DNA of 64,000 nucleotides from Paracamarosporium sp. OC-R06-R3 (Eukaryota > Ascomycota > Dothideomycetes > Pleosporales > Didymosphaeriaceae), in the NCBI GenBank assembly GCA_019828545.1, contig JACVRA010000120.1, positions 186,001 to 250,000 of the forward strand, given 5' to 3'. The notes under the pieces were generated by a model, which was given only the letters and a program-made list of their open reading frames with translations, did no database searches and was not told the origin of the DNA. The stretch's first letter is position 1, and the number at the start of each line of letters is the position of its first letter. Below are positions 1-64,000 of this stretch, in pieces. A program made the translations under genes and the position numbers.

Positions 1-395
1 ACTCATACGGTTCATACCAGCAGGATGCAGACGTTGGCAACCACAGAGTAGAGCCTCCTCTTCTTGCGGGTCTGGTACCGATTGACTATGGCGGCGAGGA
101 GAACGATTACGGCGAGGAGTGCTATCACCGCGCCAAGATGCTCAGTCGTGTGATACGGCGAATGGATCGCTGGGAGGAGAACAAGGGTGTTGTTCGCACC
201 AAGCCAAAGGGCTCAAGCCGGCATTTGGAGAATGGCAGCGGAAGGATGAACGGAGAAGACGACTTTGCAGACGAAGACGAAGAGATGCAGGACGTAGATG
301 ACCTAGAGAGGCGAGAAGATAGTGACGAAGAGGAGGACGAGGACGAACGCGTGTACGATTCACATACACTACCACCATTGCCGCACATGGACTAG
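1..395 (+). CDS. C-terminal part of an unrecognised acidic protein (5' end outside window)
   Basis: An open frame runs from the left edge to a TAG at 393-395, with codons in phase from position 3; about 130 C-terminal residues are visible. The first half is moderately conserved-looking (motif HRAKMLSRVIRRMDRW at codons around 123-170). It is followed by a basic/polar stretch, then a long Glu/Asp-rich tail ending LPPLPHMD. Acidic tails of this kind are common in nuclear and chromatin-associated proteins, but I do not recognise the family. The true start and all upstream exons lie outside the window. Confidence 0.6.
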   Translation, partial: SYGSYQQDADVGNHRVEPPLLAGLVPIDYGGEENDYGEECYHRAKMLSRVIRRMDRWEENKGVVRTKPKGSSRHLENGSGRMNGEDDFADEDEEMQDVDDLERREDSDEEEDEDERVYDSHTLPPLPHMD

Positions 396-1831
396 GAACC
401 GACGAGGTTTGATAATCGGCATGTACCACCACCTACAAGCCGATATTCCAAAGCGCCCGCAATCCCTTATTCTTCACAAGCTTGCGCGTTTGGGCCAACT
501 GCCGCACCACCGATCCCCCACACGAACCAGGGATCTCTTCCGCCTGATTATCAGCATGAACAATAGCAACCTGCGGGTTCATCCTGTACATACCCATCAT
601 TTCTCCCTTATAATCTCGTCATAACTTCTATCCCTCTGGGACGACAATCGCAACCGCAAGACCGGAAACGCACGTTTTGCCGGACCACATAACAAAGGTG
701 CACATTCTTCAAGAACCACCCCACCAAATGCAACGTATGCGCTGAACGGCGAAGATTATGCTTGCTTAACCCAAGTTTGCTGCCGACAATGCCTTTTCAC
801 AGAGGTGCTGGAATGAATTAGCGGTATTGGCATCCCTAGGGGTTTTTCCATGACACTTTGTTGTAGAAGTCCTACGCGAGGCAAACACATTGCTACATCA
901 TAGGCACAGATGTTCCGAGATGAATCATGGACGTGTTGCTTGTTGCTGGTCTAGTCGAGAGGCGTCTTTCACTTTGACATTGTATTGTGGTGTCCTGTAC
1001 GTTTTACAGTATGAATGCGCAGGATAGGATAGGATAGGATAATAGGACTGTGTTTGTAGCATTTAATGGTAGCAGTTTGGTTGGGTCAGGTAGGTATGCT
1101 TTGGATTGGTTTGAGCAAGATACAAATCGATTGAACTGTTTGCACTGTTACTTGATTTGCTGTTTTTATGTATTTAATGTGGTTGCGGTGTGGTTACAGT
1201 AGGAGTAGAGGTTTGGTTAGGTAATTAGGAAGGCTTTCGTTCTTGAGGAATTGTATAACTAATTGTGCAAGATATCAGGGAAGCTTCCGCAAGACTGACT
1301 GCGGGCTCAAATTAAAAGTCCAGATCCACGCATCCAGCTAACCAGCCGTTACATCACATATTCGAGGACAATATCAGTAAATCTACACAGTTCCCAGCAC
1401 ATCACCAACCGACATACATCAAGCGCCATTCTTATGCTAACTAGATGCGGAAATCATGATGCAAGACTAGATCTAAGCCCCGAGCATATATATCTACAGG
1501 ATCACAAGCTTATACCGGCTGTAAGGATCTGATTTGAGGAGATACCTAGACTAGGATACTTGGTTTGTCTCTATGGGTTTACGCTGATCCACAAATTGTA
1601 ATGTTGACTTCAAAGCAGGCAATTCGCACTCGTCACGTGGCGCACTTCTTTCCAAGCTTGGCTCCACTCAATGATGTAATACAAGTTGCATTGTCTCAAA
1701 ACATTATATTTTGCAGCGTCAGATAGAGTATCCATCCATACTTGAAGCTTTCCTCGCCTTGTATTTCAACCACAAACGTATAGCCCAAGTACCACAAAGG
1801 TTCAGGAGCCTTTACATCCACAACCCGCAAA
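396..1831. other. Intergenic, 1.4 kb, with a short GGATA repeat
   Basis: No supported gene. It holds the presumed 3' UTR of the left-edge gene and the upstream region of the DUF3140 gene. Around 1020-1042 there is a tandem pentamer of about four GGATA units. Nothing else stands out. Confidence 0.5.
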
Positions 1832-2241
1832 ATGGTCAAGGACAACGACACCGTCATAAAGTAACACAACCCCGTGATACTCTCATCCCAATACAAAGTA
1901 AACTCATCTATCTCAGGGAATTCAATGACCTAGTCAACATGTCAGCCCCGGACCTCAAATCCTGGCTCGGCAGCAACGAATCCGCAGGGTCCGGCTGGTC
2001 TAAAGACGACGGCAGCGGCGAGACCATTGGGCACGAGAGCGGACGCAAAATTATTGCGATACTAGAGAAGAATCCGCAGAAAGACCCGCAGAAGTATGAA
2101 CAGGATGATATTGACCATATGAGGAAGGTGGTTGCGTATTGTAAGCGGCATCTTGCGCAGGAGGAGAAGGCGAAGCAGGATACAGGGAGTAAGAGTTATA
2201 AGAGTTTGAAAAATTGGGGGCATGATGCACAGAAGGCGTGA
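1832..2241 (+). CDS. DUF3140 family protein
   Basis: Two exons, 1832-1860 and 1917-2241, with a 56-nt GT-AG intron; 117 codons, 354 nt in total. The product starts MVKDNDTVIK and continues EFNDLVNMSAPDLKSWL, then GHESGRKI, DDIDHMRKVVAYCKRHLAQ and KNWGHD. These are the hallmarks of the DUF3140 family (PF11338), small soluble proteins best known from actinobacteria and other bacteria and sometimes annotated as DNA-binding. Their biochemical role is not established. The ATG at 1832 is preferred to any in the longer upstream open frame because splicing joins VIK to EFNDLVNMS, the usual N-terminus of the family. The length (about 117 aa) matches bacterial members. The mainly bacterial distribution makes ancient transfer a reasonable idea, but this is inference. 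Confidence 0.8.
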
Positions 2242-2593
2242 TGGATTAGAGTCAGAAGGGAATAAAATAGGGAAAGAATGGGGATGGGTATGGGGTTGTG
2301 TGCGAAGAGTGGTTATGGCGTGTTACTTGGATCAGTGAGACGGATTTCATGATTGTGTAAGGATAGTCGAATAAGTCGTTAGGTCAACATGCAGTAATCC
2401 GATTCCAACCTTCAAACCTGAGGTAGCACATCTCGAAAGTGCTCCCTCTAATCCCCTCGCTCCTCTTGTTGACCTTGCTAAAATAAGTTCACCCCAACCA
2501 CTCAGCTCACCTTCTTTTGATCTCTCTTTCTCTCGCCAAACTTTCGCCCAAGAGGGTTTCCCCCTCGAATCTATCCCACAGAAGCAGGTCAAA
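2242..2593. other. Intergenic, 350 bp
   Basis: Spacer between the 3' end of the DUF3140 gene and a possible small minus-strand gene. No convincing coding or RNA signal seen. Confidence 0.4.
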
Positions 2594-2810
2594 TCAACTC
2601 ACCAGTACTCCCAGCCCTAACAGAACAGAAACGGTCTTGTGCAATATGCCTTGGCGGAGATAAATGGCTGCAGATAGCGCGGTTGGGACAGCGGCACCTG
2701 TGAAGATAAGGATCGGAATGAGCATCAGGGAGGGTGAAGCACATAGTGGCCATAACCAAAGAAGAACAGACTAAGGAAACATTGACACGAAGTTGCTGGC
2801 GACGCACCAT
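2594..2810 (-). CDS. Possible small hydrophobic protein (59 aa), weak
   Basis: If a 37-nt intron (2771-2807, GTGCGT...TTAG) directly after the ATG at 2808-2810 is removed, a 59-residue product results, starting MSVLLWLWPLC and continuing MLIPILIFTGAAVPTALSAA to a TGA at 2594-2596. It is almost entirely hydrophobic, with two probable membrane segments. Support is limited to an open frame, plausible splice signals and a membrane-like composition; the intron is shorter than any other in this window. I recognise no family. It may be chance. Confidence 0.25.
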
Positions 2811-3156
2811 TGATCGTATTAAGAATCAAGATCAATACCGGGTATCAAGTTGAGGGGGACGAACATGTACGGCGGAACTGGGTCAACGTTCCTTTCACGG
2901 AAGGAAGTAAGGATGAAAAGCAAGGGCGAGCACTGCAGCACTGCACAGGTCTCACATTTTACATTCTTCTCTCTTCAACTCAACACCCCTACCTTGTACA
3001 ACACATGATTTGATATGATTCAATATCCCAATGATTGGTATCTTAATCGTATAAACCGCCCGTTCGCTACACCAATGCATATACAAAAAGGAAAAAAAAA
3101 AACCCCCGGTTATATACTAACATGAAAAGCAGGGCTCCGTGATTTTGCCTCCAAAT
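2811..3156. other. Intergenic, 345 bp
   Basis: Upstream of the weak small gene and downstream of the acyltransferase (3' UTR). Contains a poly-A tract near 3090-3102; no gene seen. Confidence 0.4.
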
Positions 3157-4613
3157 CTACGCAGCATGGTGCACAGGCCCATTTGGATGACCATGTCCCT
3201 GCTGCACACCACTCATAGGAATATACCCGTTGCCCTTGGCCTCCTCGAATTTGATCTTCTCGACAAGTTTGTTGGTTAGACGCTCGCACCACGGATCGAC
3301 ATACTGCGTCCAGGCGTACGCAGAGCCGTAGAGAATCGGGAACCAGAATATCAGACACACGAAAAGCGTCTGGTGCCCCGCATATTTCATGCGGGTGATC
3401 TGCAGCTGGCCCTTTTCGTCCTTATGGTCCGCTGGGACGCTGATGCCATACACCATCCACGACAGCAATGTCTTCATAAGCGTTCCGTGCAAAAGGTACA
3501 CGGCAAAGCCCATCTTGCCAAAGAAAAGCAAAATCTTGCTCGATAAGATTTCCTGTAGACGCGGGCTCAGTACGATACCGACCGCGGCAAGCATCAGACC
3601 GATGCCGCTCGAGAAGCGGGGCAGGTCTGGGTTCTCGGGGAGGTTGGGCTTGAGGAAATGCGTGAGGTTGTCGGACCAGGGCATCCACTCGGCGTGGGAT
3701 TCGGGATACGAAGCGATGTAGAAGCCGGAAAAGACGAGGACGGCCGAGAGTACCGGCGCGAGGATGCGCTGCTGGTCGATGAAGCGGGCGGTTGCGGGCT
3801 CGAACTGGAGCTCCGCAATGAGTACGCCCCAGAAGCCTAGCATGCCGAAGACGGCTGGAGAGGTCAGTCAAACGCAGATGGTATTGAAAAACAGAACTCA
3901 CGGTCGTTGCCCATCCAGTAGTAGGCGAACATGCCGAAGCTTGCCAGCATGCGGTAGCGCGGCTTGATGTAGGCTACCGCGAGCAGGAAGGCATAGATCT
4001 TGATGCTTTCCTGCAGCAGCGGCAGCATGGTCCACTGGTTGCGATCGTACTCATTGTTCCGCTTGATCCAAATGGCACCAATCTCATACACCAGGTTTCC
4101 TATGGCGGGGAACAAGCTTCCCTTGCGCGGCGGAATCTGGCTGATCCATCCCGAGTCGGCGTGGACCGCAACCGAATACAGTCCCAGCTCGCATATCAAA
4201 AACGAAGCGACGGTCGCGACGGCCGAGGGCAAGAACAGGCGGGGAAAGCGGCGCAGGGCGGACTTGGATATGGAGATGAAGGCGGCCTCATGCTTGTCCT
4301 GGCGATAGAGCTTGAGGGGCTTGAGGGCGCAGACGTAGCCGGTGACGAAGGCGAAGATGGACACGCCGAGGCGGCCCTGGATGAGGACTCGCAGGAACGG
4401 CAACTGCAGCAGGTGCGGGGTTGTGTTTTCGGCGGTGGTGGCCCAGAAGAGGTCGCCAGCCCAGGCGCGCGAGATGTGGGTGAGGACGACGAGTGCAGAT
4501 GCGAAGCCTCGCAGGCCCTGGGGGGCGAGGCGTTAGCGAACAGCCGGTCACCAATGCTGCGTAGCACAACTTACATCCACCCACTTCACGTTACCCTCCT
4601 TTCCGATAGCCAT
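3157..4613 (-). CDS. Acyltransferase 3 family membrane protein
   Basis: Three exons on the minus strand: 4575-4613, 3902-4517 and 3157-3854, with introns 4518-4574 and 3855-3901; 450 aa. The spliced N-terminus reads MAIGKEGNVKWVD then GLRGFASALVVLTHISRAW. This is the diagnostic opening of acyltransferase-3 (PF01757) proteins, where the His near residue 28 is the conserved catalytic residue of the family. Multiple hydrophobic helices follow, for example LGVSIFAFVTGYVCALK and a late segment FGKMGFAVYLLHGTLMK with the family's second His. Such proteins transfer acyl groups to carbohydrates or lipids across membranes; the substrate cannot be told from sequence. The C-terminal tail is short, polar and His/Gly-rich. 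Start chosen because exon 1 joins in frame to the VDGLRG motif. Confidence 0.88.
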
Positions 4614-6187
4614 GTCAACTCGGTCGAGATCATAGGAGAAGGTGGGAACCAGGCGAAAATGCGACGCGAAGGGGTATTATCTGACCAAGGTTAGCCGCAC
4701 TGCCGTCTTGTCGCTGCCACGGGACCAAGGCCTGAATCCTCGCGGAAGGCGGTTAGACAGTTACGTACGCCTGTGCACGGCTACGCCCGGGGGAACAAGG
4801 ACAACAGCGAAGGACGGCGGTCTCTGGACAAAAGAATGGACGGCTGAGGGACGGGGCGCCGTTCAGCCAGCTGGGGCGCTCGCAGGAGGAAGCAAAAACG
4901 ACGACGCCGGCGGACAATGCAATGCAAGCTGGAGGACGGTATGCAACAAACAACGCCTGTCCAAACAGAGCGAGCGCGCAGGGCTTCAAGAAGGAGATAG
5001 ATGGTAGCACGGATATAGCGGCATGATATAATTCGCGGCGCACACAATCCCCACCCCGACATGATGAGAGGCGCGCCGGGTTTGGCAGGGGCCGACCGCG
5101 CACGCCAAGCCGCCAAGCCGCCAAACCGCGGTGCAGGCTAGCGTTTTGGCGGATTCTAGGGGTATGTGGACAGCGTGCGACAGCCCTATACCTCCACTGC
5201 GATGCCGGATTGGCCGTGATGCCGTGTCGCGCGGCCCGCTGAGATGAGAGGCGGCTTGGCGCTCATCTGAAGGCGGAATCATCAACGAAAAGGAGACCGA
5301 GAAGCCACCTGGCAGGCTGAGGACTGCGCCGTGGCCGCAAACGTCAACCCTCGCGCTGAGACAAGCTAGAGCCTCTTCGGGCAATTGCACCACATCGCCG
5401 TGCCCTGACGGTGCACAGCTCCTCCATTTCCATCAACGGTGGACCGACGTCGCCGCTGAAACGGGGCCGGCTTGCGCGTACACGCCGCGGAACTACATGT
5501 ACTCTGTATCCCAGTATCCTAATCTAGTCAAAGCCCATGAGTATCGCTCGCTACGCCAAAGCACACTGCTTCAACCCGTTGTCTTCGTACGTGAATTCAT
5601 CTTCTGACCCTGAAGATCCATTGCCCTTGTCGCCCACGGAAAGCTTCGAATGCTTATGTCGCCGTGCACCGGACTTGGCGAATTACAACTCAAAGTAAGC
5701 CTGCCTGGATTATTTGCGTCCATCTGCATGCAAAAGTATTTTCGTACGGGCATTATGTCATGCATGTTCGTGTTACACAACAGCATCGTGGCGCAGGCTT
5801 TCATGATATGTAGCCGCATGGCCACGCGCGCCTGTGCAGTCTACATGAAACACACATTACTTCGCTCGCCACTCAGGGGAACGTCGTTCTTCAATTGCAC
5901 AGTAGCCAGTGACACCCTCTGAAATGCAAATGTCCCAAGCAGCCTCTAAGCGCTGCCGATTCGACCCTCGTTCCATCCTACGAGTACCTTACACGCCACA
6001 TCCCAGCCCCACCACCCCTCCCTTCCATCTCTCTCCCAACCAATCTAGTTCCACCCCACCAACCACACTCTGTCCGTTCCCATCCCCTCGCTTTTCAGAT
6101 CCAGTCCTCCCATTCGATCTATATTTTGTCTATATAGATTTAATTGGAACAAAATTGTTCATCAGTCTCCCATACGAGACCATCTGC
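4614..6187. other. Intergenic region upstream of the acyltransferase, with one short ORF
   Basis: 1.6 kb with no recognised gene. The proximal 700 bp is GC-rich and probably includes the acyltransferase promoter. A 53-codon ORF (5537-5698, plus) is listed separately. The distal part is C-rich (5990-6120) and leads into the tRNA-Trp gene. Confidence 0.4.
5537..5698 (+). CDS. Short ORF or first exon, 53 codons, weak
   Basis: An ATG at 5537 opens a 53-codon frame starting MSIARYAKAHCF and ending at TAA 5696-5698. The composition is protein-like, with an acidic/proline segment DPEDPLPLSP. The stop overlaps a good splice donor (AAA|GTAAGC at 5695), so it could be a first exon, but I could not find a convincing second exon. 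Low confidence. Confidence 0.15.
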   Translation: MSIARYAKAHCFNPLSSYVNSSSDPEDPLPLSPTESFECLCRRAPDLANYNSK

Positions 6188-6334
6188 GGGGCATTGGCGC
6201 AATGGGTACGTTACATCAAGCACAAAGCCAATTAGCAAGCACACTTGCTAACCCACTCGCAGTAGCGCGTCTGATTCCAGAAATCTGACTTCGGAATATC
6301 CAGAAGGTTAGCTGTTCGAATCAGCTATGCCTCA
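6188..6334 (+). tRNA. tRNA-Trp(CCA) interrupted in both D-loop and anticodon loop
   Basis: Acceptor stem GGGGCAT (6188-6194) pairs with ATGCCTC (6327-6333, one G-T), with discriminator A6334. The D-stem is GCGC (6197-6200) with GCGC (6265-6268). The anticodon arm starts TCTGA TT CCA G (6270-6280), matching the conserved eukaryotic tRNA-Trp context GCGCGTCTGAYTCCAGA. The T-arm is AGCTG-TTCGAAT-CAGCT. Two insertions are seen: 57 nt in the D-loop (6206-6262) and about 18 nt after position 37 (6281-6298), where GGAAT can pair with ATTCC around the anticodon as in ordinary nuclear tRNA introns. The spliced length is 72 nt. The A box TGGCGCAATGG and B box are intact, and a T6 Pol III terminator follows. 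One blemish is an A31-C39 mismatch after anticodon-intron removal. An alternative, class II tRNA-Leu(CAG) reading needs C33 and a T-T mismatch and is worse. Confidence 0.78.
6206..6262 (+). other. 57-nt spliceosomal-type intron in the tRNA D-loop
   Basis: Starts GTACGT, contains TGCTAAC at 6246-6252, and ends CTCGCAG. The length and all three signals match the mRNA introns in this window. Precise removal leaves GCGC-AATGGTA-GCGC, a canonical D-arm. The junction is ambiguous by one G; only the GT-AG register is shown. Whether it is removed, and by which machinery, cannot be seen in the sequence. Confidence 0.6.
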
Positions 6335-6347
6335 GATTGAATCACTC

Positions 6348-6353
6348 TTTTTT
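6348..6353 (+). terminator. Pol III terminator of the tRNA-Trp gene
   Basis: A run of six T, 13 nt downstream of the discriminator base, followed by GTTTTG. This is the normal RNA polymerase III stop signal and supports the tRNA call. Confidence 0.75.
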
Positions 6354-6599
6354 GTTTTGTTCCGATAAATCTTTTTGCGTGGCCAAGTATTTCAATTCGC
6401 TAGGTGTGTGCGTGCGGGGTTCCGGTCGGGTCGGGTCGGCTAGCGATAGGGACTGACCTTTTGTGTCACTTATTAATACTATTATATTAGTCCAGAAGTG
6501 GTTTACATGGCTCTGGCGCTTTTTCCTACCGCGTGCACATATCATGATGTAAAACAACCCGTTGATCTGGGCATTGTTGAAGCACTACCTGCATTTGCC

Positions 6600-9500
6600 C
6601 TAAAAAGGAATGCCGTTGGTAACCAACTGGAACTGATCATACACCCCCGTACTCTTGCTACTCGCGCTCCTCCGAATCAACTCACGCATATAATCCGCCG
6701 CCTCCCTCTCGCTCTTCTCTAACACGAACCTCTCTCTAAAATGTTGGATCGTCTGCGGCACAAAGCACGGTAGCCCACTGTCCAGCATGACCTCTACTAT
6801 TTGGCATAGATGATCGCAGTGCTGCCTGGTTGCTAGGAAAGCTTTGATAGTGAGCTCTTCGAACCACCGGAATGGTTGTGATGTCTGGCTGCCGCCCATG
6901 ACGGCGATCATCTCGCCCGTGAGTTTGAATGGCGCGCGCTCAAACTTCACACCACCCGGTGCGATATCGAAGCAGAATCCAAAGTCGATGTGGATAATGT
7001 GGCCTGCGTCGTCAATCATGATGTTGCCGTTGTGACGATCCTTGAACTGTAGCAGGAATGAAATAACGCTGTAGGCAGCCATGCTCTTCACAAAATTGCT
7101 GCGCGCTTCCTGGAAGCGGATCGAGTCTTCGTTGCCGTATTTGCTAATGAAGTAGTCGTCAAGACGGTTGACGGCTTCACGACCGAGCATGTCACGAGAT
7201 ATTGAGTTGGGGAGCACGTCGATCACACCGCATCCGGGTGCCGTGGCAGTGACACGATATGGGAACACCCAGACGTCTAGGCCGACGTTGTTAAAAATAC
7301 CACGGAAGGCAGCAATCATCTGCAAAGCTAAAACGTCCTGCCTGCAGTCGTCGCCGACCTTGAAGATGGCCGACTGCCAGACCTCATACGAGCTCTGTTT
7401 AGATGATGACGCACTGCTAGCGACCCCGTCTCTCGTGTCTTCCTCCAGTGTATCTGTCTTAGTCTTGCGAATGCGGAAGGTGGCCATGAACGGCGTCTTT
7501 GCATGGGATTGCAAAGGCTTGCCAGATTTGCGGTCAATGCCGACGACAACACCATCAGGGTTACTGGGCAGGTAGACGCCAACGTCAACCTGGATCTTGC
7601 GTAGTTCTTCTTCGATCATCTGTTTCTTCTCTTCCTTAGGTCTGTCCAAGATTGTCCGCAGCGTGCCAGAAATGCCAGTGACTTTGCCGAAGAATGCGAA
7701 CTCCCGCTCGTAAAACTCTCGGTCGACGTTGCTGAAACTTGACTCGAGGCTACCCATGACTTTGTCGAGAGTGGGCTTTACGGGATCGGGCTAGATCGTG
7801 TCAATCGAAGTATATCAAGGGTGAAGAGTGAACCTACTATTTGAGAGTGCTCGTCTTTGTATGCGTTCGCCTTGATGTTCCAAATGATCTGATGAGCAAA
7901 CAGCTGCGAGAACTTCGCAGTCTCGATGATATATCTCTCAACATAGCCGAGAACATCATATCGAAGGGTCTGCACGATTTGCGAGACGTAGAAGAATGTA
8001 ACATCGACGGAGTGGCTTTCGAGTGCCCTCATCGCATACTGAATGATGAACGGGTGATTGCCGTACGCCGGCAAGAAGTATGTGACTGCGCTGATGGGAT
8101 TCAAAGATGCCCAGTACATGAGGTACTAATAATCATTAGCCAAGAGATCTCACTGCATGTTTCGACTTTATACCTTGAGTTGGAAGGTGACATCGTTTGG
8201 CAGCTGTCTGCCCAGTAGAATTTCAAGGGCATCGGGGTCGTCGAGGACTCTCTGGGGATAATTAAGAACCTGGAACCGCACTTCGTTGTTCAGGCGCTGG
8301 TTTTGGAAGCGCTTTGGAAGATGCACAGCAATAGCTGGGTTCTCATCCCATGCTGTTCTGAGGTGTGCAGTAACGGCAGCCTGGAAAATGGTGAGTATTA
8401 GCCACCTGAACGTGGAGGGAGCTTACGTCTGCGAGTGTTTTGCTGTGCTGACCGGAAGTAAAGTGGTGTTTCTTCCCGTAGTCGAGTGGGAACAGCCATA
8501 CCATCAAACGCGTCTGCTCATTTGAGATTAGAAGGGACAGCAGATCTTGTTTGGCTTTCAGGGACTTCAAAGAGCCTTCTGTATTGGTGCCTGTATTGCC
8601 AACAACTTCTAGGTAAGCTTGAACATCAGCTAAAACATGTGTCTCAGCCTTGATCTGAAGGCGGTTTCCGCCGAATGACCACCTACTTCATTAGCGATAT
8701 TTGATGATAGATGTGGTGAAGCCTTACTCTGGTGCCTTTGCAAACCATGCCAGCCCCGCACTCAGAATGCGGTCCTTTAAGCGCCACTTGATAGTAGGAG
8801 GAAGAGTCGTGCAATGGCGTACGATGCGTAGACCAAGGAGCACTATGTGAAAGTAAGCTTCTCTCGCAAGCGGTTGAGCACATCCAAAGCTGAGTGCGTC
8901 AAGCGTGACATGCATCAGTCGGCTGTAGACCAGCTCTACGTCTGGATTTCCAAGACGTGTAGCATTAAAATGGCTGGAGAGAAATTGTAGCAGCCGATAA
9001 TGAGGAGCAATGACGTTGTATATGTGCTGCTGTCGTTTCGCGAGGTATGGCTTGTCTGTTGGAGCGAATTCCTGTTTACCATAGAACGGATCAGGATGCC
9101 TTGACTGTTGTTAGCATTAAAGTAACAGAGCTTTGGGCTATACAAACCTTAAGGAAGAACTGAAGATTCCCTTTCGCTTGTGAATAGTGTTTTCCCAACA
9201 TTCCGCAATCGAAACAAGGATACGAGACTCCATCCGTGGATTCTCCTTTATCACACTCATCCAAAGGGAGATACCGAGCTTTATCGACTGTTTTGTAAAG
9301 ACAGCGAAAGGAATACCCACCAAATGATGCACGATGGCGGCTTGATCCGATTTGACGCGACAGAGGAGTGCAGAAGCTCGCCGAAGAATGTCTCTTAGTT
9401 CAGCGATTGTAACGTGGTTGTTGTTGAAGGTTCGACTTTCGAGGTCTATGAGCAAGTTGGTGGCATCATCGATCCTGCGACGGAAGGCAGATCGCGCCTG

Positions 9501-12500
9501 TCCAGATCCATCCAACCTAAGCCATTCATCATCCTGTTCGTTCTGCCCATCAACAAATTTATACTCTTGTCGTGTAGTGTATTGTGCGATGAAGTCGGAT
9601 GCTGTGTTGATGTTTATCCCTTGTCGCTCGATGGCACCGAGACGTTGGTCGGTAGTTGGTATCACCGACCCCATCTCCAATGCGAAGGACCGGCCGAGTG
9701 AGATGTGACCATAAGCGCCTTCATCATCATACTCAGACAGATAAGTTTGAAGGAGTCCTTTGATATCAAGTGGAGCAATGTCCAGGACTCCCTTGACCCA
9801 TGCCACAGCCCGCTTATAAAGGCTGTTCAAGGTCTCTCTCCGAAAGGTGTAGTCATCTGACAGCTCAACAGCAATATTGGATTTCTCCGACGCATACGTG
9901 GACGTCCAGCCGTACTCATCGGTCTCGCCTTCTAGGCAGCTAGACCACATTATTGATAGAAGCTCTAATAAAGCAAACAAAGCGCTCTTTTGGCAAAGTG
10001 TGGAAGGCACATCGCGAATGATGATGTCTGCGCATGTAACCGCCGCCTGTTGAACTCGCGCAATCCGATGACAGCACCCTGAGAAGATGGACGCAAGTTG
10101 TTGCGATAGGTATGGTGTCGAGAAGGAGTGTAGTTTTCCGGATAGCGTTTTCGTTACGTATGTCCGGGTAGCAGCCGCCGCGATTGCGAGCATACAGTTC
10201 CCCACACTTCCACTACGTAGTTTCGGGTCGAGAAAATATGCAAGCGCTTTTGTACAATCACCAGCGCTGGCTCGTAGGTCCTCGACTAGGTAGGCAGTAT
10301 TCAAGAAAACGGCCTCCGAGTAACTCAAAGATCGGACATCAGACTCACACGACGGCAACAGTTTTGCGAGACGTCTCTTTTGCTCGACCACGTGCTCGGG
10401 CGATTTACCTCGTCGCAAGACCGTGTTCAACTCAATGTCGCTTTCCGCTAGGGATGCTCGTTCCTCAGTGATCAAGGGCTGACTGAAGCGTGCTAGCGTT
10501 CTGAGCTCACCCACGTGATCTTTGGCTAAGCTGGACGTAAGATCGAAGCCATGTATGACGATGTTGAACCAAGCATCTCTCTGTAGACTGAGAACATGAT
10601 CATCTAGTTGCGATGGGTCTGTAAGTCCGGCATTTCGCGAGAGTAGGAGAGCCAAAGGTGGGAGAAGTTGAGCAATTTCTTGTGCGGCCAATTCTGTTTC
10701 TCGATCTTGACGGTGATGTGTTTCCGGTGCGTCACCTTTACTCACGATGGTGTCGAGCAAATGGGTGAGGTATAGTTCAAAAGCATCTGATTCTGCATCG
10801 ATCTCTCGAGAAATATGGAGTCGCGCATTTTTGATCTGAGTAACGTTAGCAACTTGGGGTTTTCACATCTATAAGATCTTACCGCTTCAAGAATGAAACG
10901 ATCATCCTTGACAAGAGCATCATGACAAAGTTTTGAGTACAACTTGAGCAATGATCGGAACTCTCCAGGTCCGCTATGTATTCCGAGTAGCGCAGAATCG
11001 GTGACAATCTTGGCATCCACAACCTTACTAATCCACCCCACTTTTTGAACCAGCATGGAGAGTGCTAGAGCAGTGATCTTTTCGTCCTTGCTTTGCCTAG
11101 CCACAGAGACAATCGTTTCTATCACGGTGGTGTGTACGTGATTAGGCGCTTCAACGTCACTGGGTGTTAGTGAGATGGCGCTTCCCTCGTGTTGGTGGCT
11201 GTATAGACCAGCAGCTCGTGATGTCTTTCCATAGCCATTCGTTATGGTGGTTGCTGTAGAGTTTCGGTCACCCACGGGACCAGTATTGATAACGTTTCCT
11301 AGGCTATACAGGGTGGTAATGACAGCGTCTTGTGGGAGGAGACTAAGAACGGAAGCTAAGGACTTAGCAGCTACTGATGCAGTTTCCTGGTCGAAGCCAG
11401 CCTGGACGATGACACGCGGAAGGGAGCGTCCGAGGCTTGATGCAATAGCTGGCGAGAGTTTCGCTAATATGGCCATGGACTTCAGTACTGTAGAAGCTAG
11501 AGTAAGATCCGCCGCTTGGGCCGGGTCGTTCAAGGCGTTATCAAGCCAAGTCATGAGTAGATCGGAGTCGGCGATATCCTCATCGTACACTGCGCAACAC
11601 ACGCACGTTGTGATGACCTTGGCCTTGACCGCAGAAGCTTGACGTTGCTGCCAGGCAGATCCGACACGTTGTAGATAATCAAGATCATTATCTAGGCGAT
11701 CCATTTCTTCTACAGCAATGCGCGTTAGCCCTTCGGCGAGTGCATCAGTTGAAGTATTGCGTAGTATGTTGCTGTTGTTATGCGAAACCCAAAGCTCATC
11801 TAGAACATCGATCTCAAGATCCCGATGGGATACCTCAACAATGCCTGCAGCGCATGCGACTATCGCTTTAAGGAAAGAGTCGTGGAGGATCATAGCACCC
11901 AGTGGTCGTCCAACGGCGGCATAGTGTTTTGCGAACTGTTTCCAGTGTCTGAGACCGTGCTGATGAGAGCGTGCATTCCGCACGATTGACAGCGCTGTCT
12001 CGAAAGCGATCAGAAACTTTTCGGACAAGGCCGTTTGGATACTCTCTACGAATTGCAGTTGGTCGTATGCGCTCCAGAATCTGGAGTATTCTGCAGCAGC
12101 GTTCAAGAAGCCTAAGAGTGACATGCTCTGCGTCATGACACGTCCGAGCTCGCCATCGGCTGCAAAGTCAACCTCGTCATCGTTATCAAATTGTTCTGAC
12201 GATAACTGAACAGCTGCGGCGGACCACCCCTTCAAATACTGAGAGACGATTTCGAGGACGCGCGGTCGTAAACGGTCGTGCCGGACACCTAGAGCAAGGA
12301 TGGCAGAGGTGAGGCTTTGGGTAAGGGTTTCGTAGGGTGACGGGTCGATGTTACGCAGCCGAGGGGAGGGTGCCAGCCTTTGGGCAAATGACTCGGGCAA
12401 GTATGGCGCCAGGCGTTGTAGTAATTGTTCTGCGACGGCCGCAGACTCTACGAAGGGGGCGGCTTTGCAAAGCGCCAGCACGGCTTCGAGCTCTGGTAGT

Positions 12501-12755
12501 TTCTGCCACATATTAAAAACGGCCGTCTTTGGTGTCAGTCCATAGTAGTCGACGCACCATGGACACATTGGTCACATTTGAGATGGAGGCATTGTTGTCT
12601 CCAGAGGTGCCATTCTGCGCCGGCGAACTGCCGGGACATCTCTTGTACAGCCTCTGCAAATCATGGTTTGGCCCTGAGGAGGCAGGGGCTTGCGCGGATA
12701 GCTTCGCGAGCTTCTCGAGAGCATTGCTACGGATGGTGCGCCTTGGGACCACCAT
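6600..12755 (-). CDS. STT4: Phosphatidylinositol 4-kinase STT4 (PI4KIII alpha)
   Basis: Eight exons (minus): 12558-12755, 10883-12502, 9148-10835, 8728-9099, 8427-8682, 8174-8380, 7838-8125 and 6600-7790; 1939 aa, close to yeast Stt4 (1900). All seven introns are 45-55 nt and phases agree. The enzyme phosphorylates phosphatidylinositol to PI4P at the plasma membrane, supporting cell-wall integrity and actin organisation. The long N-terminal part is helical solenoid. The join at exon 3/4 gives LRHPDPFYGKQE, typical of the family. The C-terminal PI3/PI4-kinase domain (about residues 1640-1939) carries VGDDCRQD, the catalytic-loop motif KDRHNGNIM and the metal-binding HIDFGFCFD, and ends NGIPF. 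It is divergent from PRE10 with a 690-bp shared upstream region. Start at 12755 precedes the basic stretch RRTIRSNALEKLAKLSA seen in fungal orthologues. Confidence 0.95.
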
Positions 12756-13442
12756 GTCAGCTTTACAGCACTGAACTAAAGCATGGGAGAAACCTACGTC
12801 ATGTCGCTAGCGGCCGGGAAGCAAGAGCTCAGGCAGCACTGAGCACTGCTTGCTGCAAGGGAGGTTTGCGAGCAGCGGACGTGGATCTTGGTCGAGTGAC
12901 GAAAGATTCGAGTTACAGCGGTCGTGGCGCGTGACGTGTGGCGCAGGCGGTGAGCATATCCCGCAACTGATTCCAATCCCGCGATGCACTACCGTTCCTA
13001 AATATGAGCAGCCTTTTAGAGGCAGTGGGATCGTGTTTTCCTTAGGTGATCATGGTAAAACGACTATCATTGCCTCCACGAAGTCCTCAACAGGTATACT
13101 TGCGTTGGTTGCGGCGCGCACGTCAAAGTACTGCTATGTACACGGATCCTCCAGTGAATACGAATCACTCTCGGTAGAATAAGAAACAATGTCTGGGAAT
13201 GCAGAGTATCGACCGACACCTGTGTGGAATATGATTACCTGTGGCGCTGTATATCGCCAAGACAGACCCGCGCTTACCCAAACGAGAGCTCCAACGCGCA
13301 ACTCGCAACTGCCTGCTACGACGAACTCCATCAACACCACCAAGAGCGCCGTCTTTCCGCCTTACTCCCTCTGCCGTAGGCTTTTCGAAGCAACTAATCT
13401 GCTGCCGGATTCTGCACCCGCCCACCTCCCCTTGCAACAAAC
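12756..13442. promoter_or_regulatory. Divergent upstream region of STT4 and PRE10
   Basis: The 687 bp lie between the divergent ATGs of the kinase and proteasome genes, so both promoters must lie here. I see no clear TATA box or named operator. The 80 bp before the PRE10 ATG are C-rich, as is common near fungal transcription starts. Confidence 0.5.
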
Positions 13443-14533
13443 ATGGTGAGCCCCGGCCGCTCTGTCGTACCGTTCTGCCCGCTAACAGCTCCGATAGACG
13501 TCCATAGGCACAGGCTACGACCTGTCCAACTCTGTCTTCTCTCCCGATGGCCGCAATTTCCAAGTACGGTTCCGGCCCTCCTCTATGTACCCTTCACTTG
13601 CTCACAGCACCAGGTCGAGTACGCAGTCAAGGCGGTAGAGAACGGTGGCACAGCTATCGGCATACGGTGCAAGGATGGAATTGTGCTGGCTTTGGAGAAG
13701 CTTGTCACTAGCAAGTTGCTCAAATCGGGCGCAAACAAGCGGATAGCGACGGTCGACCGAAATATGGGCATCGTAAGCAACAACCGTCTGCTTTATCAAT
13801 AGGTGATGGCTCTTCTGGGGGTCTGACAAAACGTACCAGGTATCTTCAGGTCTGCTTCCCGACGGTCGGCACTTCGTATCCCGAGCACGCGACGAGGCGT
13901 CTTCCTGGCGCAACCTCTACAAGGCTCCGATCCCCACGTCCTCGCTTGCAGACCGCATGGGAAGCTATGTCCAGGCATACACTCTCTATTCTAGCGTACG
14001 GCCTTTCGGTGTAACCGCCATTATAGGAGGATGGGACTCAGAAGCCGAGTTGCCCGTAGATGGTCAAGTTGGGTCGGGACCAAGCGTTGGCTCAGGAGGC
14101 AAGAAAGAAGGTGCAAAGCAAGGCGGTCCATATCTATACATGATCGAGCCGAGCGGACTTTACTGGGTGAGATTGGAACAACTGCGCCATAAGATTATCT
14201 AGGCTAACACCAATCCAGGGCTATTATGGTGCAGCTACGGGCAAAGGGCGACAAATCGCAAAGTCTGAGCTAGAGAAGCTGAACCTCTCTGAGGGTGAAC
14301 TATCGCTTGAACAGGGAGTCAAGGAGGCTGCGCGCATCATCTATATTGCACATGACGACAACAAGGACAAGGAGTTCGAGCTGGAGATGACCTGGATAAG
14401 CTCTACAACTGGCCCCACCAAGGGCAAGCACGAGGAGGTGCCGAAAGAACTGAGGGAAGAGGCGGAACGGCTGGCGAAGAAGGCATTGGAGGGCGACGAT
14501 GAGGATGAGGAGGAAGAGAAAATGCAGGAATAG
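13443..14533 (+). CDS. PRE10: 20S proteasome subunit alpha, PRE10/PSMA3 type
   Basis: Five exons: 13443-13445, 13498-13563, 13614-13772, 13840-14166 and 14219-14533; 289 aa. The first coding exon is the ATG alone. Splicing gives [20 protein letters not shown] then [15 protein letters not shown], nearly identical to the N-terminus of yeast Pre10, the alpha-ring subunit that helps gate the 20S core. Further conserved blocks are [49 protein letters not shown] and [13 protein letters not shown]. Oddities are a Gly/Ser/Lys-rich insertion of about 20 residues before [12 protein letters not shown], and a highly acidic tail [12 protein letters not shown], as in other Pre10 proteins. It is divergent from STT4. 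Confidence 0.95.
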
Positions 14534-14838
14534 ACCGGTGGATCTATGCTATACCTTCGTGCCAGCGCAGCATAGATGGCGTTATAATGTAACGACCGAG
14601 ATACGAAAGCAAAAATAACAATCGATAGATTGTCTTCGCGCGCAACGACGACTGACATTTTATTGTCGCGTGGATCGCGTATCCTTTGAGGTGAGCGTCA
14701 ATGGAATGACGTCGGCCGTGATGTTCAGAGAGGTTTTCGCCCCACCAAACGTGGGTCAACTACACCTTCCAGATATGATAACGACCCTTCATGCCAAACT
14801 TTTGATCAAATCTTCTCTTAACTTCTACACCCCTCACT
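14534..14838. other. Intergenic, 305 bp
   Basis: Spacer between PRE10 and the histidine phosphatase gene (same strand). No gene seen. Confidence 0.4.
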
Positions 14839-15776
14839 ATGCCTCCGACGTTGTTGCTCATTCGCCACGCACAGGCCTTGCATAATGTTGCAAGTGATTG
14901 GTCTATTCACGATCCACCACTGTCTAAACTTGGCGAACAGCAATGCAAGGAGTTGCAAGAAAGCCTCAAGAACAGCAAGATTGGAAACGAAGTTGAGTTG
15001 ATAGTCGTCAGTGCGATGAGGCGAACGCTGCAAACTGCTAGCATAGGGTTGGAATGGTTGATCAAAGAGAAGGGAATCAAGGTGCTACCGGACGCTGGTT
15101 GGCAAGGTGAGCTTCACTGTATTTATGCTCTTGATTTTCTAGTTTGCAAAATCATGTTTGAGGCCCCAGAGATGTTTCCGTATGACCCACTTGCATGCGG
15201 CTTGACACTCTGACCAGTTCATCAACCCGCCTGAGCATGTCGCACTCACGTTCTACCACGCTAATGTCATCAGAGAATGCCGACAAGCCCTGCGATACAG
15301 GTTCACCTGTTAGCACCATGGTCAAAGAGTTCCCCGACTTTGACTTTTCGGTGGTAGACCCACTGTATCCTGACAAAACAACGAACCTTCCCTCAAATCC
15401 ATACGCGTTCACTCGCAAAGCCATACTTGCCCGCGGCCAAGCTTGTTTACAATCACTTTACTCTAGGCCCGAGAAAGTCATCGCTGTGGTATCGCACTCT
15501 GGCTTCTTGCGTGCAGCCGTCTGCAACAGGCGCTTCTTCAACGCGGACTGGCGGGTTTTCGATTACGATGAAAAGAAGATGAAAGACAGCAAAGAGAGGG
15601 GTGAGGGGTTGAACCAACAGAGTTTGTATTTGTTGAAGGAATGGAATGAGACGGAAGAAAAGGGAGGAGGCATGGGAAGGAGCGAGGCAGGATTCTTTGG
15701 ACCCGAAACTGCAGATTTTCCACCAGAAGTTGAAGAGGAAGAGACGAGAGAAGTTCCGACGCAACTCACAGCGTAA
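14839..15776 (+). CDS. Histidine phosphatase / phosphoglycerate-mutase-like protein
   Basis: Two exons, 14839-15106 and 15274-15776, with a 167-nt intron; 256 aa. The N-terminus MPPTLLLIRHAQALHN contains the RHG-type signature (here RHA), whose His forms the phosphohistidine. LSKLGEQQC, the AMRRTLQTA substrate-pocket Arg region and VVSHSGFLRA (second catalytic His) follow in order. The C-terminal 60 residues are charged and low-complexity. The family removes phosphate from small metabolites or proteins; no specific substrate can be assigned. The intron is placed to give GWQ-ENADKPCDTG; the intervening sequence includes an in-frame stop if read through. It is longer than most introns here, so a different acceptor is possible. 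Confidence 0.85.
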
Positions 15777-16621
15777 AAACGTTCATCAAGAGAGCCGTTT
15801 GAGATAAATAATACAGATACCCACAGTGCCAAAAGCATAGACACGCTCTGGCGGTCATTCGAATGCATGGGTATTGATTTGATACCGCAAAGGACTATGG
15901 AGAATGTATACGCACGTGACTCTGCGCATGAAAACGATAGACGTCATCTTAGTGTTTAGAAGCCCGAAGCTGACAACGCTATTCTGGTCTAGAAACCCCT
16001 GTTAGCTTTCATCTCGATTCATATGCACTATCGATTTTTAACTGTTGGGTCTTTTCGCCCCATCTTCCTCGCCCTCACTGAGATACATGAGCTCATGCTG
16101 GTATTTTAACAGTTTACTGTTCACATCAAACGCCACAGGAGCTTTAAGCTCATGTAGAAGTCTGCGGAAACACTCTCGGGCGTACCGCATGAAGCGATTC
16201 CGAGTTAATCCATCACTGAATCCTACAAGTTTGTGGCCCTAGCCAATGCTAACCCCTTACAGTAAATTCAGTTCGGCTCACATCGCCTAGAACCAACGCA
16301 GGGGCGTGTATGGCTTCTCACGCACGGAGACTGCCGACGCGATAGAGGATCCCAAGAGATACTAACGAGTTCTGGACTGGAATCACGGCATAAATGGCGA
16401 GCGGGTAAAGCGTGGTCGCGAAATAGGCCCCATTTCAATATGTACGAGATCCCAGTTTTCGCCCCGATACGTGGAGGAGGCTCAAGCCCTTACTTGAAGG
16501 CCTGCCCCTCTATATACCCGCGGACGTTCATCTCCTTCCTATTTCCGACCTGCCTCACACCTCGCGGTCTGCCTTGCGCTTTGTCTTGTGTTGCAGTTGT
16601 GCATACACGGACATGGTATAA
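15777..16621. other. Intergenic, 845 bp
   Basis: Contains the 3' region of the phosphatase gene and the promoter of the Cys-rich membrane protein. TATATA at about 16510-16515 and TATAAA just before the ATG are possible core elements. No gene seen. Confidence 0.4.
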
Positions 16622-17836
16622 ATGGCACCAATCTTTGCTTTGGTCGTTCTTTTCACGTTTCTTTCCTTGATTATCGGTGCGATTGGCGAAACGTGCTATT
16701 ATCCTGATGGCTCCACGGATTCTGGCCACTTCGCGTGCAGCTCAGGAGGAACCAGTGTTTGTTGCGCGGAAAATTTCCAATGTTTGAGTAATGGGCTCTG
16801 CAATGATTATCGATACGACAACTACGAGAGGGTACTGAGAGGTGGATGCACAGACAAGAACTGGGGTACTGGATGTCCACAGAGATGTACTTCTCTCTGG
16901 CCCCAAGGAGATGAAACAGTATTCGTTTGCAGTAATGGGAAATATTGCTGTGGCAGGACGAGAGAATGCTGCGATGAAAGTAATGCCGAATTCTACGACT
17001 TTGGGTCTCCTCAGGTTATTGCTACCGCTGGCAGGACTGTTGCGCAGGCGACGAGCGCTGAGGAGGACCAACCGCAATCGAGCAGCAAAGCGGATCAACA
17101 GCAATCAAAAGCATTATCGCAACCAACACAAGCACAAGAGCAGGACGAACCACAGAAAACGCAGAGCCAGCAGCAAAATGACTCTTCTTCAACGAAAGAA
17201 AATGCCTCAGCTACAAGAGAGTCAGATGAGCCAGGAGCCACAATCGAACCTGGCAACGCATCCAAGACAGGCAATGCAGCAAAGACGGATGCGACACAAG
17301 GGTCGCAGTCCGATGCGACCAAGACTGCACCACAAGATGCATCGCAATCCGATCCTTCCAACACCGCGTCCCCAGCCGCAGGCTCCGACCACGGCCCAAC
17401 TGCCACGAATACCATCAACAACTACATTACCACCCCGGCCTCTAACAATAACACCGTGGCCATAGCCGCCGGCGTGGGTGTCGGTGTCGGCGTCCTCCTT
17501 TTCCTCCTTGCGCTTGCCGGCTGCTGGTACATACGACGTAAGCGACGGGGTCCCAGCCTCCGTTCTAGAAGTATCTTCGAGATAGGCGAATCGTCGACGC
17601 CAGCTGTTGAGATAGCGGATAATGGTGATAGTGCTGTGGCTGCGGCTGAGGCTGCGGGTGGAGAGAAGAGAAGGAGGAACCCGTTTGGGAGAGGGAGTGG
17701 GCAGGTGTTTGAGCTGGATGGTGGAGTGAAGGGGGTTGAGTTGCCAGTTGGAAATGAGGTTAAAGAGGTACATGGGGAGAGTGCGGGTGCGAGTGGAATT
17801 GGCCTTGATAAGAAGTGGCCGAGTATGTTTAGGTAG
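16622..17836 (+). CDS. Secreted-type single-pass membrane protein with Cys-rich ectodomain
   Basis: Single exon, 404 aa. The order is: signal peptide (residues 1-23, FALVVLFTFLSLIIGAIGE); a compact ectodomain of about 105 residues with 14 Cys, including three CC pairs (SVCCAE, KYCCGR, RECCDES); a roughly 140-residue Gln/Ser/Thr-rich stalk; a transmembrane helix at about 278-303 (VAIAAGVGVGVGVLLFLLAL); and a basic stop-transfer RRKRRG with a cytoplasmic tail of about 95 residues. This architecture resembles fungal cell-surface sensors (WSC/Mid2-like), but the Cys pattern is not a clear WSC domain, so I do not name a family. A role as plasma-membrane sensor or wall-interacting receptor is inference. 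Confidence 0.75.
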   Translation: MAPIFALVVLFTFLSLIIGAIGETCYYPDGSTDSGHFACSSGGTSVCCAENFQCLSNGLCNDYRYDNYERVLRGGCTDKNWGTGCPQRCTSLWPQGDETVFVCSNGKYCCGRTRECCDESNAEFYDFGSPQVIATAGRTVAQATSAEEDQPQSSSKADQQQSKALSQPTQAQEQDEPQKTQSQQQNDSSSTKENASATRESDEPGATIEPGNASKTGNAAKTDATQGSQSDATKTAPQDASQSDPSNTASPAAGSDHGPTATNTINNYITTPASNNNTVAIAAGVGVGVGVLLFLLALAGCWYIRRKRRGPSLRSRSIFEIGESSTPAVEIADNGDSAVAAAEAAGGEKRRRNPFGRGSGQVFELDGGVKGVELPVGNEVKEVHGESAGASGIGLDKKWPSMFR

Positions 17837-18362
17837 TAATATATGGCATGTTGGCCTTGAGCATTTGCCTGCCCATGACATTAGGAACGGATGTTCCTGC
17901 TGTTTCCTTGTGTATATAGGCATACGCAACAACGAACTAGGTTCGGGAAAATAGCATGGAAATCCTTACTTCACAATTTACGATTATGTTTTGTGGTCAG
18001 GCTTATGACGATGCAGTCGGGTTATGCGCTCAAAGCTGGTGCTAATAGTACCGCGTCATCTTCAATGGATCAACCAGAACTATGAGCCTTGAAAATTTAA
18101 ACATTCCTAACACACATTGCGAACGTGCGAATATACTACACTGTCTCGTTCCAATATAATATCATCCCTGCAACAATCCCGAACGCCAGTGAAAATATCC
18201 CCGCTCGAATTGCGCACCAATTACATGGCTTTGGTCCACTCCTAACCTATTTGAGGACCGCCAGACTTGGAGAACCATGCTGATGATCATTCGATAGATG
18301 TTTCTGTCTCAAGTACCATTATCATCAACAATCGACCCTACCGCTACGAGAACGAAGATTGC
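17837..18362. other. Intergenic, 526 bp, convergent 3' ends
   Basis: Lies between two convergent genes; no coding signal seen. Confidence 0.4.
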
Positions 18363-18713
18363 CTAGCCCACCCGTGAGGTCCTACCACCACTATCCCTCT
18401 CGCAGCTCCTTTTCCATGACCTACCCCGCGCCTTATGCCCCTTCCTCTCATGCTCATCTCTCTTGTCCTTTCTCGGAAACCCTCTCTTCGCTCCTTCGCA
18501 CCCTGCTCGGCGACACAGGAAACCCGCACTCTTTTCATGAACCCTTCTTTGATGACGCCGGAGCTCGTGGATTCGCCTGAAGGTCTTGTTGCAGCCATTG
18601 AGGGTGCAGATCGAAGGGATGTTTGTGTGTGGTCTAGAGTTGCGAGTTAGTGGTGAAGTCAATTGGGAGAGATAGTGGTGAGGAATATTCAGGGTTTGTT
18701 TCAGGCAAACCAT
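18363..18713 (-). CDS. Small C2H2 zinc-finger protein
   Basis: A 116-codon ORF with two C2H2 fingers: CTLNGC followed 12 residues later by HQRRVH, and CRRAGC followed 15 residues later by HERKGH. The linker contains FRRIHELRRH, typical of fungal C2H2 regulators related to those annotated as 'C2H2 finger domain protein'. Such proteins bind DNA as transcription factors. The protein is short: fungal members usually have several hundred residues upstream. This may be a truncated gene, or upstream exons may be unrecognised in the AT-rich DNA to the right. The basic C-terminus ends SGGRTSRVG. Confidence 0.5.
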   Translation of the reverse strand: MVCLKQTLNIPHHYLSQLTSPLTRNSRPHTNIPSICTLNGCNKTFRRIHELRRHQRRVHEKSAGFLCRRAGCEGAKRGFPRKDKRDEHERKGHKARGRSWKRSCERDSGGRTSRVG

Positions 18714-21540
18714 GAGTAGCTAGGGTAGGTAAGCTTGAAATTAGAAAATGTTCGGTGCGAGGAAGTACATGACGGATTTCAATAACGGCTTCTATCGTGG
18801 AGTCTGTGGGGAGCTGCATGAGAGACTGGACATGCCAGGTACATGTCTGAAAACCATTTCCGAGAGAAGATAAAGATGAGAAAGAGAGAACAAACTATAC
18901 GTAGTGAAAAACATGAGAAAATACAGAAGTAGATACAATGATCATAAAGATAAACAAACCCGTAAGTAAATGAATTCGTGTTTTCGCTGTTTGGATTGAT
19001 TCTATTACGTATAGATGGGAGATGATACTTTCATGTTGTCTATTATCTTGTCAGCAGCACAGACAACATTATACCAAATGTTAATGCGCCAAGTAGGAAG
19101 ATGATTTAGGAGTAGAACAGACGAAAAAACTAAACGAATAGCAAAAATAGAAAGGAAAACCACGCTTTAAGCAGGATTACCTTGAGTTTAAAAATGTGAA
19201 TCATATGTATCTCTCGACCCATCCAGAATGATTAGCCTTTGTACCCTCCAATGCGCGTCTGGATGGATTATAATTACTGTTGAGTTTGAAAAGGGAGTGG
19301 ATCATCCTCACACGACGATTTAGACACCCATAAGTCATCGAGCATGTTAGGATTGATTCAGACAGCATTGGCAGGGATGGAGGATAGTTGAACATCGTGT
19401 TCAGAGTAAACATTACAGAGCGGCTGTAGAGAGCTTAGCGCTGTCTCTTAAACCTCAAATTAGGGTCTTAACATTGTCCAATTATAAGCGTTCGTATACG
19501 CAACAAAGCTATACTGAAAAGATCCATTATAATACCCATCGGAAAAGCCTTCGGCGTTAGATACGTTAGATGTGCCGTTCAAGCCATACCAGATTGAGTT
19601 CCAGGATTCGTCTAAAGTAATTTCGGAGTTTTCAAACTCCAAGTTCATCTCAAGTAGTCAGAATTCAGTTGGATTCATAGTGGTTATTGGCGCGCTGGGA
19701 CTAGGTAGTTAAGAAAAGCACAAGTCAAGGACCAAGTTAGAGAAGTGTGATAACGACTATATAATCCATAGCAGTGTAATGACTCTAGTCATAGGTGGTA
19801 AGACGAATAGAAAGCCCTAATTTGCCCTTCCAGTATACCTTAGGCAGCCGTTGCCCTTCAAGGCTAAACTTGAACAGTGCAGCCAAACTATTAGCAGGCA
19901 TTGTTGCTGAGAGCGTAGCTATCCGCGTAACTACTCAACTACCAATTACTCTATGCTCGGAGTATCGCTTCTATCTCACCCTTCAGCCAAGCTGCAGTAG
20001 ATACTAGCTAGATGGGTTTTTGTTCAATACAAACACATAGTAGAATGTTAACAGGTCATAAATATTGCGGCTAGTGCATCGCTTTTATCTAATAGTACTT
20101 AAGCCTGTGTTGGTTCTGCTGCATCGACGCTCTTGTTCGTTGCGCCTTCCATTATTGATTTCCATAATACATGAGTCCTCATGCATTGAAACCACTCAAC
20201 CATGAAGACGTTATAGAATGACGCATCGCATCGGTGATCCCATGATCTACAAACACGGCACAGTTTCAGGAATTTTACTCGGCAACCGAAAGAGCTGTTC
20301 CTTGGTTTGATCTACTTCACCACAGCAATCTGCCCCATGTGTGGAGAAAACATTTGCTTCTCATGTGGCATCCTTCCATATCTTTTGGAGGAAGATCGTC
20401 ATCGTGGATCTTCAACCCCGCCCTTGCCACGTTTTTGTGTCGATCTCCAGAAAACCTAGCTTCCCCACCGATACCCACAATCACCGTCAGATTTACATCA
20501 AGGAAGCTTCGACTTTTAATTATGTCAAGTCATCAAATGTTCAGACGTGTAAGGGATCTCGGAATCCCTGGGCACGATCTCTCTGCTACGGCTTCCAGCC
20601 GCGAGGATATGGAAAAAAAAACCAGTTGATCATGATATGGCGTATGATGCGCTATGCTGCTGCGTCCTTCCGAAACTAGATGTTTCTTTTAGACAATGGC
20701 GTGCAGGTACGGCCCCTGGCGGAAGAAATGCGCAATCATCTCGGAAAGCATCGCGGAGTATGTCCTAATCAAGGTAACGAACTGCAGCCGATGAAGCTCA
20801 CCTGTACTGTGGCAAGCCACCAGGCCTAGGACTGGTGGTAGTTTCTAATCTAGTTTGGCTTGGCAGACTGCATACAGTTTTGCAATATCCACATTAACCG
20901 GCAGGTCGGCCAATGAGAGCAGTGTCGAGACCACCGCAACCAAATTTCTGTCCCAGGTCTTCTCCAGATATTCGGCTGCCGTCCCAGAGAGAAGAAATTG
21001 AGTGGCTGCAAACCACCCACAGGCTGGGACCATGGTTCACTTAAGCAAGGGGTATTGCTCTGCATCAAGCAGGAGAAATATCGCCACAACGTGGTTGAAG
21101 ACGCCACTCGGCTACTTCCGAATGTTGGAATTTAAGAGATATTTAGAACATTGACAAAAGCTTTGACATCAAGGATAAGTCGGTGTGGTTGAAGCATTGT
21201 TGTAAAGTTCGTGCGCCATCATTCGACGACAGTCTGAAGCATCGACCAATTCGATACCCTAAACTCTCTGGATGAAATTCATGCGATGTGTGTAGTGTGT
21301 CGGTTTGTATCGCCATCTGATTGATACATCACACTCCAACAAAAAGATGCCTGCGAACTGCACCAGAAGAGCAGGTGATGAGTCAGACTCGATATCTCCT
21401 ATGTCGTTCTTCATTTCAAATCTGTACACCATCACGGAAACAGAAGTCAAATCTGTCTCATCATCCCACTCGCTCTCTCAGAGATTAAGTGTAAGTAACC
21501 CACACTAAAAGACGGGTATCGAGCCACTTACCATCAATAG
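18714..21540. other. AT-rich intergenic region, 2.8 kb, no supported gene
   Basis: The base composition drops sharply from about 18720 to 20350. Short peptides with protein-like composition occur on the minus strand around 19460-19648 (Asn/Tyr-rich) and 20845-21107 (for example SLADLPVNVDIAKLYAVCQA), but none has an intact start, splice context or recognisable domain. These could be remnants of decayed genes. Confidence 0.4.
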
Positions 21541-23181
21541 ATGGAAAACATCTCAGAAGACCGTTCCTCAAATCGCAGTTCTGGGTTAACGGCATTACCG
21601 CGGTGGGAGGGCACCAATACCCACAGTCGACCAAAACTTCATGTTCCATTGCCAATCATCCCTAAGAGAGCTCACATTCGCAAGGATAGTGAGACACCTA
21701 TGCTCGAGAAACAAGCGTCTGCCAAAGAGCTGGATAACGTCGAGCGATCAAATAGTCGTTCGAATCAACGTTGGTCTTGTGTGTCAACACTTGTACAAGA
21801 GAGGAGACCTCGGTATAGTCGGACAACTATGTGGTTGATCTCAATGCTGCTCGCTGTCTTGATTATAATAGTCATCCTTGGAGCAGTACTTGGAATGATG
21901 GCAAATCCCAGGCACCCAGCTCTTAAACCATCCATAACTGAGATACCTGCTGGAACGACGCTAACACCGACAACTCTGTCAGGAGACACGGAAGCCTCCT
22001 ATGCACCAGTCCCAACTCCGTATATTGCGTCTGTATCTGTAACTGGTTGGGGTGTCCCGGGTTCTCTGGGCTACGAATCAATATGGTTGTTCTGGCAGAA
22101 CAGTAAGGGATACCTATCCAGGGCGACTTACAATTCAAGCACGGGAAACTGGACTAGAGTGTCAAATTTTGTTGAGGCTAAGAAAGATTCTCCTATCGCT
22201 TCTAGTGCGCTGAACCCCCAATGGTATGAGGATCAGGAGGTTAGTATCTGCTAGTGTTCTGAAGGAAGCCTTTTGATACTGATTGCTTTAGAACTATAAC
22301 TTTCCTGGAGTTGAATACCAACCAAGTGTTATGTATCTAGATGAAAAAAGTAAACCTCTCGGACGTTTATGGCTTCAACATCGACTGATTGTTATTGGCA
22401 GACCGTCTGAACGAGTGGATCTTTCCTGACAGTGGTCCTGAAATTGGCCAACCTGGTTCCCTCACGGGACAGCGGTATGTTGCACATGAACACACAAAAA
22501 TCGGTGCGTATTGGCCATATGTCATCTACCAGGGTGCCTACGGCGAGATCCGCGCAGCCCGCTATGCGTGCCACGAGAAGAATGAATGTTGGCACGAAAC
22601 GGTGCTCCGTACCACGGAGGCGAGGAACGGAACACAGCTCGTCACTCTTCCCGCGGCGAACAACATGTCAACTTTGGGACTGTTCTACCAGGAAGAACAT
22701 GGGCGCTTATTGGCGTACACAGAGAACAACGGAGGAGAAAGCGAAATCTGGGAAAACGGTCGGTCAAGCACCCTTAACCACAACGTGAAGAATGTATGCT
22801 TATTTGAGATCTCCAGCCGCCTTTTCGCATCGCATACCGCCCGATGCGTCTATTGCCGCGTTTGTGACAACGCGGTCCGATAACGTTGGAGACAGTGAAT
22901 TGAACACTTACTTACTCTGGCAAGATGAGCAAGGCGTGATTCAGATGAGCTATACGGACAACGAGGACGGCTGGAAAGGGCCGTTTACATACCCTGCTTT
23001 CGCCGGAGCCGAACACCAAACTGCACTAACATGCTTAACGGGCCTCACTTTTCCTGCCCACCCGTTGCAGAGGGGCACAGAGCTCGCTCGGTGCTATTTT
23101 CAGACAGGGTTGGCCTTGCGCGAAGTCAGTTTCGACGGAGACAGCTGGGGTATCGTTGGGGTCGTTCCCATCGAGTTCTGA
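21541..23181 (+). CDS. Membrane-anchored fucose-lectin-like beta-propeller protein
   Basis: Four exons: 21541-22239, 22292-22349, 22402-22758 and 22817-23181; 492 aa. The last intron (58 nt, GTCGGT...CCAG) is the least certain but is needed to keep frame. The N-terminal 95 residues are cytosolic-type, Ser/Arg-rich. A transmembrane helix follows at about residues 99-120 (WLISMLLAVLIIIVILGAVL), then a Thr-rich linker. The C-terminal 330 residues have repeated blade-like units such as ESIWLFWQNSKGYLSRATYN, TLGLFYQEEHGRLLAYTENN and TYLLWQDEQGVIQMSYTDN. This pattern fits the fungal fucose-specific lectin fold (six-bladed propeller). Type II orientation would put the propeller outside the cell or in the secretory lumen. 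Sugar binding is inferred from the family and not shown. Confidence 0.72.
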
Positions 23182-23640
23182 GTCATTTTCGCGAGGTCAC
23201 TGAATCCTCCCAACTTTGTATAGTAATGCAACAGCAGCTCCACAAAAAAATCAATCTTTCGGTCGATAATGCACGGTCGATTTACCCCAGATTGCCGAGC
23301 GCGCGAAGTGGAGCGGCCAACGTCATTTGACAAGGCAACTTGACCAACAAGCTTTTGCTTGGTGCTAGTTTCGGTCCTTTTCAACACTAGTCAGCGGGAC
23401 CGTCAAGATATCTAAGCTCGAAAATTCTCCACGCTTCTAGCTTTGTAACGTGCACAGTGTGGTGGACACGTCTCTTACACACGCCTCGCTGGTGAGGAGC
23501 TCGGGCGTTACGGGACCTGACGATTGAAGGAACTTTGAGACTCGTACTTCGCCAAACAGCAAAAGACAGCTTCCCGCCAGACGATATGAAGCAACGGAAT
23601 TGAGCGCCAACCTCGGACCGAACCGGGTTACCACCCAGCC
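23182..23640. other. Intergenic, 459 bp
   Basis: Spacer between the lectin-like gene and the DUF7703 gene (same strand). No gene seen. Confidence 0.4.
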
Positions 23641-25077
23641 ATGACTTCCTCAAGCTTGCAGAGTAGCCCCACGGCGACCGCGACGTCGCCCCTGGGGTCT
23701 CTGGCCACGGCTGCCCAAGGGTCTTTTGACTCCGCAGGTGCAGGCGTCACCGGAGGTACGCGCCTGCCTATGTGTTTTGCGCATACATTAGCTGACTTGA
23801 AGCTGGCAGGTTATACTGGCAACTCGTTGGATCTGAAGATAATCATTGCCTTCCTGATCGGGCTCTCATTGTACAATGCCGTTGAGCTCGTTGTGTTGAT
23901 TCTGGTCACTTTCAACAAATACCGCGGACTGTACTTCTGGTCGATGATTGTTTCTGGCGTTGGTATCATGCCTTACTCTCTGGGATTTCTCATCAAGTTT
24001 TACCAACTGTTGGACCCCAATAAAAACATCGGCTACATTGCTGTAGTCATGCTTGTGCTAGGGTGGTATATGATGGTTACTGGTTAGTACATGAAGCCCG
24101 TGGGCCTGTTACTTGTCATCGTTATCTGACAAAAGCAATCAGGTCAGTCCGTGGTTCTCTGGTCCCGCCTGCACCTTCTTACAAACTCGCGCCGTGTCAT
24201 CCGCTACACGCTCTACATGATCTGCATCAATGTAGTGATCTTGGGCTTTCCAACCAGCGTGCTCACCTTCGGATCGAATGCGAACACTCTGAGCGATTCT
24301 ACCCTTCGTCATTTCGTCCAAGGCTACAACGCCATGGAGAAGATCCAAATGGTCGGATTTTTCCTCCAGGAACTAATCCTCTCTCTCATCTACATCAAAG
24401 AGACGCTGCGTATTCTCAAGCTGTCGAAAAGCGCACAGGGCGACATTATGAGCATCGCCGACGACACGTCATTGAAACACCCCTTCGCGCGCAAGGTCAT
24501 GTACCAGCTTCTCGCCATCAATACCATTATCATCGCCATGGATGTCGCGCTCCTCGGCGTCGAGTTCGCAAACATGTACCTTATCGAAACCACCCTGAAA
24601 GGCGTTGTGTACTCCGTCAAGCTCAAGCTCGAGTTCGCCGTCCTCGGTAAACTCGTGCAGATTGTGCGCAGTAAATCGAACAGCAGTGATCACCAAGGCT
24701 CCGTGGACCGTCAAGGTACTGTGACGAGTATGGAACTTGAAAAGGTTCCCACAGCAACAAGCGGCAACGGGAACGGAAGCGCAAGAGGCACCGTGAAAAG
24801 AGGCAGCACTCTCGGACGTATTCAGTCTTTTCCAGATTTCGTGGACCCTGCTCGAGTGAGCGGAGATGTTACCCATGCCCCGATCAGTATACCTCCTGCC
24901 AGGACGCCTGGTGATCTGAGCATCACTGAGGAGGAGGATGCGAGCGCGTGGGAAGTTGAAGGTCAGCACAGAAAGAGGTGGTACAAGGAGAACCGGGATA
25001 GTTGGATTGATGAGGAGATGGTAGGTTTTCTCACGCTGATATTTTGGGGAAACTGACATCAGGTAGGACAAGCATAA
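23641..25077 (+). CDS. DUF7703-type fungal integral membrane protein
   Basis: Proposed exons 23641-23755, 23810-24082, 24143-25020 and 25063-25077; 426 aa. Intron 1 is a multiple of three and its removal gives GGYTGNSLDLKIIIAFLIG. Intron 3 is optional: without it the protein ends FLTLIFWGN. About seven hydrophobic segments follow, including LYNAVELVVLILVTFNKYRG, YFWSMIVSGVGIMPYSLGFL, QSVVLWSRLHLL and YTLYMICINVVILGFPTSVL. This layout, with the polar first 50 residues and a long Ser/Gly-rich cytosolic C-tail, matches the DUF7703 family of filamentous ascomycetes. No function is established. A receptor-like topology is suggested by seven segments but is inference. Confidence 0.75.
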
Positions 25078-27068
25078 CATTGGCTGAAGCTCCTGCAACA
25101 AAAGCTTTTGAAGATTTAACCAAATCGCGAGGTCGACCGTCATACCTCACTATCCACCGTGATTACAGAAGAGAGCAGCGTGGCACCTGACGTGCCAAAT
25201 GCAAATCTCTGCATCGCCTAAAATCTCAGTTGCCTCTGCAACGCTAATGATGCACTTGCCCGGACATGCAACACCATACGAGTCATGTTGCCAGTCACAC
25301 CCGCAAACGTATAAAAGAACGCCCATATATGTTGTGGACGGAGATAACTCCGATAGATGTCAAAATTGTTGACAGGGCTAATCCACCTTGTCAATAAAAT
25401 TCTCATCGATTGTAAGCGGCGCACCTCATGATTTGATGGCTTAATGGCTTTATTCACACCGCACCGCACGACGTAGTCGAAGAGGAAGATATCCTATGTC
25501 GCTGCAACATAATACTATATTCTACCCATGGACCGTTCTGAGATGAAGATGACATACATCCCCATACCCAGATGCTATGTGGGAAGCTTAACTGAAAAAT
25601 CAAAAGCGCAAGATGTGATAGGCAGTACCATAAACTACTTGCACTACCTTGTAGCAAACGATGACTAGGCGAAAGACGATTGGTGAAAGGGAGCGCAGAA
25701 CGTGCCAACATGGTATCTCACAATATTTAATATCTAGGATTATAGCTTTTGTTGGTCTCCAGATTCGGATAATCGCTTTGAAATTTAACATCAATATCTA
25801 TCAACTACGTTAAAATCTAGTAAAAAAGAACATCTATTAATATTCTCATTCTATGGCTACTAACTATACATCTACGCGTCCTGTGACCATAGCTCTAGTC
25901 TGTGTGTATAGCCCGAGACGACACATAGAATGCGCTTGTCGAAGCCTCATACGTTCATCCACTATATTATGAAATTAAACCATTGCGTACCCTTCTCGAG
26001 TAGATTCGACACTACTCGTGGTTTAAGAGAACGGAGGTAGTTGATATACTTTTGCGACCTATTTCGTTAAGAATATGTGTATCGCGTGCGCTACCTACCG
26101 TGGACGTGGACAGCAATGCCTTCACTATAATCCGACATCACGCTCAGCATTGCATCTTGTATAGGAGTATGGTACTGCGGAGGGAAAGGATCCCCATAGG
26201 ACAATAGCTGGTGTGTAAAGCTCACTGGTAGCATATGAAATGATCTTAACGAAAGCGATGCTCTTCGCAGGTAATCTAGATCACAACTTCTTGCATATGT
26301 ATCAGGCACCAGACAACTCGATATTACGTGCTACACCACCCCAACACACCTTCTACCTTCCATCTCTGATCCCTCCAATTCGCTCCGTTTCCCAAGAGCC
26401 GTTCAAAACCCAATCGCTTGATCAAAACATCACTCAAGAAAAACAAAAACTGTACCCCCAAATTTAGTCTGCCCCGACACGAACCTCTCCCGGGACAGTT
26501 CTGAAATTGGTAGCATCCCTCGTCCTCGCCTTACCTTTCCCTCCTTCCTCCCTACCCACATCGCTTTTACACGACGGGGTCAAGTTAGGTGGCGTCAGGC
26601 GGTGCGAGAAAAAAGAGATTTGATCTAGCGCATTTGCCTCCACTCCCTTGCGGAAAGACAGGGAGATGCCAGACCGTGCCAGCCATGGAGTAAGTGTACG
26701 AGTACGAGGCAAATGACACGTCTGCGGATCTGTTCGACTGCGCTTTGGGACGAAGTGAGTGCGACAGAACGGGGCGATGCGCGGGTTTTATGGTTTAGAG
26801 GTGAGTGGGCATGAGCGGTTGTTGCCTGGGCGATGACGACACGTGATGTGACGTGACGTGGAAGGTGGAAGGTAGAAAAGGGAAGGGAAAGGAAGGTGTG
26901 ACGGGTGAATGAAAACGAAAGAACGAAGCAAGAAAAAAAATGTTATTCATCTTACCGCTTGTGATGAATGCCGCTCCGTCTATACATGCGTGAGTCGAGT
27001 AAAATACATATGCTGTACATGACTACAAAGTCGTAGATGTGGGTGGTATATGCACACGCACCGATCGT
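25078..27068. other. Intergenic, 2.0 kb
   Basis: AT-rich between 25250 and 26350, then GC-richer towards the end of CYM1. No recognised gene, tRNA or repeat seen; an 82-codon minus-strand frame at 26464-26712 has no supporting features. Confidence 0.4.
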
Positions 27069-30000
27069 CTAGGGCGCAGCGACCGCCTCATCTGGAATCT
27101 GCTGCGCAAGCTCCTCCATCTTCTCCGCCATATGCAAGTCTCGTATATCCCAGCCGGTTTTCTCCGTAACCCAGTCTTTCTTCTCGCCCAGAATGGCAAC
27201 GCTGCTTTCGGACGCGCCCTTCACGAGGAACTCGTCTGCAACGCGTTGGACTTGCTCGGCCGTCACGTCCAACAGGCGCTCCCTTCGCGTCTGCAGCATG
27301 TCGTCCGTGATGCCAGATAGGAACAGTCGCATGCCCTCCTGACTGACGCTCTGCGGTGCATCGTAGCCTTGGAAGACGCTGAGCTTGGCTTCTTCAAGAT
27401 CTTGCGCCGTCCAGGTGTGGTCGCGTGCCCATTGTCCTGCTTCCGTCATGATCTTCATCGTGTTTTGCGGGTTGGGATCGCGGTAGCTGTACATGCCGAA
27501 CAAACCTCCTAGCGAGCGCGAGTAGGCGCCACCTCCGTACGCACCGCCCTTTTCACGAATCTCGTGGTGAAGGTGCTTGTGGGTGAGTAGCTGTGCGAGT
27601 ATCTCGAGAGGCGCGCCGGAGGCATCGATGTAAGGGACTGTTGGGACGGCCCTTGCCGAATAGTAGACTTGGTAAGGGAGCGGAAAGAAGGACTTGGCAT
27701 TTCGGGGGTACTCTGCTTGTTGTGATGCAGGGGGCGGAGTGGCGTTCTTCGGCAAGCAACTGAGGAAGCGCTGCAAAGCTTCTTGGTTTGACGTTGAGCT
27801 CTCGGCACCGCAGGTAAGGGCAACACGGAGTTGGTTACCATGCGCGATGGTGACCGATTGAATGGCCTTCAGCTTTGTAATCACATCGCTCAACGATTCA
27901 GTCGCCGGGCGTGATGCGAGGCCTGCCGTGAGCTTGACCTGAGACAAACCCCCCGTCTGTTCGTTCAGCCTGCCCACAGGCGTGAGTCCTGCTTCCGCAA
28001 AGGTCCGAGCAAAAGAGTGCCCGGATTCGGCGATCGAATTGATTACGCCGCTGGCAGAACTTTGCAGCAGCTCACGTATCTTCTTTTCAGCCTCCGGGCC
28101 ATCGAAATCGGTCTCCATGGTGATGGTGCGGAAGAGGTCGTACATGTCAGGTATGTTGCGATCTAACGCAAACCCGGTGAAGGAAAGACCTTCCTCGAAT
28201 TGTTCTAGAGCAAGCGGAGAAGGCGAGGCGTGATGGCCAACCGAAATCCCACCCGTCTTAAGCTTTATTAGTTCTTCAAGTTGTTCCATGCTCTTGTTGC
28301 GAGTGCCCAGCCGCATGATTGCACTTGTGAATAGCGGAATCATCTCTCTTAGCTCATCTGGTAGGTTCTCAAGACGATGAACCGCACGGAAGTAGGTCAG
28401 GCCGTTTGTCGGAGCTTCACGCCATTGCACCTTCACACCGTCAATTTCGTTATGTCGGAGCAATTTACGCTCTTTCTCCCGAGGAATATCCTTAACATGA
28501 ACGGTCGGCAAGCAGCTGAGATCTTGGTTCCTAGCGTTTTCTTGCACCTCGAGCAACTCAAGCTCCCGTTTTTCCAGGTACTGTTGAGTTTCTTGCTCGC
28601 TGGAGAATTGTTTGGTCGCCTCGGAAATTTTCTTTTCAAGCCGCTTATTCTCTTCGTCCACCAATTCTTGACTAAATGTCTCGGACGGTGTCATTGTGAA
28701 AGTTAGTGTTTTTTCGTTAAGAAGGTATTTTTCTAGCAAATCCTCCAGGTAGTCTCCCTTTGCAAGCCTTTCTTGGAACATGTTTATCGTATCTTGCCAC
28801 GCAAGCGCATCCATGGGGTCTACTCCGTTGAACCAGCCGGGTTTGAGCCTCTGCATCATGTTCATGCCGAAATGAGCAGTCTTGTGTTTCAGCGACAGCT
28901 CCAGTTGATGTAGGATTCCGTCAATCTTGATTTTCTCGAACCCATTCTTTCGCGCTTCTAGCAAAGTCTTTGCGATGGTTTCCCGGACCTTTGGTACATC
29001 CTCCTCTCTGACAGCGTTCAGTCCCACGGAGAATACACCGAGTTTCCCAGCACTATCGTAGCCTGTATTCGGGCTAAAATCAGCACCGAGACCAGACTCG
29101 ATGAGGTTACGGTACAATGGTGATCCGTAGCCATCCATCAGTAGGCTGCTTAGCACGCCAAGCGAAAAGTTCTCTAGGACATCCGCAGTGTCGCCCATTA
29201 GCCACGTTACTGAGGTCTTATGTTGGCGGTCGGCCGGTACGAGGGGATCTAGCGGTCCAGGTACTGTGATGTGCTTCGGTCCATCGAGCTTAATGGGCAT
29301 TTTGATATCGTGATCAACGTTGATCTGATTGAATCCACGCAAACGTTGGTCGATTTCCTTCAGATGCTCCGTCAGAGGCATATTTCCGTACGTCAAAAGC
29401 TTCGCATTGCTTGGATGGTAATGATCAGCGTGGAATTTCCGCAGTTGTTCCCACGTCAGATCAGTAATTTTTTGCGGATCGCCGCCCGAGTTGTTGATGG
29501 CCGGGAACAGGTGATCTTGGAACCTGACGTAGAACAAATAGCTTGCATCAGACATCTGGCCTTTCATCTCGTTGTATACGACGCCCTTGAAGACCAAGCG
29601 CTTTGCCTCTGCGGCACCCTCGTCCTGGGCCGCCAACGGGTTCTCTGGTCCTATTCTCCAGCCTTCCTGGGTGAAATCGTTCTCTTGCAGCAGTGGGTGG
29701 AGCGTCGCGTCAAGGTATACAGACATGAGGTTTTTGAAATCTTGGGCATTCGTGGTCGCGAAAGGGTAGGTGGTGTGGTCGGAGGACGTGAAGGCGTTCA
29801 TGAAGTTGGAGAGAGAGCGTGGAAGCATCTTGAAGAAGGGATCGCGTACTGGATACCTACGGTCATCAGCTGGCGTCATGTTAGACAAGACAAGGCGCTT
29901 ACTTGTCGCTGCCGCATAGCGTGGTGTGTTCCAGGATATGAGGCACTCCAGTGTCGTCGGGCGGGTTCGTTTTGAAGCCAATGGAGAAGACGTTGTTCGC

Positions 30001-30249
30001 ATCGTCTCGCGCAATGTGGAGGTATTGGGCGCCCGTCTTGTCGTGGTGAAGTTCCACCGCCGTCAGCTCCAGCTCGGGCACCTGCTTTATGCGCTTGAGG
30101 GTGAAACCGTGGAGCTGCTCGCCGACGCGCGGGAGGCTCGAGGGGTCTGTGACGGCGGCATACCCGCGTCGGAAGAGGCGCGTCGGCGGCGCATGGGGGA
30201 CGTGGAGGGACCTGTGGTTCCGCAGCTGGCGGCGAGCGGACCGCAGCAT
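27069..30249 (-). CDS. CYM1: Mitochondrial presequence protease (M16C, Cym1/PreP)
   Basis: Two exons (minus), 29903-30249 and 27069-29856, with a 46-nt intron; 1044 aa. The N-terminus [17 protein letters not shown] is Arg-rich and lacks acidic residues, as in a matrix-targeting signal. The inverted zinc motif HILEH (about residue 105) lies in [16 protein letters not shown], and the splice joins this to [15 protein letters not shown]. Both halves of the M16C clamshell are present, including the late block [11 protein letters not shown]. Cym1 degrades cleaved presequences and short unstructured peptides in the matrix. The start at 30249 is the first ATG giving a presequence directly before the conserved domain; the open frame extends upstream without conserved features. 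It is divergent from the taxilin gene. Confidence 0.95.
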
Positions 30250-30881
30250 GACGATGGGTGGAATGTGAGCGACAGCTGTCCCGGCGGGCGATGGGAAAAA
30301 TGTATGGCATGACGCCTGCCGCGCCGATTGGCCGGGGCAGAGCAGGTCCACGTGATGCGCTGCGCTGACTAACCGGCGAGGACAGCCTGCAGGCCCATGT
30401 TGCCTCTCGAGCATTGCGAAGGCCCGCACGAGACGATTGGAGCGCGGTCGGCCTGAATACCTTGGACACTCGAGCCGGAGCGTGGCCCTCAGCAACCAGC
30501 AAGCGTGTTGCGCTTCCACACGCCCTCGGCCTCGACGAAACTGCGCCAGCAGAAGGCTTTGCGAGTCCCCTCCCTGCATCACCACGCGACCCGCCAACGT
30601 CCCCCGAACCACCTTCACCGGGCTCTCCTCGAGCCGGTCCTTCCTCCGCCAAGCAACATACCTCCGCCCACGCTCCTCCGCCGCCTCTCCGCACCCCGCG
30701 AGCCCGAGACGTCTGCGCCCGCCTGCCCCACGCCCAGCTGCGATCCCGCCCGCCTCGCCCGCCCAGCTTGCGCACTCCTGTATGCGAAGCCATCTTCGGT
30801 GTGCCCATTGTCGATCGGATAATCGCTGCCTGCCGAGCCCCCAAGTGCCGTATCAAGGTCTAGGCCGTTGTGGTTTCCTTG
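30250..30881. promoter_or_regulatory. Divergent upstream region of CYM1 and the taxilin gene
   Basis: 632 bp between divergent start codons. It is GC- and C-rich on the plus strand from 30560 to 30790, giving long chance open frames on both strands. No specific operator recognised. Confidence 0.45.
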
Positions 30882-32720
30882 ATGGCAACCATTGCCCACC
30901 AATATCCGACGTCGACCCCAGCCCAGCCTCGACCGACCCCTCGTAGCATGGACACCAGCCGAAGCGCGTCCACTTCCACCTCTGCATCCATGGCGCCCGC
31001 ACAGCCCGCGCCACCGCTGGCGAAGAAGGCCAAGGGGAAGAAGTCCACGGACCCCTCGGAACAACAGAAGCAAATCCAGGCTAAGATTGCCCAGTTGGAG
31101 CAAGATGCTGCTGGTGACAAGGAGCAAGAGCTTGAAATTGGTGCGTTGTCCCTCCATACGCCATGTTTGGCAAGCGTCGGAACATGTCGCCGAGTTTACA
31201 TGGGATCAGATAGTCAAAGGTCCTCGGATCCGCGGGCAACTATCATGGAGCAGTGTGCAATAGTGCGGAAGCACCGTTCGCCCCCTAAAAGAAGGAACGG
31301 GGACCTTTGACGCCTGATGTTCATTGCTTGGCCATGATGGGAAAGAGTTTCGTTAGATACAGGAGATAGATGTTCGCTCAAGCTCTGGGTGCATAATACT
31401 AACGAGTATACAGAGCGAGAAGTCAAGAAGGCAAACCGAGAGCTTTCGTCACTCCTCAACAGCATGGATGGTCCACTAACCCGTGTTGAGATGGTCCAAA
31501 AACGCTACACCGAGCTTCTCTCCGAGATGAAGCGAACGGAGCGGGAACACCAGAAGTCTAAGAAGCGCGGTGATCAGCTTCAGAAAGAGAAGGATGCGCA
31601 GCGGTCGGAGCTCAATAAGGTTACTACCATGAAGGACAAACTCGACAAGCTATCTAGAGATTTTGCCAAGGAGAACAAGAAGCTGAAGGACGAGCTGCAT
31701 AAGATCGAGTCAACTGAATCGGCTGCGCGAGAGGAATTGCATCACCGCCTTGAGGAGCTCGTCTATGATGTTGATAGCTGCATTGCCCAACAGCATCAAC
31801 CCGAACCGCAAAACCAAGCAGAGGTCGAACTTGACGAATTGTGCGTGGATCGTTCTTTGGCTTGGCTTTGCGTCGCGGCTGACGTTTTGCAGGTTCCGAC
31901 AAAAATTCAAATCCTTCATCGACCAATACGAATTACGCGAGTTGCAATTTCATTCTCTTCTTCGGACCAAAGAACTCGAGATACAGTACCAGATGGCTCG
32001 GCTTGAGCAACAGCGCAAACAACATGAAGCAGAATCGTCTAAATCGCACCAGCTCACCAGACAAGTGTCCACCTTCTCGCAGACTGAAACCGAACTGCGC
32101 ACCCAGCTGAACATATACGTCGAAAAGTTCAAGCAGGTATGATTCCTTAACGATTTCAGCGTACACCATTGGTTAATACTGACCAGATGCAGGTCGAAGA
32201 AACCCTCAACAACTCGAACGACCTTTTTCTCACATTCCGCAAGGAAATGGAAGAGATGTCGAAGAAGACCAAGCGCCTCGAAAAGGAAAATCAGAATCTG
32301 CAACGGAACAAAGAGGTCACTAATCGCAATATCGCCGAAATGGTGCAGGAACGTGAGAAGATGCAAGATGATCTGGCAAGAAAGACGAAGGAGGTGGAGG
32401 AGCAGCGCAAGAAGATTGCCCGTTTGGAAACACTTTGTAGAGGTATGCAAGCACAAGGACGAGGTCAAGTGCCCATGACCGAACTGGAGGAGGATGAGGA
32501 CGCGACCGAGAGCGAATGTGAATATGAATATGAGGATGATGATGAAGAAGGCAGCGAGCAGTACGACGACGATACCGAAGACGACGCTTTAGAGCCCGTA
32601 CCCGAACGTCGACCTTTTGGCCCTGTACCACCGCCTCCGCCGCCGCCTCAGAACCCCGCTAACACAAAAGTCAATGGACACAGACAGGCCAATGGACAAG
32701 TGAATGGAGTCAAGCGCTAA
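30882..32720 (+). CDS. Taxilin family coiled-coil protein
   Basis: Four exons: 30882-31140, 31414-31840, 31893-32136 and 32193-32720; 485 aa. Intron 1 is long for this window (273 nt). A Pro/Ser/Thr-rich N-terminus is followed by an almost continuous coiled coil (about residues 60-350). It includes TTMKDKLDKLSRDFAKENKK, the conserved taxilin core, and FRQKFKSFIDQYELRELQFH. The C-terminus is strongly acidic (EYEYEDDDEEGSE), then a seven-proline run and a basic end. Animal taxilins bind syntaxin and act in vesicle traffic; the fungal role is inferred from the family. The first in-frame ATG is at 30882. Stop at 32718-32720. Confidence 0.88.
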
Positions 32721-33517
32721 CCGTCCCATTTGCTAGAACGCCCCATACCATCTGAGACATCGATGTTCCTGAACAGGGCCAACCCTGCTGTGCACGAAGA
32801 CACCAAATCAAGCAACGCGACTACGTCTGTCAAGAATCTGGTGAAGCCAGAAAACCTAGGAGGGACGTCTTAGGACTTTGGACTCAGCACTTAAGCAAGG
32901 TTTCAGTACCGTGTAGTACTCCAGGATAGACAGCACAGCCCGACTGAACTCGGGCTTGTCTCCTGGCTACCAACTCTCATGGATCTCAAGGAGTGTCTGT
33001 TATGGGACCTTCTAGCGAGTGTACATTATCTCTCTAAGCAATGACATGCGTCTATTCTTCATCCATAAGACCAGGAATCTGTTTATCATCCATTTTCGAG
33101 CGTTGACTGTAGGTTGACTTAGCACAGGCAATCCACAATCGGAGTAACCGACCGTTATGATCGGCAGTGACATCATCCGACATTTAAGATTGCGAGCTCT
33201 GAATGGCAGTACTATATGCGATGGCCGTTTCCATGTCGACTTCTGTTACAATCACAGGTGGCCAAGCTCGCGCGAGGACTGACTCGTGGTTCGCTTTCGC
33301 GATCGGAGGTGCCTCGGCTCGGCACTCATTCCCCGCGTTTGACAAGAACCCTTGTCATACTCGTCGCTATTTAGCATCCTTCCCCAGACGTAACATGGAA
33401 TACGCCCACCTCATCGTATTCTAATCCACGTCTTTACTGTATCCCTCTTTATCAGTATCCGCTGATAATCTGATCCCAGGCATTCTGCGCGTCCCTTCAC
33501 ACATATCACACATCACT
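32721..33517. other. Intergenic, 797 bp
   Basis: 3' region of the taxilin gene and promoter of the nitronate monooxygenase gene. No gene seen. Confidence 0.4.
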
Positions 33518-34567
33518 ATGTCACCAGCCGCTCTCCAAACACCCCTCTCACGGCTCCTGGGTATACAATACCCCATTATCCTTGCCGGCATGGCCCGCAC
33601 CTCCGGCGGCCCCCTCGCAGCCGCCGTCTCCAATGCTGGCGGCCTCGGCGTAATAGGCGGTCTAGGCTACACGCCCGCCCAACTCCAAACCATCATCGAC
33701 GAGCTCAAATCCAACCTTTCGGATGAATTGCTTCCCTTCGGCGTCGACCTCGCGCTCCCGCAAGTAGGCGGTTCAGCCCGCAAGACAAACCACGATTACA
33801 CACATGGACAGCTGGACGAATTGATCGAAGTCACGATCAAGAACGGCGCGAAGCTATTCGTCAGCGCAGTGGGTGTGCCTCCCGCAAGGACAATCAAAAG
33901 GCTACACGAGGCGGGAATCCTAATCATGAACATGGTTGGCCACCCAAAACATGCAGTCAAAGCGCTAGAAGCCGGCGTGGACATCGTGTGCGCACAGGGC
34001 GGCGAAGGTGGAGGACATACAGGCGACATTGCGAATTCCATCCTAATACCAGCAGTCGTAGACGTAGCGAGGAGATACAAGAGTCCGCTTACAGGACAGC
34101 CAGCAATGGTGGTTGCCGCAGGAGGCATATACAATGGGCGCTCTCTGGCGAGTAGCTTGATGCAGGGCGCACAGGGCGTCTGGGTGGGTACACGCTTCGT
34201 AGCTAGCACCGAAGCCGGGTGTTCACAGCAGCACAAGGAGAACGTTGTCTCCGCACGATTCGAAGACACAGATCGCACGCTTGTAGTTAGCGGACGCCCG
34301 CTCAGAGTCAAATTAAACGATTACATTCGGGACTGGCACGCGCGGCCGGAGGAGATCAAGAGGCTGACAGATGCTGGTGTAGTGCCGCTTGCGAAGGATC
34401 TGGAAGTCGAGAAGGATGTCGATATCCCGTTTTTGATGGGGCAGGTGGCGGGCGAGATTAGGGATATCAAGCCCGCGAAGCAGATTGTGGAGGAAATGGT
34501 GAGAGAGGCGGTGGATATGCTGAGGCTGGGGCAGACGTTCATCGTGGCGCGGAGTAACAAGCTGTGA
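33518..34567 (+). CDS. Nitronate monooxygenase (2-nitropropane dioxygenase family)
   Basis: Single exon, 349 aa, full length for the family. This FMN-dependent enzyme oxidises alkyl nitronates, including the toxin propionate-3-nitronate, to carbonyl compounds and nitrite. Visible motifs are GIQYPIILAGMA near the N-terminus, NAGGLGVIGGLGY, the His-bearing active-site block AQGGEGGGHTGD (about residue 155), the FMN phosphate loops VVAAGGIYNGRSL and GVWVGTRFVASTEA, and the C-terminal GQVAGEIRDIKPAKQIV. The C-terminal helix EEMVREAVDMLRLGQTF is typical. Probably cytosolic: no signal peptide or targeting sequence is obvious. Confidence 0.92.
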   Translation: MSPAALQTPLSRLLGIQYPIILAGMARTSGGPLAAAVSNAGGLGVIGGLGYTPAQLQTIIDELKSNLSDELLPFGVDLALPQVGGSARKTNHDYTHGQLDELIEVTIKNGAKLFVSAVGVPPARTIKRLHEAGILIMNMVGHPKHAVKALEAGVDIVCAQGGEGGGHTGDIANSILIPAVVDVARRYKSPLTGQPAMVVAAGGIYNGRSLASSLMQGAQGVWVGTRFVASTEAGCSQQHKENVVSARFEDTDRTLVVSGRPLRVKLNDYIRDWHARPEEIKRLTDAGVVPLAKDLEVEKDVDIPFLMGQVAGEIRDIKPAKQIVEEMVREAVDMLRLGQTFIVARSNKL

Positions 34568-36552
34568 GACGATCCTGTGGGATTTGACAAGTTGTTGTAT
34601 ACCCTATTGTAGCGAGCTTACAATTTCATCTTATAATTTCATGTCGGTGATTCGGACACCCATTCGTACAGGTTTTAATGGCTTACGCGGAATACTCGTA
34701 CGAGGATACTTCTTAACGCATATGGTTTGCTCACATAGGGATGCTGGTTACACCTTAATTACGCCAAATTGAAGGAGCCTAAAGAAGTAAAAGAGGTGAA
34801 TGCTATGTAGTATCGTAGATTTTTATTGATGCCGTTTGAGCCAAGCACCAATCACTACCTATATATCGTCATAATGACCCACTTTTGCGTTCTTTTCTGT
34901 TCTCCGATTAGCTCTTAGCCTCCCTTGGTCAACCGGTATCAATAAAAATCTATGGTAGGAGGGAAAGGCCAGATTCCACCTTCTCGAAGCAATGACGGTA
35001 TGCCCACCAACAGAGGTGCACTTCCTCCCTGCTGCAAATGGTTGGATTGCTGACGATGTCGATCTAATTCCCCAGACCGCTCACTCGAATCTCCATCTCG
35101 GCCCACGCCATTGTTACAGACACGCCTTGTTGTCCGGAACTACTTTTTCCTCCGATGAAACGCGCCACATGCCGTGGCGTTCCGTGGAGGTGGCATCGAA
35201 TGTGGGGCATTCACCTCTCGTCCTTGGTGGATTGCTGACCACCTGCGCGATTTACATCAGCGTATACCCACAACCTGGAAGATAAAGTATCCTTGATATC
35301 TCCGAACTAATGCCAAACCGGGTAGAGCACGTTGCCGGATGACCCGGCAAAGCCCCCCCCCTCTTCTTTTTAAACACTGATGAGGCTCTACTTTGCATAT
35401 CGCGGTGTACCTACATTACTACCTTAGGTATTGCTCGCATAACTCGGAATGCACGTATACACTACAAACGCTGACAAACAGCCACGTACATGTACATATT
35501 CAATTATCGTCATATTATAGATCCTGACAGCTATCAAACAATCATCGGCCGATGATGCAGAGGCTGGGTTGTGGGGTAGCCGGGAAAGCTTGGAGAGCTT
35601 ATCCCAAAGCTTGACGCCCGGGACAATCTTGCCGTGGGCCGTGCCGTGGGCCTTGAACGATGCAAAGAACGGCCAGAGCCGCATGCCTGTGCGTCCCGCC
35701 CTAGTGTGATTCAAGCTGGTAATTCGACCCACCCTGGTCTACATCACAGTATCTGGAAAGTGTATAATGATGACGAAAAGCCGGGTTAATTTCCCGTGGT
35801 GCATGCAACCTTGTATTCATCCTCTTATTGCTCGTGTAGCTTGGGGGCCTCCCATGTTCACGCAGCAGCTTAGGTTCAACATGCAGTTTGACTATTCAAC
35901 TGTGGTAGAGACCAGAGCGACCTTCATACACAAGGGCGGGTCGTCAGGTATTTATTTCAACCGGTGTGGAAGTGCTCATACCCAAGCATGATGCAAATGG
36001 TCTAAGAATTCCGCATAGTAGCTTATACAACACCATCTCGATCATGCGCAAAAAAATACTCCACTCATTCCCTAGCTATACCAACTTAGAGAATGCCTGC
36101 AATGGTATATCCATAACTACCTCTCATTATGGCTAGTCTACGCAGTGCACGTTCATTGAACTTTGTTTTCCCGCACCAGTCCCACTGGCTTCTTCCCCCA
36201 TTCCAACGAATCAAAAGATCTCTCTCGTATACCTCGGCGGGACAAATCCACTCGTCACCCGCATTAGAGCTTACCTGGACCCTGGACCTGAGACTTTGCT
36301 ACGATTATCTTCGAACGCCACCTTGTTCCGCCCCGGCATTGGAACTGGCAATGTCCGAATGCATGCGAGGAAGGATGGATCTCGGCGCGATAACTGCCAA
36401 TGCTTCCAAAGCCTCTCCTCATCATCCCAACATCTGTCTATAAATACGGAGCCTCTCTTCGGCAGAGGTTGTCTTACAGCTTCCTTAGACAGGCACTTGC
36501 CAACCCCTCAGAGACCCTTCACTCGACGCCTCTCCCTACAGCTCTACGCAAA
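34568..36552. other. Intergenic, 2.0 kb, including the oxalate decarboxylase promoter
   Basis: No gene supported. Features seen are a C9 tract near 35347-35355 and a TATA box listed separately. Two open frames at 34992-35285 and 35424-35732 lack any family signal. Confidence 0.4.
36439..36446 (+). promoter_or_regulatory. TATA box of the oxalate decarboxylase gene
   Basis: TATAAATA lies 107 bp upstream of the ATG at 36553, a normal distance for a fungal core promoter with a short 5' UTR. Strong TATA boxes often mark inducible genes, which would suit an acid/oxalate-responsive enzyme; that is inference. Confidence 0.5.
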
Positions 36553-38170
36553 ATGAGAGCTTCAAAGCCTTTGCTTCTCGTTTGCATCGCTCAGGCGTGG
36601 GCTGTTCCAGCTCCTCGATATTCTTCTGGAGTTGATCCTGTTTATGGACCGCCTGGGGCTTCAGGTAATCTACGACCGTTACTCGATCTTGTGGGATACG
36701 ACTCGTCGAACTATGTTCCAACGTCTCCTTCGACTGAGATCCCGACCAATGAGTTCGAAGTGGCTTCTGGTCAATCTAAGGATAAGTATTTGGGCGTCTT
36801 CATCGATCTGTCCAAGGTGAAGAACCCGCAACCAATCCAGGGTGGAACGACGGGCCCTACGGATCCCGGCCCAAGGTGATCTATACCCTTGATTACAAAA
36901 AACCAAAAATGCAATCTGATAATTGTTGTAGAACCGAGGACTATGATCGCTTAAACAGTGACCTTTTCATCCCACCGGGAACTGATTCCGGAGATGTTGG
37001 GAACGCAAAATGGCCTTTTGGCCTATCGCACAACCGTCACGGACTTGCAGGTGCTGGATGGGCCAGAAACCAAAACCAAGACCAGCTTCCCATCGCCACT
37101 GCTATGGCTGGTGTAGATATGAGACTATCTCGGAACGCCTACCGTGAACTCCACTGGCACAAGTCCGCCGAGTGGGCCTTGATGCTCAATGGAAGTGCTC
37201 GTATTGCGGCTGTTAACGAAAATGGCGAGAACTTCATCGACGATGTAACTGCGGGAGATGTCTGGTTCTTCCCCGCTGGTATCCCCCATTCTATTCAAGC
37301 TTTCGAGAACGGCTGCGAGTTTCTACTGGTCTTTAATGATGGTGCTTTCAGCGAAGAGAACACATTTTTACTTACTGAGCTTATCAACCGTACTCCTAAG
37401 ACCGTTGTTGCGAAGAACTTCCGCACTTCAGTGGATACCTTCGAGAAAACACCAGAGCAGCAACTGTGGATCTTTCCCGGTACCCCAGCCCCTGCGGATA
37501 TCGAGAAACAGAACCAGACCGGTCCTGCTGGGCTGATTCCTAAGGAGCTCACCTATAGCTTTCACTGGTCCGAGCAACAAGTATATATATTGGCAATCTA
37601 CCCAACTGTCCATGATTCTGACTAACTATTCCTAGCCCTATCGCGTACCGGGTGGAACAATCAAGATATTAGACCCCGAGACGTTCCCTGTCGCAAGCGG
37701 ATTCTCCGCTGCTCTGATCACAGTCGAACCAGGAGCAATGCGCGAAATGCACTGGCACACCACTTCCGACGAATGGGTACGAAACCCTGTCTTAACACCC
37801 AAACACCTCTACTGACATATTCCAGACCTACTTTATTCAAGGTCAAGCCCGCCTCACCGTCTACCAGGCCCCGTCTTCATCCCGCACCTTCGACTTTACC
37901 GCCGGCGACGTCGGCTATGTCCCCGTCCCAAACGCCCACTACCTTGAGAATACCGGGAACAAGACGCTTATCTTCCTCGAGGTTCTCCAGGCCCCGCGAT
38001 ATTCTGATATTAGCGTTAACCAATGGCTTGGTATTACGCCTAAGCAGATTGTGAAGGATCACTTGAAGGTTGACGATGCTTTCTTGGGTACTCTGCCTAA
38101 GATTAAGCCGTTCGTTGTCCCGGGTAACAAAGACTTGCTTGAGACGAACTTTACTGGAAATCCACTGTGA
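36553..38170 (+). CDS. Secreted oxalate decarboxylase (bicupin)
   Basis: Four exons: 36553-36875, 36932-37580, 37636-37776 and 37826-38170; 485 aa. The N-terminus MRASKPLLLVCIAQAWAVPA is a signal peptide. Two cupin domains follow. The first has the Mn-binding set LHWHKSAEW (about residue 181) with FFPAGIPHSIQAF; the second has MHWHTTSDEW (about residue 362) with GYVPVPNAHYLEN. The enzyme converts oxalate to formate and CO2 outside the cell, detoxifying oxalate or raising local pH. The second intron falls inside the inter-domain region and the third directly after DEW, so the second cupin motif is split between exons. Length and domain order match fungal bicupin oxalate decarboxylases. Oxalate oxidase activity cannot be excluded from sequence alone. 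Confidence 0.92.
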
Positions 38171-38523
38171 ATAATTGGTCGATAGGGATGGTGTGGTGTG
38201 GAGCGGTGAGGTAAAGGGAATGAGATAGGGTATAGAATTAGAGATACAGTATCAGATGATCATTTTTGATCTTCGGAGCAGGTATCATAATTTAGTGCTG
38301 AGCTTGAGGTTACTCTATGTTGCAAAGAAAGGGATATAGTTCCTGTAAACAGTCCTAAAGTTACCTAGTTTCTATGATGAAACAGTACTCAGTAAGCACG
38401 TTGACAAAGCCTGAACCGCCGTAACACATGGATTAGGCTACCTGAAGAAAGCAAGACTCGATGCCAAAGGAACTTGATGATAGAAGTACTAATTTACACT
38501 ACCTCACCACATATCGATCTTCT
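38171..38523. other. Intergenic, 353 bp, convergent 3' ends
   Basis: Lies between the convergent oxalate decarboxylase and DUF8021 genes. No coding signal seen. Confidence 0.4.
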
Positions 38524-39333
38524 CTACATACAGGACCTCCCACCACATGAGGACAACGTGTGGACGTACCTTAGCTTGCCGCCTTCCAATCTAAATTCAT
38601 GACTGTCAGGCAACCCTCCCACGCCGAAGCCTCCAGTGCCACCAAAATCCATCTGTATATCAACAGTTCCATACTCTTCATCAATCACATACTGCCGATT
38701 AACTAATTTGACGCCATTCGGAATACCAACATCACATCGATCGCTTGCCTGTCCCTTGCCAGTGTACGACCCTCCCTCCAAGCGTGCACACGGCTGTCCC
38801 CACGGCACCTTGACGCTCTTGTCATTAAAAATGTCGCAGTATGCATCTGCTGCCGCTTTGATGGCCTCGCGTGTATCGCGCTTGTCGGCCGGAATCGGAT
38901 CCCACTTCTCACGCGAAGACCAGTAGTACGTGCCTGTAACGTTGAACAACCAGTCGCCCTTAGTCGTGACGATATTATCTATCTGGCTAACCTTCTGAGT
39001 CGAGTTATCGAGACGCAATTGCGAGGCAATCACGTAAGGTTTTGAGGCGGTGGTGATAATGAATTCGCTAAAGGCCGCGCATTGTGGAATATCGTGCTGG
39101 CTGCGGTTATGCGCGATGACCAGGGCCTGTGATAGGATGCCGTTTGTAATGTCAACAGTCTTGCGGTTCTCCGTGTATTTGATCGTCGAAGCAAAGGAAG
39201 CGGCGCTGTCAGTCTTGCCTGTTGTTTGGACAACTAGCAGATCGGCAGTTGCGGCAGTTAGTTGCTCGCGGGTGCAGGCTGCGGAGGAATGAATCGCGAG
39301 TATTCCGACAACGATCGCAACAACGATATGCAT
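38524..39333 (-). CDS. Secreted DUF8021 domain protein
   Basis: Single exon, 269 aa. The N-terminus MHIVVAIVVGILAIHSSAAC is a signal peptide with a likely cleavage site before the first Cys. The mature part contains ANFT-like N-glycosylation sites (NRSQ, NSTQ, NVTG), TRPYVI-like hydrophobic strands, and the C-terminal block PDSHEFRLEGGKLRYVHTLS that marks the DUF8021 family of fungal secreted proteins. Five or more Cys suggest disulphides. In some fungi this domain is fused to oxidoreductase or lectin modules; here it stands alone. The function is unknown. Confidence 0.75.
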   Translation of the reverse strand: MHIVVAIVVGILAIHSSAACTREQLTAATADLLVVQTTGKTDSAASFASTIKYTENRKTVDITNGILSQALVIAHNRSQHDIPQCAAFSEFIITTASKPYVIASQLRLDNSTQKVSQIDNIVTTKGDWLFNVTGTYYWSSREKWDPIPADKRDTREAIKAAADAYCDIFNDKSVKVPWGQPCARLEGGSYTGKGQASDRCDVGIPNGVKLVNRQYVIDEEYGTVDIQMDFGGTGGFGVGGLPDSHEFRLEGGKLRYVHTLSSCGGRSCM

Positions 39334-39867
39334 AGTGGCAAAGGCGAGGGATATATTTCTGATGTCGTGGACTTTAGGGGACAGGAGTTGTGCACGTCTT
39401 TTGTATTGCGCTCATTCCCGGTAGAGCAGCGATTGAACCGCAAGGGCTTTTATTAAAACTTAGAAATCATTCCATTCGAGTTTGGAGGATATATCACAGT
39501 CACGTAATTGTCTTTCGGCATTGGAGCACTACAAAAGTTATTCATCTGTAAGGCCTGTGGGGCAACTTTGCACTACCGAGCGAGCATGCGTAGCAGGGAT
39601 TTTGTTGGAGACTGGATGAGCGAAGGCATTGCCGACGAATTAAAGCAAGTAGCTGGACCAAGCTTTATGATATCACACCCCATATTTAGATGAGACGATG
39701 CGGGGAAGCATCAATTCAAATCTATTTCACCACAAAGTGGCGGCCTCAAAGCTGCGCACCTGAGCTCAAATATACGCAATGGCTGGCCCCGCTCCTAAGA
39801 CGCTTCTTAGACGAATGACTTGGTAACAGTAGCGTGACAGGTTAATTTGTAAATTTAGATAGGTATC
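39334..39867. other. Intergenic, 534 bp
   Basis: Upstream of the DUF8021 gene and downstream of the acetyltransferase. No gene seen. Confidence 0.4.
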
Positions 39868-40572
39868 TCATTCCTTGCTGCTCCAATGGATTCCCGTGAT
39901 GCGAAACACTCCCCATCCACAGTGCTCTGGCGCCCATTGACGCAGATCAATGTCTACGTGCTTTCCAGTTCGGAATCCTTGCTTTTGGAAGAATTTATAT
40001 GCGGGCGGCTCTGCACAGGTAACAAGGGGAACACCGGCTGCTCGAGCCTCTTCGAATGCCCGTCCAACCAGTTCTGCGCCGATGCCTTTCATTCGAGATT
40101 CTGGCCTTACGAAGACGTGCGTAAGCTCTGCAAACTCATCAGCGTGGATCAAACCCTGAAGAAGAAGAAGAAGCGGTCTACCAAGACGGTCTACGTCCTT
40201 CCACTGCTGGCCGATTGTAGCGACTGCGTTCTCCACAGCGGAAACCACTTCCTTGTTGAGTGCGTTTGGTACTTCTTGGTCTGCCGCATCGTTCTTGGTC
40301 TTGGGTGGCCCGTTTGGTATCCGGCGTGTGAGAAAGAGATATGCGATTATGATTCCAGTGGCGTCATCAACTACTTTGAGTGAGGTAGCAGCTGGAGCTT
40401 TTAGTGAACCCGCAATCGCGCTCGTGTACTGTGCCTTCTGCGCAGCCTCGTTAGGCCAGTTGTTGAAGACAAAGCGATTGATCGAGAGGTTGAGCTTTGA
40501 AGACTGAAGATAAGCTGATAGAATAGGGATATCTTCTTCGGCTGCTGCGAGGATAGAGTGAGAGGTCTGCAT
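39868..40572 (-). CDS. GNAT family N-acetyltransferase
   Basis: 234 aa from the ATG at 40572 (MQTSHSILAAAEEDIPILSA); an in-frame ATG further upstream at 40674 would add 34 residues of mostly hydrophobic sequence. The acetyl-CoA site is seen in THVFVRPESRMKGIGAELVGRAFEEARAAG (quoted in parts: VFVRPESRMKGIG and VGRAFEEARAAG). A C-terminal CAEPPAYKFFQKQGF is the usual beta-6/beta-7 signature. GNAT enzymes transfer acetyl from acetyl-CoA to an amine; the substrate is unknown. A CTT repeat encodes five Leu just before GLIHADEF. The same bases form a pyrimidine tract ending CAG, so a short in-phase intron (39 nt) there is possible and would leave the rest unchanged. Confidence 0.75.
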   Translation of the reverse strand: MQTSHSILAAAEEDIPILSAYLQSSKLNLSINRFVFNNWPNEAAQKAQYTSAIAGSLKAPAATSLKVVDDATGIIIAYLFLTRRIPNGPPKTKNDAADQEVPNALNKEVVSAVENAVATIGQQWKDVDRLGRPLLLLLQGLIHADEFAELTHVFVRPESRMKGIGAELVGRAFEEARAAGVPLVTCAEPPAYKFFQKQGFRTGKHVDIDLRQWAPEHCGWGVFRITGIHWSSKE

Positions 40573-41673
40573 GATGAAAAAGGATTTATAAATAACGTAT
40601 AGTGTCTTGTAGAAGGGCCAACAGACGTGTAGTGCAATCCATTCAAATACTTTGCGAGGCCTTAAGGCAGCCACGATTTTATGTCGCAGCCTGCGGAAGT
40701 ACGTAAGGCTAGTGAATACTAACGGGAATTCACGAATAAGCGAAGTATCTTCGGAGACTTAACGATGCAGCTAGTCTCACGCCACATAAAATCTCCACTA
40801 AGACAAGCACCTCGTCATCAGGCAACCATTTGTTATTAATACAGTACCTACAACTTTCTCGATGCCTCACCTTACGTGGGCCCTTATTTATGATATGTCG
40901 AATTTCTCCACTACTGCTGATCATCTTGGGACGTATGAGCATATATGTATAGGACTTAAAGCTGATCTGCTGCCTAGGAGCCATATGGCTTAGGCGGCTA
41001 TTTGACCGAAGGCATGGGTACTAGATGCTTAAAATAATGCATGTGATAAAAAACTAAGAGCACCTTTAAGTATCGCAATAAATGGGAACAAATCTATCGT
41101 GGGAGTGTAATTACTGGAAACTCTACTGTTATGGGATTGAAGCACTTTAACAAGAACTGCACGAGATAACTCAGCGCTGTATACAATGTAGTCATTGTCC
41201 ATAAATTCATTGTTGACCTCCGAGACGAGCTCTTTTCCCAGGTGATGGCATACGTTATCACTTTCGTATATAATTTATGTTTTAATTTGACACGATTACT
41301 CTGTGCGAAAAACAGATGGATGGATAGCCTAAGATAGCTAATATTATGAAGGTGAACTATCTAGCCTTATCCGCTTCGTGAACTCCAGCATTGCTTCCAT
41401 GGTTGATCAAAGACAAATTTTAGTGAAGCCACTAAGCTTAGCAGTAGGAAAATAAAAACGATCGTTTCTTTGAGGCTGTGTTTGACAGAGTTGGAGCGAA
41501 GCCTTCTAAAGCTAAACTATAGCATGCTCGTTCTAGAAAACCGCATAAGTGAATTTAACACGACAACCAAGACCAGAAACCTAGCTTTGCCATATTATCA
41601 CAGTTTTGCTGTAACGGTCCATCTGTCCTGCTGCATGGCTCGACTGTTCGATACCTCCGCAGTCTAGCTCATC
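40573..41673. other. AT-rich intergenic region, 1.1 kb
   Basis: Start of a gene-poor stretch. No coding or RNA gene recognised; only short chance frames. Confidence 0.4.
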
Positions 41674-42520
41674 TCAATCCTCTAGTAGATGCGCCCGTAG
41701 CGCTATATGCCTCTCGTATGTTTCGTTTCCCAACACTCCCTTGAATATAAATTCGGCGTCTAGAACTTCGAATCTTCTACGTCGACCTCCCTCCTCACTG
41801 GCATCATACTCGTTCATTTCGCTATAGTTCTCTCTCTTATATAAGCATCTAGCAGCTCTGAAACCGCCTTCTTAAGCTCATCAATACGTTCGTTTGTGTA
41901 AGGGAACGCTTACCCCTTATCATGTTTTCGGCCTAGTCACGTGGGCACAGTCATGTGACCCTAGTTTAGCTTAGTCAGAGTGTTCCGCCTAGGGTATATA
42001 AGGACCTCCTTCCTTTATACCTCTTGGCTCTCCACTCTTAGTTTAGTCTCAATTCAGCTATACTTCACGGTTAATCTGTCCTAGAGAGTGCTAGCCCTGT
42101 AAGCCCATTTACGTGGTCTTACAGTTTGCTAGTGCTAGGGCCTCCAGCAAGGACTCCTCTTTTATGTTTCCTCCGCAAACATGGGAGCCTAAATGAGCCT
42201 GCAGCGTCAGATTTCGCTGCTGTACTTTGCCTTTCAAAAGGTCTCTGTGCTTCAATCGCACAATCTCTCGTCGTGTGTCTCCTAGCTGCTTGTCGACGCT
42301 TCTGAGCTCTGCTAAAAGGTTTTGTCCGTTGACCAAAGCGCGAGCGAGGCGTTTCTCAAGGATATTATTTGCGGGGATCAAAATAGGGAGCAATTGAGTG
42401 CTATCCTCTTGGGTGAAGACCGTATGATTGATGCTGAGATCATTCTGGAGGGTCTAAGTGCACCAGTAGTCCTTGTCGGAGGGCATGAGCTTGTTTTGGT
42501 CTAACAATAACTCTAGAAGC
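41674..42520 (-). pseudogene. Decayed ORF, possibly transposon-derived, split by a solo LTR
   Basis: Reading on the minus strand from about 42520, a protein-like frame contains KLMPSDKDYW, a TAG stop, then a helical stretch (LLAELRSVDKQLGDTRREI, LRKHR-like basic residues) up to LLEALALAN. There the LTR interrupts. If the LTR and one copy of its 5-bp duplication are ignored, the frame resumes directly with ERIDELKKAVSELLDAYIRE, ends at a TGA, and continues in another frame to 41674. The charged helical C-terminus recalls the tails of fungal Pogo/Fot-type transposases, but I cannot assign it. At least one nonsense codon and one frameshift show it is not functional. Confidence 0.5.
41897..42123 (+). 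mobile_element. Solo LTR of an LTR retrotransposon (227 bp)
   Basis: Begins TGTAAGGGAACGC and ends GGTCTTACA, so it has TG...CA termini within a short inverted repeat (TGTAAG/CTTACA). It is flanked on both sides by the 5-bp target duplication GTTTG (41892-41896 and 42124-42128). Internally it has a promoter-like TATATAAGG near 41995. No primer-binding site, polypurine tract or gag/pol sequence lies nearby, so the internal part was lost by LTR-LTR recombination. Orientation is taken from the TATA element. Copia versus gypsy type cannot be decided. Confidence 0.85.
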
Positions 42521-43033
42521 ACAATACATTTCTACCACAGCCTAATGATCATGTGTGGTTGAGTTGGACTCTTAGTAAGGGTGTTAGAGACGGATAACCC
42601 ATTTTTAGAGCATCTTGGAAACGGGTTGTAAGGGTTGCCGTCCGTGGGGAAGGAGGTGCTGCGTTGAAGAGATGCCGGGGTTATCGTGATCGCCGATTAG
42701 GTTTGTAAATGATATACCATGGACCAGTTGATTGTGACGATTGCGGTGACTTGATGTTACGTGCTCGAACCGCTAATGAAGTCAGGCCATGATATTAAGC
42801 GAACGAGACAAGTTTCGTAGTGCGCGGTACAATCGTGGGCTATATCAACCTTAACCTTTACGGCTGACCCAAATCCAGTAGGTACCGTGCGATTCCTTTA
42901 CCGTGGTTAAATACACGGAGAAGACCGCAGGCAATCTGGTGAGGTGCGAGGCACAAGTGAATGTTATGTAGCGAATAGAAACTGACCTTATACAGTCGGA
43001 GCTAAACTGGTTTGTAGCAAACAAAAATCAAAT
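42521..43033. other. Intergenic, 513 bp
   Basis: No gene seen. Direct neighbour of two decayed genes. Confidence 0.35.
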
Positions 43034-43620
43034 TCACAGAGATACAGCTACGAAGAGAAGAACCGCAGCACCGCTTATGGCAGGTATAGTATTGGTTAGT
43101 AGAGGTCCTAGAGCGGCTAGTCCCGGTATTTTTTGCTGAGGACGGGCAGACAAGATTGTAGGGGTGGACGCACTGGAAGGTTCTGAGCCAGTAGGAGCAT
43201 GAAACACGGTTACAGTAGTCGATACTAGGAAGGTTGTCGTTCTTCAAGATGGTCATTTCAGCAGCCTTGTCCGCCTCCGTAGAATAGAATGCACCATCGC
43301 TCGATCCCGTGCAAATCCACTCAGCAGCCTTCCAATAATGGTTCCAGTTGCAATTGAGATCAACAGTCATAACACCAACTCGGGTCAATTGAACTCCTCA
43401 CATTCAAGCTCCTTGGATGAGCGTATAGGGCTCGCAGACAGGGGCGTAATTAGACTGTGGGTGACGTGCGCGCGGCTTGGTGATTGGCAATGAGAACGAG
43501 ATCGAGGTCCTCGATATTGCTGATTGCTGATCCTGTCGCAGCAGCTAGTGATATAGATATTGCGTGTAACGCTAGCTGTGGGTTAGTGAGTCGCGCACAA
43601 TCTGCCCGAAAACTATACCT
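43034..43620 (-). pseudogene. Probable decayed or multi-intron GPI-type Cys-rich secreted protein
   Basis: Fragments in different minus-strand frames together look like one secreted protein. There is a signal-peptide-like stretch ALHAISISLAAATGSA (near 43580), a Cys-containing segment LNCNWNHYWKAAEWICTG (near 43330), a Ser/Thr-rich stalk TVTVFHAPTGSEPSSASTPT, and a hydrophobic C-terminus ISGAAVLLFVAVSL ending at TGA 43034-43036, as expected for a GPI-anchor signal. Joining them requires two introns with poor donors, or accepting frameshifts and a stop. I therefore call it a pseudogene, but an intact gene with unusual introns remains possible. No family recognised. Confidence 0.35.
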
Positions 43621-45173
43621 CGAAACGATGAGTCCGAAACTCTGGAAGACAGATCGCACGCCCTTTTATAGGTAGTGGTTTTCGCACTGGCCGCTTTGAA
43701 GGTGATTGTATTGAGCATGTTTAGAATGTGCTCTGAGACAAAAGTAGAATACGGCACATAGGGGCAAACAACGGACCCGTACTTCGCATTGAAGGCAGCC
43801 CGGGCAGAGTTCACCGGGCTACGACAGGTCACCAGCCAACTGCAGCCGTCCGTGCATTCTTTGATGAGCGGACGCCTAAATTTAGTTGTTTCCGGTGCCT
43901 GACTAGCCCCTCGCGGCTAGGCACGGTTACTCATCAATCAGCAGCTTACGACTCGCCACAAATGCATGTAGGTTCACATCACCTTCAGCTTGTGGTGTGC
44001 TGTGCTAACGGCTGCGTCGCAACATAGCTTGGGACAGTGTCGCACGGGGAGACGATAACCCGTGCTTGCATAAGCAATATCGATAGCATTATGGTGCAGT
44101 TTACGTGCGCGTATGCAAGCCGATTGCCCCGCACCCTCCGCTATGGAGCTCGAGGGGACAGAAAGCTGCAGCGTCTCAACCAAGGGACCGCAGCCTGTTA
44201 CGGCGCCTGAAAAGGGTATGTGGGCTTGCCATCTACGTCCTGCAGGGCAGCTGGCGAAGCGAAATCATACTTATGGGGACGGTGCTCATTGTTGACACTT
44301 GTATGCCAAGGAAAAATGCGTCCACCACAATCCCAGTCTCGACAGATAGTCACCTTCATTTCAACCTTCGCTTTGGCCCTCGCTACTATGCATATCTCTA
44401 AGTTTCACTGATGCTCGTGCTTGGTTACAACCATGCTTTCTCAATTTCCACCAACTTGCAGCTAATTCCTCGCCAGTGTCCTAATCTCCGTTCTACGAAC
44501 AGCTGCACCTTCGCGAAAAGACACAATTCCCAACTAATCGACTTACTCAATCCGAATTACTGCTTATTACACAGTTCCGCTGTTTGGGGCCGCTTTTCTA
44601 GATATGGCACGCTATACACAATTGGGGCAGCAACCGGACATCGGAAAATTACATACTCAATATGCTTCTTAGCTTTCCGTACCTCATCCGCACCTCGCTT
44701 ATCCAAACAGTATTGAGAGCTTCTTTCATTGGGTTGGATACTTTCAATCGATAAGAAGCAACGCACTGGTCGCTCGGCAATCCCATTGTGTATCCTCGAT
44801 CGGCTTGGATGGTCGTGGCCGAACATTCACGCACATACCTTGTTCAGCCCCCTGGCTAGATCTGTTCGTAGAACGGCAATGGCTCTGTGGTTTCAATTGC
44901 TGTGTAGAGAAGAGCGTAATCTCCTGTGCCCTGCATTTCGGCGCCTAGGAGCAAGCCCATCGGGCCGACCTGCTGTACATGTGCTCGCTCAAAGAATTTC
45001 CGGAGTTCGCATACAAAAGACAACGGATGCGCGTCTAAGTGGACTCAGAATGAGCAAACTATTGTGTCTCTTATTGTTTCGTTTCTAGTCGTTCCTTACT
45101 GGGTCTTAATTGGATGCCCGCATTTGTTCCACACCAACCTCCATTCATAGAATCCATTCACTCACTCATCGCC
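43621..45173. other. Intergenic, 1.55 kb
   Basis: Upstream of the decayed GPI-type gene and of the DUF7029-type gene. Several chance frames occur but none has domain, signal peptide or splice support. Confidence 0.4.
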
Positions 45174-47099
45174 ATGTACCTCAACTCGCGTAGCGTGCTA
45201 ATGGCTGTTTGTATGTCATTGTTTGCGTTCGAAGCCACTGCCCTTGTGCTCAGGCCAATAACGACAGTTCCCACAAATCCTAAAAGTGGACCTGGAAAAC
45301 ACGCTGAGAAACCTCCGGATGTTCAATTCGTCCCAATCAAGGACCCTGGAGAGATAACTGGAAGATTTGTGAAACGAGAGAAGAAAGGCAATAGCTGCTA
45401 CGACCCCTCCAGTCAGAATGAATTTTTGTGGGGCGCATATGGTAAGTACGCTGCAAGGCCAATTCATCATATGTTGCAAGAACATTGCAACAGGCTGATA
45501 GATAACAATAGCTGGAAACAATTTATACATGGCCAATTTTACCCTTCGAGCACCACAGGACGAAGAACTTATTCTGCCGATCGAGAACTTTGCTAAGGAG
45601 CTCAAGTCCATCAAGTGTGGTGAGCCGGGAGAAGGTATGACCCTTACTTTCCAGGACCAAAAGTCTTTCGACTATGCGCAGAAGCAGTGGAAGTGGGTCG
45701 ATGACGAGGACATCAATCATTTCGTCCTGGTTACCGAGCCGGATCAGTGCTACCAGGGTGATGATCGCTCACCATATCTCGTCAAGACCATTAATTTCGA
45801 TAGCTCAAAACTCACAGCATGCCTCAAGGCAGAAGAGGTGGAATGGAAAGATGTAGCGCAGGACTTCCACCTCACCACGTCGCATGAATATGTTAGCCCA
45901 GACATTGTCAATGTAACGCATCCTCATCTAGTCAAGAAAAAAGACGCCAAATTCGATTTGAGCATGAATTACGACCAGCAGATCTTTAATTTTGGCAAAG
46001 AATCAGAGCAGACCTCGGGGATGAGCCTCACTGCAAATGCAAAAATCTCCACTGGTGGGTCCATGGTTGCCGACTTTGACATCGACACGGTCCTGGGATG
46101 GCCCAAAGATGTGAGCATGAGGGTACATCCACAAGGCGTGTATGGCCAGATTATGCTTGAGCTGAACGCCAATGGTACCCTCGGCAAGCCGCTGGATTGG
46201 GCTTTGACACCCAAGATTGAGATCCCTGTTGGTGCGCTGAGTATCAAAGGTATCCTTGAGATTGGTCCGTATATTACTATGGGTGTTCATTATGGTTCTT
46301 CTGCTCTCACAGGCACTGCCACATGGTCAGCCGGAGCTAAAGCCTCACTCAAGGACACCGCTGAGGTAAAGGTTACGCTACTTGGGGATGGAGAGAACAG
46401 TATTAAAGATTGGACTCCTGATTTTGAGAAGATTGATCCTACTTTTAGCGCGGAAATTGCTGGTGATGTACGCGCTTGGGGTGAACTCGGAGTGCAGTTC
46501 AAGGCAGAGGTTCTTGGCCGTAAGTTCGACACACGTCACTGTCCTTATATCAGGCCTAAGCTAACGATGTCACAGTTTGGGGTTATCAAGCCAGTGTCGA
46601 TGCCGAGCTACCCTATTTTGAGGCAAAGCTGGCTGCACAAGTCAACTCGAAGGGTGTGTGTGGTAGCCAGAAGACATTAGGTGTAGAAGTAGACGCTGGT
46701 GTTGGGATCAATGTGCACCTCGATGTGGGCAAGGTCGACCAAAGTCCTGATTTCCAAACCGACCTTTTCGACACGCGATGGCCACTCTTTTCTACCTGCA
46801 TGGGATTTGGCCCTGATATCCAGACGCTGATGCCGACACCCGAGCTGACACTAACAGAAGAGTCAGAATCCACTCTGTCTGTCGAGCTTACTGAATTGCC
46901 TGTGGGCACGGGTACAGGTGGCTTGAGTACTCCTGGAACAGAGCGTCCTACGGTAGTTATTACAACAGGACCTCCACGGGCAACAAGAACCGGAGCGATA
47001 GGCACGGGCACAATTAGTAGTGAATTCCTAATTACAGCGAATAGCACCTTGATTATAATGGCAAACAGGCGACCGACAGCTGTGCACAACGGGTGGTAG
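45174..47099 (+). CDS. Secreted DUF7029/DUF7223-type protein
   Basis: Three exons: 45174-45441, 45512-46519 and 46576-47099; 599 aa. A signal peptide (MYLNSRSVLMAVCMSLFAFE) is followed by a propeptide-like region with a KR site (GRFVKREKK, about residue 63). The domain order fits the fungal DUF7029 (N-terminal, including MANFTLRAPQDEELILPI) plus DUF7223 (C-terminal, beta-rich, with SMNYDQQIFNFG and PLDWALTPKIEIPVGALSI). The last exon carries a Cys pair region GVCGSQKTLGVEV and FSTCMGFGPDI, then a Thr/Pro/Gly-rich tail. There is no clear GPI signal at the end (NGW). The role is unknown; these proteins are usually predicted to be cell-wall or extracellular. It is the only intact gene in a 10-kb gene-poor stretch. 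Confidence 0.78.
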
Positions 47100-47279
47100 A
47101 GAAACCACGCCCGGTACGGATTTGAGGTAGGATTAAACGGTTAGTATGTCTTTAAAGTTTGTTGTATATTTTGAGTTATTTTAATAGGTTGTCTGCTAAG
47201 TGTATATATAATATATTTATTCCTGATAACATGTACAGAAAGATCTTGAGGAACTGAAGAGTATATAAGTAAAGATGAC

Positions 47280-47286
47280 AAAAAAA
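47280..47286 (-). terminator. Pol III terminator of the tRNA-Thr gene
   Basis: Seven A on the plus strand (T7 on the coding strand), 10 nt beyond the discriminator base. Confidence 0.75.
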
Positions 47287-47296
47287 GGTGAACAGA

Positions 47297-47375
47297 TGCC
47301 CACTGTCAGAATTGAACTGACGACCTTATCATAGCTTCATACTAGTGATACGCTCTACCACTGAGCCAAGCGGGC
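47297..47375 (-). tRNA. tRNA-Thr(AGT) with a short anticodon-loop intron
   Basis: On the minus strand: acceptor GCCCGCT pairs with AGTGGGC (one G-T), D-arm GCTC-AGTGGTA-GAGC, anticodon stem TATCA/TGATA, anticodon AGT after C32-T33, and T-arm GTCAG-TTCAATT-CTGAC. A 7-nt intron (TGAAGCT) follows position 37, the normal place for nuclear tRNA introns. The discriminator is A. The predicted mature length is 72 nt. Confidence 0.9.
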
Positions 47376-49917
47376 TGCTAATCGTATATTACAATCACAT
47401 GTTTGATGACAAATATTCTCAGTATATCACCTATATACATATCAAAAAATCTTTCCAACGATCGAGAAAGGAGAGGGCCATGTGTGATCGTTTCGCTGCA
47501 AAATTTTACACCCCACAAGCTTGTCAGTGCATTCAAGGATACGCGACGGTGTTGTGGGGCGTTACTAATTTAGCGCCCATCAAACTTGGTACTTTGGAAC
47601 AGCGACGATGACACTACAGGTACAGTACAAATTCTCCAAAGATGTTAGCGATCATACATTTTTTGACATTTAAACACTGTTTGGGATCCGTTTGCTGACC
47701 CAAACAAGAGTACCATAAAGTAGGAACTTGAAGAGCATTATGCATCATCCACCGTACCCGCATCACCTAAAACAAAAACTGACAGATCAAGCAAACGTCT
47801 TTTTTTCCACACACCCACTTCCTCTAACCATCAAGGTCTATCCTTCCTCAATCGTGGGCCTGACGTTCCTGAATTTTTCCCATTGGAGGATTAGCCCCCC
47901 AAAATCCCGTACTCCCGAATCGGGAAACTCTATCCATACTCCATGGATGAACCCTTACGCGGAACAGCAATCGACGGAAACGTGAACTTTGCTCTATCAG
48001 GCAGTTTGCAGGCGTGTCGCGCGAATTTTTGTATAAAAAAGCTCTTGGGTCCATGGTGTGTGACTAGGTTTTGCGATCCTTGTAGTAGGGCTTACTATCA
48101 TGTTGGGAGAGCTTCGGTAGCGCAATCTAGGAGGCTTAAAGGGCTTCCAGTACTTTAGAGTAAGGGATAGCTCTGCTTTGGCGCATTGTCGACGAAAGCG
48201 CAACACACTTAGGAAATTGCTCAACTGTGGCTAATCCGCAGTGAATGTAGGCCCTGCGCATTCATAGAAAGTAAGTAGGGGATAAAGTTCCTCGTCCGTG
48301 GATGTCATTATCGACGGTGAATTTATTCACTATCAGTTAGTTTATTAGTCTACAACACTTTAGATAAATTATTATCCTGCGTTACCGCACGACATCTCAT
48401 TATGAAGATCGACCGTACTGCGCATCATTGGTGTAGTGCTCGTAATTTCTCTGCAGACTAGTATCTAATACGCAGAGTGTAGTCCTGTTTTGTAATTGAG
48501 GGTTGTGCAATTCAAGGACCGGTGTGCTATTCTGGTGAAGGCGAGCCCCGCTCCAATTGGCGTCCACACACGCAAGGACAGCCTCAAAGAGGCCTTGATC
48601 ATCAGATCGTCGCCCCAATTCGACATGACTGCACTTCTTTACCACTCAACCGAGAGTCGCGCAAATGGACGATTTCCTCTTATTTTCAAGTCATGCTTGT
48701 GAATCCTTGTTCTTTAGAACGGCCTCAAAACGCTCGAAGCAAAACCTGCTCCCAATGAACCACTCTACCATCCGCTTCCATCATGTGGTACTTAGCACGC
48801 TAACCCCGATACCTCTAAGATTTTTTGCGAGTATAGCGCTCTCGATTGTATGCGTGCTATATAAGAACCTCTAGCCCTAGGATGCGGCATCGGCGGCGAT
48901 AGGTCATTGCGACCGAAATTGGCCGTGAAACGCTGAGAACCGCTTTGAAACCGAAAGCCCTATAATGCAAATCATGGTGGGCTTCGAGAGGTACGACGGC
49001 GGAAGCGTATTAGGGACGGACATGGCACCTATTGCGAAGGTAGCTGCGGCGGCGCCTCGAGATGGTCCCATAACTATTCATTGAAGTTGAAATACGGTCG
49101 GCATTTAAATCGCTAACCTTAGGGCAGCACAAGGGCTCTATATTGTGCCTTAGTGCTGGAGCTGCACCTTAAGTCTCGAAATGCCTGGGATACAAACAGG
49201 CAGATGGAGGGCAAACCGAGTTTGATGACCTGTAATAGTTCCCCCTTTTGAGAATATGGCGAGTCATGAACCAAAAAGATAGAGGACTGCCTAGGAACGC
49301 AGATTTGGCTCATTAATCATTAACGATGTTTGCCTCGGGTAAGCTTCACGATCATCACCCTACTCTGGCCCACGTGCACATATTCTTTTCCGAACGGAGT
49401 GATCTGGGGGGTTCGTGAGTCTCCAGCGACGAAAACTGCATGCGGACTGTTTCACCTGCTGGTCGCATCCCTATCCGTGCGCAACCTCCCCTATCTGGTA
49501 ATATCTGTCGTCCGTCGATAACTGGAACGACTGCGAACATTTGATAGCGCATGGTCTATGCATTCGCCTACAATCACGTGAGTGTCATGGGGCGGCTACA
49601 AGTTGCTTCAATTGGCTCGGAAGCTGTTCGCTCATTTCCGATGGTGCACGGTGTCATGGCGTGCATGGCGGGGTAGAACACACTGATTCAGGTTTCAGAT
49701 GAGGTTCGAAGCGCCCTATTTTGGTATTGAGACTTCTAGAGGATCCGAAATATGTGAACCCACAAAGGGTTGTGTGACAGACTGTGCTAGAATTCCTATG
49801 ACTGTAACCCTATATCGTGCAACCATCCCACCCACCAAACTGTCAACACTGGTGCTACACCACAAGCATGCAGTGCAGAAGGTCACATTGTTCAAGGACT
49901 TGTCCTCTAGCTATACA
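47376..49917. other. Intergenic, 2.5 kb
   Basis: No supported gene. Open frames are short and on both strands, without signal peptides or motifs. It belongs to the gene-poor compartment around 40-51 kb. Confidence 0.4.
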
Positions 49918-50925
49918 TTATTTGGACATTTTGCTCACCTCAACAACAGCATCCACCAATGCCTCCGGCTTCTCCTATGGTAGGTTATGGCCCGCGCCTT
50001 CCACCTGCCTATGGACCCTTCTTCCACTGAAATATTTCGCCGTCGTGCTTCCATTCGTAGCTGGAAAATTTCCATTTGCAGTCCCATCGAGCGTCACTGT
50101 GGGTACGCTGATCTGCGGCGATTCTAACAACAGTCTCTCCACTCCCGCGTAATTAGGATCCCCAATAGCCTACAAAAGGCGATACTGATATACGTGTCGC
50201 ACAATAACGACGTAGCCAGGGTTGATGAAAGTTTCAGCGGCTCGATCCAGATCAGCTTCGGTGAAGTTCCATTGAGGGGAGTTCCGCGCCCAAACGACTC
50301 TCGCGATTTCTTTCGGATTGTGTAGAAGCGCTTGCTCACCGCGCGGTGTGAGGAAGTAATAGAAGTACCAGAACCCGCTTTCTATCTGTGGTTCAAGTGG
50401 TTCCCATGCAATGGCCAAGTTCTGAATCTGATAGCTGTTCACGCTCACGAGTCCGTCGCATCTCTCGGGCCACAGTGTTGCTGCGATGTTCGCGCCTCGG
50501 CCTCTCTAATCATACCCGGTGAATATTGCTTTTTGAACCGATAATGCGTCGAGTAATTCGATGATATCGTACCCTAGTGCTGCCTGCTCGACAGAGCGAA
50601 AGGTTGTAGGAAAGAGGAAAGTGGTAGGGCCGTTACCGCGCAGGTGGGGCACTATAACGCGATAGTTGAGCGCGGCGAGAGCAGGCGCAACATCAATGTA
50701 TGAATGGATGTCGTAGGGCCAGCCATGAAGCAGCAAAACGACTTGTCCGCTGACTGAACCGGTTTCGTAATATGCGACCCGTAGACGAGAAGTATTGACA
50801 TACTTCAGCGGTTGCAGATGAGGTATACTTGGGATTGATGTAATCATATTCGGGTGAGGAATTGATCGGCAGATCGTAGATACAATTAGAGTCGACAACG
50901 TAACGGACGTGAGAAGATTCCTCAT
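49918..50925 (-). pseudogene. Secreted alpha/beta-hydrolase (epoxide-hydrolase-like) with three in-frame TAG stops
   Basis: One 336-codon frame from ATG 50925 to TAA 49918-49920, with no frameshift but three TAG codons at 50506-50508, 50170-50172 and 49975-49977. The N-terminus MRNLLTSVTLSTLIVSTICR is a signal peptide. LLLHGWPYDIHSY is the HGWP oxyanion-hole motif, and IFTGYD followed by the first TAG is the nucleophile elbow, where relatives have a Trp directly after the catalytic Asp (GYDWGG). Further conserved pieces are NIAATLWPERCDG, SGFWYFYYFLTPRGE, VPTVTLDGTANGNFP and GAGHNLP, the last containing the catalytic His. The family hydrolyses epoxides or haloalkanes. The stops fit G-to-A or C-to-T changes (TGG or CAG to TAG), as repeat-induced point mutation would make. 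Confidence 0.85.
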
Positions 50926-51614
50926 TGCACTGAAGTGAACTCTTCCATTGTACTCAAAGCTGGTTTAGTGGGCTTTATCGAGCATTTATACTGCTGCAAT
51001 ACTTGTAACAATCCGCGTAATGATGACTTGTCATGGCTGTGTAGTCGTCAGTGTGGTTTGTAGCACTCTCAACCCCGAGGAGATGGTACAAGCTATACGC
51101 AACGGATTTTGATAGTAGGAGACTGTGTTGGTTAGCGTGTTATCTCCAATCGGGTTCTCTCGCATGCTGATATACTCTGAGATTTCTTAGTGAAAAGTGA
51201 ACTCTAAACCCCGAGCTCTGTGATCCGCTCCAGCCAGAGGAAGTGATTCATTTATCATCCATCCTGATGTAATCGTTCTAACTTATTCAAGACATTGAAT
51301 TCAACTTTGCTCTAGAAATTCAGCTCGTGTTTCCCATGCAGAGTTCGTAGAGCACCTAGCCTCGTATCGCATCACATGACCAGCCATCCTTTGCATTGTC
51401 AATTTGCGATGCCTTCGCTTCAAGGTCCATTCAATCTTTCGTTTTTTACTTGTTCCGACAATCGCAGTAGAGCACTTACTTCTGATCCTGAGCCGATCTA
51501 TGAGATCCCGACATTATTTTTTTTCCTGTCGAACGCTCTCAACTAGAGTAATCTAAACGGTTTAGTAGAGAACGATGGAGATGAATAAACATGGAATTAT
51601 CTCTATCGGTGGTT
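50926..51614. other. Intergenic, 689 bp
   Basis: Upstream of the hydrolase pseudogene, downstream of the TauD gene. No gene seen. Confidence 0.4.
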
Positions 51615-52804
51615 CTAAGCTGAGCTTAATGCCTCCCTCCTTGACTTGCTCGTTGGGTCGAGATACGGTCGTTCACCGAGTGAAACAGCCCTCTGACCTG
51701 TTCGAGAACCATCATAATCAAACGTAGCGGTATGGTACACCGAGCGATTATCCCAGATCGCCAAATCATTCACGTTCTGCCACCGGTGGCGCACCTGAAG
51801 ATCGTGGTTTTCGACAATCAATTGCACAAACCAATCCAAGGTGCGCTTACTTTCCTCCTCAGTCAGCTCGTTTATCTTAGCTACGTGGTGTCCAACGCCA
51901 AAGACCGACTTCCATCCTGTCACTGGGTTTGTGCGAGTTACCGGATGCGTCGCTATTAACTCTGTTCCAACATTCTCCGGCGCACCACGCGGCTTGCTGT
52001 AGATCTCGAAATTGTTTTCTTTGGCGGCCTCGTTGAAGCCTGGCTGTGCATACGTGGCAGTGAGTTGGTCAAAAAACTTCTGATACGGCTCGGATAGTCG
52101 ATCGTATAATTCGTATCCTGATGCCCAGAGGGTATCTTTCATGTTTACATCAGTCAGGAACTTTAGTTCTTTAGTTGCCTCTCAAGAACCATGACTTACC
52201 ACCGCCGGTCTTTGGCAGCTCGATTAGCCTTAAGAGAGCATAGTCACTGGGAATGGGCTCGAAGGTAATATCACTGTGCCAACCTCCTTTTGCGCTCTGC
52301 TTCTTGTTGAAGTTCAAAATGCGGTTCTTGTATAGCTGTTTCGCCTGCTCTGAGCTGATGACGCTGATCTCATCGTCTTTGCCGCCGAGACGCCGACCTG
52401 AATTGCTGACTGGGTGAATATGCAGTTTCGATGTTTTGGGCTTTCCGGAAAGCTCTCCAAGCCGTTGTGCTAGTTCCTTCTGCAGGTCATTGTCAAGGTC
52501 ATCTTGTTTGCGGAAGAAAACCACCCCTCTTTGTGAGACTGGTGTTGTATTTGTGAGTTGATGAAACTCTAAATGTTTTTTAGTCGTACGCACTTGTAAT
52601 AGCTAGATCGCGCAGGAGCTCATCCGAGTTCTCCGCACGCAGCCAGTCTTTCAGGTTGACCTCTTTGAATTCTCGGCCGATAATGGGAGTGACATCGAAA
52701 AATTCGTATTGATCAAGGACACCCTTCAACTGAAGCGGTGCGGGATACGTGGTATTGGCTGGGGCACCCTCTTGGCCAACGGCGGTGATCGTTTCGGTAG
52801 ACAT
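51615..52804 (-). CDS. TauD/TfdA family 2-oxoglutarate-dependent dioxygenase
   Basis: Three exons (minus): 52594-52804, 52200-52538 and 51615-52135, with introns 52539-52593 and 52136-52199; 356 aa. The iron-binding HxD is in GGWHSDITFEP (about residue 156), the distal His in SVYHTATFDYDG (about 317), and the 2-oxoglutarate-binding Arg shortly after. The splice at exon 2/3 gives LPKTGGDTLWASGYELYDRL, a strong family signature. Fungal members oxidise sulfonates such as taurine, or alkyl sulfates, releasing sulfite or sulfate for sulphur nutrition. The adjacent divergent DAL5/SEO1-type transporter supports such a role. Substrate choice (taurine, other sulfonate, or an unrelated acid) is not decided by the sequence. 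Confidence 0.92.
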
Positions 52805-53978
52805 GATATTTCAATGACAAGGTTGGCCAGTTCTGTTTTGGACGCGTGGTACTGAAATCTGCATAGTTTTCCATTCTTATACAGACCAGCTGATACATCT
52901 AGAACCATACGGAGGTGGCATAGACTGATAGTCTTAGCGCACGATATCTAATCTCAGGCTATGGCAACATTACAGGGTCATCGCTCGTAAGACGCATGCG
53001 AACGCTTTCCTTGCATTCTGTTCGCTGATGGAGCTCATACTACTGCTGGTAGTATCTGGTCAAGCTTTGGGTGTTGTGGCCAGCTGAGGGGTAGAGGCGA
53101 CGAAATGTGGGGGGATTATTGCGTGCTCGGCGATCAAGTGCAAGTCCAATTGACCACATCGACTGTCTACGTTATTGGATCTAACAGCACAATCGTATTC
53201 GTCTGTTGAGTATTCATGTGCTCTGCAACGCACCGTTTCATTCGGTGCGTGATCCGGTCTTCTGCGTGTTCTTTTTCGAACGATACAAACCTCGCGAAGA
53301 TTGGAGGCTATTCACGTGCGCCATAGAGAAAAGCACATCGCGATGGTGTCATTTTCGCGCAATATCACTCGGTGATGTATGGGTTATTTAAGCTACACTG
53401 AGGGTGAAACTGCGTCTCAGCCTTCGATGAACCTCTCTTTTGTGTGGATACCACACCTTGACGAGCTCCTGCAGGTCTATATACACGTCAGAAGTCGGTT
53501 AGATACGCTGATCACTAGTCATTGCATCAATAAAGCATTAGTAGACGTGCTTCTCCATAGTGGTCTCGAAATGTATATCTAGTGTGCTTGATGACCGAAA
53601 AGCACAAGAGAAGACGCATAGCCGATTACAGCATCGGTCATACGGTTTTCTATCCCTACTTTCGAACTATCTTCGAATGTCCAGAGGCTTCTGCTCAGCC
53701 CTGGATCTAGTCTCAATCTCACCAAAAAGCAATAAGTCAGTATCAAATCCTGATAAGGGCACCACCCTTATCAACATACTTTTAATCTTCACACTAGGTA
53801 TGTACTTGGCTGCAGCCCAGACATTATTGGAAATTCTCGGCTGAAATGGCGTAAAGTCTGAGGTGGCTTGGCAAAGCTCGACTTTGTCTGTGTTAAGATT
53901 CTATAAGTCATTATGTCGCGCGTACCAATTGTATGGTAGACGCCTGCTCTGTTTCTAGCATGTACTCATTTGTCTAAG
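52805..53978. promoter_or_regulatory. Divergent upstream region of the dioxygenase and transporter genes
   Basis: 1.17 kb between divergent ATGs, the likely site of shared regulation for the pair. No gene seen within it; I could not point to a specific regulator site with confidence. Confidence 0.45.
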
Positions 53979-56037
53979 ATGTCAGTTACATTTACAGTAC
54001 CCGGGGGATCTACAAACCCAGATTATGGGACAACAATCATTTCTAAAAGTGTTCTAGAGAAGGATGGATCGACAAACACGATAAACGAAGGCATTCCGCC
54101 TCTAGGAATACCGAAGGAGGAGAAACGATTTTGGTTCCAAAGAGCGCGGTCTTATGATCCGAATGCGATTGCGACATTGGCAAGCATGCTCTCAGCAGCT
54201 CAACTCTTGCATTCGCTAATCCAAGAAGCCCAGTGTTTATGACAACCCGGACACATCAAAACAGTACCAGCCTCGTTCGGACTGGTGAGAATTTCCTCTC
54301 ACACTCTTAAGTATTGCTACTAATCATGTTGCTAGGGAGAATCTACACAGATTTAACCCTTTGGTAAGATGGACATGGGGTGAAGAGCATAGAATTATTC
54401 GAAAGATCGATATCCGCATCTTGATATTCACTTGCTTTTGCTTCATGGCCCTAGAGCTCGACCGCGCCAATATCCAGCAAGCGAACACGGACAATTTCTT
54501 GCATGATCTTGGACTCACCACCAATGACTATAACCTTGGTAACACAGTGTTCAAGCTGAGCTTCCTGTGTGCAGAGCTTCCTTCACAACTAGTGAGTAAG
54601 TGGATGGGCCCGGATCGTTGGATACCTTTACAAATGATGTTGTGGTCCATCGTTGCCACGAGCCAGTATTGGCTATCCGGACGAGACAGCTTCCTGGCTT
54701 GCCGCGCAATGCTCGGTATCCTGCAAGGTGGCTTCATTCCTGACGTTATACTCTACCTCTCATACTTCTACAAGCACCATGAGTTGTCAATTCGCTTGAG
54801 CTTCTTCTGGACGGCGATGAGCGTCGCAGATATCGTTGCGGGGTTTTTGGCATACGGACTGCTGCACATGAGAGGTATTGAAGGCCAAGCTGGTTGGCGG
54901 TGGATGTTTCTTATCGAGGTAAGCATGATCTCTCCTGTTTGATTAACACCCGGTGTGCAAAGATGGTGTAGTCTACATACTGCATTGCAATTGACCATGT
55001 TAAGGGCCTTATCACTTTCTTTATTGGAGTATCTGCAGTGTTACTCATGCCTGCTGGCCCATGTCAAACCATTAGCTGGGCGCGTGGCAAAAATGGCTGG
55101 TTCACCCCTCGGGAAGAAGAGATCATGGTTAATCGAGTGATTCGAGATGATCCATCCAAGGGAACAATGCACAACCGGCAACCTGTCACACCAAAATTGC
55201 TATTCCAGTCTCTAAAAGATTATGATCTCTGGCCATTGTATATAATAGGCTTGGTTTTTCAGATCCCGATGACGCCACCTAACCAATATCTCACTTTGTC
55301 TTTGCGGGGTCTTGGCTTTGACACCTTCCAATCAAACCTGTTGGCCATACCCTGGACTGTCATTCATAGTGAGTGTTATCGAATTCCTCTTGAACAACCA
55401 GGGTCTGACCACTGACAGTCGTTCTGCTGCTGGCTTTGTCATACTCAGCAGAAATCTGTGGCGAATTGACATTCCACTGCCTCGTCGGTCAAATCTGGGC
55501 CTTGCCATTCCTGATATGGTTGAGCGTTGCTGATATTGCCAACACAAATCGATGGATAGTATGGACTATGATTACCTTGCTTCTAAGCTACCCTACCGGT
55601 TAGTCTAGTTCTAATATGTAGATGCTCCGGCTGACATCATGCACAGCACATGCGATCCAAGTAGGTTGGAACAGCAGGAACTCAAATGCAGTACGCTCCC
55701 GCACCGTGTCTGCCGCAGCCTACAACATGTTCGTACAAGCCGGTGGCATTGTATCATCTAATATCTACCGCAAAGATGACGCGCCTAACTATAAACGTGG
55801 AAATAGGGCGCTCCTTGGAATTGCCATTATGAACATCGCAATGTATTGCTTGACAAAAGCATATTATGTGAGGCGTAATAGATCGAAAGACAAGAAATGG
55901 AATGCGATGACAACAGAACAGCGACTAGAGTACTTGAACACAACTACGGACGAGGGAAACAAAAGGGTAAGTAGTATCGTCGTGGGCAGGAGACTTATTG
56001 CTTACATAGATAGTTGGACTTCCGCTTTGCGCATTAG
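53979..56037 (+). CDS. MFS anion transporter, DAL5/allantoate permease (SEO1-like) family
   Basis: Seven exons: 53979-54179, 54226-54284, 54336-54918, 55005-55368, 55419-55598, 55647-55966 and 56014-56037; 576 aa. Intron 1 has a GC donor (GCAAGC) and joins [10 protein letters not shown] to [20 protein letters not shown], matching the family's N-terminal block. [20 protein letters not shown] and the first transmembrane segment [19 protein letters not shown] follow. Twelve transmembrane segments are expected; [34 protein letters not shown] and [20 protein letters not shown] are typical of the anion:cation symporters. The protein ends KRLDFRFAH, also typical. Related transporters import allantoate, sulfonates (Seo1/Soa1), nicotinate or dipeptides. 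The neighbouring TauD gene favours an organosulfonate; this is inference from context. Confidence 0.9.
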
Positions 56038-56862
56038 AGCCGCCGTAGTATCTTGCAATGATGGAGAAGGTAGTCGAGCCTATAGTAGTGATGTATCGTG
56101 GCATCGTCGTTCGCAGCTAGATGATATTCTGTCTGAATATGGCGAGATAGACAGATTGTATCATCGTTTTCTGGTCATTAATGTAACGAAATTTTGCGTT
56201 ATATCCTCTACCTTAAGCCGATGATTCTGCTTAAGGTCGACTCACATAAAGGGAGCTCATTGTTACAATCAAGATGAATGATGCTCTGTGATATGTGCAA
56301 GGAAACTCTAAATCTATCTCTTGGTCGTTACGACAGGACGAATCGCGATAGATATTCTAAATGTACAGGAATAGCAGTGGTCTTCGGTTGTGGAAAGAAA
56401 TATGGAGATAAAGTTTTTACCATTATGTGATCTTCGCAAAGCTCTCATGGAGCCCGTTTATCAAATCATGTCTTCTGATTATTTATCGCACAGAACGACG
56501 CTGCGATGACCAATAAGGTTGAGCATACTACCACAAACTTGCAAAAAGATACCTACTGAATCGCGAGGTGCAGTCTTGATACAGGTGGCGTTTGAGCGTG
56601 GCCATGGGAAACGCGTTAGCCGTAGGGTGTACCAGACTATTCCTCTTTAGACTAGGAGCCACAAGTGTTGCATCATTGTTCAGGCTGAGTACGTTTTACT
56701 GTCTCACTACACTCTGACTTCATGAACATGTGCACGCACATCGCTAAACTTTCTAATCAACGGTAGGGTGTAGGTTAATGGCAACTACCTCAAACTAGGA
56801 CCCAAGGCAAAATCAAGCCATGCGAATCTTGAAAGAACTACCGGTCAGTCAACTCCAGTTAC
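56038..56862. other. Intergenic, 825 bp, convergent 3' ends
   Basis: Lies between the convergent transporter and coiled-coil genes. No coding signal seen except a possible short last exon of the minus-strand gene near 56790-56830. Confidence 0.4.
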
Positions 56863-57435
56863 CTAACACATACCTTGCCCCTTTCTGAAACGCTCAATCT
56901 CTACCTCAGCACGCTTCAGCTTCATAGCCAAATTATTGTTCTCTTCGTTAAGCTTCCGGTTTCTCACCTTCATCTGTGTAAGCTCCTCCCAAACTTCCTT
57001 GAGCCGCTTCTCCGCCACCATCTTGGGCGGATTCCTAGCCTCTTTCTCTGCAAGCGTCGGCTCTGGCACCGCAAGCATATCCTTAAATGACTTAATCATG
57101 AAATTCGTGTCGATGCCCTGGTCTAACGCCTCCTGGATTGCATCTCTCAACTCATTCAGAAGCATCAGCATCGGAGCCGGGATCGGTTTATAGGGATTCA
57201 AGGAGTTGAGCCGAGTGCGCAAGGTGTCCTCGAGCTTTTGTAATTCCTTGTACTGTTTCTCTGGGTTTCGACCTTGTTCGGCATTGTCAAGACAGCTTTT
57301 GAGAAGACCGAAGGTGGTATGAGTGCCCATGTATGATGACTTGTTGGTGTTCTCTGGAGGAAGGAATCGGACCATCTCCTCGGTGATAGTGCAGATGCCG
57401 GCGTGTCCACGGCGGGGAGCGCGTTGAGTGGTCAT
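56863..57435 (-). CDS. Hypothetical protein with C-terminal coiled coil
   Basis: 190 codons from ATG 57435 (MTTQRAPRRGHAGICTITEE). The middle contains PYKPIPAPMLMLLNELRDAI; the last 60 residues, RLKEVWEELTQMKVRNRKLN onwards, are a clear heptad-pattern coiled coil. No family recognised. The frame ends FRKGQGMC at 56863, but the last codons overlap a donor-like GGTATGT, so a short further exon starting near 56830 is possible. The coherent charged-helix composition over 190 codons argues for a real gene. No signal peptide or membrane segment. Confidence 0.65.
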   Translation of the reverse strand: MTTQRAPRRGHAGICTITEEMVRFLPPENTNKSSYMGTHTTFGLLKSCLDNAEQGRNPEKQYKELQKLEDTLRTRLNSLNPYKPIPAPMLMLLNELRDAIQEALDQGIDTNFMIKSFKDMLAVPEPTLAEKEARNPPKMVAEKRLKEVWEELTQMKVRNRKLNEENNNLAMKLKRAEVEIERFRKGQGMC

Positions 57436-60400
57436 GGAGATTCGTATTGGAGAGCTTAAAGAATGATAAAAAAAACTGGGTGGGGTTGTTTGGACAATCG
57501 TGTTGATCTTTTCAAGCGTTGATTTGCTCTGCCGTTGGGGCTGCTGACTTGTTTTGGTGTTGTGGGCTGGTGTAATTTACATGGGACATGCTCTCTCTGC
57601 CTCTAGCGGTTTTGATGAAGCTGCGTATGACAGACACCTGCGCAAAATTGATTTAGCCCTTGTATTGGACGAAAAATCTTAATGATTGTGGTTGATCGAT
57701 AAAGAGTGGTAAGCAAGAGCAGCTGACGCCCAAATACCCGCTAGCCTGTTGTACGACGCCTGCAACTTTGCGGTTCGGTTGTGTAACTACATATGCCAGA
57801 GGAGAAGTCCTTACAATCTGTTTCGACCATACAGGTCGGCGTGAGCCACGCAAAGATAGGAATGAGCATCAAGTTGCTACACAAGGGTACCGCAAAGGAT
57901 GTTTAAGAACCATCCACAGTTGGTGTCAAAAATAATTAGACTTCTAGGCGGGTTAGTGTGCCAAGGAGTCCGTTAATTTTGGCATTTATTGTGATCTACC
58001 AAGCCAGGAATGTAAACAACAATATAAGCGATCCAGCACACTTCATGAAAGACCAAGCTGACCAATAGTGCAAAGGGAAATAATCAAAATAGGCGGTATC
58101 TATCTAGAGCTTGCTCGACCTGACGCGTCCCAAGGGTCTACATTATCCGAAATTCTCCATTGAGAACCAAATGATCGGAGGGTATTGGATGTGAAGATAC
58201 GTGCAGCGATCATTCAGACAGAATCCGAGCAGCTACAGACTAGTGATACATGCTAGAAAGACACAAAACTGCACGACACCAGGATCGTCTCTGCATACAC
58301 GTTTGCAAAGATGACTGTGCCTGGGACTAAAGGTAGCCCCTCAAGTGACAGAAATATGAAACGCCGCTTTAACCGACAAAGTAGGCACTTAATTAGCGTA
58401 CGTTTAGATGTAGTGTGTTACCGATAGACCTACTAAACGTACTACCTTCAAAAGTAGAAGTTATAATTAGAGAGCAAACGTCACAAAGTACACCAAAATG
58501 AACAATCAGACCAACGATAGATAATTATCCCCTTTGACAATGACCGTTGACCGGAAAACAAAGCCATGCTGGAACTTCCTAGCATGCGGGATATCTAGCG
58601 TTGATCGAACTGAAAAAGTGGAAGTATCGTTGCGCAAAGATGCGTGGTGAAAGAAAGAATCAAACGATAAACAAAACAGAGGCTGTGTCGAAGGTGGCTA
58701 ATGCCTACGAGAAGGGTGACCGAAGCCCGGTATAGGCGAATTCAAGACCCAAGAATAGGATGGCCAAAGCCAAGCTAACGAAAAGTAGAGACCGCGTTGA
58801 GGAACGTGCGAAATGGATATGAAAAGGCCAGACAAGAGGAGCGATCGAAAGAGAATTCAACCTGCGGCGAGCGTTCCTCAGTGTAACCCTACAGATCCTA
58901 CAATGTGGAAAAAGTATGCTGAAGTGATACCGCGATATGTCGTTAATCTTTTCCAGACAAATTAAAATATTGAGAACACGTATTGTTCTTCGATGTTTAT
59001 ACCTCAAAGATCGGTGAGTGTCCCGTGCACTCTTAGTGAGGACAGAGTCCAACGAGACACGAAATGTGGGCGATGGAAGACATGACTCCAGCTTGCGGAG
59101 CACATACGGGTCTCACTCGAGCTGTATAGAAAGTATGGTCGACACAGCGAGCGGGTACAGCGATGTGCATCGAGTTGCTGTTGTACTATCCCGAATAGCC
59201 GTGTCCGTACGTGTACTGTGGGGCGTTCGTGACAGGTATGCTGTTCAAGGTCTTCCAGGCAATTTCGGCAGCCTCTTCGCGAGATTGTTCGAGGTAACGA
59301 TAGTCGCGCCATAGGGGTGCTCGAAACTCACGGCCTTGGACAACGACGCCACTGGACCATGCAGTCCTGATGCCTACGAAATATTAGCAACTTTATACAT
59401 CGGAATGAGCATTTCTATCGAGATGGTGCAGCGCGTACCTCGTGGGTCAGAGTAATCCTGAAATTGCGGTTGCGCTATTTGATTCGAGGTGCAATAATCT
59501 GAACGCAAGGCGTGTCAGTGGAATATTTGGTCCCATAGGAAGGCAACGCACTTTGCAGCTTCTGTACGTAAGTCTCCTGCCTGTTGGTGGCCATGATAGG
59601 CTTTGTGTATTCGAAAAGGAGCTATTACTGATGCCTAGGAGCTCAATAACCTTTGGGGGGTAGACTAGGGTCCAACCTCGAGTCAGGAACGTAAGGCAGT
59701 GTGAAACTTAGGGATGCTGGCCTTCTGTTTATAGTTCAAGAGGGCATGCTTGAGCTTCTAGAGGCTGCGGAAATTGACTCTGCCGAGCTGAAATTCCAGT
59801 ACGCTGGTAGAGTGGATGAGGGGTATTATCGCCTGTATCCCGCCTGCATTGTGTTGCTAGGTAAGTAAAAGTCCGACAGCTTGGAGAGTGTGGCTCTCGA
59901 GGCTGGTGCCGCATGCTTCTTCTTATTGGCTTTGAAGATCGGAATGACTGTTCAAGACCAGGCAAAAACCATGAGTGCAGGCAACCCACCGTGGGTAGAC
60001 CAGGTATATAAAGCCAGTCATGCACTATCTCATGTTCTTGGGACCAATAACCCTTCAAAGCGTGTGGGGTCGTTTACGGCTTGGCCGGATGAAGGCTGGT
60101 TTGTCTGAGTTGGCGCAAAGCCGAGCAAAAGTTGTAAGGCTAACAAAAGCCGGCTTTACTAGATTGCGTACTTGGATTCTGAACTATAGCCTTTCGAGGT
60201 ACGGACCCGCTGCAAGGTCATTGCCTTACGATCCGTCCTCGTTCCGGACCGCACCGTACCAAACTCTGCCACGAACTCGTCATCTTCGAACGCCTCCATC
60301 GCGTGATTTCTATGCATGGCGGCCTGATTCGGGTGGACCATGCCGGATCGATCAACGCCATGCACATCATGGCGTCCAGTCGCGTTAGAGCTTTGCTGCA

Positions 60401-62597
60401 GCGCGTCGCTCGGGAATGGCGTCTGGGGGTCGATGTCTTGAAACTTTGTCCTGATTTAGATCCTGCGTCCCCTTGACACAGATGCTGATGAGCCGGGCCG
60501 TTGCGTGCCCAGCATGCCAGCCCGGTGCTCTGGCCATCCGTTCATTGCTCAACTTTCCCATGACCACTCATTCAGCCTGCCCGAAGCTCCAGCTGTCCCC
60601 GCTTTTCCAGGCGCATGCTAGCCTGGCCTCGGTGGAATTGCCGCCACAGACGAGATGATCCGGACAGAAGAAGTGGGGTGCCCCTCGCTGTCAATGAGCT
60701 GTCAGTCTGTTGTGTTGTCAGGTTGTATAATTCAAAATCGATTGATATCGTGGCAAGTGACGTGGTCTCGCTTCTGCGTCGCGCTAAACCTGAACGGTAT
60801 TCAAAAACAGTACGTGCTGGAAGGCATCTTTTTGTCTCATGAAAGTGAGGCGGAGAGGTTGACAGTCTGCAAATATTGTTTTTAGTCTGGATGATGGGCG
60901 GTGGTGTGGGTGTCTCAAGTAGGGATGCATAACCTATCCGCATCTAATTGCTGCAGACGTGGGCTATGGGACCCCTGGACCACAAACGTCAACTGTAGTT
61001 ACCCATCCATGAATTTTGCGTTATACATACTGCCGCAGGGTTACATGCTAGTCATTGACACTACACAAGAACTTTCCAGTAACCGAACACGCTGGCTCGT
61101 CCCAGCGTCGCCGCCGAGGGCACGTGCGAGCAACATCATCTTTCGTGTACAGTAACGGACAGGAGCATTCTTGATTTCAATTCCAAGGTCGGACACGACG
61201 CCACAAGTTTTAATCGCCTTTTAGTGGTCAATTACCCGAGACATGCCAGAGTGCCAGTTCGGATGGCCAACACGTTGGGCCGCACTCACTCTCAACGCCA
61301 CGGTCGATGGACCCTGCACCTTGCATTTCCTGTACCTTGAGTCCAATCGACATGAGACCCTGGAGCCGATCGTCCACCACGTACGCCAACTAGATTGAAC
61401 GCAAAGCGGCTGAAGCAATTCTGCAGGTCGTTCGAGTATACGAAGGCTCTGGGGTAGTTGATTGCTATGGTTCGTTTCTTCGGAGCTGTGTTACTGTATG
61501 TGTGCGTTGCCGAGCAGCAGCCGTCCATTTTGGGCTTATCATGGAGACTTGGTGCGGCTAGTGGCGTTTCTGCCAATGTCGCACACGGATTTCCAAGGCC
61601 AGGAAGAAGTTAAGTAGATCAAGTCTGCCGGCCAAGAAAGTCGCCGATGCTCGTCTTAACGATCCGGGCCTCTGTTCTTTGAGCGTCAGACACCAGGGTC
61701 CAGTATTGTCTGGCGACCGAGCCGAAACTTCAGGAGTAGTTGACCCATTATGTAACCAAGCGATTCGGCGAAAGGCATGAGCGTGGTTCTGCGCAGTTCG
61801 TAATGGAGGATCCAAGGCAGTTCTCCACACCCTATTCTAGCTGCGATTCATCAAGGATACATGTAGCCGGCCTATGCGGTGCGGCCACGCAGTAAAGCTG
61901 CGACGTGATTGTTCGTCCCGGTTTACCCAGCGCATGCAGGATCGACTCTTTTCGACACGAGGGTACCATTGGTCCAAGTTTTCAAAAAGATTATTCTAGT
62001 CGGAGTTTGGATGGTTGTTGGCCCCTGTGAAGGCTGCAAGCAATCATCTGCAGCAAGAAATGCGCGAGCGGGCCGTGCGAGTCACTGGGGGGTCGTTGCC
62101 GGAATGGATTCACAGTGAAAGGTACCACGAATTGCGTTGATAGGTGGAAATCATGACCTTCTCACTTGACTACGCATGTGCACGCGTTGATGTGTGCGGG
62201 GCACTGCGGAGCAGGTGTTTGCGCGTAAAGCTCCGTGGACCTTGGGTTTAGAGATCAATCTTCGACACGTGACAGGCTATCCTCACCTGAGCTCAGTAAC
62301 CATACCCCTCGGACAGAGGTGAGCGAAAACGTACACAACTACCGACAACACGCTCGGCCTATCTACAGATTTTTCAACACGCCCACTTTCAGCGTCGCGG
62401 CTCGGGTGCGCCACCCGTCGGCAGGCAAGAGTGGGGTTGCATGGCGGGGCAATTCGCGACATGACGTGAAGTTGCACCACCACTACAACCACCTCCTCCT
62501 CCTCCTCCTCCTCCTGCTACTACCATAACTTGCCGCTCAATCGACTGCTCGGCACACTTTTGCGGCACGCCTTCCAACTCTCCACCTCCCGTCCATC
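57436..62597. other. 5.2-kb stretch without recognisable genes
   Basis: Despite its length I find no domain, tRNA, LTR or clear exon chain. A 132-codon minus frame at 58705-59103 ends with a hydrophobic helix (LLFVSLALAILFLGLEFAY) but is otherwise Arg/Leu-rich without family signal. A CTC trinucleotide repeat lies at about 62491-62516, just upstream of the dehydrogenase gene, probably in its 5' UTR or promoter. Decayed repeats or noncoding RNA cannot be excluded. Confidence 0.4.
62491..62516 (+). repeat. CTC trinucleotide microsatellite
   Basis: About eight CTC units, 82 bp upstream of the ATG at 62598. A pyrimidine tract here is likely part of the 5' UTR or promoter. Confidence 0.7.
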
Positions 62598-63851
62598 ATG
62601 TCATCTCCCAAGACGATCCGCTGGGGCATTCTGGCGACCGGTGGCATCGCCAAAACATTGCAAGTACCCTGCTGGTGGAATGAATGATTTCTAACTCGCC
62701 CTCTTCGCAGTACTGTCGACCTGCTGGTCGATCCTGCCACGCGTGGCGTCAAGCACCTGAAGCACACGGTAGTCGCTGCTGCGTCCTCCTCGTCGGCCTC
62801 ACGCGCCCAAGCCTTCCTTGATGAGACCGGCTCGCCGTCCGACGCAAAGGCTTATGGTTCATACGAAGAGTTGGTCAACGATCCAAACGTCGACATCATA
62901 TACATTGCGACGCCCCATTCACACCACTACCAGAATGCTATGCTCGCGCTCGAGGCTGGCAAGCCCGTGCTTTGCGAGAAGGCCTTCACTGTCAACGCCG
63001 ACCAATTGCGCAAGCTGGCCGACAAGGCCAAGGAGAAGAACCTCTTCTTGATGGAGGCTGTGTGGACGCGCTATTTCCCGCTCTCCGTCTACGTGCGCGA
63101 GCAGATCACTTCGGGCCGCATCGGTCCCGTTGCTCGCGTATTTGCCGACAACAGCATGGCCACCGACCCAGAGGTGCAGTGGAAGGACGGCACCAATCGC
63201 ATGGTCAACCCAAAACTTGCAGGCGGCGCCCTACTTGATCTCGGAATCTACAGTTTGACCTGGGTGTTCCAGACGCTCTACCACACCCAGCCGGAGAACG
63301 CTCGCCAGCCTCCAAAGGTCCTTGCGGCCCTCAAGAACTACGGGCCCACCAAGGATGCTGATGAGACTACAACCATTGTGTTGAGCTTCCCGCGTCCTGA
63401 TGAGGCTGGCGGGGAGGCACATGCTATCGCAACGACTTCGATACGCGTCGCTACTACACCGGCAGGATCCCAAGATGTTCCTGGCATCCGTATACAAGGC
63501 CCCAAGGGCGAGATTCAGGTATTTCCACCTGCCTTCCGCCCTACCCGTACGCGAATCATTCTCAAAGACGGTACAATCGAAGAGAAGAACTGGCCGCAAC
63601 CTGGACCTGGTGAAGGAAGCGGCTGGCGCAACGGTTTCGGAGACAGCATCAATGCGGAGGGTGAAGGTCATGGAATGTTCTGGGAAGCGGACGAGGCTGC
63701 AGACGCCATAGTCAATAACCGGAAACAAGGTAGGTACGAAGGGATTGACGAGAGCATTCTCATCATGGAGGTCATGGACGAGACAAGAAGACAAGGTGGC
63801 CTCAAATACCCCGAAGCGATCGAGACGACGAAGTACCCGACGCAGTTGTAG
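62598..63851 (+). CDS. Gfo/Idh/MocA family dehydrogenase (dihydrodiol / D-xylose dehydrogenase-like)
   Basis: Two exons, 62598-62659 and 62711-63851; 400 aa. The 51-nt intron has a GC donor (GCAAGT) and TTCGCAG acceptor; removal restores the Rossmann start WGILATGGIAKT-FTVDLLVDP. Further motifs are DIIYIATPHSHHYQNAMLAL, GKPVLCEKAFTVNADQL (the catalytic-Lys EKP-type motif, here EKA) and GGALLDLGIYSLTWVFQTLY. These fit NAD(P)-dependent trans-dihydrodiol or D-xylose 1-dehydrogenases of fungi. The Rossmann Gly set is G-x-A-T-G-G-I-A. Probably cytosolic. The exact sugar or diol substrate cannot be assigned. Confidence 0.9.
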
Positions 63852-64000
63852 GGTCGATGCATTGTAAGCAAATAGATCAATAAAATCCTTTAGACTAGTT
63901 CGGACCACGACGAGACAAGCTGTCAGACACAGGTCTCACAGCAAAACCATGTGTCGCATGCTCTGGAACTTCTCATTGCAACACTAGAATTTTGCGTAAC

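Follow-up and report, generated by a model that had tools for sequence, protein, structure and literature searches.

Candidate spliceosomal-type introns in the D and T arms of nuclear tRNA genes of Paracamarosporium sp. OC-R06-R3

Can the maturation of a nuclear tRNA depend on the spliceosome? The question is raised by a tRNA-Trp(CCA) gene of 147 bases (6188-6334, + strand) in the window, the whole analysed stretch of 64,000 nucleotides from contig JACVRA010000120.1 of Paracamarosporium sp. OC-R06-R3. The gene is interrupted twice, by a 57-nt insert in the D loop and by an 18-nt intron in the anticodon loop. The eukaryotic tRNA endonuclease acts at 37/38, and the original prediction read the D-loop insert as an intron of the spliceosomal type. 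A spliceosomal intron in a fungal U6 snRNA was reportedly described by Tani and Ohshima in 1989, and mRNA-type introns are said to have been found in the Rhodotorula U2 snRNA (Takahashi et al. 1993) and in ascomycete rDNA (Bhattacharya et al. 2000). According to the accessible passages of PMC5832005, the vast majority of analysed Pezizomycotina carry U3 introns, and no small structured RNAs other than U3 and U6 are known to contain an intron often; U6 is described as a Pol III transcript in the available part of PMC10484740. An excerpt of PMC2586383 mentions occasional spliceosomal introns within noncoding RNA genes and cites ascomycete rDNA and the Rhodotorula U2 as cases. The fungal U6 snRNA and U3 snoRNA introns, as far as these excerpts describe them, resemble the present case in that a small structured noncoding RNA is split by an mRNA-type GT-AG intron with a branch site, but the host there is an snRNA or snoRNA and here a tRNA that also bears an intron of the TSEN type. 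The ascomycete rDNA and Rhodotorula U2 introns are likewise of the mRNA type and lie in fungal noncoding RNAs, yet their hosts are rRNA and U2 snRNA, not tRNA. Among the matches listed, drawn mostly from open-access literature, none reported a spliceosomal intron in a nuclear tRNA gene, and the string "spliceosom" is absent from the main texts of PMC4033280 and PMC4090602.

The features of the gene are collected in Table 1. The D-loop insert is placed after G19 and runs from GTACGT through TTGCTAAC to GCAG, and the GTACGT, TGCTAAC and terminal CAG named in the original prediction are all present in the sequence as claimed. When both introns were taken out, ARAGORN recognised the resulting 72-nt RNA as tRNA-Trp(cca), in which the acceptor stem is paired at 7/7 positions (one G.U), the D stem at 4/4 and the T stem at 5/5, and the anticodon stem at 4/5, with A31.C39 (6274 and 6300 of the window) as the non-pair. 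ARAGORN called no tRNA when the D-loop insert was left in and the anticodon intron removed, and it named the gene Leu(cag) when only the D-loop insert was removed, because the remaining anticodon intron shifts the arm. The unspliced gene was called tRNA-Trp by the same program with introns allowed, but with the 57-nt intron misplaced. The Rfam tRNA model gave no match at the gene, even at E ≤ 10, and a custom tRNA model that had this gene in its training set aligned to 6257-6326 only. The A and B boxes were assigned by their consensus sequences. Exact removal of the insert therefore rebuilds the D arm as proposed, and the acceptor, the T arm, both internal promoter boxes and the terminator were found where they had been predicted.

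Table 1. Features of the tRNA-Trp(CCA) gene and its flanks (window coordinates)
Feature	Position	Strand	Basis or remark
TATATA box, 57 nt 5' of the tRNA start	6131..6136	+	TATAWA survey of 39 tRNA genes
Exon 1: 5' strands of the acceptor and D stems, D loop up to G19	6188..6205	+	sequence, ARAGORN
A box TGGCGCAATGG, wholly 5' of the D-loop insert	6195..6205	+	sequence
Spliceosomal-type intron, 57 nt, in the D loop between positions 19/20	6206..6262	+	
5' splice site GTACGT of the D-loop intron	6206..6211	+	sequence
8-bp hairpin TTAGCAAG(CACA)CTTGCTAA within the D-loop intron, overlapping the branch site	6232..6251	+	fold z = -1.9 versus dinucleotide shuffles
Branch-site motif TGCTAAC, branch-like A at 6251, with the last base of the intron 11 nt further 3'	6246..6252	+	sequence
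3' splice site CAG of the D-loop intron	6260..6262	+	sequence
Exon 2: T20, A21, 3' strand of the D stem, anticodon arm up to G37; CCA anticodon at 6277-6279	6263..6280	+	
Canonical anticodon-loop intron at 37/38, 18 nt	6281..6298	+	bulge-helix-bulge type: central pairs 4/4, outer 3/4
Exon 3: position 38 to discriminator A73	6299..6334	+	
B box region TGTTCGAATCA, intact, 3' of both introns	6313..6323	+	sequence
T6 run, Pol III terminator, 14 nt 3' of the gene	6348..6353	+	sequence, T-run survey

The frequency of such a stretch was evaluated on both strands of the window. A relaxed rule (GTRNG...CTRAY...YAG) was satisfied by 5 of the 127,886 stretches of 57 nt and a strict one by 2, the D-loop insert included, and the D arm fixes the borders of the insert to within 1 nt. 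Because the rule is satisfied so rarely and the borders are dictated by the D arm, the insert is more than a chance resemblance. Its match to the mRNA introns of the genome, whose spacing the original prediction had seen in it, is weaker than stated there, being qualitative and illustrated by single candidates. One of these, at 10882-10836 (-) beside a PI4K_N-bearing ORF, has matching signals that include TTGCTAAC, and the other, with matching signals, lies at 46520-46575 (+); the first coding-model intron callers yielded 1 and 4 mRNA introns. GTANGT...CTAAC...YAG occurred 16 times in 223.7 kb versus 8 times in the reversed control, only a twofold enrichment, and neither the GTACGT class (4 versus 3 reversed) nor the GTAGGT class (8 versus 9) was enriched alone.

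It had been argued that several intact tRNA-Trp genes elsewhere, together with the lack of a spliced product, would mark this locus as a disabled copy. As far as searched, BLASTN found one uninterrupted gene, on contig C155, which has an 11-nt anticodon intron and no D-loop insert. A pattern search for tRNA-Trp returned the same two places without mismatch, and 147 places at ≤2 mismatches, 10 of which were inspected. The window gene (contig C17) and its C155 paralog align with continuous exons and without a gap at the insertion site. Over the 72 mature positions the two genes show 11 differences: five stem pairs in which both partners changed and pairing was kept account for ten, and a D-loop site for the other. 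Neither gene has an added stem break, and A31.C39 is common to both. The five compensated pairs therefore show that the window gene was selected for structure after it split from the C155 paralog, though possibly only until the intron arrived. The A31.C39 combination, which closes the anticodon stem in both tRNA-Trp genes (in the window and also at locus L002), is either a kept mismatch or one corrected by editing. The external signals were surveyed in 39 tRNA genes: 29 have TATAWA in the 110 nt upstream, as do 5% of random stretches, and 30 have a T5 run in the 40 nt downstream, as do 2.8% of random stretches. All three interrupted genes identified in this work, namely the window gene and the two described below, have both a TATA box and a T-run, as intact tRNA genes do. 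A31.C39 aside, the window gene has the cloverleaf, the promoter boxes and the terminator of a functional nuclear tRNA gene.

The Rfam tRNA model pointed to a second case, with a score of 27.7 bits on contig C18, under the gathering score of 29, and with 71 bases in the T loop where the model has 6. The gene is a tRNA-His(GTG) split at 53/54 by 65 bases, GTAGGT...TACTGACTGTAGTAACAG. A pattern search identified a second split tRNA-His on contig C317, with a homologous 67-base insert at 53/54. Both inserts have a GTAGGT 5' splice site, a TACTGAC branch motif and an ACAG end. The tRNA-His gene on contig C37 lacks the T-arm insert and provides the exact empty site, and BLASTN of the assembly revealed no tRNA-His genes beyond these three. 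Their mature sequences are identical over 71 nt, and their anticodon introns measure 8 nt (C18), 15 nt (C317) and 15 nt (C37). When the two T introns are aligned, 52 of 67 columns agree, and there is no change in the first 15 bases, GTAGGTTGGCCCTCT or the GTACTGACTGT block. Flank identity is 50-51% for 200 nt and 56-58% for the closest 50 nt, where the mean of the baseline is 47%. Splice signals kept amid drifted flanks would be the pattern expected from purifying selection on these signals, although gene conversion could hold the exons and the T introns alike without selection. The C317 gene is a mosaic, with an anticodon intron in common with C37 and a T intron in common with C18 (loci L061, L089 and L068); this points to gene conversion, or to C37 having lost its T intron. 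At 53/54, the final G of the intron replaces G53 before TTCGATTCC. The insertion sites in tRNA-Trp (19/20) and tRNA-His (53/54) are both GG|T proto-splice sites, and both lie downstream of the A box and upstream of the B box, which stay usable. The original reading of the D-loop insert as spliceosomal in type is supported, and is independently reinforced by the homologous mRNA-type introns at 53/54 in the two tRNA-His genes.

These data bear on the possibility that the interrupted genes are disabled copies: tRNA genes that were redundant before an mRNA-type intron entered them, and whose product stays unspliced or is not made. The presence of uninterrupted tRNA-Trp (C155) and tRNA-His (C37) genes speaks for this account and is a point against our preferred explanation, as neither isotype need depend on this splicing and the C155 gene could supply tRNA-Trp. 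So is the location of the D-intron branch site within the 8-bp hairpin, where its pairing with U2 could be hindered. However, the stems are intact save for the A31.C39 shared with the paralog, the promoter and terminator are kept, and the intron is present in two of the three tRNA-His genes, where the splice signals are unchanged and the exons identical although the flanks have drifted. Kept splice signals are not expected in a dead copy. We consider disabled copies unlikely, and the compensated changes, the promoter parts and the tRNA-His parallel rule them out as the best reading; the dull alternative raised in the original prediction is accordingly disfavoured by the retained TATA box, terminator, A and B boxes and stems, and by a paralog that differs almost only by compensated pairs.

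Further split genes were sought by in-silico excision of 13,007 GT/GC...AG candidates with a branch-like motif in 107 loci (251 kb, some overlapping). A nuclear tRNA was rebuilt across a D- or T-arm splice only at the window tRNA-Trp gene and the two tRNA-His genes. The other excision calls corresponded to the ends of an intact tRNA-Ala (L023) and tRNA-Gln (L059), to mitochondrial-type neighbours (L005/L007) and to a shifted reading of the window gene, and 14,308 excisions in three non-tRNA loci yielded no tRNA. Five split-gene patterns were also run. One gave 15 hits versus 13 for the reversed pattern, of which 12 were inspected and one was a tRNA (the window's); another gave 6 versus 11, comprising the two tRNA-His genes and four non-tRNA hits. 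The remaining three gave 15 versus 28 (one tRNA, again the window's), 5 versus 5 (the same two tRNA-His genes and three non-tRNA hits) and 14 versus 16 (zero tRNAs). The patterns served only to locate candidates, because they showed no useful excess over the reversed controls. The T-arm form was absent from viral and prokaryote contigs, and the D-loop form from viral contigs, as expected for a fungal gene. The RF00005 model scored 63 of the 1,284 candidates of the assembly and missed the C17 and C317 genes. Further introns of this kind may lie in nuclear genes outside the tRNA set, which include those for Asp, Phe, Met, Pro and Val; since the catalogue is incomplete, the three interrupted genes in the 39 surveyed are a minimum.

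The manner of removal was addressed by testing a 3-4-3 bulge-helix-bulge (BHB) at each junction, with shifts of -1 to +2. The two tRNA-Trp and three tRNA-His genes have five anticodon introns, and at the annotated border central pairs were 4/4 in all of these but the 8-nt intron of the C18 tRNA-His (2/4). At the D and T inserts, central pairs were 0, 2 and 2 of 4, and never exceeded 2 at any shift. The D and T inserts differ from the canonical 37/38 introns of the same genes, which mostly have the expected pairing, in position (19/20 and 53/54), length and signals as well as in the lack of BHB pairing. The inserts could still be cut by the tRNA-splicing endonuclease or another nuclease and then ligated, like the ectopic introns of red algae, with the GT-AG borders incidental. 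In the available text of PMC9602550, the red alga Cyanidioschyzon merolae has ectopic tRNA introns, including one at 53/54 in tRNA-Ile(UAU); those in the D and T arms are thought to leave before the anticodon intron, with nothing further known on their processing. The C. merolae introns, as described there, are like ours in lying in the D and T arms and in sharing the tRNA-His site, but they are algal, and the excerpted part of PMC3978253 describes disrupted algal tRNA genes as BHB-mediated; the fungal inserts have spliceosomal signals and no BHB motif. The same source, in the part available, notes that many of the ectopic tRNA introns of the Guillardia theta nucleomorph (Kawach et al. 2005) are without a defined BHB motif; compared by description, these also occupy odd places, in a different lineage. 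A further point for nuclease cleavage is that TGGG (6203-6206) can pair with CCCA (6252-6255), as seen by eye. The central pairing of 0-2/4 in all three inserts, with annotated or shifted borders, nevertheless contrasts with 4/4 in four of five anticodon introns, and GT, the branch motif and YAG occur in three of three inserts. We regard this route as very improbable, and an endonuclease-type intron was rejected on the failed pairing test.

The spliceosome is the better candidate, because BHB pairing fails and GT, a branch motif and CAG are found in all three inserts. Other features of U2-type introns are also present: GT...AG borders, a fungal 5' splice site, the distance to the branch motif, and exact presence or absence at one site. 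We therefore favour the view that the tRNA-Trp gene of the window is a working one whose D loop acquired a U2-type spliceosomal intron, in a fungus with at least three such tRNA genes, and assign this reading a probability of roughly three in four. Judged by sequence, this is a real set of tRNA genes with spliceosomal-type introns, which the spliceosome most likely removes. Under this reading, RNA polymerase III would transcribe the window gene from the TATA box and the intact A and B boxes, and the major spliceosome would excise the 57-nt GT-AG intron from the primary transcript via the TGCTAAC branch site. Restoration of the D arm would then give a mature body recognised by the tRNA end-processing enzymes and the tRNA-splicing endonuclease. 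The folded tRNA body is what RNase P, tRNase Z and the tRNA endonuclease recognise, and the D- and T-arm introns would for this reason have to leave first. TSEN and tRNA ligase would subsequently take out the 18-nt anticodon intron, as its canonical position and pairing suggest, and the tRNA-His introns at 53/54 would follow the same route.

The origin of the inserts, as opposed to the manner of their removal, is the subject of another proposal, namely that they are copies of a mobile introner-like element and that the tRNA sites are merely landings of a genome-wide family. Introner-like elements of Dothideomycetes form hairpins, as all three inserts can. However, their fold z-scores are weak (-1.9, -0.9 and 0.2), BLASTN with whole genes found no other copy of the D insert (E ≤ 0.001), and no copy of the T insert was found outside tRNA-His by BLASTN at E ≤ 10. 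A mobile introner, for which many near-identical copies are expected, was rejected since no further copies were found, and we hold it to be extremely unlikely.

The present introns extend the known mRNA-type introns of small noncoding RNA genes to tRNA. If the spliceosomal reading is true, the spliceosome makes tRNA as well as mRNA and acts on RNA made by Pol III, and a single precursor has to pass through two unrelated splicing systems, one before the other. Three questions would become testable: by what means the spliceosome finds introns in an RNA that has neither cap nor poly(A) tail, how RNA genes gain introns, and whether splicing can tune tRNA supply. We also think it reasonably probable that these genes represent a class of fungal pre-tRNAs that are spliced twice in succession, first by the nuclear spliceosome and then by TSEN and ligase. 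Such a class would be kept in multigene families, as in two of the three tRNA-His genes found, and would likely occur in other Pleosporales, unseen because tRNA finders ignore mRNA-type introns. In the accessible part of PMC8450103, and among the matches listed, the noncanonical-intron search of tRNAscan-SE 2.0 is described for the archaeal mode, so that fungal split tRNA genes may be missed or filed as pseudogenes.

The composition of the assembly was assessed with the PreP protein encoded in the window, which is 91% identical to that of Didymosphaeria variabile and 88-89% identical to those of Paraphaeosphaeria, Kalmusia and Paraconiothyrium, which places the fungus within or close to Didymosphaeriaceae (Pleosporales). 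PreP has one match in the assembly, so a single nuclear genome is likely, on the evidence of this one gene. A mixed assembly contributing a foreign second tRNA-Trp is disfavoured by the same single match. Contigs C26 and C300 each carry a large mitochondrial-type tRNA set, in different order and including tRNA(tca), and the assembly seems to hold two mitochondrial genomes despite the single PreP match. According to ARAGORN, anticodon-loop introns are present in 25 of the 36 nuclear tRNA genes listed without a D- or T-arm insert (L002-L067), a high share. In the 80 nt upstream, 18 of the 39 tRNA genes have a CATCAAATCA-like element (for example at -15 to -17 in L048-L051), compared with 1% of random stretches; the window tRNA-Trp gene does not have it, and it is possibly an unrecognised upstream Pol III element. 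Finally, a 100-nt match to U6 and a shorter one of 72 nt occur at C302:51797-52187, about 220 bases apart and on opposite strands.
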